From Ectocarpus siliculosus (lineage: Eukaryota > Sar > Phaeophyceae > Ectocarpales > Ectocarpaceae), in the NCBI GenBank assembly GCA_000310025.1, contig FN649752.1, forward strand, positions 3,697,740-3,752,750: a stretch of DNA of 55,011 nt, written 5' to 3'. Below are positions 1 to 55,011 of this stretch, in pieces; the first letter of the stretch is position 1; each line of letters opens with the position of its first letter. A program made the position numbers and the translations under genes. The notes below the pieces were generated by a model that saw only the letters and a list, made by a program, of their open reading frames with translations, had not been told where the DNA came from and made no database searches.

Positions 1-72
1 TTAAAAATAGTTCCCCCAACGGGGAAAGGGGTAGTCCGGTTTCCCCCCCAGTCCAAGGTCCACCCGCCGTTA

Positions 73-345
73 GGGGGGGGGGGGGGGGGGCGTACTCATT
101 TGTTGCTTGCCGTAGTCATTTGACCATTGACCACGCGTCCCTTTCGAGACGGAGCACCGTTCCTACACCTACTAGAGACACCACCAACATTTGGGAGCTC
201 TTCACGTTTTTGCCACAAACTCCATAAACATTTCTTGCACATTTTATCCCCGTCGGTAGGGGGGGGGGGGTACTCATAGTCGTGCATGCCGTAGTCGTTA
301 GACCATTGACCTCGCATCCCTACAAAGCCGGGACGGAGCACGCCG
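73..345. repeat. Two diverged tandem units headed by long G runs
   Basis: Unit 1 starts with 18 Gs (73-90) and unit 2 with 12 Gs (259-270). Each is followed by closely related sequence: TACTCAT, then GCCGTAGTC, GACCATTGACC, CATCCCT or CGTCCCT, and GACGGAGCAC. The period is about 181-186 bp. Short minus-strand frames cross both units and share residues because of the repeat, with no other coding evidence. The remaining bases of 1-633 hold nothing I recognise. Confidence 0.7.
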
Positions 346-633
346 GGTTCTCACCGGACCAGGCTCGCACATCACCAAGCGCGAAGCGCCGTGAGTTATT
401 CGGCGAGTCGCATAAAGGGTGCGCTGCATCCTGCTAAGGGTGTTCGGCATCTTGTGCTTACTTCCTTGCGTACGGATGACAGCTGCGCATGACTTAATTT
501 GTTGTCTGGTGCTTTCATTTCCAAAGGCAGTTATAAGCACTGTGTAACTGCCTCAAGGATGCTTGACCATTTTAACACAACATGGTGCGATCATCCCCCT
601 TGCGCGGAGTGAGGGTTCTCGACACCGCACAAC

Positions 634-2679
634 ATGATCTACTCGACCACCATTGTGGTTAACGCAAAAAAACAAACCGGCAGGGGGAGGAAGAATGATT
701 CGACGTTTGTGCGGTTCTTCGTAAATGATGCGATTAGTGTACTAGTGCAGTGGGAAGACAAGGGGGAGCGGTGTCTGGAGTTGACGGAGGGGCTTGCGTC
801 CACCCACCATGTATTATTAGGGGAGAGGGATGAGCAGGAGGAGCCAGTACTGCCCGCAAAGAAGATGACAGACTGGAGGACGGAACATGTGGTGTTAGGG
901 CGGTTGGTGGATACCGAAGCAGGGACGATTTCATTGCCGGAACAGAAAGTGCAGGATTTGAGAGAGAGGCGTCGTTCAGCTTTGCCAAGCAAGTTCCTTC
1001 GAGGAGCTGGTTTTCGGATGCGTCAACGAGAGCGTTGGGGGGGGGTTGCATGGAAACGAGGGTGTTCTGGAGGTACGAGTTGCCGGAGGAGGTACAAGGA
1101 AGGACGATCAGGGCGAGGCAGAAGGGAGAAGGGGACTTTATATGCATCAACGTGCTAGAACTGACGGCGATGGTGATGACGGCGTATGTGATGGTTATTT
1201 CGAGGGGGCATAGGCCGGAGCGGGAAGGAGAGGCGGTGATGATGAGGGCGGACAACGAGAGCGCTGTGTCGTGAGTGAAGAAGTGGGGGGAGGGGGGGAG
1301 AAGAAGGCGAGGGTAGGGGCACTGATGAGGATGATGGGAGATTTGGAGACGATTGGGGGTTGGTGTTTTCGGGTTCAGGCGAGGCATGTACCGGGCGTGG
1401 AGTTTAGGCTAGCAGATGGCATAACGAGATGGAAGGAAGAGAAGGTCGCTCACAACTTGCAATCGGAATCGCCCGGAACACATTGGCAGGTGCAGGAGCT
1501 CAAGGCCGAGGAGCAGCACCTATGTGCAGAGATTTTGCGCGAAGTTACGCAGTTGGAAGAGTTGCAGCGTCGACTAGAAAAACTTACACAAGGGCTTGGA
1601 AGATGTGGATAAAATGGAGGGAACGAGTGCAGAAGAGCCCATGGATTGCGAAGGGGTCGGAGGAAGGGGAGATAGTGGAGGAGCTGGCGGAGTACATGGC
1701 TTACTGTAGTGCGTTCCTAGGAAATAGGGATTCGGCAATGATGGGGAAGCTCGTGGAGGTAAATTTCTATCATCAACAGTTTCAGAGCATGTCTTTGCAG
1801 TTGAGTAACCCGTACATCAAAGGGGTAGCGCAAGGTATTAAGAGAGGGCACGTGGAGAAAGGTACAACAGCAAGATTGAGGAGACCTCTGACATGGGGAA
1901 TGTTGAGTGCAATGCAGCAGAGTGTCGGCGGTGAGGGTGCAGGGGGAAGAGTGCTATGGATCGGATTGGCTTTGACGTATCTGCTGATATTGAGGGCGTC
2001 AGAGTTGTTTGCGGAGAAGGATGGAAAAATCCACGAAGTGTGCTGCCTGTGCAGGGGGGACGTGGCATTCTTCGAGGGCGATAAGCAGCTGGAAGGACCG
2101 GAGAGGTTAAAGGGCAGATAAGATAGAAGTGCAGATGAGAGGCTCGAAGGGAGACCAAGGGAGGAAAGGAGCGGTGATGGTCAGGGAGAGGGGGAGGGCG
2201 AATGGAGCGGTGGAATTGATGCTGGAACTATTCGGGATTTATGGAAGTGAAAGACTAAGTGCAACGGCACCATTGATGGTGCACAGAAGGAAAGGGAAGT
2301 GGGAGGTATGGCAGAGAGGGAAGGCGACAGAACAAGTGAGGAAGGGGATAAAAGCGGTGTCAAAGATGTGGTCGAAGGAAGGGAAAGGGGCAGGGGCGAA
2401 GCTATAACCGGAAGAGTTTGCATTACATTCGGGAAGGATAGGTAGGGCGACGAGGCTGGCCGCGAAAGGGGTACCGGAGGCTGTGATCAAGAAGGAAGGG
2501 AGGTGGTCGTCGAACGCATTCGAATGGCATGCGTGAGGGCGAACATGCAAGACCCAGCATGGGTGTCGGCGGTGTTGGAAGAAGAGGAAGGGGTATTGGA
2601 GAGACAACCGGGGCAAGGGACGGAATGGGGAAGAAATCGGGAAGAGGGATCAAGAAGTAAGAAGAACAAGACTTCGTGA
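634..2679 (+). pseudogene. Decayed DIRS/Ngaro-like YR retrotransposon: RT end, RNase H, tyrosine recombinase
   Basis: Several plus frames read as one damaged polyprotein. Residues resembling the RT thumb (LGRLVDTEAGTISLPEQK) lie near 895-950. RNase H follows with four candidate acidic sites: SDAST near 1015, INVLELTAM near 1150, ADNESAV near 1250 and LADGITRW near 1410. A TGA at 1271-1273 replaces a likely Trp codon. The tyrosine recombinase runs from about 1560, with an N-terminal core-binding stretch (ASTRKTYTRAWKMW), the first catalytic Arg in LILRASELFA near 2005, HSGRIG (H-x-x-R) near 2432-2450 and GRWSSNAF near 2495. The nucleophile position reads WHA followed by a frameshift into VRANMQDPAW, so the Tyr appears lost. 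The frame ends at 2679. No methyltransferase domain is visible between RNase H and the recombinase, which fits the Ngaro more than the DIRS1 arrangement. Gag and most of RT are absent. Identification is strong; subfamily is tentative. Confidence 0.85.
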
Positions 2680-3154
2680 TGGGGAGGTTTGTGTCCAAGC
2701 TGGGCGACCAGCGGAATGTGGTCAGCCTGGTTCTTGTTACTTCAGGAAGCGTGTGGATTCCTTAGTAGGCTTAAGGGCCGGGAGGGAGGGAGAGAGTTCC
2801 ACCTCCAAGACCCGGCTTTTGCGCGGCGACAAAATACTCAAAAAATGGCATTTTTCCGGAAGTGAGAGACAAAATAGTTATAGGTCCGCAGGCTGCAGTA
2901 GAACCTCGATCGGAGGGCTGCAGAGAAGATTGGACGACAGGGTCTAGTCTCTAGATTCAGAGCACCCGCAAAAGGATTGCTCGTGTGTGCGCGTTGCATA
3001 CGGCATCCAAGCAGTATCACACAGAGACGAGTTGGAATGCCAGAACATGCTCCCAATACGCACATGGTTCGCAACAAAGCACTGCGGTTGTAGACTATAC
3101 AACAGCAGTGGTAGGCGCCAGTCTTGTACCGTTGTGTGTTCTGGGGGCATTGAC

Positions 3155-3350
3155 GAATCTGAAGTGTGGCACCGGGTGCGATCGTCATACAAATTATTGT
3201 TTTTTCTTCGCTTTGTTTGTCGCAACCCGGTGCGACCTGTCCGATCGGTGCGATCTCTCCGACCCCGGTGCGGATGAACAAATATATAATTTCGTGTATG
3301 TAGCTTTTTCAAGGCACCCCGGGGCGATATCTGCCACCGGTGCGATGCGC
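3155..3350 (-). repeat. Partial copy of the 18-bp-minisatellite repeat
   Basis: Read on the minus strand, this carries two to three 18-bp units like CGGTCGGAGAGATCGCAC, next to a segment ending in ACAAATTATT-like sequence. One minus frame encodes VGEIAPIGQVAPGCDKQSEE, which parallels VGEMPPVGKMATGSEKQS in the copy at 3711-4080. Only the minisatellite and its immediate flank are shared; the rest differs. Confidence 0.55.
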
Positions 3351-3710
3351 AAGACAGACGCAGCCAGAGTTGTGACACATCGCTAGTTGACAATGCTGTA
3401 GAGCACTATAGAACGATATTTCGTGCTTGGGCGCATCATATGTAGGTACCGTTGTTGCTGGCCGACAGCACACCGGTAGCGGCAACGTAGGGTGGTACGT
3501 AACAGCTTTCCATGCAGCGAGTGGTCATGGGTTTGGAGGTGAGTTTTGACTATGGGCTGACAAGGACAAACGGTGTGGTTTCCATCTGGGGTACCGGTAC
3601 ATACGGTATCAGGTTGTCTCCCGCTTTGGTTTCCGTCTTCCTCTACGAACACTCAAACGCAAGCAGCAGCACAATAGATTTCCTTGCCTAAGTAGGGGGT
3701 AGGTTACGGC

Positions 3711-4080
3711 TTGCATGTTGTGTGCTTGGGTGGTGTACGATTTGCAACTTTCTTGTACCGATCGAACCAAAACAACAGACAATCCCGCGTGAACCGCGCC
3801 GACTGTACGTACATACATGAAGGAGTGGCGCTCCGCTTCACCGTTGCCGCATGTATAAGGTACGCATATGTGTATACCTCTACACGGCAGGCCAAAAAGT
3901 GCCCAAACTTCGATTTGAGGGTCGCCCCCCGTGCAATCTCATCGGCGTCCGTGCGGAAATACAATTAAATCATGCCGTCCTTGATTGTTTTTCAGACCCC
4001 GTTGCCATCTTCCCGACCGGTGGCATCTCTCCGACGGGTACCACCTCTCCGACCGGTACCGTCTCTCCGACTCTTACGGT
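3711..4080 (-). repeat. Dispersed repeat with four 18-bp units (inverted partner at 40930-41262)
   Basis: On the minus strand it opens with four tandem 18-bp units (positions 4005-4078), consensus CGGTCGGAGAGATGGCAC, encoding the hexapeptide VGEM(A/P)P in one frame. After these come a TGATTTAATTGTATTTCCGC-like segment and then a block containing GTCGGCGCGGTTCACGCGGGA. The same order is found at 40930-41262 on the plus strand, including the translated block ARFTRD followed by LLF. The shared length of about 350 bp and the conserved internal order make this a repeat family, not chance. Its class is unknown. Confidence 0.75.
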
Positions 4081-4950
4081 AGGCTGGTCTGGGTTGGGCG
4101 TCGCCATTCGGATTGTTGGCCTTGGAATCCCCTGCGGGGCAAGGGGCAGGTTCACATCTACCGTGCTGGAAGCAGAGGGTAAAAAAGTGTCTTATTCACT
4201 TGGCGCAAGGTGTCAACGGGAAGGCGATTTTTGCCTTGTTCGGCCTCGCTTGCGGTATTTGGCGGCACCTACTATATATATTGTATCATAGCGTTGTCAT
4301 ATCGGCGCCATCAAGGGCAAAGAGCATATCCATCGGTAGTTGCCCACGCATTTCAAACGGAGCGCCGCAGGCGCACATGCTCACTCGCCATCTCGATAAT
4401 CTACAGCACACCCGAGAGGAGGAGGCGCTAGTGGGACATCGAAAGAAACACACCCGCCACTGCTGCCGGTCCTCCAGTCTCACGTGAAGCAATACCCCGC
4501 CTTTTCCCCAGGCAACAGCGAGAAGGCCATGGTCTACGGCAACATTTGCCGTCCTTAAAATCATCCCCTATCGGCTAAGCAAAACCGAAGGTATCTTCAG
4601 AAGCCTTTCCATTCGGCCGCGGAGGCAGCATGGACCGAAGGAAAGCGCTGGTGAGGTCGTGTCCGGTAAGGATAAACAACCGTGCGTGCGAACACTGAAT
4701 AAGCATGCACCATCGGCTATGGTTGTGTGCTCGAACTGTTATATTATCATCAATGGTGCCAATCAGGTCAGTGTGAGACATGGAGGGTGGTCACACACAG
4801 ACAAGTACGAGCACCATCATGCCCACTCGGATAATCAAGGGTAATCAGAGGAATACTGCGCTAATGCGGCCGAGGCAGGCTGTGGTTGGGTACCGGTGCA
4901 TATACGTGTGCGCGCTGTCAGCAGTAATATGCAGTTTCGCGAGAGGGACT

Positions 4951-5618
4951 ACGGTAAACGTCGGAGTTTTCCCCCCTAGTAGAGCCCCCCCCCCCCCCCA
5001 TTACCGTTTCGGCCTGGAAGCATGGCTTCTTTGATTGAGCCCCGGGGTAGATCGTTTTCGACCAAAAAACAAAATCCCCCAAATATTTCAATTTCCCTCC
5101 GGGGTACCTGCTTTCCCACGAGTTCCCCCCGCGGGGGGTGTATTTGCCTTATTTTCTGAGTCGATTTTGTTGCATCGCGGAGCACAAAAAGGATGATATG
5201 GGACGGAAAAGTCATTTGCAGATCTACGCTTCGAGCGAGATTTAGGTGTACCGTTTGTCGCTGGAAGGCGGGCCTTCTTCTTCTTGGAATCATTCACGGG
5301 ACGAGACACACTACCCCCGCTGCTGTCCGCCTTGCTGTATTTTTGCCCTTCGCCTTCGTTACTCTTACGTTCCTTCTCCCTCTGGTTGTTGAACGCTTGC
5401 TCGTAAACCATATTTATCTCAGTTTCGCCACTCTCTGTATGTGTGGTGTGTGGACCATCATCATTTTGCACAAGCCCCCCCCGGCGGGGGGCTTCCCCCT
5501 GGGGTAGCGTTGAAAAAAAAGAACTAGCCCCCCCGAAACGTCATTTTCCCCCCGGGGGGGTTGGTTTCAGAACATAAAACGATCCCCTCCCCGGGGGAAA
5601 AACTCCGACGTTTACGGT
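4951..5618. mobile_element. 668-bp non-autonomous element with terminal inverted repeats
   Basis: The left end (4951-4977), ACGGTAAACGTCGGAGTTTT then CCCCCC, is mirrored on the other strand at 5592-5618 as ACCGTAAACGTCGGAGTTTT then T and CCCCC. The termini match with one substitution and one indel. The interior is rich in C and G runs (about 15 Cs at 4985-4999; CCCCCCCCGG near 5477; CCCCCCGGGGGGG near 5550). A plus frame (5193-5507) and an overlapping minus frame (5088-5471) show no known domain. No convincing target-site duplication is visible; at most CT flanks both ends. It looks like a MITE of unknown superfamily. Confidence 0.6.
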
Positions 5619-7211
5619 CTGTAGAGCGTGTGTCGTATCGTGTTGCGAGATTTCGGGAGCTTGTTGCCGCCTGAGGGAAAAGCGCCGTGTCCTCTGGTAT
5701 TAAATGAACATCGGTACAACAGTACAGATGCTAGACGGGGATAGCCCCTTGCACCCGCTGGGTATATCACCTGTCCAGGCTGTTTACAGTAGTGTAAAAA
5801 ACAACACTGTGGGGAAGACTTGCCAGCCAGCTGGGTCGTAGATCTTGGGAAGAATGCACCGAGAGATGAAGACACACTGGGTCGGAAAAAAAGGTTCGAG
5901 AGAAAATGGAACTCTTAACAATCACGAGCACACGCTGTTGGTCTCCGCCTAAACTGCGGTAGCTATATCTGGAGTCGATTTTCACTGCTGTTCACCTTTC
6001 CGCGTGATGAGGTTGCCCGCTGTCGACTGTCCAGATGCTGCACCGGTGGAGGACCTTGACTATACCCCCGAACTTGCTCTTGCCTGGCCTTGCCTGCAGC
6101 GAGTCATCCAACAAGAGGGTCTCGTTAATGCCGCAAGAACCATTTTGCAAAGATATCCGGGGCTACACAGAATGTTCAACCCACCGAAACACCGAGTCAA
6201 CCCGGTCATCCGCAATAATTGACCACGAACGGGTGGACATGCTATAACACCACCGCTTGCTGGCGTGGAACCGGCAAACAGATGCAAGCTTTGCACTTGG
6301 GAAGACCCACTGATAGGAGCCTACATCGCATCCAAGCAACTGAGGGAGCGTTTGCGCCGACCCGTATTGCCTTGCAAGGGATGGATTTACACGTGTGCAC
6401 GAAGTTGACCCATCATTGAGAGAAGAGCTGGCCATCATCAATGCAGGTCGCACGGACGATACCGCAAAGTTCATTGAGCATCAGCAATGAGAAAACTTCA
6501 CGCGCTCTAGAGCGTCAGCAGTTCAGTGCGACAGGCATCAAACTTGTCTATCCGCGTAGAGTGACGCATCGTCATAAGTACTAGCCTACCTCGTTGTCGT
6601 TTTGATCCTCCTCTTCGTGCTCCAGCAGCTCTTCTTTCACGTCGCTGCTGTTTATCCCGGGAGAAGCCTGTTGACGTCATCGAACAATAGACGGTCACCG
6701 CATTCTGTGCTACAAGCAAGAAGGTGACACATTTGCTGCAATTTTGCAAGCCGGGGGTTAGAGGATAAATACTCTACTCCATTGTACACGTCCTTTGAGT
6801 CTCGAAAGCCTCAAGGATTTCGGCCACCGATTCAGCTGCGAGTTGTTTCCAACCAGTCTCGACAGAACAGTGGCGGCCTCTACCAGATATTTCTTCGGGA
6901 TGACAAAGGGTAGGTGGCGATAGAGTGACAGTGACCCGCAACGACCGAGACCAAGATTTTCTGACACGAGTGGGCTTGTTTGTTCCGCACAGCAGCCATC
7001 AACAGACACGTAGTCACTGTTCGTGTGTGGATGAGCAGATGAATACTTTCCAACGGGACTGCAGGAAGTGACTACGCAGATAGGAATTGATAGTCCCCTT
7101 GGTTTGGGTTTCACGGTTGATCCACGGGGCTCGGCTCTATGGGAGTGCTTGCTGCTTTGCGGCACTCTCTCTCCCGCTGCGTCTTGATCTCGCCTGCTGT
7201 CCTTAGTTCAA
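5619..7211. other. Intergenic stretch, possible decayed coding fragment near 6000-6480
   Basis: A plus frame at 6004-6222 (beginning MMRLPAVDCPDAAPVEDL, 72 residues) and the frame after it at 6219-6419 have protein-like composition and may be pieces of one frameshifted reading frame. I recognise no family. The rest shows nothing I can name. Confidence 0.3.
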
Positions 7212-8671
7212 GTGATACAAGCATCTTCAACACACAAACAAGACTCTAGAGTGTATTCCTCGAGGGAACCCGTGCTGGAGGTGAGTGGCGACGATGTTGC
7301 AGGCCAGCCTGCCGACGTCACCACGAGTGAGCAGGACAGGGTCGACAACCTGGAGCGCAGAGTTTCAGGCCTGACGGATGAAGTACAGCAGCTGGCGGAG
7401 CTGCTCCGAGCCGCTCTCGGCAAGGGCAAGAAGGAGGGAGAGTCCGGTAACGCTGGGGTGGGCGTTGTCGTTAAGGGCGCTGCGCCCACCCGCGGTACCC
7501 AGGAGGGGGGACCGCAAAACGAGGAAATCACGCCGCCCTCAACCGGAGCAGACCCGGCGGTTGGGCCGGGTGGTGTGGGTGTCAGGGGATCGCTCCCCCG
7601 AGGTGAGACAACCGAGATGTATGGCGGTGGTATTGGCGGTGTTGGCGGTCTCGGCGAAGAAGGAGACGGTGTTCACAAGAACCCATACAGCAATGTGTGT
7701 GTGTCAGTGCACGCGTCGCGTCTCGAAGGCGACCAGGGATATTACACGTGGAGGAGGGCGTTTATCCAAGCCGCGAAAACGGTCGACATGGACGGCCAGT
7801 TCGAAGGGGCCGCAGAACTCTAGGCAGAAGTCCGAGGTACTGATAAACCCAGAGCTACGTTGCTGGCGGAAGGGTACTCCGAGGCACAGATACACCGCAG
7901 CCTCCAAGCTTTCCACTTCCTGTCCTCGGCCCTGGTGAGGGAATCAGACAAGGCCATCTTCGCCAGATGCGTGACGAATTTGACAAGTTTCACAACCCGG
8001 AATCGCAGGTCGCCACAAAGGAATTGCTCAGCAAGTTCTAGAATTTCGCAATACCTGCCGACAAAAACCCACTGAATCGCTGATCGCCATGGGGCAACTC
8101 GCAAGTCGTCTGAAAGAGAGGGGGGTCAAAGTTGAGGCCTCTGACGTCCTGTCGCCCTTCCTCTCGGCTCTACCGGCCGAGTGCGACCATGCCAGATCGA
8201 CCCTGCAGTCCGCCCAGACTCTGGATCGGGGGGAGATAATCCGCGTGGTGGGCTTCCAGCACTCCAGCATCAAGCAGGGGAAGAGCCATCGGAATGGCAA
8301 CCGCAACCATCAGAAGGCGGCCGAGCAGGCATTTATCGCGAGCGTCGGCAATGGCGGTGGCGGAAAAGCTGGTCGCAACGGCGGCGGCGGGGGACGCGGA
8401 GGCGGCGGCAACGACGGTGGCGGCAACGGCAACGGCAACGGCAACGGCGGTGGAGGCGGTCGCGGTGACGACGGCCGCAGCAGGGGCCGGTTCTACCGGT
8501 GCAACAGGCGAGGGCACCAGTCGTTCTCGTGCACTACCCCCATTACCGAGTTCATGCTCCAATGCGAAGACTGCGACGGATTTGGACACGATAAGAGCAA
8601 GCGCCCGTCGGCGAAGGATGAGGAGGAGGCGAAGGGCGAAACGGCAGTGTCATGGCGATCATGGTGACGAG
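7212..8671 (+). pseudogene. Orphan copia-type gag with degenerate zinc knuckles
   Basis: The first frame (7212-7823) has a short coiled coil (EQDRVDNLERRVSGLTDEVQ, about residues 40-70), a Gly/Pro linker and a gag-like segment (YYTWRRAFIQAAKTVDM). Stops and shifts follow at 7823-8090, but frames still read LLAEGYSEAQIHRSLQAFHF and then LASRLKERGVKVEASDVLSPFLSALP, as in retrotransposon gag. Next come a Gly/Asn low-complexity run (8350-8490) and two CCHC-like knuckles: YRCNRRGHQSFSC, where the first Cys position is not Cys, and CEDCDGFGHDKSKR, where the last Cys is Arg. Gag proteins coat element RNA and the knuckles bind it. No protease, integrase or RT follows, so this is a separate remnant from the copia element at 11.4 kb. 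The frame has no ATG at its 5' end. Confidence 0.7.
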
Positions 8672-8852
8672 CGATGACGAGGAGCTGGATGTAGCACGTG
8701 AGGCCTTGAAAGAAGAGGCGGGGGAAAAACACCATAGCCGCGCGGATCACCACGCGCGCTCCATCTACACACAGCAGCAGCAGCAGCAGGAGATGGTGAA
8801 GATGGTACCATTGCTGCAGCGTGGGGGGGTGGAGACACAGAAAAACGGTCCA

Positions 8853-9270
8853 AAGACCATGTGCCCATAACCGCGACGGAGGGGGCAACAGTAGCAGAAC
8901 ACGGCGAGATGACCGTGTGCCTACAGCCGCGACGGGAGGGGCGCGGGAGGGAGACAATCAATGCAACCCCATGGCACACCGGGAGGGGCATCGGGGGGGG
9001 AGGTAAACATTAGCCCCGTGGCGCGTCGGACGGGGCGTGAGAGGGGGGAAAAAATTATTTGGCCCTCTGGCGCGTCGGACGGGGCGTGAGGGGTGGAAAA
9101 AATTGAAGCAGCCCCGTGGCGCGCCGAAAGGGGCATGAGCGGGAGCCCCGCGGCAAGTCGGGAGGGGTGGAGGGGGGAGGCAACATGCATCGTAGTGCTA
9201 AAAAAGAAATATTTTTCTGGCGAGGCTACAAGTCGGGACGAGCGCTGGGAGGGGAGCAACAAGCATCACA
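8853..9270 (+). repeat. Degenerate G-rich minisatellite, unit about 45-58 bp
   Basis: Seven or so imperfect units follow each other, each with a core like CCCCGTGGCGCGTCGGACGG, then GGCGTGAG and GGGGAAAAAATT. The clearest starts are near 9014, 9063, 9112 and 9146; older, more diverged units lie at 8853, 8909 and 8969. A last pair shares GCAACA(T/A)GCATC followed by AGTGCT. It begins just downstream of the orphan gag. I see no coding role. Confidence 0.7.
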
Positions 9271-11446
9271 GTGCTGAACTGAAAATGGCACTTCTTTCTT
9301 TACGGTATTTGGTGTTTGATAGTATTCGTAGCGCAGTTGGTAATCCTCGTTGGCTGTCGTGAGTGCACTTTGGTTGAAGAACCTTGGAGGGTGTTCCGTG
9401 TTTCTCGGAGGCGTTCGCGTTCACATGTTCGATTGAGACCCTTATTGATTGCGGCCACGTGGTACCGTTCTCTAGGTTTGCGAAATGTTTAGGAGTATGG
9501 GATATTGTTGGAACCGCTGAAGGAACGTACGAGGAAAAATTGGGACACCAGTGTTGTACTTCAGCGAGAATAGAGGATTGTCGAAAAAAATGCATGCCGG
9601 TTATGTATCGCTCAGAAAATGCTGGATGAATTCCTCATGTCCCGGTGCACTCTTGTTACACCAGCGAGGGTAGGGAGCACCCCGACATTTATCTGATGTT
9701 TGTTTCAAGAACAGACAGTAGTAGCCTCCTGGTAGTTGTTTCGACCAATTCCTCAGGATAGTCTTACGCTATCGCTTACCAAGAATTAGGAATAGGCCGT
9801 TGTTGGAAACAGGATTATGTTCTTGGTACTTGGCCATAAGAACAGGTGTTCTGTCTCGAAGCCTACACTACAGTAAAGTTCAATATAATCGTAGTCGCCC
9901 TGGGGATACCCCTATAGGAAAAAAGGAAATAGTAGCCTCGGCCAAACCACTGCTGTACGGGGCGTCGTTTGTAATGGACCATCAAGAAAATCCTGGAACC
10001 ACCCACACCCCTGCCCGTGAGGCACTACTCTAGAAAAGAGCCCAGTTCTCCTGTAACGCGAGACTCCTTGAAACCTGCACAGGACTGGGACTCACCAAGA
10101 AGGGGAAAGAGGTAGGGATGACAGGGGAAGGGATCCCCCCTGCTCTTCCTCGACCTGCCGGAGACAACCACGCTACGAGCATGCGTTTGACGTGTGCCTT
10201 GATGGTGGGGTGAAGAGGGTTGCTCATCATGCGATTGTGGGACGACAAATGCCGCACCAGCACCAACGATGCGAGGTAAGGTGCTCCCTACTTCGGTGGC
10301 TGTTTCGCGCCTAGTGAGTTGTTCTCGCAAATATGTTCCTCTTGCCTGGGCTGTGGGCTGTGCGGGAAGGAGCAGAGAGAGGAATGGAGGGATAGTCTAC
10401 ACAGCAGTGTGACACGCCTTCTCTCATTTCTTGGCAAGTGTCGGCTGGAATGTTGACCTCGGCCAATCAATGTTTCTGGTCTCCTACTTGTCAGGTCGTG
10501 TCAGGTGTCAGGAGTTCACACCGGGATACCGCGTTGCGAGGGTGCCTGTGGGGTCGGTTGGCGCCAACGTATGGTAGTTTCCAACGTACCGTTCGTTCTT
10601 GTCTTCTTGCGCACCTTCGCGTCAACTCCAAGACCCAAGCCAACCAACAACCGCCACGGCAACTCAACTACGTTATGGAAGTTGGGGTGATGAACTTTTT
10701 TTTTCGCCCGTCGAAGATTTAGCAACTCGACGAGGAGTGTCGTCGGCGTGGCCGGTCTGAAGCTTCGTTTTTTTCACGAGAAGCCGCAAATGCTGACAGC
10801 CACACAGGAAGAGCCACTTCCAAAACTCGAGAGCTCCACAACCAAGAGGGTGCGGGACGGCCTCCCATCTCTACGCACGAGCGGGGGTTGCCGGAGTGAT
10901 GAAGACGACTTTGAAAAATCATCATATACAAACACAGAAAGACCATTCGAGATAAGACCACAGTCGAACGGGATGAGTTGAAGTCTTCACAGTGAATGGA
11001 GCTCTTGAAAATCCTCGGTGCTCCTCGGCAATGCCCCACCGCCGATACACCCCCCCCCAGCTCTCTGCGGGTGTGGGGAGTTGCTGGCAGTGCACAGCGT
11101 CAGGAATCTTGAGCCGTATAAGCCGTGGAAGTTGCGTCGCCATGTCGATCCCGAAGTCGCCGACTCGCCCTCGGGGAAGGACAATGTTGCCCTCTTGGTC
11201 CGTGAGTTTCGTTCATACCTCGGTCCCGGGGGAAACTCGTCAAGGGCTTCGGTCCTTTTGTCCACTTGTCCCTCTCCTCGCGAGGGTGGCCCCTCGGGCG
11301 GTGGTAGTCTTCCCACATTGCGTGCAACAGTCGAGCTGCAGACAGAGGTGAGAAACTGTCCCATAACCGTGTCTTCGGTGAGCCAACAAGAAGCAGCAGT
11401 GCCATCCTGAAACTTCCCCTCTGGCATTCTCGCGTCCACGCCGCCA
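9271..11446. other. Intergenic stretch upstream of the copia element
   Basis: Frames reach at most 177 residues (minus, 11100-11633) and overlap others on both strands. None has a recognisable motif. I looked here for a 5' long terminal repeat matching sequence after 15760 and found none. A 9-T run lies near 10690. Confidence 0.5.
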
Positions 11447-11793
11447 GTGTTCCTCCTGAGCCTTGGACTACATTATCAATCGGGTGCCACCGGCGGGAGT
11501 GCGGGAGGTACGGACGGTAATGCCTCAGTCCTTGGCACGCCCAGCGTGCGGGTTGGGAGTAGGAGTCTTGTATTAGATTCAGGCTTGAACCCCCATGCAA
11601 CTGATGTGAATCGTTCCTCTGTTGGTGCTGCAAACTTTGGTTCGATTGGAATTGGAAGTGGGACTTTAGGTAGTCAGTCTTTCATTCCAGGAATGGGTAG
11701 TGGGGCTTTAAATGAGTCAGTCTTCCATTCGACCCGCACCTACTGCATCAAGGAGGTGGTGGGAAAATGTCGCCAGTGGAACCACCTTGATTC

Positions 11794-12096
11794 GTGGGGC
11801 CGGCATTACTGAACCAGGAGAGAGTCTGGGTAGGGGTCCCCTTAAAAGTCCCCAAAGCTCCTGTGTTCGATGGTTCGGACGTTTCGTACCCGTCATGGTC
11901 GCAGACTTTTCTGCTAAGTGCCCGCTACGACAACCTGTTGGAAGCGTTTACTTCTGAGACTGAGATTCCGATTGCAAGCTTTGAGTTCGACTTGACCCCC
12001 TCTGTACAGCAAGGATTAAGTATGGATGTGCTGCGCCAGGCAGAAAAGAGAACGGTGAGAAGTCTGACATGGTGCTATTTTCTCAAACGAGATTGA
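11794..12096 (+). pseudogene. copia gag fragment
   Basis: The frame contains VPKAPVFDGSDVSYPSWSQ followed by TFLLSARYDNLLEAF, the pattern of the N-terminal gag domain of copia elements (hydrophobic strand, F-D/G, W, LL-A). A preceding frame at 11447-11812 is Ser/Gly-rich and may be the gag N-terminus in another frame. It ends at a TGA at 12094-12096. Confidence 0.7.
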
Positions 12097-12614
12097 GCAA
12101 CTCGCATGATCTGACGTGTCTGGTAGCGTATTACGAAGTGATGCTGCTGGAGTGCTTGTCAAGTGATGATGTTGTCCGCAAATACTCTTAATATTGTGAG
12201 GAAGAACAGATGTGTCGAAGAATGGTGTAGCAGACACGGTTAATGTTTTCCACATGACAGACTCCCTCTTTAGCATTAAGGATGTGAAGTCTTGGTATTA
12301 GAACGCATGAGGGATTGATGGCGTGACTTGTGAAGTAGCACTGTCTGGAACCCTGGAGCAAGTGTTTGTGATTGCTGACAGCGAGTGTTCAGTAGAGTTG
12401 GAGAACGTTTGTACAACCTCTTGTCTCCCAGCGCATGCTTTGATGCTTTGATGGCAAGTTATGAAATATCTTGATGGTGTGATGGCTGCTTTCGACGGAA
12501 CAGTTTTTTTCAGAACTTCGATGTCATGATTGTTGCTACTGTGTATCGTCTGGGAGATGAATCAATTGGTTCGGTGTTAGCTGCCTTCACCCCTCTAGAC
12601 CCCAAAGCAACGAA

Positions 12615-13330
12615 GATGGATGTGAACGATTTTCATAAACGTTTATGGTAATTTTACATTGGTCTTTTCACATGAGGGATTGCTTCGTACAACTGCAAAG
12701 CGACTAGGTATTGAGTTGACTGGTGAAGTTCATGCGTGTACGGGATGTTCGATGTCGAAGGCATTCAAGGGGTTGCTCATGAAACTAAACGCAGATTAGA
12801 CCAAAAGTTGGGCAGATTTTTTGTTGACCTGGGAGGGCGGAAGGACGTTGCGTCCGTGGGGGGTAAACATTACCCCATGGTAGTGAAGGATGATTCACTA
12901 GACGTACATGGCTGTATTTCCTGAGAAATAAATCAGACGCTGGTGGTGCTTTCAGAAGTTTCCTTGCTAGAGTGCATCCTGATGAAAACCTTCCATCATT
13001 GGTTGAGATTGTTAGGTCCGACAATGGGGGGGCGTTTTTCGGAGGGGAATTGGTGTCAGTGTGCAACGAGCTCTTCACTAAGCAAGAGTCCCCCGGCTTA
13101 CAGTCCCCAATACAACGGTGATGCAGAGCGTGGTTTGGGATTGACTGAGGCAGCTGCCACGGCGGCTCGTATTCTGGCGAAGGTTTGGTTTGGGCATGTG
13201 CAGTTACCTAAGACTGACAGACTCTGGGCTGAGGCCATGCACTGAGCTTGCGAAGCACTTAACCACACAGCATATTCCGCTAACCCAGACAGCAAGTCAC
13301 TGTATGAGATGTGGTATGTCCTGCTAGACC
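12615..13330 (+). pseudogene. copia integrase fragment with catalytic triad readable
   Basis: Across shifting frames, the HHCC zinc region reads FHKRLW, FSHEGLLRTTAKRLGIEL and CTGCSMSK (12630-12760). The core domain follows with the three catalytic acids: FVDLGG near 12825, VRSDNGGAF near 13012-13040 and SPQYNGDAERG near 13105. The integrase would join element cDNA to host DNA. At least four frame changes or stops separate the motifs, so no functional protein is made. Confidence 0.8.
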
Positions 13331-14177
13331 GTATCCGTTTTTAAAACCGGCGTACTGTAGGTAGCAGCGACCGTCTAAGCTGCTGCCGAAGGGTGAGGCT
13401 TGCTTTTATGTCGGTCCTTCGAGAGACCACCCGCGTGACTGTCATAGTATACTTACGAGGGCTGGAACTACTCAAGAAACGAGGGATGTGACATGGGAGG
13501 CATTGCCGTCACAACTCCCTCCACCGCAACCATCTCTCTTGCCGGAGGTAGCAGGGGAAGGAGGGGAGGAAAGTGACGATGATGTAGAAGCTAAAGTATG
13601 GCCGCTTGTAGGAAGAGGAGTTCCCCACGTTCTTTTGCGACGTGATGATGCGGTCTCTGGCGAAGAAATCGATGAGGCTGGCAGTGTTGATGCAGGCAGT
13701 GTAGGCCAATCCCCCTCCGTGCCATCTGCGCCCGCGAACAACTCCCCCAGTAGTGCAGCTCCCCCCGTGTCTTCTCCAGCAGCAGAGTTTGCCGATCAGG
13801 GAGAGCAGGGAGGGGCGGGGACAGGGGAGACAGAATCGGCGGGTCCGGGAGGGCAGGAGGTCGAGTCAGAAGGTCAGGAAGGTTTGGATGAAGAGTTAGT
13901 GGAGCCAGAAGGGCAGGAGGTAGAATCGGAGACACTTCCCCCTGCTACGCACGTACCATCCAATCGTCGTGCGCAGCATGAGCTTGTTAGTTACAACACT
14001 GTTGCAAATCAGAATGATGAAGTTAGAAGTGGTAGGACCCGTGCGCAAACTCGGGCCGTAAACCAGCAGGGCGTATCCGGCCTCAGGGCCGCTCTGGGAC
14101 CTGTCTCCGCACCTGAAATTGTAGAAGCACTGTTAGTGGAGCAGAGAGCGTCTGATACTGTGGAACTGCCGAGATAA

Positions 14178-15290
14178 CTCTTTCACGATGTAGAGACAGA
14201 GCCTGATAGCTACCGAGAAGCTCGCCAGTCAAAGCATGCCGCGATCTGGGACAAAGCCATGTCTGCAGAGTTTGAAGGCTTGTTTAAGAGCAGGAACATT
14301 CGCGTTAGCAGTAATGGCTCCGATAGGCTGTCACGTGGTAGATGCTAGATGGGTCAATCAATGGAAAGCAGACGAAACAGGCTAGATAGTGAAGGCCAAC
14401 GCTAGGCGTGTAGCGAAGGGCTTCAAGCATAAGCATGGTGTGGATTATCTTTAGACTTCCTCGCCTCCTGCAAATGCCGTATCGGCTCGTTTGTTGGTAG
14501 CATTGGCGTGCAAGTACAACTTGGAATTACTCCACTTTGACATTAAGCAAGCGTTTGTTCAGTCGGAATTGGATTATGAGGTGTTCATGAAGTTGCCTCC
14601 TGGCTGCGAGTCGATGTCCGGAAAGGTCGTATGTTTAGACAAGAGTTGTAGGACTGAGGCAGGTATCTAGAACATTTCACAAGAGACTAGTGTCGGACCT
14701 GACGAGGATTGGTTTTGAGCAGTCTCTGTCTGACCTGTGTGTTCTCCGTTTCATGGTGGAGGACGAGGTGATGGGTACGGTCGCGATTCATGTGGATGAC
14801 ATTCTGTATGCAGGAATTGAGAGGCTTGCCAAGATGGTTGTGGAAGCGCTCGGTGACTCTCTTCCCACGAAGAATTTGGGCGAAGTCAAGTTCTTTCTTG
14901 GTTGCGCATTTATTCGCGAGCACGAGGCCGGCACGATTGAGATTTCAAGAGAGTTACATCAGGAGTGTTCTCGAGAGATTCAATATTTGTCGCACCAGCT
15001 CGATCCCCGCTTCCCCTGATAACGCTTACAGGTCCGTGATGGAGGATGAGGAGGCAGGGGATGTGCCGTTCCTAGAGGTGGTGGGGAGCCTGATGTGGAT
15101 CGCCAACCAGACGAGGCCCAAAATCTCAAATGCTGTGCGGGCAGTGGCGAGGCACTCTCATGAACCAAAGAAAAGCCACTGGAAGGCGGCCCAGAAGATT
15201 CTGAAGTATCTTCTGGAAACGGCACATCAAACTTTGAAGTGCTACGGTAGACGTAGGAACGTTGGTGTACGTAGACGCAGACTTCGCTAG
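14178..15290 (+). pseudogene. copia reverse transcriptase fragment
   Basis: Motifs in order: AAIWDKAMSAEFEGL (14240-14290); VVDARWVNQWKADETG then a stop (14335-14382); ARRVAKGFKHKHGVDYL (14402-14450); LLHFDIKQAFVQSELDYEVF (14530-14590), with the first catalytic Asp; and HVDDILYAG (14790-14815), with His where the family usually has Tyr before VDD. The connection segment VVGSLMWIANQTRPKISNAV follows near 15080. In-frame stops and at least two shifts break it. Confidence 0.85.
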
Positions 15291-15718
15291 CAAGGCCACT
15301 GACCGTAGATCAGTTTCTAGAGCATTAGTTCTTGTAGCTGACTGTCTTGTTGCTTGGATTTCTAGGACGCAGAAATGTGTTTCATTGTCGACGTCTGAAG
15401 CAGAGTACATTGCGATGGGCGATGGTGTGAAGGAAGCTCTGTTTGTCAACGGAACGCTAGAGTTCTTAAGGCCTAGTGAGAAAGTTGGTAAGGTTCAGGT
15501 ACTTGAGGACAACGAGGGTGCGTTTGCGCTTGCTGAGGATCCCCTTAGCTCGTGTAACAGTACGCACATAGGCGTGAGGCACCACTTTCTTAGGAATTGG
15601 CAGAGGAAGGAGTGTTAGCAGTCAGTCACGTTTCTAGCGAAGAACAGCATGCAGACATCCTGACGAAGGCTTTGCCGAGAAACCGTTTTGAGGTTCATCG
15701 TGATTTTGCCCTAGGTTC
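15262..15718 (+). pseudogene. copia RNase H and 3' end of pol
   Basis: The frame begins VYVDADFASKATDRRSVSRA, holding the first catalytic Asp, and continues through KCVSLSTSEAEYIAMGDGVK with the catalytic Glu and then LEDNEGAFALA with an Asp. The last conserved block IGVRHHFLRNW lies near 15570. A stop at 15616-15618 is followed in another frame by VSHVSSEEQHADILTKALPR, the usual copia C-terminus. RNase H removes the RNA strand during reverse transcription. Confidence 0.85.
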
Positions 15719-15760
15719 GAGATCTGAGAGTAGGATCTATCGTGCTTTTGTTTTGATTTT

Positions 15761-17700
15761 TCTGATGTATATTTGGTCTGGTCGAGACAACAGCCCCAAG
15801 GAGGGTATTCGTAGATAGCGGCCGTGTATCGACTGCTAGCGTAGAACAATCTTATTGGATAGTTTGAGTCTCGGGACTGTCAAGCTGCAGCGTCGCTGTG
15901 TAGTCACATATTATGAGAATATTGTGGAATGTTCTTGGTCCTTTCTCTTTGGCTGTAGGAGTGTTCTTCTTGGATACCGAAGGCGTGTGATACGCAGGAA
16001 AGTGCATTGGTCCGTGTTCGGTGTGTATGGGTGATCGGGCGGATGCCCAAGCGTGATGCTGCTGGGTTGCTGTGCACCCACCCAGCCCACTCTACCTTTT
16101 GACCTGTTCTCCTGGACCAAGATCTCATCACTGCAACATCTTTTCCCCACGAGTTTACCAACCGCGCGGGGCGCGGGGCGCGGGGCAAACAACAAGTTCT
16201 GTTTTCAGTTTTCATTCCGTTCGAGGAGGCGTTTATGGTTCGTATTCCCAACCCATGAGAAAAGAGCCAGTACCAGCGACGTTAGGCCGCCTTAACGCGC
16301 ACCGCCGGTGTCTCGCGAGCCCCACACGTAACGAGTAATGCACCGACGAGTCCTCTGCATGCCATGCAGAAAGTGCAAGAAAACATCGCTGTCCCAGCAG
16401 AGAAAAACGAACGCGAGCGAGCACCAAAAAAGTTGCAATCCTCAATGCATATCAAGTTGCTCGCGGATTTTGTCTGTAGAAGAAAATGGGTATGGTGCTA
16501 AAGAAATTCCCCAGTCACCGTTCGTTTTCGTGGTGACGTTGTAAACAGTCGTCGTCCCGGTCGACGCTCAGCCAGTCAGTCACACTACCTTCTAACCGTG
16601 GCCATAAGCCAAGTACCCCAAGGATGTTTATCGCGTAAGAATACACCTGTTGGGCACAAACGAAACACACCAAAAAGGCCGTATAGTTCCCGATATACAT
16701 TTAACTAGGGTTATTTAACTAGGGTTAAGGATTGGCCCCCCGCCCCCCAATGGGGCTGGGGGCCAACATCCAGGACGGATGGTGGTGAGTGTCCGGAAGG
16801 GACGAAAGAAGAAGAAAAGGGGAGAAGATTCGTTGGGGCGGGAAGAAGGGACGGTGTTGGGAGAGGCAAGAAAGTGGTGAAGAATTTCGGCACTCGACGA
16901 GCGCGCGGTCCCGTCGGGGGTGAAAGGGAAATGTCAGTCCGTAGTCTTGTCTCTATCGGAATCGAAAAAAAGCCGAAAAATCGAGGTGTACGTTATGTAC
17001 GTACATAACGATGGAGAAGGCCGACGAGGAAGGTACGAAGAGAGGAAATTGCACCCCACGTTCGAAGTCGGTGTGAAAACCGCCGCAAGGAAGGAGTGCG
17101 GAGGGAACAAAAAAAAAAACGGAGACGTCGCCGTTTGCGTCGTGGAACGATCCTTCCGTATAACGCAGGTACTCACCAATGCAAGACAAAGAGGTAAAAT
17201 ACCCATCGTGAAAGTCAAAGCGCAGGTCATAACTGCATACATATATAGATATGATTCATGCGCGCGGAGAAGTTTCCACGGAGACTTATCAACAAGCAAG
17301 AAGTTTGAAGGCCGGCTGAGCAGGTTTGAAGCCACAAACACTTCAGCGACGATGGCAAGCGCAACGTCAAAACTTCACAGGAAGAAAAGCGCATATAAGA
17401 AAAGTGCATACAAAAAAAAAAAGGCCGGATGCCGACCTGTGGCTCTCTCGGAATGAAGGGATTCCCACAATTTCCAACAGTAGTACGGACATCTGAAGTT
17501 ACTGGGTAGAGACAGATCGGAACGGTTTTTCATGTGAAGACAACAACAACAACAACAATGATGAAGGTCGACCCGTCCTGCGTCGTTCGGTGTAAAATGA
17601 TAAATGCGAAAGGTGGACTGCGTAAAGATCCAGCGGTCTTTTTCGGCAGTGGCAAAGAAATATGCAACCACATGTCGCAAAAAAAAAAAGTTGAGCGGGA
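15761..17700. other. Intergenic stretch with small repeats and a palindrome
   Basis: No protein family is recognisable. A 178-residue plus frame (16920-17456) is Lys/Arg-rich with no domain and is overlapped by a 135-residue minus frame; I do not call it a gene. Two copies of TTTAACTAGGGTTA lie at 16700-16727. A perfect 20-bp palindrome lies at 16991-17010. Confidence 0.5.
16991..17010. repeat. Perfect 20-bp palindrome
   Basis: CGTTATGTACGTACATAACG equals its own reverse complement. It stands alone in AT-moderate sequence, and related ACGTACATACAT sequence occurs near 3806. It could be a binding site or chance; nothing else supports a function. Confidence 0.8.
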
Positions 17701-17729
17701 TACTCTAGTAAATAGAACACCGCCTTCTC

Positions 17730-17893
17730 TGTTGTTGCAGGCAGGTTTGCTTCCACAACCCGGAACCCAACCCACTCTTGTATTTCGGCCTATAAGACTC
17801 CAATCGACGCAAGCACCGGTAGGAGAGTGCGTAGAAGATGCCGTGACAGCACAACTCCACTCTCCTACGACATCTATGTACAGTAGTACTGCT
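17730..17893 (+). repeat. Direct repeat, copy 1 of 2
   Basis: It shares an ordered series of blocks with 18484-18655: TTGC(C/T)TCCACAACCC, TGTAT(T/C)TCG(G/A)CCTA, AGACTCCAAT, GTGCGT(A/G)GAAGATGC, GACA(G/C)CACAACT and CATGTACAGT-like ends. Copy 1 directly abuts the SINE at 17896-18210. Confidence 0.7.
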
Positions 17894-17895
17894 GT

Positions 17896-18210
17896 CGTTG
17901 TTTTGTTATTTTTTCTTGTCTTCACTTCAAATCAGCGCTCACAGCACTAGTGCCGTTTACTCCAACCCGTGGTCACACAGAAGAGCCCATCTCTACCCTC
18001 CCCTCCTGCGGTACTTTGCCTTCGATTTTTAATGCGAGAAGAGTTCAGCACTCTCTTCCCTCTGTGTACACACGAACTAGCGCTATCCACTGGGCCAGAA
18101 GCGGAAGCGAGAGAAAAACTCACTTTGCAAGAATACTCGCTTACGCCGGGATTCGAACCCCTGACCTGACCTCTAGAAGGTTTCGAGGCTACCAACTAGA
18201 CCACCGGGGC
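17896..18210 (-). mobile_element. tRNA-derived SINE, copy 1
   Basis: Read on the minus strand from 18210, it starts GCCCCGG, then an A box (TGGTCTAGTTGG) and a B box (GGTTCGAATCC at 18150-18160), spaced as in a tRNA gene. About 240 bp of non-tRNA body follow, ending in GCTGTGAGCGCTGATTTGAA and an A-rich tail (AAGAAAAAATAAC). The acceptor 3' half does not pair with the 5' half, so it is a tRNA-like head, not a tRNA gene. The copy at 31872-32188 has the same head, body and tail in the same orientation. Such elements are transcribed by RNA polymerase III and moved by a partner LINE. Confidence 0.85.
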
Positions 18211-18483
18211 AACCGGTTGTAGCACCATGTGGAAGATCTCCGAGGGGTCCTCCTGCGCGGTAACGACAACATGGCGAGAGCTCTACGTGTACGTGTCGTC
18301 GACACATGTCGAAGCCGCGCGACACACGAACGGATGTTTGCATCTCACTGTACTATGGTTCGCCATGGCAGGAAGCATCCCATCAAGTTAGTTAGGTCGT
18401 TGCGGTAGTACGCGGACGTCGTTCGGCGTCTAGTCCATACTGCTGTTGCAAAAACACAGCAGTAGTCGAGCTATGTATGAAAT

Positions 18484-18655
18484 GTTTTGCGCTGGTTCAC
18501 TTTTGCCTCCACAACCCGAGAATCCCACTGCTGTATCTCGACCTACAAGACTCCAATGGACAAACCAGCACTGGCAGAAGTGCGTGGAAGATGCTGACAC
18601 AGCACAACTGAGTCGACACTCGTACGACTTCCATGTACAGTCGGCGTCTGGTCCA
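18484..18655 (+). repeat. Direct repeat, copy 2 of 2
   Basis: It pairs with 17730-17893, about 755 bp upstream. Its end (GGCGTCTGGTCCATAC near 18640) also resembles GGCGTCTAGTCCATAC near 18430, so a shorter nested duplication exists. Confidence 0.65.
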
Positions 18656-18849
18656 TACAGCTGTAGAAATACAAAAATCGAGCCATCTTTTTTTTATTTT
18701 CTTCTATACTAATAAACAAGAAATTGTGTCACGTCACGACGACCATCCTGTGAGTATATATATAACATGATATGATGTTTCACAATTCGTTGACGTAGAC
18801 TGTCACGACGAATGAAATCATCCTATTTAGTTCCTAGATGATATTCGAC

Positions 18850-19550
18850 TTTTTTTCATACCAAATTCGAAAAGAGAGACGGCGAACCGGTGAAGAGGAG
18901 AGAAACCGTGCGCGCGCATCGTCGCACAGGGTCACACACTTCTCCTGGCGTATGCAGCATGGTGGCGCATCGGCGCGCCGTATGCGCTTTCGTGGTATCG
19001 TGACTTCGGTCGCATTGTTGGTAACTCACTCGGCCCACACGTACTTTCATGACTAAACCACCTTTAAAATGAATACATGATGCCGTTGGTTGCTGCTACG
19101 CCGACCCTTCCATTCAACATGTTCCGACATTGCTCGAAAAGCAAAACAAGAGCGATCCAAGACAGGAATATTGAAGGCGAACTGGTCAAGAGGGTCGAAA
19201 CACCGAGTGTGGTCGTACTTTCCTCTGGCGTCATATGCAACTTGCTCGCTCGTCCACTCATATCACCGTATGCGTGCGCTTGATGGACTTTAACGTGGTG
19301 GAAACTCACTCAGTCCATACACACTTTCATCAAGCCACCGCCTGACATGATGATGAACGTTTTGCCGTTGGTTACTACTTCCAAATGGACTTTGAGATTC
19401 GCTTGTGTGCCGACATTGATTGATCGAGATACCTTTTGCAACGAACAAGACAGGAAGATAGAAGGCGAATCGGTCGAGAAGGCCGAAACAGCGAGCATGG
19501 TCGCACACTTAATTCTGGCGCAACATGTCGCAACACGTGCACTCTAGATT
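18850..19550 (+). repeat. Tandem array of about three diverged 210-270-bp units
   Basis: Each unit contains an AGA(C/T)-GGCGAA(C/T)-GGT segment (18875, 19165, 19450), then GTCGCACA- or GGTCGTAC-like sequence, TTCCTCTGGCGT- or TTCTCCTGGCGT-like sequence, and CACTC(A/G)G(T/C)CCA(T/C)AC followed by CACTTTCAT (19030, 19310). The units also share TGCCGTTGGTT (19081, 19362). Open frames cross the array, but the units do not keep one frame, so I do not call coding. Confidence 0.65.
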
Positions 19551-19599
19551 GAGGTCGGCCTTTGAGACATGTTTGGGCAAGGAAGGGTGGGGGAATCAG

Positions 19600-20400
19600 A
19601 ATAAGAGGACGACAAAATGAATTTAGGTCGGAAAGAGTGAAGCTTAGCTTCTGATGAAAGAAAGTAAGATAGATTATTTGCTGACTGAGGCAACTGAGGA
19701 GAAGTGAAGATTCATTTCTCTGAAATCCATTGAGCCAGGGGTGCGGAACGCCCCACTGGCCAACAACCTGACATTCCTTTTTCCGAAAGGTTTACACAAC
19801 AGTCTAACTGGAGAAGTGAGATATATGTCTCCGAAACCCATTGAGCGAGGTGGCCGGAAGCCCCACCGACCAACTTGCTTGATGATTCTTATATTCCGAC
19901 ACTGTTTCTATCAAGTAGGAGCACAGGAGTGAGAGACTTATTTTTTCATGAGTGGTTCCAAAGATGAACAGAAGAGCGACAGCAAGACGGCAAAGCAGTA
20001 AAGACGCGAGCAAAAGCATCGTCGCACATTATTCGTTGTGTCTGCTGCTGCGCGCGGACGGGGGTGAACTTGGGCGAAGGGGTATAACTCTCGCGACAGG
20101 CCCGATCGAGGTATACTCAAGGTATCGCGAAACGGCCGCCGTTGCTCGACATCGGTCTGTTGATTCTACCAAGCTGACCAACGATGAGAACAGGAAGACG
20201 GGGAAACATGGTCGAGCAGGGCCGGACGCTTGTGACCTACGCTACTGAACGCGGAAGTCTATCAAACTTGGCGATGGATCACGAATGAATTGGGATGGCC
20301 GAGATTGGCTTGTTGTTAGAAACGGTGCTGCAAGGGTAGGGGAATCGGAAAAAGGGCGACAAATATGAAGTTAGGTCGGAGAGACTGCAGCTCAGAAACG
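19600..20400 (+). repeat. Nested direct repeats: a 111-bp tandem pair within an 750-bp pair
   Basis: Inner pair: CTCTGAAATCCATTGAG (19718) and CTCCGAAACCCATTGAG (19829), each followed by GGAA(C/G)-GCCCCAC and GACCAAC or GGCCAAC. Outer pair: GGGGAATC(A/G)GAA followed by GACGACAAAATGAATTTAGG near 19600-19630, and by GCGACAAATATGAAGTTAGG near 20340-20375. The 92-residue plus frame at 20423-20701 just downstream matches nothing I know. Confidence 0.6.
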
Positions 20401-20401
20401 A

Positions 20402-21277
20402 AACAACAGAAATCACAAACGTGTGACGACACCAGATCCTCTTCGTAGGCTCAAACGCCCCGTCCGCCGTCCGGATGGCGGAGCAGACAAGGCCTCTTGT
20501 CGGCCATATGTAGGAGGCCGAAACTCCTCAAACTCGGGGAGGTGTGTGAGTTTTCGTCCTACTTACTATGGCGACAATCCTCCCATTTTTCGTGGCGAGA
20601 CGTGTAATACAGTGCAACGGTATTACACACACTTGGCAGTGTATGTAGAGTACCGTGTGTTCTTCGTGCAACTGCAACCATCCAGGATCACACAGCAGTA
20701 GGGGGCAAACACCAGGGCTTTATTTTTTTTCTATTTATTTTCGTGCCCCAACTTCCTCCTGCGGTGCGTGGAAGGGGTCATGATTTATGTGCGATCCTCC
20801 ACCAAACCATACTCGAGACACCGCGAGGTTTGCACTAAATAAATACAGTAGCTCGATATCAGCTTTTGAGATCAGGTTGGGCAAGAGGTGGGGGATAGAA
20901 TGAAAGTCCGGAACACTGGTCGAACAAGCTGTGACAAGCTGAATGAAGCTGTGAAGCTTCAGAACATAGCGTCAGAACTAGCCCAAGGGTCCTCGACACT
21001 CTATACTTCAAGCATCCAAAATCTGACTTGATACAACTGTCTATTCCCAGAAATCGTGTTCCGTGGTGCATGGACCTTGAGTTACAGATGAAAATCTGTT
21101 CGTTGATGTTGTTGCAGTTGTCTTCATTGAAAAAGTACCACTTCATAAAAATACCATGCCGATCTCTGCTCAGGATACTACGCTAGTCCAACCTTTTTCA
21201 ACTGGATTGGGCATCTTGCGTGGTTGCAGGTTTAACCTCCAACCAAAACGGCACATAATTATGAACCACCTACCCGT
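20402..21277. other. Intergenic stretch between the tandem arrays and the Crypton-like element
   Basis: The plus frame 20423-20701 (92 residues, basic N-terminus) and the minus frame 20859-21146 lack recognisable motifs. I see no other structure here. Confidence 0.5.
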
Positions 21278-22595
21278 CAACATGTCAAAAAAATAAACGC
21301 CATTGGGATGAAATGAGGCCTCCTGCTACGAAAAGCCTGGAGACTCCACCCAGGGTTACTACCCCCGCGTTGACGTCCCTCGTCTCGTCAACGCGGCAGT
21401 CGCGCAGAGAGTAATTACCCCAGTAAATAAAATCAAATACAGCGTAGTTGGACGGGTGGGACGGCTGTTATTCTTACCGTACTTTTCCCTCCGTTAGGGT
21501 TGGGAAGGCTTGTCACGAGTGGGCGCTCTCTTCAAGCCTTTGTCGCAGATCATCTGTTCTCATCCACGGAACCCCTTCGTGGTTCCATGATTTCGACATT
21601 ATTTCACTGCGGAATAGTTGTCGACGATGTAGAGTTTGGGATGAAATGAGGCCTCCTGACACGGCGTGGGACCCACCCATACTTCATGTTTTGACCTGTG
21701 TTATCATTCCCTGTCGTTGCCTGAATTGATCCCCACACTTCTCCATCGACGACCCCGCTACCGTAAGTCATTGCTCTTCATTATCCGAAAGCCGAAAAAC
21801 GTTCAGTAAAGCCTTCTTGCAACGGGAGATCGACGGTCTCCATGTACAACCGTTCCTGCTCCTGTTGGCTCTGGGTTCGCCTTCGCTTAGCTGCGACTTC
21901 TCCCCCTTGGATCGTGGGCCCTACATATCGCTGTGCCACCCCCCGCGTCTTCCATCCCACAAAATCCATGAGGACTTCTACCGCCGTCCCCGCTAGCGTT
22001 TGGCTTACCGCTCCTCCTACCCGGAACGAGTGCATGGTAAACTGACCGCCTGCATCGCCCAGGCGACCGTTCCGAATATGGGCTTGTAAAGAGGCGGTCA
22101 TACGCGCCGCCGACCACTGTGACGACCACCGCGAACCGTCGGCGTTGACCTCGGGAAATAGGTACCCCTCCCGCATGTTCCATCCTGCTGACTTGGCTGC
22201 TATGCCAAACCCTTGTATCGCCCGCAACGGGCATAGCTCGGTACATTGACGATCTCGTCGAACTACTACCGCGTGCGACGAGCTTCGGAGGGTCTTGCCG
22301 AAATGAAAATTGAAAATCATCCCCGTTCCGTCAGGAAGGTGCAAGACTTGTGCCGCCAACGCGCACGCCAGATCGAATCCTCGTTGCATCGTGTGGAAGG
22401 CGGTGACAAACAGCGCAATGTCTCGGCTACGGGCTACCCGCGCGCCCACAGTATGCAAGTGACTCGCGGTGTTGCGCATGTATCGCACCAGACGTAGAAG
22501 TAGCGGGGCTAGCATCGGTCGGGCTTGCTTGACGGTAACCCCCACCCTGCGCTGTTCTACTTGAACCCACAACATGTCGAAAAATAAACGCCATT
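21278..22595 (-). mobile_element. Crypton-like YR element bounded by a 26-27-bp direct repeat
   Basis: The recombinase frame (21781-22575) lies between two near-identical direct repeats, CAACATGTC(A/G)AAAAA then TAAACGCCATT, at 21278-21304 and 22570-22595 (one substitution, one indel). The right copy overlaps the start codon of the recombinase. Next to the left copy, a 21-bp sequence (GGGATGAAATGAGG then CCTCCTG) at 21305-21325 recurs exactly at 21638-21658. Whether these are element ends, recombination sites or older local duplications cannot be settled from one copy. Confidence 0.5.
21781..22575 (-). CDS. Crypton-like tyrosine recombinase, intact 264-residue frame
   Basis: The protein has the signature of the phage-integrase/tyrosine recombinase fold, which cuts and rejoins DNA through a covalent Tyr-DNA link. 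Catalytic residues in order: Arg in FHTMQRGFDLA (about residue 65); a Lys in FHFGKT (about 93); H-x-x-R in MHSFRVGG (about 180); Trp in FVGWKTRG (about 204); and the nucleophile Tyr in AQRYVG (about 213). A basic tail AAKRRRTQSQQ follows. An in-frame TAA lies seven codons upstream of the ATG at 22575, so this is the only start in the open frame. The N-terminal core-binding domain is short, so an upstream exon or a 5' truncation is possible. No RT or RNase H adjoins it, which fits a DNA-only YR transposon (Crypton) more than DIRS. It is the only transposon gene in the window with an undamaged frame. YR identity is firm; Crypton assignment is likely but not proven. Confidence 0.85.
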   Translation of the reverse strand: MLWVQVEQRRVGVTVKQARPMLAPLLLRLVRYMRNTASHLHTVGARVARSRDIALFVTAFHTMQRGFDLACALAAQVLHLPDGTGMIFNFHFGKTLRSSSHAVVVRRDRQCTELCPLRAIQGFGIAAKSAGWNMREGYLFPEVNADGSRWSSQWSAARMTASLQAHIRNGRLGDAGGQFTMHSFRVGGAVSQTLAGTAVEVLMDFVGWKTRGVAQRYVGPTIQGGEVAAKRRRTQSQQEQERLYMETVDLPLQEGFTERFSAFG

Positions 22596-25577
22596 ACGGC
22601 AAAACACCAGAACAAATGATTTGAAAAAAACCAAGAGTCCAACCTTACCTGCTTCATACAAAAATGGGTTCTCCACGTCTTTCGGCTATATACGAACGAA
22701 AAAAAGCAGCCACTCGTTGCACCAAGGCTTTTTCGTTGTACATATACTCAGTAGGGACACTGCAAGCAAAAGATACCGAAAAGGCCGAATTTCAAGGTGG
22801 CTCCCAAATTTGCCTAGTCGTGAAAAAACTGAACCCTCCTTACAAGCATGACAAACGTTTCACACGTCGTTCGACAAAGCTCGAAAGCAACCTCGTGGGC
22901 ACAGTAGCATTCACGGCCTGCAGCAGCGGCAGCAGCAAAAGCCAAAGACGCCTAAGTCACAGAATTTCCAACTCGAACGCACTTCGTTTGGTGCAAGCCC
23001 GCGGAATGTCAACCCAACGTATTCCCTCCCAGTCTATCGCGTTTTCTGAGCGTGTGTACCTCTTTCTCAGGAGACTGAAAAGCTGAAAAGCTGGAGTACG
23101 ACCCGCGTCGTTTTCCCCTGCCGTCAGTCACGTTCAGCTATTGTTCTGTCATGCTTACTGAAAAATCAACACATGAACAACACAAAAAAAAACTGAACGT
23201 AGCAGCAACACCGGGACACCAGGTTGTGGGTAGTCCTAGATCGCACATTTCGCCAGCCTTTCATCAGTTGTCTTCACCGAAGTGAACTTGACGATCACGA
23301 AAGATCCAAAGAATGGTTGGCCAATACTGGCGGCAAGCAGTCCGTTGTGCATGCATGCGTGCGTCCTCGCACACCGATGCTACTACTGGGTTAGCACCAC
23401 ACATACATACGAACAAACCAGACAGCAGGCACGTATCCCGATAAAAGCACAGCTAAATGGGAGTGCAAACAACAAGACGAGTCTCCAGATCAAGGAACAC
23501 TACACAAATCCACACAATTTCTTGCAAGGCTCTCGACCCTTGCTTGCAACATGGCCATGGCAGATAGACTCACTCTCTCTCGAAAGTAACCCCACCATCA
23601 ATACACACGCTCCTCGCTCCTCGAGACGCCAAGTTGGCGGCGGACCCGCATTCTCCCTGAGACTCAAGGCGTGCACTTGCCGCTATAGCGCAATACCACC
23701 TACCGTGATCACCTTGATACGCAACATCTGTTTCAATGGGAAAACATCACACCACGCATCACACTGCAAAACACACTCAAGTCACTCGCGACGAATGCCT
23801 TTAACAACGCCGAGCGAAAAGTGATCGCAAAAAATGAAGCACAAAACATGCAGACAGACTGACAGCGGCTTGTCGTGGAATCTCCACGCAAACTAGATAG
23901 AGTTGCGTTGGACGCCTTCCTGTACAACCTCACTACACGTTCGTTCCCGAAAACAACAATACCCGCCCACAACATGGGGCCGCTCAATTACAATGCAGCG
24001 AGCAAACCAACAAGAACCTCGCATCGAGAAATCTCATTGTTGAATATCACAACGGTGCACCTGAAGTAAGACGCGACTGAACCAGGGAATAAACGCAAGG
24101 TTAGGTACTACACATCCTGGAAGAACGCCGCAGGAGGCTGACCAATACGTACACGACATCTTGTACTTGAGGCCCTTCCGATGAGGTTTACAAGACTGAC
24201 CACACTCAAGAGAATGAGCCACACACACACACAACGTTGCTACAGCATGCTGACTTGTGCGATCACGACGACACCTCGATCGAGATGATGTCTTTCAACC
24301 CCAACGACTCTCAAACTCCATGCCATAACAATATTCGAAGCAAATCGACGTGACGAACCCTCCAAGGCCAAAGCTGGGCGATCAAACCGCATGAATGAAG
24401 CTGCACAAGGCCTCGCTGTCATGTCCAACATCCACATCTGGAACAGCCATACACCCAGGATGCACCCGGCAACCCTCTCACATGTCCAACGCGTCTACCT
24501 TTCCCATCCGTAGACAGGCTGCCTCTGCGACCACAACGTCAACGGACAGGACGCGCGGCCAAGAACCGAAGCCGGAACACCACCAAAAAAAAGAACGGCA
24601 AGGGGTTTTGGGCTAGGGCGGGCCAACATCATCACTTTTACCCACTAGATCATCTGGCACATTCTGACGCCGGGATTCTGTTGGGGACTTGCGTCCTTTC
24701 GTCATCACCTGTCTCCCTCTTCCCCGTGCTCGCGCCGCTTCTCTCAAGGGTAACCGCAGCCGCTCGCTGCAAAAGCAGTCACGGTTAGCCGTCCCTCGCG
24801 TCTTATCTTCTCTCGCTCTCCGAAACGTCGACTCTGAGCCACCCGTTGGTACGCGCCTGTTGGCTAGGGTCTGTTAATCCTCCTCTCGAACTGGGGCGAT
24901 GCGCGTCCACAACAGGCGAACAGCAGCAGTTCGCAGCCTTGCACGAAAAGAGGTTGGCTCTACTGTCAAGACGTCGACCTCCCCACGAGAAACCATGTCA
25001 ACGGCGTCAACATGGAATTTTGTCGTCAGCCAAGTACCGGGCACTGGTGCTCGTTGCTTCGCGTCGCCCTCCTAGTCTTCCCTCCTTCCGACCGACCGCA
25101 TCCGACGTACCGCCCGCCGTGTCGCCCCCGTGTTGCGCCATATCCGCCTCCCTCTCGCACAAGCAGCCGCCGACCGGCCATTCCTCCTGCAACAGTTGTC
25201 CACCCTCCCCCCAAACAGTCCCTCGCTGATCCGCCCGGGTGGTGTCTGCTTCTCCACTTACCTGAGCTTAGAAAACCGCTCTTGGTCTTGAACCACACTA
25301 GCTTGTTTGCCCCGGAAACAACCAAAAACATCCCAATAAAACCGTCCATCGCTGCAAATATTCAAATCGTGCCAGGCCAACGTCCACCCCTGCCCGGCCG
25401 TCTCCTTCGCCTGGTTCATGACCGGCCGCCTCCTGTACCAGCCCCGTGACTGGCCGCCTCCTTCGCGATCTTCGCGAAAAAAGCCTCGAAAGCACGTGTG
25501 GCGGCACAGCAGCACACCCTGTCGAGCGCTCTCGATCGAAGCCACGACGAAAAGGTTCTCACTCAATAAGGGTACGC
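22596..25577. other. Intergenic stretch downstream of the LOTUS-RS gene
   Basis: Frames of up to 180 residues occur on the plus strand (22664-23086, 23282-23824, 25012-25449) with low-complexity or unremarkable composition and antisense overlap. None shows a domain. 24700-25570 is C-rich. The part next to 25577 should include the 3' UTR of the minus-strand gene, but no clear polyadenylation signal is visible. Confidence 0.5.
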
Positions 25578-27836
25578 TTAGTGGCGGGAATACCCTTCGT
25601 CATCCTGGACATCACGAGGAGGGCGACGACTCGCCGCATCACGGCGAGCGTCACCTCTACCCCCCCGCCCTCTTCCTCTCGTAGGCCTGCCCCCCCGTCG
25701 CACCCCACCGGACGGTGATGTTGGCCCTAGAGCACCAGCTATGTTGGAAGGCATCGTGATGGAAAACCTGGTAGATGGACGGGCAGCACCAGCGGGAGCA
25801 GAAACGGGCGGCGGCTGCAGGGAGCCCAGACGCGCCGTCACAGTGAACTGAGTCTTGATGGGCCTGGGAGGGTCTTCCACCATGAACTCGTCCTTCACCA
25901 TGAACTCGTCTTTTACCATGCTGTCCCACCCAGCTGAGCCATTGGGACTTACTGAACGGTCAGCGACATACCTTTCTTCTCGGCGATGCACGCCACTGCT
26001 ACCGGCGTTGTAACGGTCACCTTGAGGCGCATCACCATAGCTTCGCGAGTGGTCATCTCGAGAGAAAGCGCCAGGGTTATCAGCGGGCGAAGCCCAGCCG
26101 TGGCTGACATTGTCGCTTCCCCGCCTGCCACGGCCGCGCCTGCCCAACAACATGCCGCGTTCGCCTCCGCTGTCCTCGCGCCTTGTGCCGCGTTCGCCTC
26201 CGCTGTCCTCGCGCCTTGGGCGGTCGCTCCCTCTTCCACGGCTGGTGTCTCCCTCAGTGCGGCTTTTCTTACTCCTTCTACCATCGAGATTGGCGTCTCC
26301 ACTGTCGCTCTCATACCGGCGTTCGTTCACCCCCGGGCTGACATCGTCTCGATAACGACGCCCTTTCCCCACTGGGCTTGCACTATCGCGACTCCGGCGG
26401 GGGTGATAAGGTCGCTCGTCGCGAGTAGAGCTTCGCCCGTTTCTGTCACCTCTGTCATCTCGACGACTCCGCGGGCGGCTGGTCGATCGAGAGTCACGGC
26501 GCTGCCTAGGACGTCCATCGAGGCGGTGCCTGCGAGAGCCGCGACCTGGTACACTCTGAAGGCTCTCGCTCTTTCGGCTCCCGCCGTGGCCCCTTCGGGA
26601 CTGCTGGACAGCGTCCTGGCTGTACCTGGATAGTCTATCGTCGTTCTTCTTATAGCCACCACTGCTGCGTGGAGGACTCCTCGGGTGGGAGCTACTTCCA
26701 CGCCCTCGTTTCCTCGCATGTTCCGAGATCGGCGATGCATCCCGGCGTGAGCGTCCACGAGATGAGACAGGCGACGATCTCTTCAAATCATTGTGTTCGC
26801 GGTCGCTGTTCCTCCTGTACGGCTCCTCTCGCCACGAGCTCCTACCACCGCTGATTCTGCTCTCACGGTCTCTCCTGCTGTCGCCCCCACCGCTATCGCT
26901 GTCGTTTCCGCCGCCTCGGCCATCAGCCCCATGGCTGTGAGATCTGTATTGATACCCACTCCGACGGGTGTTGCCTGAATTGGCAGTGGGACTCGCCGAG
27001 GAACGCACCCGACCAGGCCCGTTTCGTAGTGCCGGTGGACTAGGAAAGGGCTGCGAGGAAGTGCCGCCTCTAGTCTGTTCCTGATGATCCACGTTCCTGC
27101 CGCTGGTTGCTCCTGGCTGCGGCAAGATTTGCCCTGCCCCGCTGATTCCGCCGGCCTCGTGTTTCGGTTGCCACGGCGTAGCGACACCGACTCCACTCCC
27201 CGTGTACCCACCGGCAGGGTCTGACTTCATGTCTTCTTGAGCTCCGGGACCGGAGCGTCGGTGCATCTCATCCCTACGTACGAACGTCAGGGTAGGAGAC
27301 TGCTCATGGTGGGCCAGTACTGGAACCCTTCCTTGCCTGAAAGGGTTTGGCACCACTCCAGCCCTCGAGGACGACGTGGGTGCGAACGCAGGGCTGGGGA
27401 TAACCGACGGGGGCTTAGACAACGGGGCGGCGAAGCCTGGCCCACCAGCACCCCCGTGGGTGCTTGCGGCCGCTCTTGGGTAAGGCGGCCGCTGGTCATG
27501 ACTGAAGCCACAGTTATTCCCGAAAATGCAGCCCCTGCCCAAGCTGAAGAAACGGCAAGGCATGGGCTCCCCGAGAGTGTCGTTGAAGCCAGACTTGGTC
27601 TGTTTCTCATACCACGTCGAAGCCCTGCGCATGCTGTCCGCGTAAATGCGAATGTTTTCCCTGGACATGAGGGCTTGGTATTGCTCCTCACGCCAGATCG
27701 CCGCCGCCAGGGGAAGTGGGGCGGCTCCAGCGCGGTCACTAGCTTGAGGACTCACGTGCGGCACTGCTTTACCGTTGAGCCCAGTCACAGCGCGCTTGGC
27801 CTCTTCCAGCGACTTCATGTGAACGAACACGAAACC
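25578..27836 (-). CDS. Exon 3: second half of RRM, CCCH finger, RS/RG tail
   Basis: After acceptor TTGTGTAG at 27837-27838, the exon begins GFVFVHMKSLEEAKRAVTGL, which is RNP1, helix 2 and the rest of the RRM. The CCCH finger CRFFSLGRGCIFGNNCGFSH follows 90 residues later. The remaining 630 residues are low complexity: Arg/Ser-rich, with two tandem 11-residue units (RREDSGGERG) near 26150-26220 and a tandem MVKDEF pair near 25880-25920. The end is RG-rich (GRGRGGRGDARR) and the stop is TAA at 25578-25580. Confidence 0.85.
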   Translation of the reverse strand, partial: GFVFVHMKSLEEAKRAVTGLNGKAVPHVSPQASDRAGAAPLPLAAAIWREEQYQALMSRENIRIYADSMRRASTWYEKQTKSGFNDTLGEPMPCRFFSLGRGCIFGNNCGFSHDQRPPYPRAAASTHGGAGGPGFAAPLSKPPSVIPSPAFAPTSSSRAGVVPNPFRQGRVPVLAHHEQSPTLTFVRRDEMHRRSGPGAQEDMKSDPAGGYTGSGVGVATPWQPKHEAGGISGAGQILPQPGATSGRNVDHQEQTRGGTSSQPFPSPPALRNGPGRVRSSASPTANSGNTRRSGYQYRSHSHGADGRGGGNDSDSGGGDSRRDRESRISGGRSSWREEPYRRNSDREHNDLKRSSPVSSRGRSRRDASPISEHARKRGRGSSSHPRSPPRSSGGYKKNDDRLSRYSQDAVQQSRRGHGGSRKSESLQSVPGRGSRRHRLDGRPRQRRDSRSTSRPRSRRDDRGDRNGRSSTRDERPYHPRRSRDSASPVGKGRRYRDDVSPGVNERRYESDSGDANLDGRRSKKSRTEGDTSRGRGSDRPRREDSGGERGTRREDSGGERGMLLGRRGRGRRGSDNVSHGWASPADNPGAFSRDDHSRSYGDAPQGDRYNAGSSGVHRREERYVADRSVSPNGSAGWDSMVKDEFMVKDEFMVEDPPRPIKTQFTVTARLGSLQPPPVSAPAGAARPSTRFSITMPSNIAGALGPTSPSGGVRRGGRPTRGRGRGGRGDARRDAASRRPPRDVQDDEGYSRH

Positions 27837-30800
27837 CTACACAAAGTTGAGGCGAAAGCAGAGAAGGGTAGAGAAAGTTCGAGACAGGCGAGTTTAGGGA
27901 CCACTTGTCGAGCCTCACAGTGCAACACCACTAACGCTGAAATGGACAGCGTACCTGGGAGCACCAGGGCAGCAGGGTGCTTAAGTCAATTATTGGGGAG
28001 CGAGCGCAACGAGGATGATATTCCAACAAATTCGGAAATGTGTGGTTCCACGGGTCTTCGGGTCTTCAGCGCTCTTCGCCTATCATCCCATTGCCAACAT
28101 ATTGATTTTTCTCGATGCTATGACTCCCTCTTTCTCGGTACAGCCCATGCGTGAAGGACAGATCTGAAAATGTGTTGGAAAAAAAATTCGATTCACTCAT
28201 ATATGACCTTGTGCCAATGCAAAGGCCGCAGCTGTTCGCGTATCTACCTCTAACAACGGAGAGGGCTTCCATCACAGCAAGAGAAGGGGCGCAGGGGGTC
28301 GGAGACACCAACAAACACGCGATGATCTGTAGGCCGTTGCTGTTCTGTTGCGATTTACTCGAAAACGCGCGGCAGGAGAAAGCTCCAAGCATGTCCATAC
28401 GTGTGCAGCACAGACCAGTAACGAGGAAGAAGCTGCACCACTCCACAAAACTAAAGTGACACGGACAGAACACAAAACTACCAAAAGATAGACTCGGGTT
28501 GGAGGGCAGCGGCAGCATATCCAGAGCAGCGAACTCGAAGACATTGAAAACTCATTTTCACCTCCAACACCTCGATCTTCCCAACAACGCCGAATGTAGA
28601 AACCAGCGCATGTATCCTTCGCTCAGGAACAGCCGGGTGCGTCCCCTTGATCATGAGTCGAGCGCCTTGTGCACGCACAGGCATCGGAGTTAGAGGCCGC
28701 AGAGAGGACGGCGGCGGCAGCAACGCAGGAGCGAGGTGGGGAGGAACAGGTCGACCTTGTCTGAGACCCACTTGACTGCCTCCGCCTCCGTCTCCATTCA
28801 GCCAATTGCCCACCATTGGGTGGCCGCTTCCTGCCGAGTACCCATCTCCTAGTGGTCCTGCTCCTGCGTGGTACAGCTTCCCAGGAGGGTCGAAATTGGA
28901 AGGAAACCTACCGCCACTGCCCACCGTGCCCTCAACCAAGCGGCGCGTGCCGGACGACGAAGCCAGCGCAGGAACAGGAGCTCCGCCTAGAGCACGAGGA
29001 ATCACAGGGTCAATCGTCGGCCTGCCTCCTGCTGCACCCGCCACCGCAGGAGCGGGTGTGCCGGCGACGGCGAGAGGGATCACTGGATCCATCATCTGCC
29101 CCCCTACCGCCACCCGGCCGACAGCGCCACGGCCGTTCTCCTGGCCCTTCCTGGTTTCTTCGGGGGTACCACGGAGAGGTTCGGTACCGTAGCCCACCGG
29201 AGAAGCACTTCTTCCACTTCGTCGTAAAGCTCCGACACAACCTCCCTGGCGAGCACTGTCACCAGGCCTTACTTCATCTTCTTCCGGTCTCTCCAAGCTA
29301 CGCTCTTTTGCCGCCTTCCTGGACGAGACTGCACGAGAGGGCATGTCACGATCGCGACCAGCGGCCGCGCGAGTGCTCCCGTGCCTTCCGCGAGGATCAG
29401 ACGATCCGAGATGATCCCCACGAGAGCGATGGGTAGGGCCGCGCTCTGCAGAATCATGCCCGCCGATGCCACGAGGTGGGCTACGCCTGGGCGAGGTGGT
29501 GCGCCTAGATGGGCTGAGGCGCCTTGCTGGGCTTCCGCGCCTGTGGGGACTTCTCCTACGTGGGCTTCGGCTGTGCGATCTACGCCAATTCCCGCTGTTC
29601 TTGCGCGAGCTACTCATGCGTGGCGGGGTGGTACCCCTGCGTTGGCCGCGGCTACTACGCGGGCTCAATTCCCTGCTGGAGGGGGTACGCCCCCGAGGGC
29701 TCGGGCTACGCCCCCGACGCCGCTGCTGTTGACTGTTGCGTTCGTGAGGGCTGGGCCGACCAGTCGTCCGCGAGAATCTGCGCCCCCTCGAGGAGGAGCG
29801 CGACGCTCCGTGAGCTGGACGAAGGCGCCCGTCCCTCCGATGTCCGCCCGACACCCCTTTGTCCCAGCTGTGGCTACGGCTACGGCTGCGGCGGCGAGGG
29901 GGAGGGCTCCGACTCCGGCTCCACTCCCGGCCTACTCTTGCATCTTCGTCCCTTCTCGAACGTGCATCAGGATGAGAGCGCGCATATCCCACGCTGTTGC
30001 CGAGCGGGCCCGATGTGGGTCGAACTAATGCCGGTCGAGAGCCGTGTCCCGCCCCGCCAGGGAGGCCTTGGTCTGGTTCATCGTAGGAGTCGCCCCGTCC
30101 CCCAGGGCTACGTCCGTGAGAACGACTGTCTTGATTCCTTAGAGCATTCTGGTTGACGAACGTGCGGGTGAGTGGCTGGGTGCTTCCTCGATCGCCCACA
30201 CTGTTGGGACCCGTAGCCGCGACCGAGTTGCTGTCCTTTACCACAAACTTTTCTTCCAGTCGGATCTCTCCGTCTTGCCCATGGCCGTATAAGCCGATGC
30301 CATACAGTCCACTACCTGTTGTCAAGAGTGCGCGGAGCTTCGTGTCACGTGCAACGCACAACAGCGGCGGCGGGGGGGGGGAGGGGAGGAGGAAGGGGGT
30401 GAGACGGGGGGGGTGGCCAAGTAGGAAGCGAAGGCACAGAAAGACCAGCATATTGTTACCCTCATTGCCACACTCCATGTCGAGACCTAGCACGTGTTAG
30501 CACGTGAAACACAATCGTGAATGACTGCGGTTACATAATCAGTATGTACGCAACGTTTTCTGGGAACAAATACCCACAAGTCCAAATACCCACAAGTCGC
30601 CAAGTATCGACGAAAAACCACGCCCGCAACGACTCCTCATTGCGCACAATGTTGAGTCGACTCGGCATGCGACGAGTGACAAACTCTGCGTATCCACGCG
30701 TCTACACAAAACAAATATGCAAATCCAAACGGCCACGCGATCACATCTTATCTCACTTTCTTCCCCTGAAGATTCATAGCCCGCTTGTGACGACGCTTGA

Positions 30801-31542
30801 AGAGCTTGGCAATGGAGCTCATCTCGCACCTCCCGCCGCAACTCCGGAGCATGGCCTTGAGCTCTTCGCTGACGCGCTTCCGGAACATGCCCTCCGACTG
30901 CCCCCCCCAATACTCTTGCTTTCGTCCGGCCTCCACTTCGACCCTACCGGCGGTGATGCCCACCTTGGGCTTCAAAACGTCCTTCCCAGCCATCCCCTCC
31001 GTGGAGGCGTCCCCTGCTGGCTCGCCGGAGGCAACAGCAGCACCGGGGGGAGGATTGCCAACATTGCGGGGTGCGCACAGGGCGCCCGATAGTGCGTCGT
31101 CCAAGTCACCCTCCCCCTCCGCGCTGCCTCGCTCCGACAAGGTCTCCGCCGAGTCCCGAGCATTTTCCTCCTCCTGTTGTTTTCCGGCCACTGCTGGGGA
31201 AGCTTTCGAAGTCCCGCTCGGCACAGATGTAGCAGGGGCAGCGGCAGGGGCAGGAGCAGCAGGAGGAGCCGCAGCGGTAACGGCAACGGCGGGCGCAGTG
31301 GCAGGGGCGGAGACAGCACCACCATCACCAACGCTCGCTGCTGATTGAAGTGGGTCAGAGCCGGACTTGGGTGTCGTGGGCGTCGACGAGGACGGCGCCG
31401 GCAACGGTTTGCCAGAGTCGCTGGTAGGTTCCGTGCTAAACCCCTCTGTCTTGATAGAGGCCTTGTTCACGGAAGCTTCGGTCTTGACGGAAGTTTCGGT
31501 CTTGACGGAAGCTTCGGTCTTGACCGAAGCTTCACTCTTCAT
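25578..31542 (-). CDS. LOTUS (OST-HTH) + RS + RRM + CCCH zinc-finger protein, three exons
   Basis: Joining 31542-30757, 30337-28562 and 27836-25578 gives one frame of about 1606 residues; all three exons are multiples of three and both junctions are phase 0. Order: SUMO-type motifs (residues 2-33); Ala/Pro/Ser-rich linker; LOTUS/OST-HTH (about 218-297); RS region (about 400-555); Gly/Pro linker; RRM (about 821-880); CCCH finger with Cys 948, 957, 963 and His 967 (C-x8-C-x5-C-x3-H); second basic RS/RG region (about 1130-1400); and an RG-rich C-terminus. LOTUS domains occur in Oskar, TDRD5/7 and MARF1, where they bind RNA or Vasa-type helicases; RS regions mark splicing or speckle proteins. RNA binding is therefore likely; its targets are unknown. 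Both introns split a domain exactly, which strongly supports the model. The start is the first ATG in frame, but an AG at 31585-31584 could be an acceptor joining an upstream exon. I know of no named family with this full order. Confidence 0.85.
27837..28561 (-). other. Intron 2 of the LOTUS-RS gene (725 nt)
   Basis: GT at 28561-28560 and AG at 27838-27837. It splits the RRM between strand 2 and RNP1. The loop between the two halves is slightly shorter than usual for an RRM, so an alternative donor or a small extra exon cannot be excluded. No other feature was found inside. Confidence 0.75.
28562..30337 (-). CDS. Exon 2: second half of LOTUS, RS region, first half of RRM
   Basis: The acceptor lies after a long pyrimidine tract (30365-30420 on the plus strand is G-rich), reading ACACGAAG|CTCCGC. 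The exon starts LRALLTTGSGLYGIGLYGHG then QDGEIRLEEK, the end of the LOTUS fold. The RS region includes SRSRSPPPRRRSRSRSHS and several SPRR/SPSR repeats. The exon ends with ARLMIKGTHPAV then STFGVVGKIEVLE, meaning strand 1 (RNP2), helix 1 and strand 2 of an RRM. The donor is GAG|GTGAAA at 28561. The open frame extends upstream to 30493, but that part is translated intron. Confidence 0.85.
30338..30756 (-). other. Intron 1 of the LOTUS-RS gene (419 nt)
   Basis: GT at 30756-30755 and AG at 30339-30338, with a strong C/T tract before the acceptor. It interrupts the LOTUS domain in phase 0 between GKK and LRALL. Confidence 0.8.
30757..31542 (-). CDS. Exon 1: SUMO-motif array and first half of LOTUS
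   Basis: The exon opens with a tandem 18-bp DNA repeat encoding SVKTEA-like units, giving VKTE three times and IKTE once. A low-complexity Ala/Pro/Ser segment and an acidic patch (SAEGEGDLDDALS) follow. The exon ends in FRKRVSEELKAMLRSCGG, then SSIAKLFKRRHKRAMNLQGKK: helices 1-3 of a LOTUS fold. The donor is AAA|GTGAGA, with the intron starting at 30756. Without splicing, the frame stops two codons later. Confidence 0.85.
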
Positions 31543-31871
31543 GCTCTGGGGGCCCGATATGAGGCTCTCGGCAGTATCCGGGCCTTGAACAACAAGGCGG
31601 AAAGGAGGGAACGGAGGAAACGAAGAAACGAGGGATGGATCAGATGAGCGAGCGCAAACATGAGATATGTACGCAAGGGTGGCTGCGACATTGCTGAAAC
31701 CACCGCCGTCACCCCAACGTATGTTGCCAACGAGGACAAGCAAGAGGTGAAGCGCCGCAAAAAATTGAAACCAACAAGACTAGACGTGACCAGGCCAGAG
31801 CCACGTGACAACAACCGTCGCCATGCTGTTCGTCCGCGGGGCCAACTCAAAAGGGGCGGGGATTATTTTTG

Positions 31872-32188
31872 TTGTCTTGCTTCAAATCAGCGCTCACAGC
31901 ACTTGTGCCGGTTACTCCAACGCGTGGTCACACAGAAGGGATCCTCTCCCTGAGGTCCCCTACCCACCCAGTGGGCAATGCTTTGCCTTCGATGTTTAAC
32001 GCTAGAAGAGTGCAGCACTCTACTCTCTTCCCTGTTGTGTACACACGAACTAGCGCTTTCCACCCAGGCCAGGAATGGCAGCGAGAGAAAAACTCACTTT
32101 GCAAGAAACTCTCGCTTACGCTGGGATTCGAACGCCTGACCCTGGCCACTAGCGAGTTTTTCAAGGGAATCAACTAGACTACCGGGGC
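31872..32188 (-). mobile_element. tRNA-derived SINE, copy 2
   Basis: On the minus strand from 32188: GCCCCGG, A box TAGTCTAGTTGA and B box CGTTCGAATCC, then a body closely matching copy 1 (GCGAGAG, GCAAAGTGAGTTTTTCTCTCGC, the GTGTACACA block, GCTGTGAGCGCTGATTTGAA) and an AGCAAGACAACAAAAATAATC tail. Overall it is near copy 1 in length, with scattered substitutions. It lies about 330 bp upstream of the start codon of the LOTUS-RS gene, in the same orientation, so it may contribute to that promoter region. Confidence 0.85.
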
Positions 32189-35084
32189 TACCCAACGCAT
32201 GTCCAACAACACGCATGCTGTAAGTCTCTTTCGAGGGTAAAGGGAAACTGCACCATTCCGTACGTCACATCTACCACCCCACGGGCATTGCCAAGATCCT
32301 TGTACAGCCAAAGCTCTAATGTCATCCCCCGAGGCTCGATAAACATGTTTTGGCTGCAACGATGCCTAAGCTAGTCCCGTTCCCCCGAGTACTGAACTAG
32401 AGAAACACACCATATGTGGGCTCCCCTCTGTTATTGTTGTGAAATGTCCGCAACACAGCCTCTCCGAGGATTCGTGCTTTGGGATATAGAGCGACTGCGT
32501 AGTGTTGTGTCTTGTGAACAGGCCTGCAACTCTGTAGATTGGCTTCGCAGAAGCATTGCTTTCAAGTGCAAGCTGTAGAACAGTGCCGCGCCAACGAACA
32601 CATCGATGCCGCATCGAGCGAACAGGAAGCCGGCAACAGCGGTAGACCAGAGTCATGAATTACATCGTCACAGAGGCTCAGGTCTTCTCATTTCGAGGAA
32701 CTTCGCTCCTAGTTGTACGCGAACGGAAGGGACGGTGGATTCAGGGAAAGGCTGTACTTCCTTCCGACAACCGTGCATTCGTTCACCGATGAACATTAAC
32801 ATTAGGGCGAAGGAAGTGGAAGACGTTCCGGGCAATTATTATTTGCAACGTCTATGGAGGAAGCAGTAGTTCAGGTGGGGTTTCGGGGCCTCTGTGCCTG
32901 GGCTCAACATAGCAATAGCTCAGCTGCGCCCGCTAGTTTTAGTCTTGCAGGGTAGGTGAATCGATAGTACGCAGTTCCGGGCTAACTGTGTTATGCATAT
33001 GAGCAATCTAACACCTTATTTTTTCGTGATGACTTGGAGTTCGTCGCTCCTAATGCTGTCCTGTTCTCGTTTTACACGTCCTGCCAAAGGTGTGTCGTTT
33101 CGGGCATAAATCGCCTCCCTTGACCCGGGGATGGTGGGTCATTGGCCCCTGAAGGTAAAAGGGCGCTACCTTTTATGAAGGACGGAATAAAATATCGAAA
33201 TCATATGCGTCCTTAGTAGAGGTTCGACTGTGCTGAGATATATGTATGTAACTTTTCTTGCTTACGACACAACACGTTTGCATACATTCTCACCTCCACA
33301 GACGAGTCTGGGATAGATTAGCAATTCATTCATAGCATCCGCGAAAGCTACCTATTCCCCAAGCAGCATGCAGCGATTTCTCCTCTCCTGTGGGGAACAG
33401 GTTCTTCTCGCAGATGCCCTCTGTTCCTAGCAAAGATTATATTGACGTGACGACCCGTCAGGACGAACGTGCTGCTATTTTGTTTGAAGCTTGGTCACAG
33501 CAGCATGTACTAGTATGTACTTCTGCATCACACCAAACCACCTGTTATTTTACTTTGCTCGTGTATTTGGTACTTTCTACATCGGAACACTCGATCATTA
33601 AGTTTTGTACTCAACCGATAGCGTCGTGGATTCATTTGACGACATGTGCATACATCAACCCCTCTGGCCGAACATCCTAGCTTTCTTGCGTCGCACGGGG
33701 TAACATTTTTTGTTTTCATTAGCGTCTGCTTTGAAAGCTGTGGAGGGCCAGCCAAAAGGGATGCTTGAAAAATACCACTGTATGGTAACCCGGGTAGGCA
33801 AAAAAAAAAAAGCGAGCTTGGGACTACCAACGCCGACGATATTCGTCGGCTTGCTTTTACAATGTTTTCGTAAGCACGCTATCTGCGGGTAGGGCCTACG
33901 CTCACACACCTACCCACCATAAACCAGACCGACTCATTTTGCGAGCGTGTGTGGCGGGAAAACAGTGAGCACTTACGAGCCTAGAGCGCATGGTATTTTG
34001 AACAGGGTTAGTTCACATCATCGGAAAAAACGTTTTACCTCATGTTGCCGCCAGAAAAACAATGACTGCTCACCACCGGAACATAACTGCCATATGTTAC
34101 GGTGTTGCCGAGACCGCCGAAGGGGGTCCCGCCATGTTCCAGTACCGCTGCACCATTACGGTTGCTACTCAGCGCTTGAGCGTGGCCCTTATCAGACACG
34201 TTTTCCGTCGAAAATCGAAAATCGAAAATCGAAAATAAAATATATCACTGATTGGACATAGCTTCAGTGTTCCGCCGCCGGATTTTCGATCTGAGGGCAA
34301 GTGTTCCGAATATTCTCCGATGTGGAAAAATTGAAAGCGAGTACGAACAGACTCGAAATCGAAAATCGAAAATGCCAACCGGAACATCAAGCTGGCTTGT
34401 CACACCTCGAGAATCGTACATGCCTTCATTTCGATACTCGTCCAGCCACCTACACACTGCTTGGCGATGCAAGCAGTAGCTTGGCAGAAAGCTGACATCC
34501 AGCAGAGCACGGGATACTTTCTTTCAGCGAGATCTGCTCTACGTTGAGAGAGAAAGTCATCGCCGTGAAATTCTGTCTTTGTCTATGCACTTCAACGGTG
34601 GCTGTTTCGCCTTTCCTACATCAGCACGCAGGATTCAATTACACTTTTGCTCGCTGAGTTCGTAGCGTATCGATGCGAGACAAAGACCCCGCAACCCTCC
34701 TGATCATGGCCGTTTTGCGGAGCTATCGTTCGCTGTCTTGGATGCCGTGTGGCTCTCATTGTTATGCTTTGAATCATCAACACTGGCATGTACGGGCGGT
34801 GTTCGCTCTTCCTGGTTGAGTTTCGATTTCGATTCGCCGCTTACGCTGTGTAGAGCCAACCCGAAATCAAAAATCAAAATCTAACTTCGATTTCGATTGT
34901 TCGATGGAACATTTTGTTGACAAGGGACACCCTTGAAGGTTTTTTGTGCCGCCATATTTTGGTGATCCATGGAGCGGGACCGCCGAAGGCAGTACCGCCG
35001 ACAAACGAAAAGCTGCTTACCGCCGAAAAAGTACTGCCTTATTGCAAAACCGCCCCGCTGGTGAGGCAAAAAAAAACGGTACTG
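32189..35084. other. Intergenic stretch with AAAATCG-type short repeats
   Basis: No coding evidence. Runs of (G/T)AAAATC repeats lie at 34203-34235, 34350-34372 and 34822-34895, the last in both orientations. A hairpin GCCGACGA-TAT-TCGTCGGC lies at 33832-33850. GACCGCCGAAGG(G/C)-GT-CCGCC occurs at 34111 and 34978, suggesting a small dispersed repeat next to the hAT element. Confidence 0.5.
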
Positions 35085-35092
35085 GCAACCGC
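35085..35092 (+). repeat. Left target-site duplication of the hAT element
   Basis: GCAACCGC, identical to 37286-37293. Eight bases is the standard target duplication of hAT transposons. Confidence 0.8.
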
Positions 35093-35491
35093 TAAGCTCA
35101 GCCTTATCAGGCAACCTTGATTTATTGCCTGACAGCCCCTTTGCAGATCGGGGTTGCCTGAGAGGGTGTTTGGTGCCTGAGATGCCTGACTTTCGCCAGG
35201 CAACGCACCAAACCGCCAAAACGTGTCAGGCATCATAAAATAAACGCCAACTCTCACAAGTAGGTATGTAGGGGGCCGAGGGGGGGCCGTGAGACACAGA
35301 GAGGGGGAACAAATCAAGCACGGACCCCCTCCCAATTTGAAAACACGCGCGCACGAGCAGCAGGACAGGGCACAGGGCCAGGAGCCAGGAGCCAGCACAC
35401 ACGCTGTAGTCGCTGTAGACCTGCAGAGTGTAAAGTGTTTAGTGCCGACTGCCGCGGTGGGCTACCGCTACAAGGAGTTGTATCATGCCAC

Positions 35492-35912
35492 CGAACCGCT
35501 CCCATGAGTACTCGCGCAAGTCCTCGATCCAAGTCATGCAGAGGTTGCGCATTTCTTGCTTCTTGAGCTCCAGGGCAACTCCCTCGAGTTCCTTCGTGGA
35601 TTCACGGATGATAGCTTCCATGTTGGGCAGCATGGGTTGGGTGAGCTGTTCGATCGACNNNNNNNNNNNNNNNNNNNNNNNNNNNNNNNNNNNNNNNNNN
35701 NNNNNNNNNNNNNNNNNNNNNNNNNNNNNNNNNNNNNNNNNNNNNNNNNNNNNNNNNNCACCCTTTCCATGCTGCCCAACATGGAAGCTATCATCCGTGA
35801 ATCCACTAAGGAACTCGAGGGAGTTGCCCTGGAGCTCAAGAAGCAAGAAATGCGCAACTTCTGCATGACTTGGATCGAGGACTTGCGCGAGTACTCATGG
35901 GAGCGGTTCGGT
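35492..35912. repeat. Inverted duplication flanking the assembly gap
   Basis: 35492-35640 is nearly the exact reverse complement of 35762-35912 (for example CATGAGTACTCGCGCAAGTC and its complement near 35885). The translated arms differ by one residue in the first 50 (L versus F). They diverge sharply outside GGTGGC. Exactly 100 Ns at 35659-35758 is a placeholder gap of unknown size. Confidence 0.85.
35659..35758. other. Assembly gap, 100 Ns
   Basis: A run of exactly 100 undetermined bases, the usual placeholder for a gap of unknown length. Frames that read through it are artefacts. Confidence 1.
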
Positions 35913-36374
35913 GGCCACGACGACGCGAAGTTCAGGACGCAGCTGTTGCTCTTCAAGGCTGCTCGTGCGATCACACCATCGTTCGTTGCGATGCACGAGG
36001 ACATGCAGAAGATGTCGGAGAGCGTGGAAGGATTGAGATCCTTCAAGTTCGTGAATCCCGCCGTCTTCACGAACCTGCTGGTGGAGCTCCCGAGGTACTT
36101 CTCCACCGTCAAGAGCCTCCCGGACTTGTCCACCTCAACCCGAGACTTCTGGCTGTGCAACAAGGATGAGCTTCCATCGTGGTTCGACCTGGTCCGCAAG
36201 CTGTGGCTTCTGCAGCCGTCTTCGGCGATGATGGAACGTGCCTTTTCCGTCATGAACAACGTTTTCGGCAAGCAGCAGACACACATGCTGAACGACCTGT
36301 TCGAGCTGACTGTGATATTGCGTTTCAACCGCGGCCTTGCGCGCTCGACGAATGATGCGCCAGTGGTAGTTTAG
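35760..36374 (+). pseudogene. hAT transposase, C-terminal fragment
   Basis: From the gap to the stop at 36372-36374, the frame gives 204 residues. The end carries the hAT dimerisation region: ELPSWFDLVRKLWLLQPSSA, then MMERAFSVMNNVFGKQQT and a final hydrophobic helix with LRFNRG. The pattern SSA-x2-ER-x-FS is the hallmark of that domain. The part before it (ITPSFVAMHEDMQKMSES, then a helical segment) would be the end of the catalytic core. Full hAT transposases are usually 600-800 residues, so at least two thirds are missing. The frame itself is undamaged. The first codons after the gap are TLSMLPNMEAIIRESTKEL. Confidence 0.8.
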
Positions 36375-37285
36375 TTAGCGGTATGTCGTGCTGTCGTGCT
36401 GGCAGTGTGTCGTGTGGTCGTGCAGCAAGATGCTGCCAGCTAACTTTTCTTGCCCGTGCGTACATGAAAGGGATTGCGGGAAAGTCGAGGGGGCGCCAAT
36501 AATCTGGCTGCTCGCATTTACCTGCGGTCATATTTTAAAAATCCTGGCCCCCTGCTCCTAGAGCTCGTTGACTGTTAGCGTTGTCTATTTAGCGCTTCTG
36601 CACACACCAAACAGATGGAAGTGGGGGAGGATGGTAATTATCGGTTTACCATGCCTTGCGTCGGCGGGGAATGCTTTGCTTGTTGTCGAACGTTGGATGT
36701 CCGAATCTTGTTTTGAACGTTTGTCTGGTTTCTTTGGCATTTGTACAATCTTTGCGAAGTAATGGTTTTCTTTGTTTCTTTCTGCTCCTCCAGCTTCTGT
36801 GTGCTCTCTGTACCTACCCCCTCGCCCCTCGCCCGCTTCAAGCAACCTCTTGCTGATGTTGGTAGAGTACTGAGTCGAGACGCATGGGGTGAATGGGGGG
36901 GAACCAACGTACTACTGCTGTAGGGGGCAAATAAATGTTGTTTGCAACATAAAACAATATATATTTTCGTCAACTACGTGTCTAAATACTTCAGCGTAAG
37001 CCCTGAATGCCAACACTGCCGGTGCACGTTAGTTGCGCGCTACAGTTGCGTAATGAGGGCGCAAAAACGACTAGAATGGGTTTCAGGCAAGTGTCAGGCA
37101 AGTTTTCAGGCAGGTTGCCTGATTCAAATCAGGCATTTCAGGCAACCAATCAGGCATTTCATGCAAAAACCGGGTGTCAGGCAAATACCTGAAATTTTGC
37201 CTGACCCCAACATTTTTCGCCTGCGGCGGACTGTTTTGCACGTGCCTGAAGCACGCCTTCGGCGTGCCTGATGAGGCTAAGCTTA

Positions 37286-37293
37286 GCAACCGC
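37286..37293 (+). repeat. Right target-site duplication of the hAT element
   Basis: GCAACCGC, the exact partner of 35085-35092. Confidence 0.8.
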
Positions 37294-38240
37294 GGTCAAA
37301 TCGCCAGAGTCGGTTCTGGATGCCTACGGCGGCTATCTTCCGTATACCCGGCCAGTCTTGAACACTTGTGGCAGCAGCGCTATACCCAGTTTTGTGGGCT
37401 GCTGTGTGGGAGGAACTATGGCAACCTGCAACCGAACGGTTGTTCTCTCTTCGTTTTGTCGCCGTGATCTCCACCATGTCGAACTATATGATGTCGAGGT
37501 TTGACGTTATTTTGAATAGCCTCTTCTTCTTCGCCCATAGTGCGAACGGCCATCTTGCTTGGATATTGAATAGGTGAAAGCTTGTCTGCATTTTCGACGA
37601 ACACATTGTGATACAGTAGAGGCCCCTGTTTAGGTGTACGTAGAAATTTCACCTGCACTTTACCGGGCACCGACATTACTGTTCAGAGTGCTTGAATAGA
37701 GCCAAAGCGGCGTTACTCTGAAAATACCCCAAAAGTGGTGACGGTCTCGCACTAGTGAGGAGAACAGTGTGATTTCAGAGTGCAGCGCTTACACTTTGCG
37801 GGGCCAACAGAGTACTACATTAAACGTAAATGGTGAGATCATGGCATGGGCGACGCGGGCAGACTGCGCCACGATAGGAATGGTTCCTAACCTGTCGAAC
37901 ACACAGATTTTGCTGTGGAAAATTAACCGTGGGCGGGACAGACACGTACAACCCTTTCACATGAGTATCGCAAAAGGATATACGAAGTACAATATACCTC
38001 ACAGCTGTGGCATTGGCCTTGCAAGGATCAAACCATTCCGGGAAGCTCAAGTACTCGACAGCGAAAGAAGATGCTCATTCAGGCACCCGATGCATATTTG
38101 GCGGCAATAATGTTTGTGAAGCTCCAGTGCATACACTCCTATGTAGACGAAAGGAAGCAAACTCTCACTTCTCCTTGCGCTCCTATGATGTATTGTAGCG
38201 AGAGAAGGGGGAAAATGTGTATGTGCGTGTGCGATATATA

Positions 38241-38809
38241 GCACCAATCGTGCAAACCGGCTGCTGGCCGATGACAAGACGTCGACAGTCTCAAGCGTGG
38301 AAAGGAGATATATAAATGCTACCAAAGCCCATGATCTGGGACCCCATGGTGTGTCTTTTACTAGCATCGACCCCGTGTGTGCATGTTTATTTTAGTTCGT
38401 TCTCAGTTGGGAATGATCGCGCCAACCGGCTGACGAAAGAAAATACGTCAGAGTCAGAGTGCGGCTGATAACACGAAATACTTCCAAGGCCATGATCTGG
38501 GGGCCCGCGTGAGGAGGCGTCACGGGGGGGGGTTGAGCTACCCTCCGCACTTACGCTAGAATCGGTAGCAACAGAGGAAACTGCACGTGTCTACCAAGGC
38601 TGCAGCCTTGTACGCGCATTCCTGTCGGAGTGTTTTGACCGTCTTCTTTGTTTTCACCACCACTCTAATTGCCAACTATTGCAACTACTATTGGCGGACC
38701 CTCTCAAGTGTGTGTGTGAATTTGCAGTCTAACCGGCTGAACAATGAAAACCAATACGTCAGTCTCAGTCGGCTGAAAACAGAAAATTCTTCTCAAGACC
38801 ATGCTACGG
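38241..38809 (+). repeat. Three spaced units of an approximately 100-bp repeat
   Basis: Units at 38241-38346, 38412-38506 and 38727-38809. Each has a GT-rich lead, then AACCGGCTG, a variable A-rich stretch, an (A/C)CGTC(A/G)-AGTCTCA or related segment, and AAG(G/C/A)CCATG with CTGGG in the first two. Spacing is about 170 and 315 bp. Confidence 0.6.
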
Positions 38810-39894
38810 AGACCGAAGTAAGTTGTTGTGCGCGCAACAACATAAAATGGCACAGCTCAGGGACAGGAGAACAAACTTGTCAATACCACCATGAGAACAA
38901 ACTTGGTGTGCACGTACTTACTTCAACGTGGGATTTTTTTGTGTCCATTACAGTTCCAGAGGACCAGCCAGAACACGCTTGCTTTCATTTCCAACATCAA
39001 GAAGGCGCTTGCTTTCACTTTCACGTCCGGAGAAAGCGGGACTACATGCGCCTGTAGACTGCAAAGAAGAACCTCGGACCCCAGAGTTTGTACTGTTTTC
39101 ACACGAAGGAAGAACCGCGGACCCCACAGGTAAATATTTGTTGTCCTAACAAATACTAGCAGTCCGGCAAAAGAGCAGAGGGAGACGACGGTCAATGGCA
39201 GAGCAGCTTTTCCCCGTCGACCTGGTGGCGTGGCATAGAGAGTCTTGCATTTTCGTCGTGGAAGATACCCTTGGAGGAGACGGACACCTCCAAAACGTGG
39301 TGTTCTTCATTACTCACTCGGGAACTACAAGCAAGAAGTGAGTGTTGTGAATAAAACAACAATTGGGGGGGGCGGACCCCGGACTTCATTGTTTCTTTCA
39401 TTGAAAGAGGAAACGGCTAGTACTGCTGCGTACCCCAAATAAACGTTTCATTTTCGTCGTACGCAAAAAAAAAAGGCCCGACAGGAGAGAGCGAAAGAAA
39501 GCAAGCCTACCGGCACAGAGGGAATCTGGGGGGTTCCCCGGATGTTGTGGAGTGGCGAGTGGAGCGCGCTGTGGATGCGAGGACCTCGCTACCGCACCAT
39601 CACCGAAAAAATTCCCATGGATCCTAAACGGCCACCAGCAATCAAATATTCGCCGTGACGAACACGAAACAATAGAGGTACTGCTTGTCCTACAAAAACG
39701 GAACAAACAGGGAGTAAGTGTTGCACGGGAATGATCACAACAGTTGAGAAGGAGAGCACAAAAACCAGGGCGGAGAAAAGATAGCCTTGTGAACACCGTC
39801 CATCTATATGCGGTTGGGCATGCGAGACATGTGAGAGTTCACGACAAAGGAGGGCCGACGGACAGACTTGTGGCGTGTGAGAGCCGGGTAAGAG

Positions 39895-40180
39895 AGGCTG
39901 GCATTTAACGTGATGTGTAGTGGATGGGGAGCAAAGGAAAGGGGCAACAGGTTCCTCGAGGGAGCGAGCCAGACACAAACACGAAACGGAGACAAACGAA
40001 GCCCTGGAAAGATGCCGGAAAGATGAAATATTTGTATGCACGACGTACATGCGAGGTCCAGAGAGATGATACATACATGCCTGTATTGAGAGGCGCAGTT
40101 AAACGTGACGTGTGGTGCATGAGAGAGCAAATGAAAGCGCCAAGAGGTTCCTCGAGCGAGCGAGCCACAGACGCGAAAAG
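39895..40180 (+). repeat. Direct repeat pair with a 194-bp period
   Basis: TTTAACGTGATGTG near 39903 and TTAAACGTGACGTG near 40098 each lead into G(T/C)-GCA-GAG-GAGCAAA, then CA(A/G)G-AGGTTCCTCGAG and (G/C)GAGCGAGCCA. Minus frames read APSRNLLPLSFA and ARSRNLLALSFA from the two copies. Confidence 0.65.
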
Positions 40181-40929
40181 CGGGTAAACGGGAATGAACA
40201 AAGCGGGAAAAAACGGGGAAACGGGAATGTAGTGCTGTGGGGCATGTAAGAGGGAGAGAGAGACTGTTGTGTAACAGCAGACGACAGACTGGTGTGTGAG
40301 AGGGGAGAGAGAGACTGGCTTAAAATAATGTTACGTTTGTCAAAAGGGAGAACGGTTCCGTGCGACCGAGCCGGATGTGATAAACGAGCTACGGACGTAA
40401 TGAAAGACATGAGAGAGAAGTGGAATGCACGGAAAAAAACAGCGAGCTCCAAAGAGCCGGAACAGATGGAAACGAGAAATGGGAGGCCTGTGAGAGCCCG
40501 AGAGATCCGAAATGGAGCGCTCCCAGCGCCCGAGGGAAATTCTCCTGGAACGCTCGCGGGATCTTTAAAATGAATTAGTGGTAGTTGAAGAAAGTGACGT
40601 CGAGATCTACGAATAATGACGACAGAAGGAAAGCGTCGAGCAGGCACAAAGCAATAGATATATGACCGACCCTGGACCCCATCAGAACGTCAGGCTGAGC
40701 CTTGCTACGTTTTCTTGCGATCGGGCCAATACTGCAGGACACAACAATTGTCTACATTGTACCACAAGAGTAACCGCAAAAGATGTTGCCCATGTGTTTC
40801 TCTGGAATATTAAGAACGTTATCACCCTCGGGAGAAGATTTACAGGGGATGAGTTCAAGTCTTAACTAGAGCAATCGTGGAGACTCCGTGACATAACACA
40901 CGCCAGATGATAGATGAGACAACATGTAC

Positions 40930-41262
40930 ACGAAGAGTCTGAGAGATGGCACCGGTCGGGAAGATGGCACCGGGGGTGCGAAAAAAAATCAAGAACGACA
41001 TAATTTACTTGTATTTCCGCAACGGGGTCCGTGAGATCGCACCCGGTGTGATCTCACCGACCCTCAATCCATCTCACCGACCCTCAATCCAAGATTGAGC
41101 TCTCTTTGAGCTGCCCTAAGAGGTACATGTGCATTCCTTCAACATGTGACGACGGTGTCAGCGAAGTGCCACTCCGCTGTGTGTGAATGTATGTATCTCC
41201 GGTCGGCGCGGTTCACGCGGGACTTTATGTTGTTTTCATTTAATCGGTATGGGAGTTGTAAA
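40930..41262 (+). repeat. Dispersed repeat with 18-bp units, plus-strand copy
   Basis: The counterpart of 3711-4080 on the opposite strand, about 37 kb away. It has two 18-bp units (GAGAGATGGCACCGGTCGGG then AAGATGGCACCGG), then AAATCAAGAACGACATAATT, TATTTCCGCAACGG, a duplicated CTCACCGACCCTCAATCCA, and the closing block GTCGGCGCGGTTCACGCGGG at 41207-41226. Confidence 0.75.
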
Positions 41263-43549
41263 CCGTACGTTGCTGAAGATAGCGGTGGAGTTGGCACGTT
41301 TCCTCTTCAAAAAAATAGGAACCCAGATCTTGGTATTCTACAGTCGCACACCAGTACGAACCTACCATCGCGCAGCAACGGCCCGCTGGTGTACAATGAT
41401 AGTAGTCAAAACTCTAGCCTTTGTCATGCACTTCAGATAGCGTTCCGCGATTTTCTGAAAGATGCATTCATCATCATCGACTTCGGTGAGCTACAAGCAG
41501 GATTATTGAAGTTGCTGTTCGGTCCGATCTTGGAACGTTTCAAGCACCTTTGCTTATGGCTAAACCTACATATGCATGGCCCCAGCCATTCAAATCGACA
41601 ACGGCGACGAGTAGGATGTGTGAGGGAAGGGCTGCACTGAAGTTCGCGGCCCCACACACTCACATGGGCGCTGGTCCGCGGTCACCGCTGTGGCTCACCG
41701 ATCTCTATGATGAAAGGATCGTTCGGACATTCGCAGAGAGCTAATGTGCAGTTTATCACGAGGGCTAACATCCTAAACACGAACATTGCGTACCAGCGAC
41801 GGCAGCGGACAGTTGCTGCGCGATTATGCATACAAACACGTACAAAGTGGCGGCTCCGGTTGAAGAGAGGGTCGTGACAAGCCAGTATTTCTCTCTTACA
41901 TCCGGTTTTCTCTCAAACCGTACCGTCAAATGTATGCATTTCTCATGGTCGTGACAAGCCAGTTCGGCTCTCTTAGATCGGTACTTTCTCTTACATAGTT
42001 TCTCTTAAACCGTATCCGCCCCGGTAGCATACTGCTGTCTGTGTCCCACCTTGGAAAACGAAGATATGCAGGCGTTTCTCTTTTTCTGCCAACTCCGCGC
42101 GCTTGTGGTGAATTTTTCGTCCCACTACTCTGGCGCCAGTCTACAAATACACCTTGGGTAGACACTGTATACCGAATCCTAACCTTCCGTGTAACAACCG
42201 GGGGGGCATCACACAGGAGAACGGAAGCACAGCAAACATGCATGACTTCGTAGTTTTTGTCCCACTCTGATATTTGAAGGTACAGTTGAGCGGAGAATTG
42301 TTTCGTAACGTGCAATGCATGCATAGCATAAACAACGAGAAAACGCTGCCTTGTTTGCCTTTGTTTTTCAAGCACCGCTCTCATTCCTGCTCGTCGCTTC
42401 TGTAACATTTTCTAAAAAAAATCGCTCTCTGCAAACTGCTGCTCTCCTAGAAAGACAAGAGACTCGAACGATCTACTATAATAAGTTACCCGCTAGACCA
42501 CCCCAGGCGACTGGTGTAAAACGAAGGAGAGACATAGGCCGTTGAGGGACCAGATGCATGGCGAGGATAGAATTCTAACGTTTCCACTGGCTCAATTTGA
42601 ATCACGGGCGGGCAGTCGGTAGATTTCACTGGCGACGGAACAAAAAAAAGGGGCTTTGTGGTGCGGAGCATACCATGGTATGCTGTAGATGGGCACGGGA
42701 CAATAACCATGAGCTGCAGCAGTGGTGATGGCGAACACTTCAAAACGGTGTCGTGGTCAAAGTGTTATATGGGTGGTCATGTGTTTTGCACGAAATCGGT
42801 GTTGAAGTACACTGGATGATTTGATACCAAAAACCGAGATACACGTCCTTCAAGTAACGTGGGTAGATTGCGCCCATGACAAAGGAAATCGTACAGAACA
42901 AGTATGCTTATCTACTGTACGTTTGCAACTTGTACAGTACCATGTACAAAGCACACAGGGATCAGGTAACACCTTTTGGCGATCAGCCGGAAGAAATACG
43001 AAACATTCCAAATCCAATTTACTATGCATATGATTGCTTGACATTTCGTTTGTCTCACGCCGGCCGCACAAGAGCAGTCACCCCTACGAACACCTCCAGC
43101 ACACGCCCGCCTCCTGATGGAGAGGTGTCACTTTCAATTTCAAAGAGAGCGTGCATCTTCGGCGGGTGTTGACAGAAAAGTAAAAGTGGGCAAGGTATCT
43201 TGGTTCTTGGTGGATGATCTTGGTGGATGGGAGGGGAGGTGGGGGACCATGAACCAAGGGCTTCCTACTCTACTCCTGCCTCTTGCTGCCTTACCGGACA
43301 AAAGGCCGGCATCAGAAGTGTCGATCTCAGGTATCCTGTTCTCCTCCGCTTCTTTCGCCTTCCTCCGGGTCAAGGGCATCTCGATGGTGCTGCTAATCTC
43401 GATCGATCCTCCTCCTCCCTGTCGCGCGTGCGCGTGCGTCGATTCTTTTCCGTGCAGTGCTAACGAACACCGCCCCGCTTGGCAGCGCGTGTCCTTCAGT
43501 AGTACGGACGAACCAGTCTTCACGTCGCGCACTCCTTGACGAGACGCCA
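41263..43549. other. Intergenic stretch, short tandem pair and degenerate SINE head
   Basis: Nothing coding is recognisable. GTCGTGACAAGCCAGT occurs at 41871 and 41947 with TTTCTCT-rich sequence after each copy, a 76-bp tandem pair. The tRNA-like stretch at 42420-42508 is listed separately. The 140-residue plus frame at 43117-43539 has no known motif and is overlapped by a 136-residue minus frame. Confidence 0.5.
42420..42508 (-). mobile_element. Degenerate tRNA-like SINE head, possible third copy
   Basis: On the minus strand from 42508: GCCTGGGG, A box TGGTCTAGCGGGTA, B box CGTTCGAGTCT at about 42450-42460, then GTTTGCAGAGAGCGATTTTTT, loosely like the GCAAAGTGAGTTTTT body of the other copies. 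The acceptor stem cannot form. It is much more diverged than the other two, and relation to them is tentative. Confidence 0.45.
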
Positions 43550-43640
43550 CTCCGTACTATTTTATCTCGCTCTCTCTCGCGCGCTCTCTCTCTCGTTCCC
43601 CGTCCTTGCTCTTTGCTGCTTCCCTCGCACCTCGCACCTC
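43550..43640 (+). promoter_or_regulatory. CT-rich tract, candidate 5' region of the coiled-coil gene
   Basis: A dense pyrimidine run (TCTCGCTCTCTCTCGCG, then CTCTCTCTCTCG and CCTCGCACCTCGCACCTCC) lies 270-360 bp upstream of the candidate start codon at 43914. CT-rich tracts often sit at transcription starts or in 5' UTRs of eukaryotic genes. This is position-based inference only. Confidence 0.3.
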
Positions 43641-43913
43641 CTGACCTGCAATGAGCGTCGCTTGATGTTCGGGCGATTGTATATACTGGGCTCTGATATT
43701 TTCAACACTGTCCCCGGTATGATGCGTTTTGCTTGGGAAACCCCTAAAATTCAAATCGGCTGTCGGCGCGGGAGGGAGAGCGTTGTAGAGAGCAGGTGCA
43801 GCTGGGGCAGGAGCGGAGGTGCACAGGAGGATAGGATCCTCGAACAAGAGAAAATTTCGCTGTCGTCGACGGGTACGTTGGCAATGCTCTGTTAATGAAG
43901 GTGACTGCTTTCG

Positions 43914-44063
43914 ATGAAGTCTGGTAGTGATGAGAACGCGACGCCGCCGTCTCCAAGGGCAGCAGGAGCAGCAACGGACGGAGATGATGGCGGCGATGTT
44001 AGTACAGCAGATGGTTCCACCACCAACCCCGGTGCTGCTGGCGTGGAGGATGGTCGAAAGCTG
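43914..44063 (+). CDS. Candidate first coding exon of the coiled-coil gene
   Basis: An ATG opens 50 codons (MKSGSDENATPPSPRAAG and on) that are Gly/Ala/Ser/Asp-rich like the N-termini of many eukaryotic proteins, ending at a good donor CTG|GTGAGA in phase 0. Downstream exons are phase 0 too, which fits. It is not proven to belong to the same transcript. The candidate exon at 45409 needs a phase-2 partner, so at least one more exon or a different donor would be needed if both are real. Confidence 0.35.
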
Positions 44064-45408
44064 GTGAGAAGCGTTGTGTCTCTAGGCCACCGCTTGCTCA
44101 AACAGAGAGGAGTGGCTCCAGACCTCGTTTGCTTTGGCATTCTCCGCTGGTGTGCTGCCGTTACTCAATCCATATGGAACACTCGGTTATTGCCCGCAAT
44201 CTGGAGCACAGCAGTGCAGCAGTAGTACTGCTGTACTGCTGTGGGTAGCTCGGGAGAGGGAACACAAGCAAGGTCGGTGGTCTCGTTTGCTGGCTGTGGT
44301 TGCCGCACACACCCGCTCTGTGCTTGCCATGTCAAGCTATGTCGGTGGTGTCTCACCAAACTTTCGAGCGAGACCACGATGCACAATGTCGAACTTTCAA
44401 AGCGCACACCAGACACACATGCATACAACCCGTAGGCGCATGCTCCCGAATGCTTCCCGAATGCTTCCCCTCCCCCTGGTGGGGAACGATTTTTTGAACC
44501 CGAGAGGAAGTCACAATCAATTTATTGGTTTTCGGAATCTGTCGGCGAGATCTTTCCAACGTCGACAACTTTTCGGGGCCGTGACTTCTTGTGCTACAGA
44601 GCAGGACTACCGACAGCCCGCCGATGACAGAGGGGGGGGGAGGCAACGCAAACACAACGACCTGGCGACACCTCTCTACACCTGTGGTCACACATTCGGG
44701 ATATCCTCGGCATCCCTGTGCCTCTAGAGAGACCATGAGCTGCTGTTAGAATCTTACACCGCACGCGACTCCCCGGTGCCAATTCCCTGTTTCGCCTGGT
44801 TGTTGTGTCTGCGCAACAAAAAGTTGGACCAGTTTCGCCGGCAACGGAGGGCCTCGTCGGTAGACCGCGGATTGCAAGCCACTCGCGGGCGAGGAGGTGA
44901 GCCGCCACGAAGAGAGCTCACGAATTACCGGAGCCCCGCCAAGGCTAAGAGAGGCATGGGCAGAAGCGACAATGGGTGCAGTTTGCTATTTTTTTGTGCG
45001 GGACTGAAAAAAAACGCGCCGTCACCAACATCGCGAAGCACAACTTATGCGACGCCGGAATAGATAGACTACTGGTACTCTTTTTTTGCCCAAACCGCCC
45101 ATATGCGTGACATAGCTCGCAGTAACACACGAGTACATATGTCATATCTTGTCAATCGCGTCGACTGATACGTAAGTGCATCGGAGGTTGCCGACAGCAT
45201 TCTCTGCAGCCTACCGACCCCCCCTCCCCCCCCCCTTCGGCCGCGATACACTGTCGCATCCTCAAGCACACGTATCAAGACTACGGCGGCCTCGGGAGCT
45301 GTCGGGAGCTTCCCCCCACAGCAGCCACCACGCGTGGGGGGCGCACCACGCATCGTCTCGGCGAGAACGCGGCGCGCCTGCATCCACGGTTCACGGCCTA
45401 GATCACAG
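44064..45408 (+). other. Probable intron with a long hairpin, no firm exon
   Basis: It contains a near-perfect 37-nt palindrome at 44207-44243 (arms CACAGCAGTGCAGCAGTA and TACTGCTGTACTGCTGTG, one mismatch pair). Other frames are short and lack good splice sites in a consistent phase. Confidence 0.4.
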
Positions 45409-45601
45409 CGACTCCCGTTCGTCGTCGGAGCAGCTCGTTGGCCTTTCCCTGCTCCCCGGCGGGGGGGGGGTTGGCGCCGCCGACGGCGGCGGCGTTGTGG
45501 GAGGGGGGGGGGGCTCTCCTCATTCAGTGCGATCGTGGATGGGACAGTCGCTCGCCGAAGGTCCTGATCCTCGAGGGTCCCGGGGGCGTAGCGTGCCTAC
45601 G
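45409..45601 (+). CDS. Candidate exon upstream of the coiled coil
   Basis: Acceptor GATCACAG at 45401-45408 and donor CCTACG|GTGAGA at 45601. The frame is GC-rich and codes a Gly/Ser stretch (SDSRSSSEQLVGL, then poly-Gly) ending in phase 0, which joins in frame to the exon at 45995. Entry phase is 2. It would be a low-complexity N-terminal segment. Long G runs weaken the coding inference. Confidence 0.35.
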
Positions 45602-45994
45602 GTGAGATACTGAGTGCTTGGGCGCAGGTGTGGGGGGGTCTCTTTTGGTTCCGCACGTTCGTAGGCGAGTTGGCTGGGTGAAGTTTAGACGCATATCCCA
45701 GTTGAAGGCACTGCGGTTGACGCTGCGTCGTTCTTGCCTGCCACGAAAAGGACAAAACAGGTTCCGGAACAGGCTCAACATCATCACTCAGAAAAACGGC
45801 GGTGGCTGAGCTATACAGCTCCGAGGAGCGCTATCTAGGATAACGCAATCAATCAACCGCGGCCATCTGCATGCGGTCGAAAATCTTTCCCCATACATGC
45901 ATACAATCGTATGGGTGACTCATACCCCAACAAACTTGACAACAACTACGACGCATTATCCCCACACACACACGTTGCTCGCCATATACAGCAG

Positions 45995-48900
45995 ATGAGA
46001 GGATCCGGGGGGGAGAGGGACAATGACGCCTACCAGGCACAACTCGCAGAGGTGCTCGGCAGGTGGGAAGCGGAGCGTGCGAAGACGGCCGAGCTTCAGG
46101 GTCGCGCCGCCGCCGCTGCCGGCCTCCATGACAGGGTAAGGTCCTCGCCGGGAACGGCCTCGCTCGCCCAGGCGGAGCTGGAGGAGGCAAGGGGGCAACT
46201 CGAGGCTGAGCGGAGGAGGGGGGATGCGGCGGAGCGCGAGATGAGCGCGTTGAAGCTCGAGGTGCGTCGAAATTGCTGGCGATGGTGATGACATCGTTTG
46301 TCCGGTGTTGGGTTTGCTTTCTCTTCTAGAGCGTTTTTGTCGCGTTCTTTGAAGGATTGTGATCGGATTTTGGTATGGACGTTGTGGTCAGCTTCCGTCT
46401 TTAGGTGTGGGTTGTCTTGTCGCCGAAGGGAAGGGAGATCATTGCAAAGTACAGCGTCAAGGCTCTTGTAAGCACTGAGCTGCTTGAAGGAGAAGCACAT
46501 GAAAGTAAGAACGTCATGACGGCAAGTTGCACGTACTCCGCACCTCTCTACGAATCACGCGGGCGCTTTTCTCGCCAGGTGGATGCGCACAAGCGGGAAA
46601 TCGAGGCGCGTGCTAAAGGCAACGAAGACCTGCGTTCGAAACTAGAGGTAAGGCACTGGGTGAACATGGCTTCCATTTGGCGTCGTCCTGTATTTCGTTT
46701 GGCCTCGGCTGGAGGGCGAATCTTTCCCTCTCAAGCGGCCCATGTTCCCATCGCCTGGTGGTACGTGATTTTTGGGTCTGTGGGGGTGTGCCGCGTGCTG
46801 GAGGAACCTCCGCGACCTCGCAACTCTGTGATCGGTTTAGAAGGGGGGTAGATGGTGATGCGCCCCTGAAGACACCCGGCTATCTCGGCAGCTGGTTGGG
46901 CTTCCATGGAATGGTCGGTTGTTATTGGATGGGGTGGTTTGGGCTTGTCAATGGCGTCCAACATCGTGCGGGCACTCTGTGGTTTGACGAAATCGAACGA
47001 AATATATAAACGTTTTTGACTTGCGCTGTTCGCTTGTACAAGCACGATGGCTTTGCCGCAGTACGGCGTCATTCAGGCGCTCGCGTTTCAGTGTTGCTTC
47101 CAAAGGTTTTTGCTTTGAACCGCAAGGTTATTCATCCTAACCCTACAGCAGTACACACCGTACATGAAATGAAGTAGGTGTACTGTAGTCGATGTGGGAA
47201 CCCTCATGCATGTATCTCGCCGCAACCTGTGTGCGTCAAGAGTGCAACATGCGATGTGAGCACTCCCCCATACCGGCGCCATCTCGTCCTCTCAAGAGCG
47301 CGCTCCTGACGCCCCCACTCTCACCGATCGCATGGCTTGGTCAGGCTCTCCAGACTGTCGAGGCACGCTCCGAAGAAGCCTCCGCGGCGGCGGACGCCCT
47401 TCGAGGAACGCTCCGAGAAACCGAAGAACGGTTGGAACGTTCCGAGGAACGCCGCCGGCAGTCCGAGGGGCTTCGGTCGAAGGAGGCGGAGGACGCCAGA
47501 GAGTCGCTGCAGGCCGCCCGCAAGGCGCTCGAGGAGACCGAGGCCGACGCCGCGGAACGTTCCCGGGAACGCTCCGCGCGCGCAGCCGGCCTGCAGGACG
47601 TGCTGAGGGAGCAGGGCGCTCTGCTGGCGGAGAGGTGATATATTTTTTGCTTATTTTTCCAATATGTTGTTGGCGCCAGTCTAAACCTGTCGGTGCATAT
47701 TTGATGCACCAGCCGGAGAGGACGAAGGTAACCGTGGGAATGCGCCGTTGTTTTTTTTTGTCCCCCCGCGGCCTTTCCTCCTGCGGTGCTTTCCTGAACC
47801 TCTCTACTCCCGCGGAAACCGTTGCTCCGCGGAACGTACCCCGATGAAAACGCAGAGAAGAGAGGCTGGCGGAAGAGCGCTCGGGCCGAGCGGCGGAAAG
47901 AATGGAGCTCCGTGAGTTGCGATCTAGGGACGCAGGGTACGTCCGTGAGCTGAAAGAGCGCGCGGACGAAATCGCGGAGCTCAACCAGGTAATCACAGCC
48001 TTGCTACCAGTCTTCCGTGTTTGTGCCGACCGCTGTCCGCGTGATAATGGAAATTTTATGGACGTGACCTCCGCTTGAGCTCGCGTACAGCAGCATGGGT
48101 GTCATTTTCTCTACTTCTGTCTCTCCCGTCGAGCACAATCTTCGTCCATTTTCCATGCCATCACCCCCCGTGTTAAGCAACCAAGACAATACTTCGGAGG
48201 GGTCTCTTGCAAGACCGATGGTAACTTTGTTTTTTGTACGTTCGGTGACGTTTCCGCTTCCGCCAATTTCAGAGTGCCAGAGGTGGATGTATACCATAGT
48301 GATCACATATCTCGTGTCAGCAGATCTCGTGCATGCACTTCGTTTGTGTGGATCTGGATCAAACCCTTGCGTACAGCAAGAACTTCATGCCGTTTCCTTT
48401 TTCATCGCGTTCCGACAACTTCTTGCAAGAGGAAAACTTAATAGTCCTTGGGGAAAAAAAAAATCTCCTTGCGCCGCAGGCCCTCTCTCAGCTTCAAGAA
48501 GAAGACCTGCAGACGGAAGAGGAAGTCGGGGCGGCCCGCGCTCTGCGTTCGGAGAACGAGGAACTTCAGGCACACCTCGCGCAGGTGACCACCACCGATG
48601 TTGAGGTTTGGCGGCTTCGGTGGCATTTTTTGGCGTGCGCTCGCGTGCAAGTTGGCGACGACATTGGGTTCCTTTGCCCGGAACAGATTTTCGAAACCTG
48701 TTTCATGAACGCCGCCCTAGGACTAGGACGGCAAACCGGTATCTAGGTAGGTTTGGTGGTTTGGGCTCAGTTCGGGGAGGTATCGGATGCTCCCGTTTCA
48801 TTATGAGGTCTGATTTCACGCCACGCTCCCTCCCATGGAAACGGTATTTTGTGCGCTTTTCTCCTGCGAGTACACGGAGGACGGGGTGTGCCGATGACGC

Positions 48901-51900
48901 TCTTCGCGTCGTCCAAGTCGTACGTTTTGCCTCCAAAACTTTCAGAAAAGTATCGCTGTGACACGACATCCTTTCCCACTGTTGTGTAGAACATTTGCAG
49001 TGGGATCATCAAGTTGTGTTTCGGGGGGCTGATACTAAAGACTACAATAGCAGGCACGTAAATACGGTATGTAAGCAAGGGGGCCTAGACGTTAGGGATT
49101 GTGGGGGTGAACCACACACGGAGACCCAAATGGGGCATCTCCGTCCGTCCCTCGTTGGCCTAGCCCGACTGTTTTGTTTTTTTTGTCCATGTGTTTATGG
49201 TGCAGGCTCTTCGACAGGCGTCTGCGGCGGAATCGTCTGCCCGGGCAGCGGAAGACCTCGCCAACAAGGCCATTGAGGAGATGGTCCAAGAGCTGCAGGA
49301 CACAAGGGAGCGATTACGAGATGTGGAGGTATGAACGACAGAAGCGGCGCGGCAAGCACGCTCTTCTTGTACAAGACCTGGTTGTTTCCGAAAATGTTTT
49401 GTCCGTTGGTTTGTTTTTTCTCGACTGGCAAGCCTTTGTTTGTTCTAGAGGCGCTGGCCACGTGTTTTCTTCTGTGTGGCTTACGTGGGTAATGTGCGAG
49501 AGCGAGAGCGCTGAAAGGTTTCGCCAATGGCCTGCGGCCCACCCAAGGTAAAACAACAGTCTTTACCGCGCACTCGAGGTTGCTGCGCGCCTGGTCGCTG
49601 CCGCGCGGTGTGGCGCAGCGTTTGGGACTCGCTGTGTGTGTGGGGGGGGGGCGTACCCTCCATGCACCCTACAAATTTTCAATTGACAGGGGGGGGGGGG
49701 GGACTATCGACGGTGTCCAACTATCCCCTTTCAACGTTTGTGCGGGGGTGTGCGGGGGTTGTTTACCCACCCACGTCCAGACTCTGCACCCCCTTGGCGA
49801 ATGTCGCTTGATTTGAACTCACGGACGGTCCATCTGTACTTCAGGGGGAGCGGTCGCACCTCGAGCAACGGCTGGGCGCAGTCGAGGCACGCGTGTCGGA
49901 GGCGGCGCGCAACCGCGCCGACTTGTCCCGCCGCCTGGCGGAGACGGCCATCGAAGCGGAGCAGGCGGGTGTCGAGAACCAGAGACTGGAGCACCGGGTT
50001 CGGGTGAGTAAGGGACACAACAACGTGGTCTTGTTAAAGTGCCTTTCTCTGCGCGTTGTGCGGTGTGGTGTTTTGATGCCCGGAAGGTGTACGATTTTTT
50101 CGGTGCGGTGCGAGGGGGGGCGATGTGATGCTGACGTCGGTCTTGCAGGGCCCCCTGAAAGTGGTTGCTTGCTGCTGGACGGACGGTGTTGAGTTCTCCG
50201 GCGAGATTTTCATCGTTTGTTGGCGTTTCGCTTCACAACCGAGCAAGCCCAGCCTGGGCTAGTACTGCCGGGCAAAGGAAATAGGGAAATATGGTCATCT
50301 CACGACCCTTGTCTCTTGACCGACGTTTTGTTCGTGCGCACCTTTTTTTTTGCTCGTGCGCTGGGATGCCGCTCATGGTCCGTGGTCCAGTCCCTCTCGG
50401 AGACGTGGGAGGCCGATGGCGGGGGGTTGGACCTGTCCTCGTCGAGCAGCTCGGACGGCCGGAGACAAAGCGCTGACGAGGTGCGTCAAGATCGCTCTTT
50501 GGGTGATTCCTGTCCTTTTTTCGGCGGAGATTCTAAGTGTGTTTTTTCTTGTTGTGCAGTGCAGTACCGGCGTACATATGGCTGCCTGGCCAGGCTAGGT
50601 CGAGCAGGTTGAGTGTGATGTGTGTGACGCGTACGCTCGTTTCCGGCCTGGTTTTTGTCTTGCGCTTACGAACAAACACCCGGAGTCGCCCCCAAGGCCG
50701 TGCCGCCGGCGTAAGGTGTCGCGCTGCATGTTCTGTCCCGCACAGCAGAGGACCCGCACGTGCGCGCGCCACCAATGTCGTGCCCACGCCGACTTTCTTC
50801 TCTCCCTTGGCTGTGTTGGTCCCGCCTTCTCCCCCCCCCCGCGCGCGCTCTTTGGACTCACGCGTGGATCGAGCAGCTGCCAGCAGGAGGCGTTCCTCCC
50901 CGGCCGTTACAGGCCGCTTCTGGGCCGGCGGCGGCACAGCAGCAGCATCAGGACTTGAGAAGACAGGTGGCGGCCCTCCAGGAGCACCTTGCGGCGGCAG
51001 AGGCGAGGGCGGCGGCGGCGGAGTCAAACGCCGAGGAGGCGGCGGTGCGGGGGGGCACGGCCGAAGCCGGCAAGGCCTCGCGAGGCAAGGTAGCACTTAC
51101 GGAGGAGCCAAGTAGCGTCTCTGAGGCTGCCGTCGGCGTCAAGGACTGGTCCGAGGTGTCCCTCGAAGCTGCTCGCGTGGACCAGGCAGAGCTGAAGAAC
51201 ACTGTTGCGTCGTTTCGGAGCCAGCTGGAGGCCGCGCTCAGCGCGGCCGTGGCCGACAAGCAGAAGATGTCCGCCGCCGTTGCGGACGCTCGAGACGAGC
51301 TGGCTTTCGAGGCCGACCGCAGGGTTGCCTTAGAGAGAGAGGTCACGGCACTGAGATCGCGGCTTCAACAGCCGCAGCACCAGCACCAGCACCAGGGAGT
51401 AGGAGGCGCTGAACAGGCGGGGCGGTCGGCGGAGCATGAGCGGGTGGCGGGCGCGGAGGCCTCGCTGGCAGAGCTGCAAGCCGTCTGCTCGAGGCAAGCG
51501 GAAGACGTAGCGGCGGCTCTCAAGAAGGCAGACGCAGCGAAAGGCGAGCTGGCCGCAGCGCGGGTGAGCATCGCAGATCTTGCTGCCGCCTCCGACAGCA
51601 GCCTCCAGGGTAAGCTGGATGCCGCCGAGAGAAAGCTGGAAGAGTACGCCCGCGAGGCCGCCGCCGCCCAAGCTCAAGCGGAAGCAATTCTCAGGGCTGA
51701 AGCGGCCAGCGTTCATACCGCACTCCAGCGGCGGCTGCAGGAGGCCGAGTCTCGGGCGATATCGCTTGGCGAGGAACTGGAGGCCGCGCTGAGAGCGAAG
51801 GAGGAAAGCGACGTGCAAACTTCGAACACGGCGGCGGTGGCTGCTGCTGAGACTCTCAAGGTGCTCATTTCGTCGACGTACCCTGATGGTTGGTGGTGTG

Positions 51901-54495
51901 CGTGCTTAGGGGACTGCGGCTGTGAGCCGTGCTGTTGTACATCGGAGTATGTCTGAGGATGCAGATACTCCTCTGTTGAGGCCAGCAAATTTGTGCCACG
52001 GGGATGTTCTATTTCGTGTGTTTCGGCACGTGCTATGTACCAAGCCGTGTTTCTGGTCGGTACCCGTCCATGCTCGTGGCAGAAACCCTCCCCGCTCTTT
52101 TGTTTGTCGTGGACTGGACCATCGTGCCAATCGCCGACACACACACACACAAACGAAGCCTCCCTTAAAATCGTCTGACCTCGACGTGCTCACGTTGTAT
52201 GCTCCCTCCCTCCCTCCTTGTCCTCCTGCTACTATCTGGCCGGCCGGCCGGTCGCAATGCGGGGGCGGGTCGTGACAACAACAACAACAACAACAACAAC
52301 AGCATGAACGCGCTGCCGAGGAAGCCATCGCCACCGCGTCGGCGGCGAAGAAGGCGCAGCGGGACCTCGAGAACCGGCTGGACGAAGCACACGAAGAGCT
52401 AGCGGCCGCCAGGTCTCGGTCCGCGCGCGCCAGCGAGCGATCCGCCGAGTCAGCCGCGGACGCCGCTAGGAGGGGCGCCGAAGCGGCGGCGGAGCTGCGG
52501 GCCGTCAGGGACGACCTGGGAGCCCGGGCCCGGGAGGCGGAGGCGACGGCGAGGGTGGCCGAACAGCGGGAGAGGGAGGCTCGGGCGGAGGCCGGCAACG
52601 CCGCGGCGAAGCTGAGCGCTGCCAGGGCGAAGGGCGAGTCCATGGAGGCCGACCTAGCGGCGGTTCGCGCCTGGGCGGAGGCGGGATCGCGGCGGGCGGG
52701 GTCGTCCCTGTCGGCCCTGCAGGCCCGCGCGGACGGGCTGGCGGCGCGTGCCGAGCGCGCGGAGGGGGCGCTGGCGACCGCCCGAGCCGACCTCGAGGCA
52801 CAGGGATCCGCCCTTGCGGCCGCGACGGAGAGGGCTAGGGAAGCAGAGGGCGAGCTCGAGGCCGCCGTAGCGGAGCACACACGGGCGGAGTCCGAGCTGA
52901 GGAACCGCCTGGAGAAGGACAAATCCGAGGCCGTTGAAAACGCCAGGGCTAAGGCTTCCGAGGACCGAGCGCGGCTGGAGGCGGAGAGATCTGAGGAGTT
53001 GGCTGGCCTCCGGGAGCGGCTAGAGGAGGCGGACGCGAGAGCGGGCGCGGCGGAAGCGCGGCTGGCGCGGGCGCAGGGGGAGGCGCTAGCCGCGCAAGAG
53101 GCTGAGTCGGCCACGGCGGCCGAGGCGAGCTCGGCTGCGGCCGTCCTCGGGGCAGAGCTCTCTGCTGTGAAGCACGAGCTAGCGCGGGCGAGGGCCACCC
53201 TATCCGCGGAGCGGGAGCGCGCGGCGGAGGCACAGGCGTCGGCCGCGGAGCTCGCGAAGGAGGAGGTGCTCCGCGCGGAGCAGACGGCGAGCACGGCGGC
53301 CGCGGCCCTGAAGCACGCGCTGGCGGAAGCCGACGCGAGCGCGGCCGAGGCCAGGGGCGCCGCTGACGCGACGGAGGAGGGGCTCCGCGCCCTGCTGACG
53401 GCGGCGGAGAGGGACGCGGACGTGCGGTCGGAAGCCCTCGCGGTGAGCGAGGAACGGAGGGCGGCGGCGGGATCCGCGCACGAAACCGTGCTAGAGCAGT
53501 CCAGGTCGGAGGCTTCGCGGCTGGTGGGCGAGCTCAGGGCTCAGCTCGCGTCGAAGGAGGCGAGAGCCGAAGCCGCCGCCGAGGCCTTGACTCGAGAACG
53601 GGCGCAGGCGGCGGCCGTCGCCGAAGACCTGGCGAAGCTCGAGGTCACGGCGAGAGACTCTCAGTCCCGAGAAACGGGCCTCAGGGGGGAGCTGTCCGCC
53701 GCGCGCGCGGCGGCGGTGGCGGCCGAAGAGGCCAAGGTCGCGGCGGCGGCCGCGGCGAAGTCGGAGGTCGACCGGCTCGAGCTCGAGGTGGATGAGCTCA
53801 AGGACGAAGTCGCTCACGTTAAGGCCACCCTCTCCGCCCACCGCTCTAGCGCGGCCGCGCAGGGGGCGGCGCACGCGGAGGCGTTCGAGCGCGTGGAGGC
53901 CGCGGCGCGGGAAGCGAAGTCGGTGGCGCGGGCCGCAGAAGAACGCCTCAGCGCTGCCCTCGAGAAGGCCGAGAGGGACCTAGAGGCGCGCTCGGCCGGG
54001 CTGGTTGCCGAGCACAGGGAGCGGGAGGAAGCGGTGAAGGCCGCCGGTGACGTGGCGCTGACGGCGGCGGTGGCGCAGGTCAAGGTGCAGCTGAACGGTG
54101 AGGTCACCATGGCGAGGGAGCAGGCCGAAGCCAGCGCTCGGGAAAGCGCCGTGTGGCGGGCCCGGGCGGAAGAGAAGGACGCCGACCTGGCGAGGCTCGA
54201 CGAAGCCGCGGCGGCGACCGAGGCTGCCACGTTCGCCGAGCTCGCGACGTCCAGGGACGCGGAGACGGCCACTACGGCCGCGGCGGCCCGGCTGAGGCTC
54301 GAGGTTCAGGCGCTCGAGTCGGGGGCCGAGAAGGTCCGGGCCGAGAGGCAGGAGATTGAGTCGGCCGCGAACGCCGCTGTCGCCGCCGGAGAAGCCAAGG
54401 CGGTCCGCCTGGCGGAGGAGGTGGAGGGTCTGCTCAAGGAGCTTGCCGGGGAGCGGCAGGAGGCGGAGGAGAAGCTAGCTGAAGCGCGGGCACAG
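45995..54495 (+). CDS. Long Ala/Glu/Arg-rich coiled-coil protein, ten exons, 3' partial
   Basis: Exons: 45995-46261, 46579-46647, 47345-47634, 47856-47988, 48480-48584, 49206-49328, 49845-50003, 50391-50480, 50913-51860 and 52303-54495. Joined, they give 1459 residues in one frame. Every junction is phase 0 except 47634/47856 (phase 2), and all sites are AG...GT. Almost the whole length is heptad-patterned, with hydrophobic residues spaced 3-4 apart among A, E, R and K, as in LEETEADAAERSRERSARAA. Exons lie in GC-rich blocks between plainly noncoding introns of 220-910 nt. No head domain, ATPase motif or membrane span is visible. Such proteins are usually scaffolds (golgins, nuclear-pore Tpr/Mlp, centrosomal or myosin-tail types), but nothing here picks one. 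The last exon ends at a donor (CAG|GTACAT), so the gene runs off the window. The ATG at 45995 follows an AG, so the true start is probably further upstream. The donor of exon 5 could instead be at 48605, adding seven residues. Confidence 0.8.
47345..47634 (+). CDS. Coiled-coil gene, exon 3 (and phase-2 junction)
   Basis: The exon reads ALQTVEARSEEASAAADALR and continues with heptads to EQGALLAE, ending AG|GTGATA inside an Arg codon. The next exon at 47856 starts with A, restoring AGA and then EERLAEERSGRAAERM. The last 24 or so residues are strongly charged. This is the only junction in the gene that is not phase 0. Confidence 0.75.
50913..51860 (+). CDS. Coiled-coil gene, 316-residue exon
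   Basis: Acceptor CCGTTACAG at 50904-50912; CAG at 50874-50876 is an in-phase alternative. Heptads run from DLRRQVAALQEHLAAAEARA onward and are broken once by QQPQHQHQHQG (51370-51400), a likely hinge. A less helical patch EEPSSVSEAAVGVKDW lies near 51100. The donor at 51861 is CTCAAG|GTGCTC. The open frame continues to a stop at 51956, which I take as intron read-through. Confidence 0.75.
52274..52302 (+). repeat. (CAA)n microsatellite forming a 3' splice site
   Basis: About nine ACA/CAA repeats end in CAACAG|CATGAA, where AG is the acceptor of the 731-residue exon. It takes the place of a pyrimidine tract. Length change here could affect splicing. Confidence 0.7.
52303..54495 (+). CDS. Coiled-coil gene, 731-residue exon
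   Basis: This is the largest exon, in phase 0 throughout. It starts HERAAEEAIATASAAKKAQR right after a CAA microsatellite that supplies the acceptor AG. The whole exon is a single uninterrupted Ala/Glu/Arg-rich coiled coil, about 70 percent GC with G or C at most third positions. The first ATG in the open frame is internal (52642) and is not the start. A 462-codon frame on the opposite strand is a by-product of this codon bias. Confidence 0.8.
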
Positions 54496-55011
54496 GTACA
54501 TATCTATTTTTGATAATGCGTTTTGGCGAGGGGGTAGTGCGCTTTTGTGGAAGATGAAGTCACAAATGATATAGGTTCGCAGCCTTTCTGTACTGAGGTG
54601 GTGGACCTTGGCAAGGCCCGGTCGGTGTTTGGAGAGTACGATACCGAATCCAATCGGATTGATGGATCCAAACTTGGACCGAGCACATGACGGAATCATG
54701 TATTGGGTCGAAACATCTTGGAGGAATTGGTGACGGGAAGAGACCACATCCTCTTGTCGCTCCCTAGCGCTCGCGAGCTGCCGAGCTAGGTCACGAATTC
54801 CTCCTACCGGTGCTGGAGACCTCACCCAATGTAATACTGGTACTTGATAGGTTTCTTGTTGCGAACGAGGTTGACTTCCCGAGCTGCGCACAGCACCCTC
54901 GTCCCCACCCGAAATCCCCCCCCCCCCCCAAATAAGAAGAAACAATTGGCCCTTGGGGATCGGTCCGGGGGGAAACACCCCCCCCCCCCCCCGCGGCTCG
55001 GGGTTTTTGGG
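54496..55011 (+). other. Intron of the coiled-coil gene up to the window edge
   Basis: The sequence starts GTACAT after the last exon. No further exon with consistent phase is visible. C runs of 13 and 18 bases lie at 54917-54929 and 54974-54991. Confidence 0.55.

Follow-up and report, generated by a model that had tools for sequence, protein, structure and literature searches.

The gene on the minus strand between positions 31542 and 25578 of the window, i.e., of the 55,011-nucleotide stretch of Ectocarpus siliculosus DNA analysed here, is best read, with a little more than even confidence, as encoding a nuclear RNA-binding protein of the SR-like (SR-related) kind in a stramenopile alga that bears fucoxanthin. 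Judged on its sequence, the locus is one gene in at least its exons 2 and 3, and exon 1 is most likely part of it. The joined protein carries an RNA recognition motif (RRM), a CCCH zinc finger and arginine-serine-rich tracts, while the LOTUS (OST-HTH) domain that had been assigned to it could not be recovered.

Gene architecture, RRM and CCCH finger

In the sequence-only reading, three phase-0 exons were spliced into about 1606 residues, and we find these frames open and their joins in phase at the stated coordinates. On the minus strand, exon 1 (31542–30757, residues 1–262), exon 2 (30337–28562, residues 263–854) and exon 3 (27836–25578, residues 855–1606 and a TAA stop) are all open, and their phase-0 joins give 1606 residues. 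In first-order Markov simulations, 2000 per exon, an equally open frame 0 arose four times for exon 1 and never for exon 2 or exon 3. Intron 1 (30338–30756, 419 bp) runs from GTGAGA to CACGAAG and intron 2 (27837–28561, 725 bp) from GTGAAA to TGTGTAG; both are phase 0, both lengths are 2 mod 3, and each intron has stops in all three frames. The GC content is 0.62–0.64 in the exons and 0.50–0.53 in the introns. On the other hand, we are unsure of the start codon at 31542, since the frame of exon 1 stays open to 31779 (with no further ATG) and a polypyrimidine-AG resembling an acceptor is found a short way upstream of 31542, which would make the exon start at 31583.

Intron 2 lies within the RRM, and its first half (28562–28657, residues 823–854) and second half (27762–27836, residues 855–879, beginning GFVFVHM) form one RRM_1 (PF00076) match at residues 823–879 in the Pfam scan. 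The match scores 22.5 bits in the whole protein and 28.5 alone, against a cut-off of 20.7. Taken apart, the first half gives no match and the second 17.4 bits, so the domain passes the cut-off only once joined. Since this join turns half-domains into one 28.5-bit RRM, intron 2 is well supported. Among the PDB matches of the RRM are poly(A)-binding protein and Npl3, a protein of the SR type.

The CCCH finger is likewise confirmed, as a single CX8CX5CX3H motif (27492–27560, minus strand, residues 947–969) about 70 residues C-terminal to the RRM, with arginine-serine-rich tracts on either side. In the Pfam scan it matches zf-CCCH_4 with 25.3 bits in the whole protein and 31.1 alone (cut-off 24.6), and the zf-CCCH profile (cut-off 20.5) with 22.5 bits alone but a sub-threshold 16.5 in the whole protein. 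Its PDB matches are weak, the second best being ZMAT5 (E 0.0039), a minor-spliceosome protein. A single-sequence model of the start of exon 3 was too poor for use (mean pLDDT 37.6).

The alleged LOTUS segment and the first exon

The LOTUS domain was supposed to be split by intron 1 into residues 216–262 (30757–30897) and 263–294 (30242–30337, both minus strand), neither of which has an OST-HTH match. Pfam OST-HTH (PF12872, cut-off 23.8 bits) was not found in the joined protein, in slices of 111 and 72 aa or in the two halves, with a listing limit of E 10 and tool filters that remove most matches above about 0.1, while 4/4 known eukaryotic LOTUS chains passed with 32–56 bits. We have also built our own eukaryotic, bacterial and mixed LOTUS profiles, run with filters off and controlled by shuffles and leave-one-out. 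In the three profiles, 113, 2459 and 319 of 10,000 shuffles reached the score of the segment, while all 13 known members beat all of 2000 shuffles. In global profile alignment, 35, 36 and 61 of 400 shuffles reached the segment, or 91, 38 and 77 of 400 if the hydrophobic pattern was kept in the shuffles; the segment scored slightly above its shuffles (z 1.1–1.4), compared with z 10.5–17.7 for four eukaryotic members. The HMM alignment covered just helix one and a second, short stretch, and hhalign against the bacterial and mixed alignments gave probabilities of 0.2 and 0.6%. With Pfam, our own profiles and the global alignment all negative, the LOTUS identity is rejected at the sequence level.

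It is very improbable that the segment is nevertheless a true, divergent OST-HTH through which the protein connects RNA processing in the nucleus to granules in the cytoplasm. With the eukaryotic and mixed profiles, the windows scoring highest along the protein do overlap the segment, but those of the bacterial profile lie elsewhere. Modelled from its single sequence, the exon 1 half (mean pLDDT 65.6) has helices at 25–43, 49–59 and 61–64, with a block of pLDDT 77–81 over model residues 31–60. Foldseek with this model returned two weak rows (an NCX1 two-helix bundle and caspase-6) and no LOTUS row, and a second look gave one row, again not LOTUS. Given such a helix-rich half, a divergent winged helix may be conceived. 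Of the link from nuclear processing to granules, what stands is the RRM, CCCH finger and RS region in one gene; the granule half depended on the LOTUS, which fails the sequence tests that known members pass. On present evidence there is no ground for listing this gene among LOTUS proteins, and an unsupported label is thereby removed.

The loss of this domain also bears on intron 1. Both joins had been called well supported, and this is true for intron 2 only, because the LOTUS that was to bridge intron 1 fails the sequence tests. Exon 1, which contains psiKxE repeats, a low-complexity stretch and a basic helical segment at its end, might then be a separate 264-residue protein reading into GTGAGATAA, with exons 2 and 3 forming an RRM-CCCH-RS gene with its own start. 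No confirmed domain spans intron 1, and upstream of exon 2 its frame stays open as far as 30496, with in-frame ATGs in the 30496–30338 stretch that could serve as such a start. Two genes are still unlikely, in view of the GTGAGA donor, the polypyrimidine stretch at some distance upstream of the CACGAAG acceptor, and a GC content of 0.53 between exons 1 and 2, compared with 0.628 in exon 1. A search for in-frame acceptors of intron 1 as far as 30200 gave six. One is 30337, the first to follow the long polypyrimidine stretch; of the others, two lie upstream and would lengthen the protein by 41 and 45 residues, and three lie downstream and would cut into the second half of the alleged LOTUS. That is, splice signals, open frame and base composition together make the join of exons 1 and 2 the most likely reading.

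Searches of the genome for paralogues and LOTUS copies gave one match elsewhere (E 0.82, on another contig and read at DNA level only), which we judge to be chance. No RRM-CCCH paralogue was found outside the window, and the TDRD7 LOTUS found nothing in a search run without a positive control. A PF12872 family search of the genome was silent, as it was in control genomes, while the same search was positive in 11 of 30 bacterial genomes. As the genome searches were run exon by exon, the silence of those for paralogues and LOTUS does not mean absence. No relatives appeared in viral contigs. Among the neighbouring ORFs, Pfam found nothing over cut-off in the 18 scanned, drawn from 43 of at least 170 residues (three of the 43 being the gene's own exons). 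The light-harvesting family has 87 matches in the genome, in keeping with a stramenopile; for one of them, compared with solved structures, fucoxanthin-chlorophyll proteins were closest. An 18S search at DNA level gave no hit.

Arginine-serine regions and psiKxE repeats

Two RS-type regions had been proposed, of which the first is indeed RS-rich, whereas the second is rich in R and S with no excess of RS/SR dipeptides. Region 1 (29366–30040, minus strand) covers 225 residues (362–586) with 46.7% R+S. It has 30 RS/SR dipeptides against 24.0 in its own shuffles, 163 of 2000 of which reach 30, so that the excess over composition is mild; its densest 50 residues hold 12, at residue 403, upstream of the RRM. 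Region 2 (26094–27005, minus strand, residues 1132–1435) has 38–44% R+S and was drawn by a 40% rule as 13 overlapping pieces, in each of which the dipeptide count is equalled or exceeded by 469 or more of 2000 shuffles. RS tracts are present also in proteins with no splicing role.

The plant definition of an SR protein names one or two N-terminal RRMs and, at the C-terminus, an RS region 50 or more residues long in which RS/SR dipeptides make up 20% or more (PMC7105729). Here, the RRM is not N-terminal, lying at residues 823–879 of 1606. From residue 1001 on, the densest 50 residues hold 9 RS/SR at 1288, which is 18% as dipeptides per residue, a figure that would rise if counted as residues, the passage giving the definition in PMC7105729 stating no counting rule.

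The sequence-only reading made no mention of the psiKxE repeats. An 18-bp tandem repeat of 3.6 copies (TRF; 31469–31533, minus strand) lies at the N-terminus, and residues 1–33, within and beside it, contain MKSE, VKTE three times and IKTE. A second 18-bp repeat, of 2.4 copies (TRF; 25878–25920, minus strand), contains VKDE twice by motif count. In total there are 7 [VILMF]KxE motifs, where shuffling the whole protein gives 0.33 and none of 5000 shuffles reaches 7. All seven are in or adjoin the two arrays, near both protein ends; they come mostly from tandem duplication and therefore reflect few independent events. The N-terminal repeat peptide matched only its own locus in the genome. The motifs resemble the SUMO consensus and are candidate SUMO acceptors; splicing components have been described as prime SUMO targets in a review (PMC8138125).

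Known relatives in architecture and the likely role

The protein resembles SR-like RRM proteins in having an RRM together with RS-rich tract(s) of more than 50 residues, while it differs in its central rather than N-terminal RRM, the added CCCH finger and its length of 1606 residues. It is distinctly unlikely to be an algal U2AF35/ZRSR-type or RBM26/27-type factor that works at the 3' splice site or takes part in RNA decay in the nucleus. The order RRM, CCCH, RS is that of the C-terminal part of U2AF35, but U2AF35 and ZRSR have two CCCH fingers, one on each side of a non-canonical RRM-like domain, and the Pfam scan gives a single CCCH stretch here. RBM26 and RBM27 also join CCCH and RRM in one protein, with a PWI-like N-terminal domain (PMC11556708), and work with the PAXT decay complex (PMC8833553); no PWI is among the Pfam matches of the algal protein up to E 10.

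One CCCH finger and one RRM per protein are likewise found in the plant C3H18 type. AtC3H18, however, has 536 residues and a LOTUS, and its construct borders suggest that CCCH and LOTUS precede the RRM, while CCCH follows the RRM here; an RS tract goes unmentioned in the passages of PMC9335048 at hand. The multi-domain OST-HTH proteins of stramenopiles (PMC2848206) are similar as large RNA-binding proteins of photosynthetic stramenopiles, but their OST-HTH was detected by profile, and none was detected here. As fusions of OST-HTH with CCCH and RRM are already in print (PMC2848206, PMC9335048), the combination of LOTUS, CCCH and RRM would not be new in kind even if the LOTUS were present.

As an SR-like protein, it would use its RRM and CCCH finger to bind pre-mRNA or mRNA. 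Phosphorylation would switch the RS tracts, which would put it in nuclear speckles, where RS-RS interactions keep SR proteins (review, PMC8138125), and would recruit splicing factors or 3'-end/export factors to this RNA. More tentatively, the psiKxE repeats might serve as SUMO acceptor arrays tuning assembly or solubility. A scaffold with central RNA-binding domains, RS tracts around them, a winged helix that diverged from LOTUS past recognition by sequence and terminal SUMO arrays is highly improbable; if true, SUMO and phosphorylation could jointly move one protein between a speckle and a granule state. Overall, the protein is left as a candidate factor for splicing or mRNA processing in the alga, with psiKxE arrays near both of its ends.

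Exon structure, RRM and CCCH finger

Joining the minus-strand exons 31542–30757, 30337–28562 and 27836–25578 in phase 0 yields a protein of 1606 residues with open frames and consistent joins, just as the sequence-only reading had proposed. Since frame 0 is open in only 4/2000 first-order Markov simulations for exon 1, and in 0/2000 for exon 2 and 0/2000 for exon 3, it is unlikely that these frames are open by chance. The GC content is 0.62–0.64 in the exons versus 0.50–0.53 in the introns, and each intron has a length of 2 mod 3 and carries stops in every frame. The start codon is doubtful. Upstream of it, the exon 1 frame stays open to 31779 without further ATG, and a polypyrimidine tract with an AG (31583–31650) lies just 5' of it as a candidate acceptor; because of these two features, an additional exon upstream of exon 1 is possible.

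Pfam places an RRM_1 domain at residues 823–879 (22.5 bits in the whole protein and 28.5 alone, cut-off 20.7). It spans intron 2 as previously claimed, and since the half encoded by exon 2 yields no match by itself and the half encoded by exon 3 only 17.4 bits, the sequence offers good evidence that the exon 2–exon 3 junction is real. The nearest PDB entries to the RRM are a poly(A)-binding protein and Npl3. The CCCH finger (residues 947–969) exceeds the cut-off of zf-CCCH_4 (25.3 bits in the whole protein and 31.1 alone, cut-off 24.6), but passes that of zf-CCCH (20.5) only when taken alone (22.5 versus 16.5 bits in the whole protein). Its PDB matches are all weak, the best being a C3H1-type protein, followed by ZMAT5.

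The proposed LOTUS segment

The same reading had also placed an OST-HTH/LOTUS domain at residues 216–294, split by intron 1. With a limit of E 10, Pfam lists no OST-HTH match, whether the query is the full spliced protein, either of two slices or one of the halves, while the positive controls TDRD7, TDRD5, FI02030p and Oskar reach 55.8, 48.9, 46.9 and 32.0 bits (cut-off 23.8). As the Pfam filters drop weak matches, we built our own profiles and ran them with filters off: a eukaryotic one (TDRD7, TDRD5, FI02030p and Oskar chains), a bacterial one (nine OST-HTH domains found among 30 genomes) and a mixed one. The segment scores 2.3, −1.0 and 1.2 bits, respectively, and is equalled by 113, 2459 and 319 of 10,000 shuffles. 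In the leave-one-out control, each of the 13 known domains (13/13) outscores every one of its 2000 shuffles, although Oskar attains just 6.2 bits with the mixed set. By global alignment, z is 1.1–1.4 for the segment versus 10.5–17.7 for four known domains. The best-scoring windows of the protein overlap the segment for the eukaryotic and mixed profiles and lie elsewhere for the bacterial one. A single-sequence model predicts the exon 1 half (216–262) to be helix-rich with moderate confidence, and a winged helix would look likewise. Overall, the sequence does not place the segment in the OST-HTH/LOTUS family, and the earlier assignment is not upheld at this level; by fold, the segment may be a divergent winged helix.

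Low-complexity tracts and terminal repeats

Two 18-bp tandem arrays, unlike in sequence, lie one near each end of the coding sequence (31469–31533 and 25878–25920) and encode six-residue units with VKTE or VKDE. The protein holds seven [VILMF]KxE motifs, five in residues 1–33 and two in 1495–1504, within the arrays and beside them; shuffles expect 0.33 and 0/5000 reach seven, though this count overstates independence because the units arose by duplication. Such ψKxE-type motifs represent the SUMO consensus. Searched against the genome, the N-terminal array matches no location besides this gene. Exon 3 also contains a perfect 33-bp tandem duplication that keeps the frame (26153–26218).

Of the two RS-type regions claimed, residues 362–586 are indeed RS-rich, with 46.7% R+S and 30 RS/SR dipeptides (same-letter shuffles give 24.0 and reach 30 in 163/2000), while residues 1132–1435, analysed as 13 overlapping pieces, are rich in R and S (38–44%) but show no dipeptide excess. 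Within the densest 50 residues, such dipeptides number 12 for the first tract and 9 for the second. The definition of plant SR proteins in PMC7105729 requires an RRM at the N-terminus and an RS region at the C-terminus. Because the RRM of the algal protein is central rather than N-terminal, its predicted architecture is SR-like, not SR.

Genomic setting, relation to known proteins and putative role

No paralogue of the gene was seen in a search of the same genome. The chlorophyll-binding family has 87 matches there, and since the one compared with the PDB is nearest to FCP17 of 9ygv (366 bits) and other fucoxanthin-chlorophyll proteins, the genome fits a fucoxanthin-bearing stramenopile. On contigs C92, C232 and C488 of this assembly, 18 light-harvesting-family matches share an equal score of 127.6 bits, as a tandem array or unplaced repeats. 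In the window, an ORF at 7984–8664 has weak sub-cut-off matches to copia-type gag and a CCHC zinc knuckle, and is possibly a retrotransposon remnant; another at 21784–22593 weakly matches the phage integrase family below cut-off (E 0.076), and the ORF at 35508–36371 translates with a run of X where the DNA is N, owing to a gap or a withheld stretch.

OST-HTH fusions with CCCH and RRM domains were described in 2010, and the stramenopile examples given include very large multidomain proteins (PMC2848206). In plants, a protein that combines CCCH, LOTUS and RRM localises to mRNP granules (PMC9335048). In the open-access literature, no paper was found pairing 'LOTUS domain' with 'RS domain', or combining 'CCCH', 'RRM', 'RS domain' and 'stramenopile'; the match for 'LOTUS domain' with 'brown alga' concerns mitochondrial RNases. 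Since LOTUS is unconfirmed in the algal protein, its most fitting classification is a new SR-like RRM/CCCH protein.

A nuclear location and a role in any process are conjectural for this protein. In RS proteins, the RS tracts give speckle retention and modification-dependent partner recruitment (PMC8138125, as excerpted). By analogy, the RS tracts of the algal protein would retain it in nuclear speckles and recruit partners depending on modification. In this most likely mode of action, the RRM and CCCH finger would bind RNA, and SUMO on the end repeats may tune assembly.
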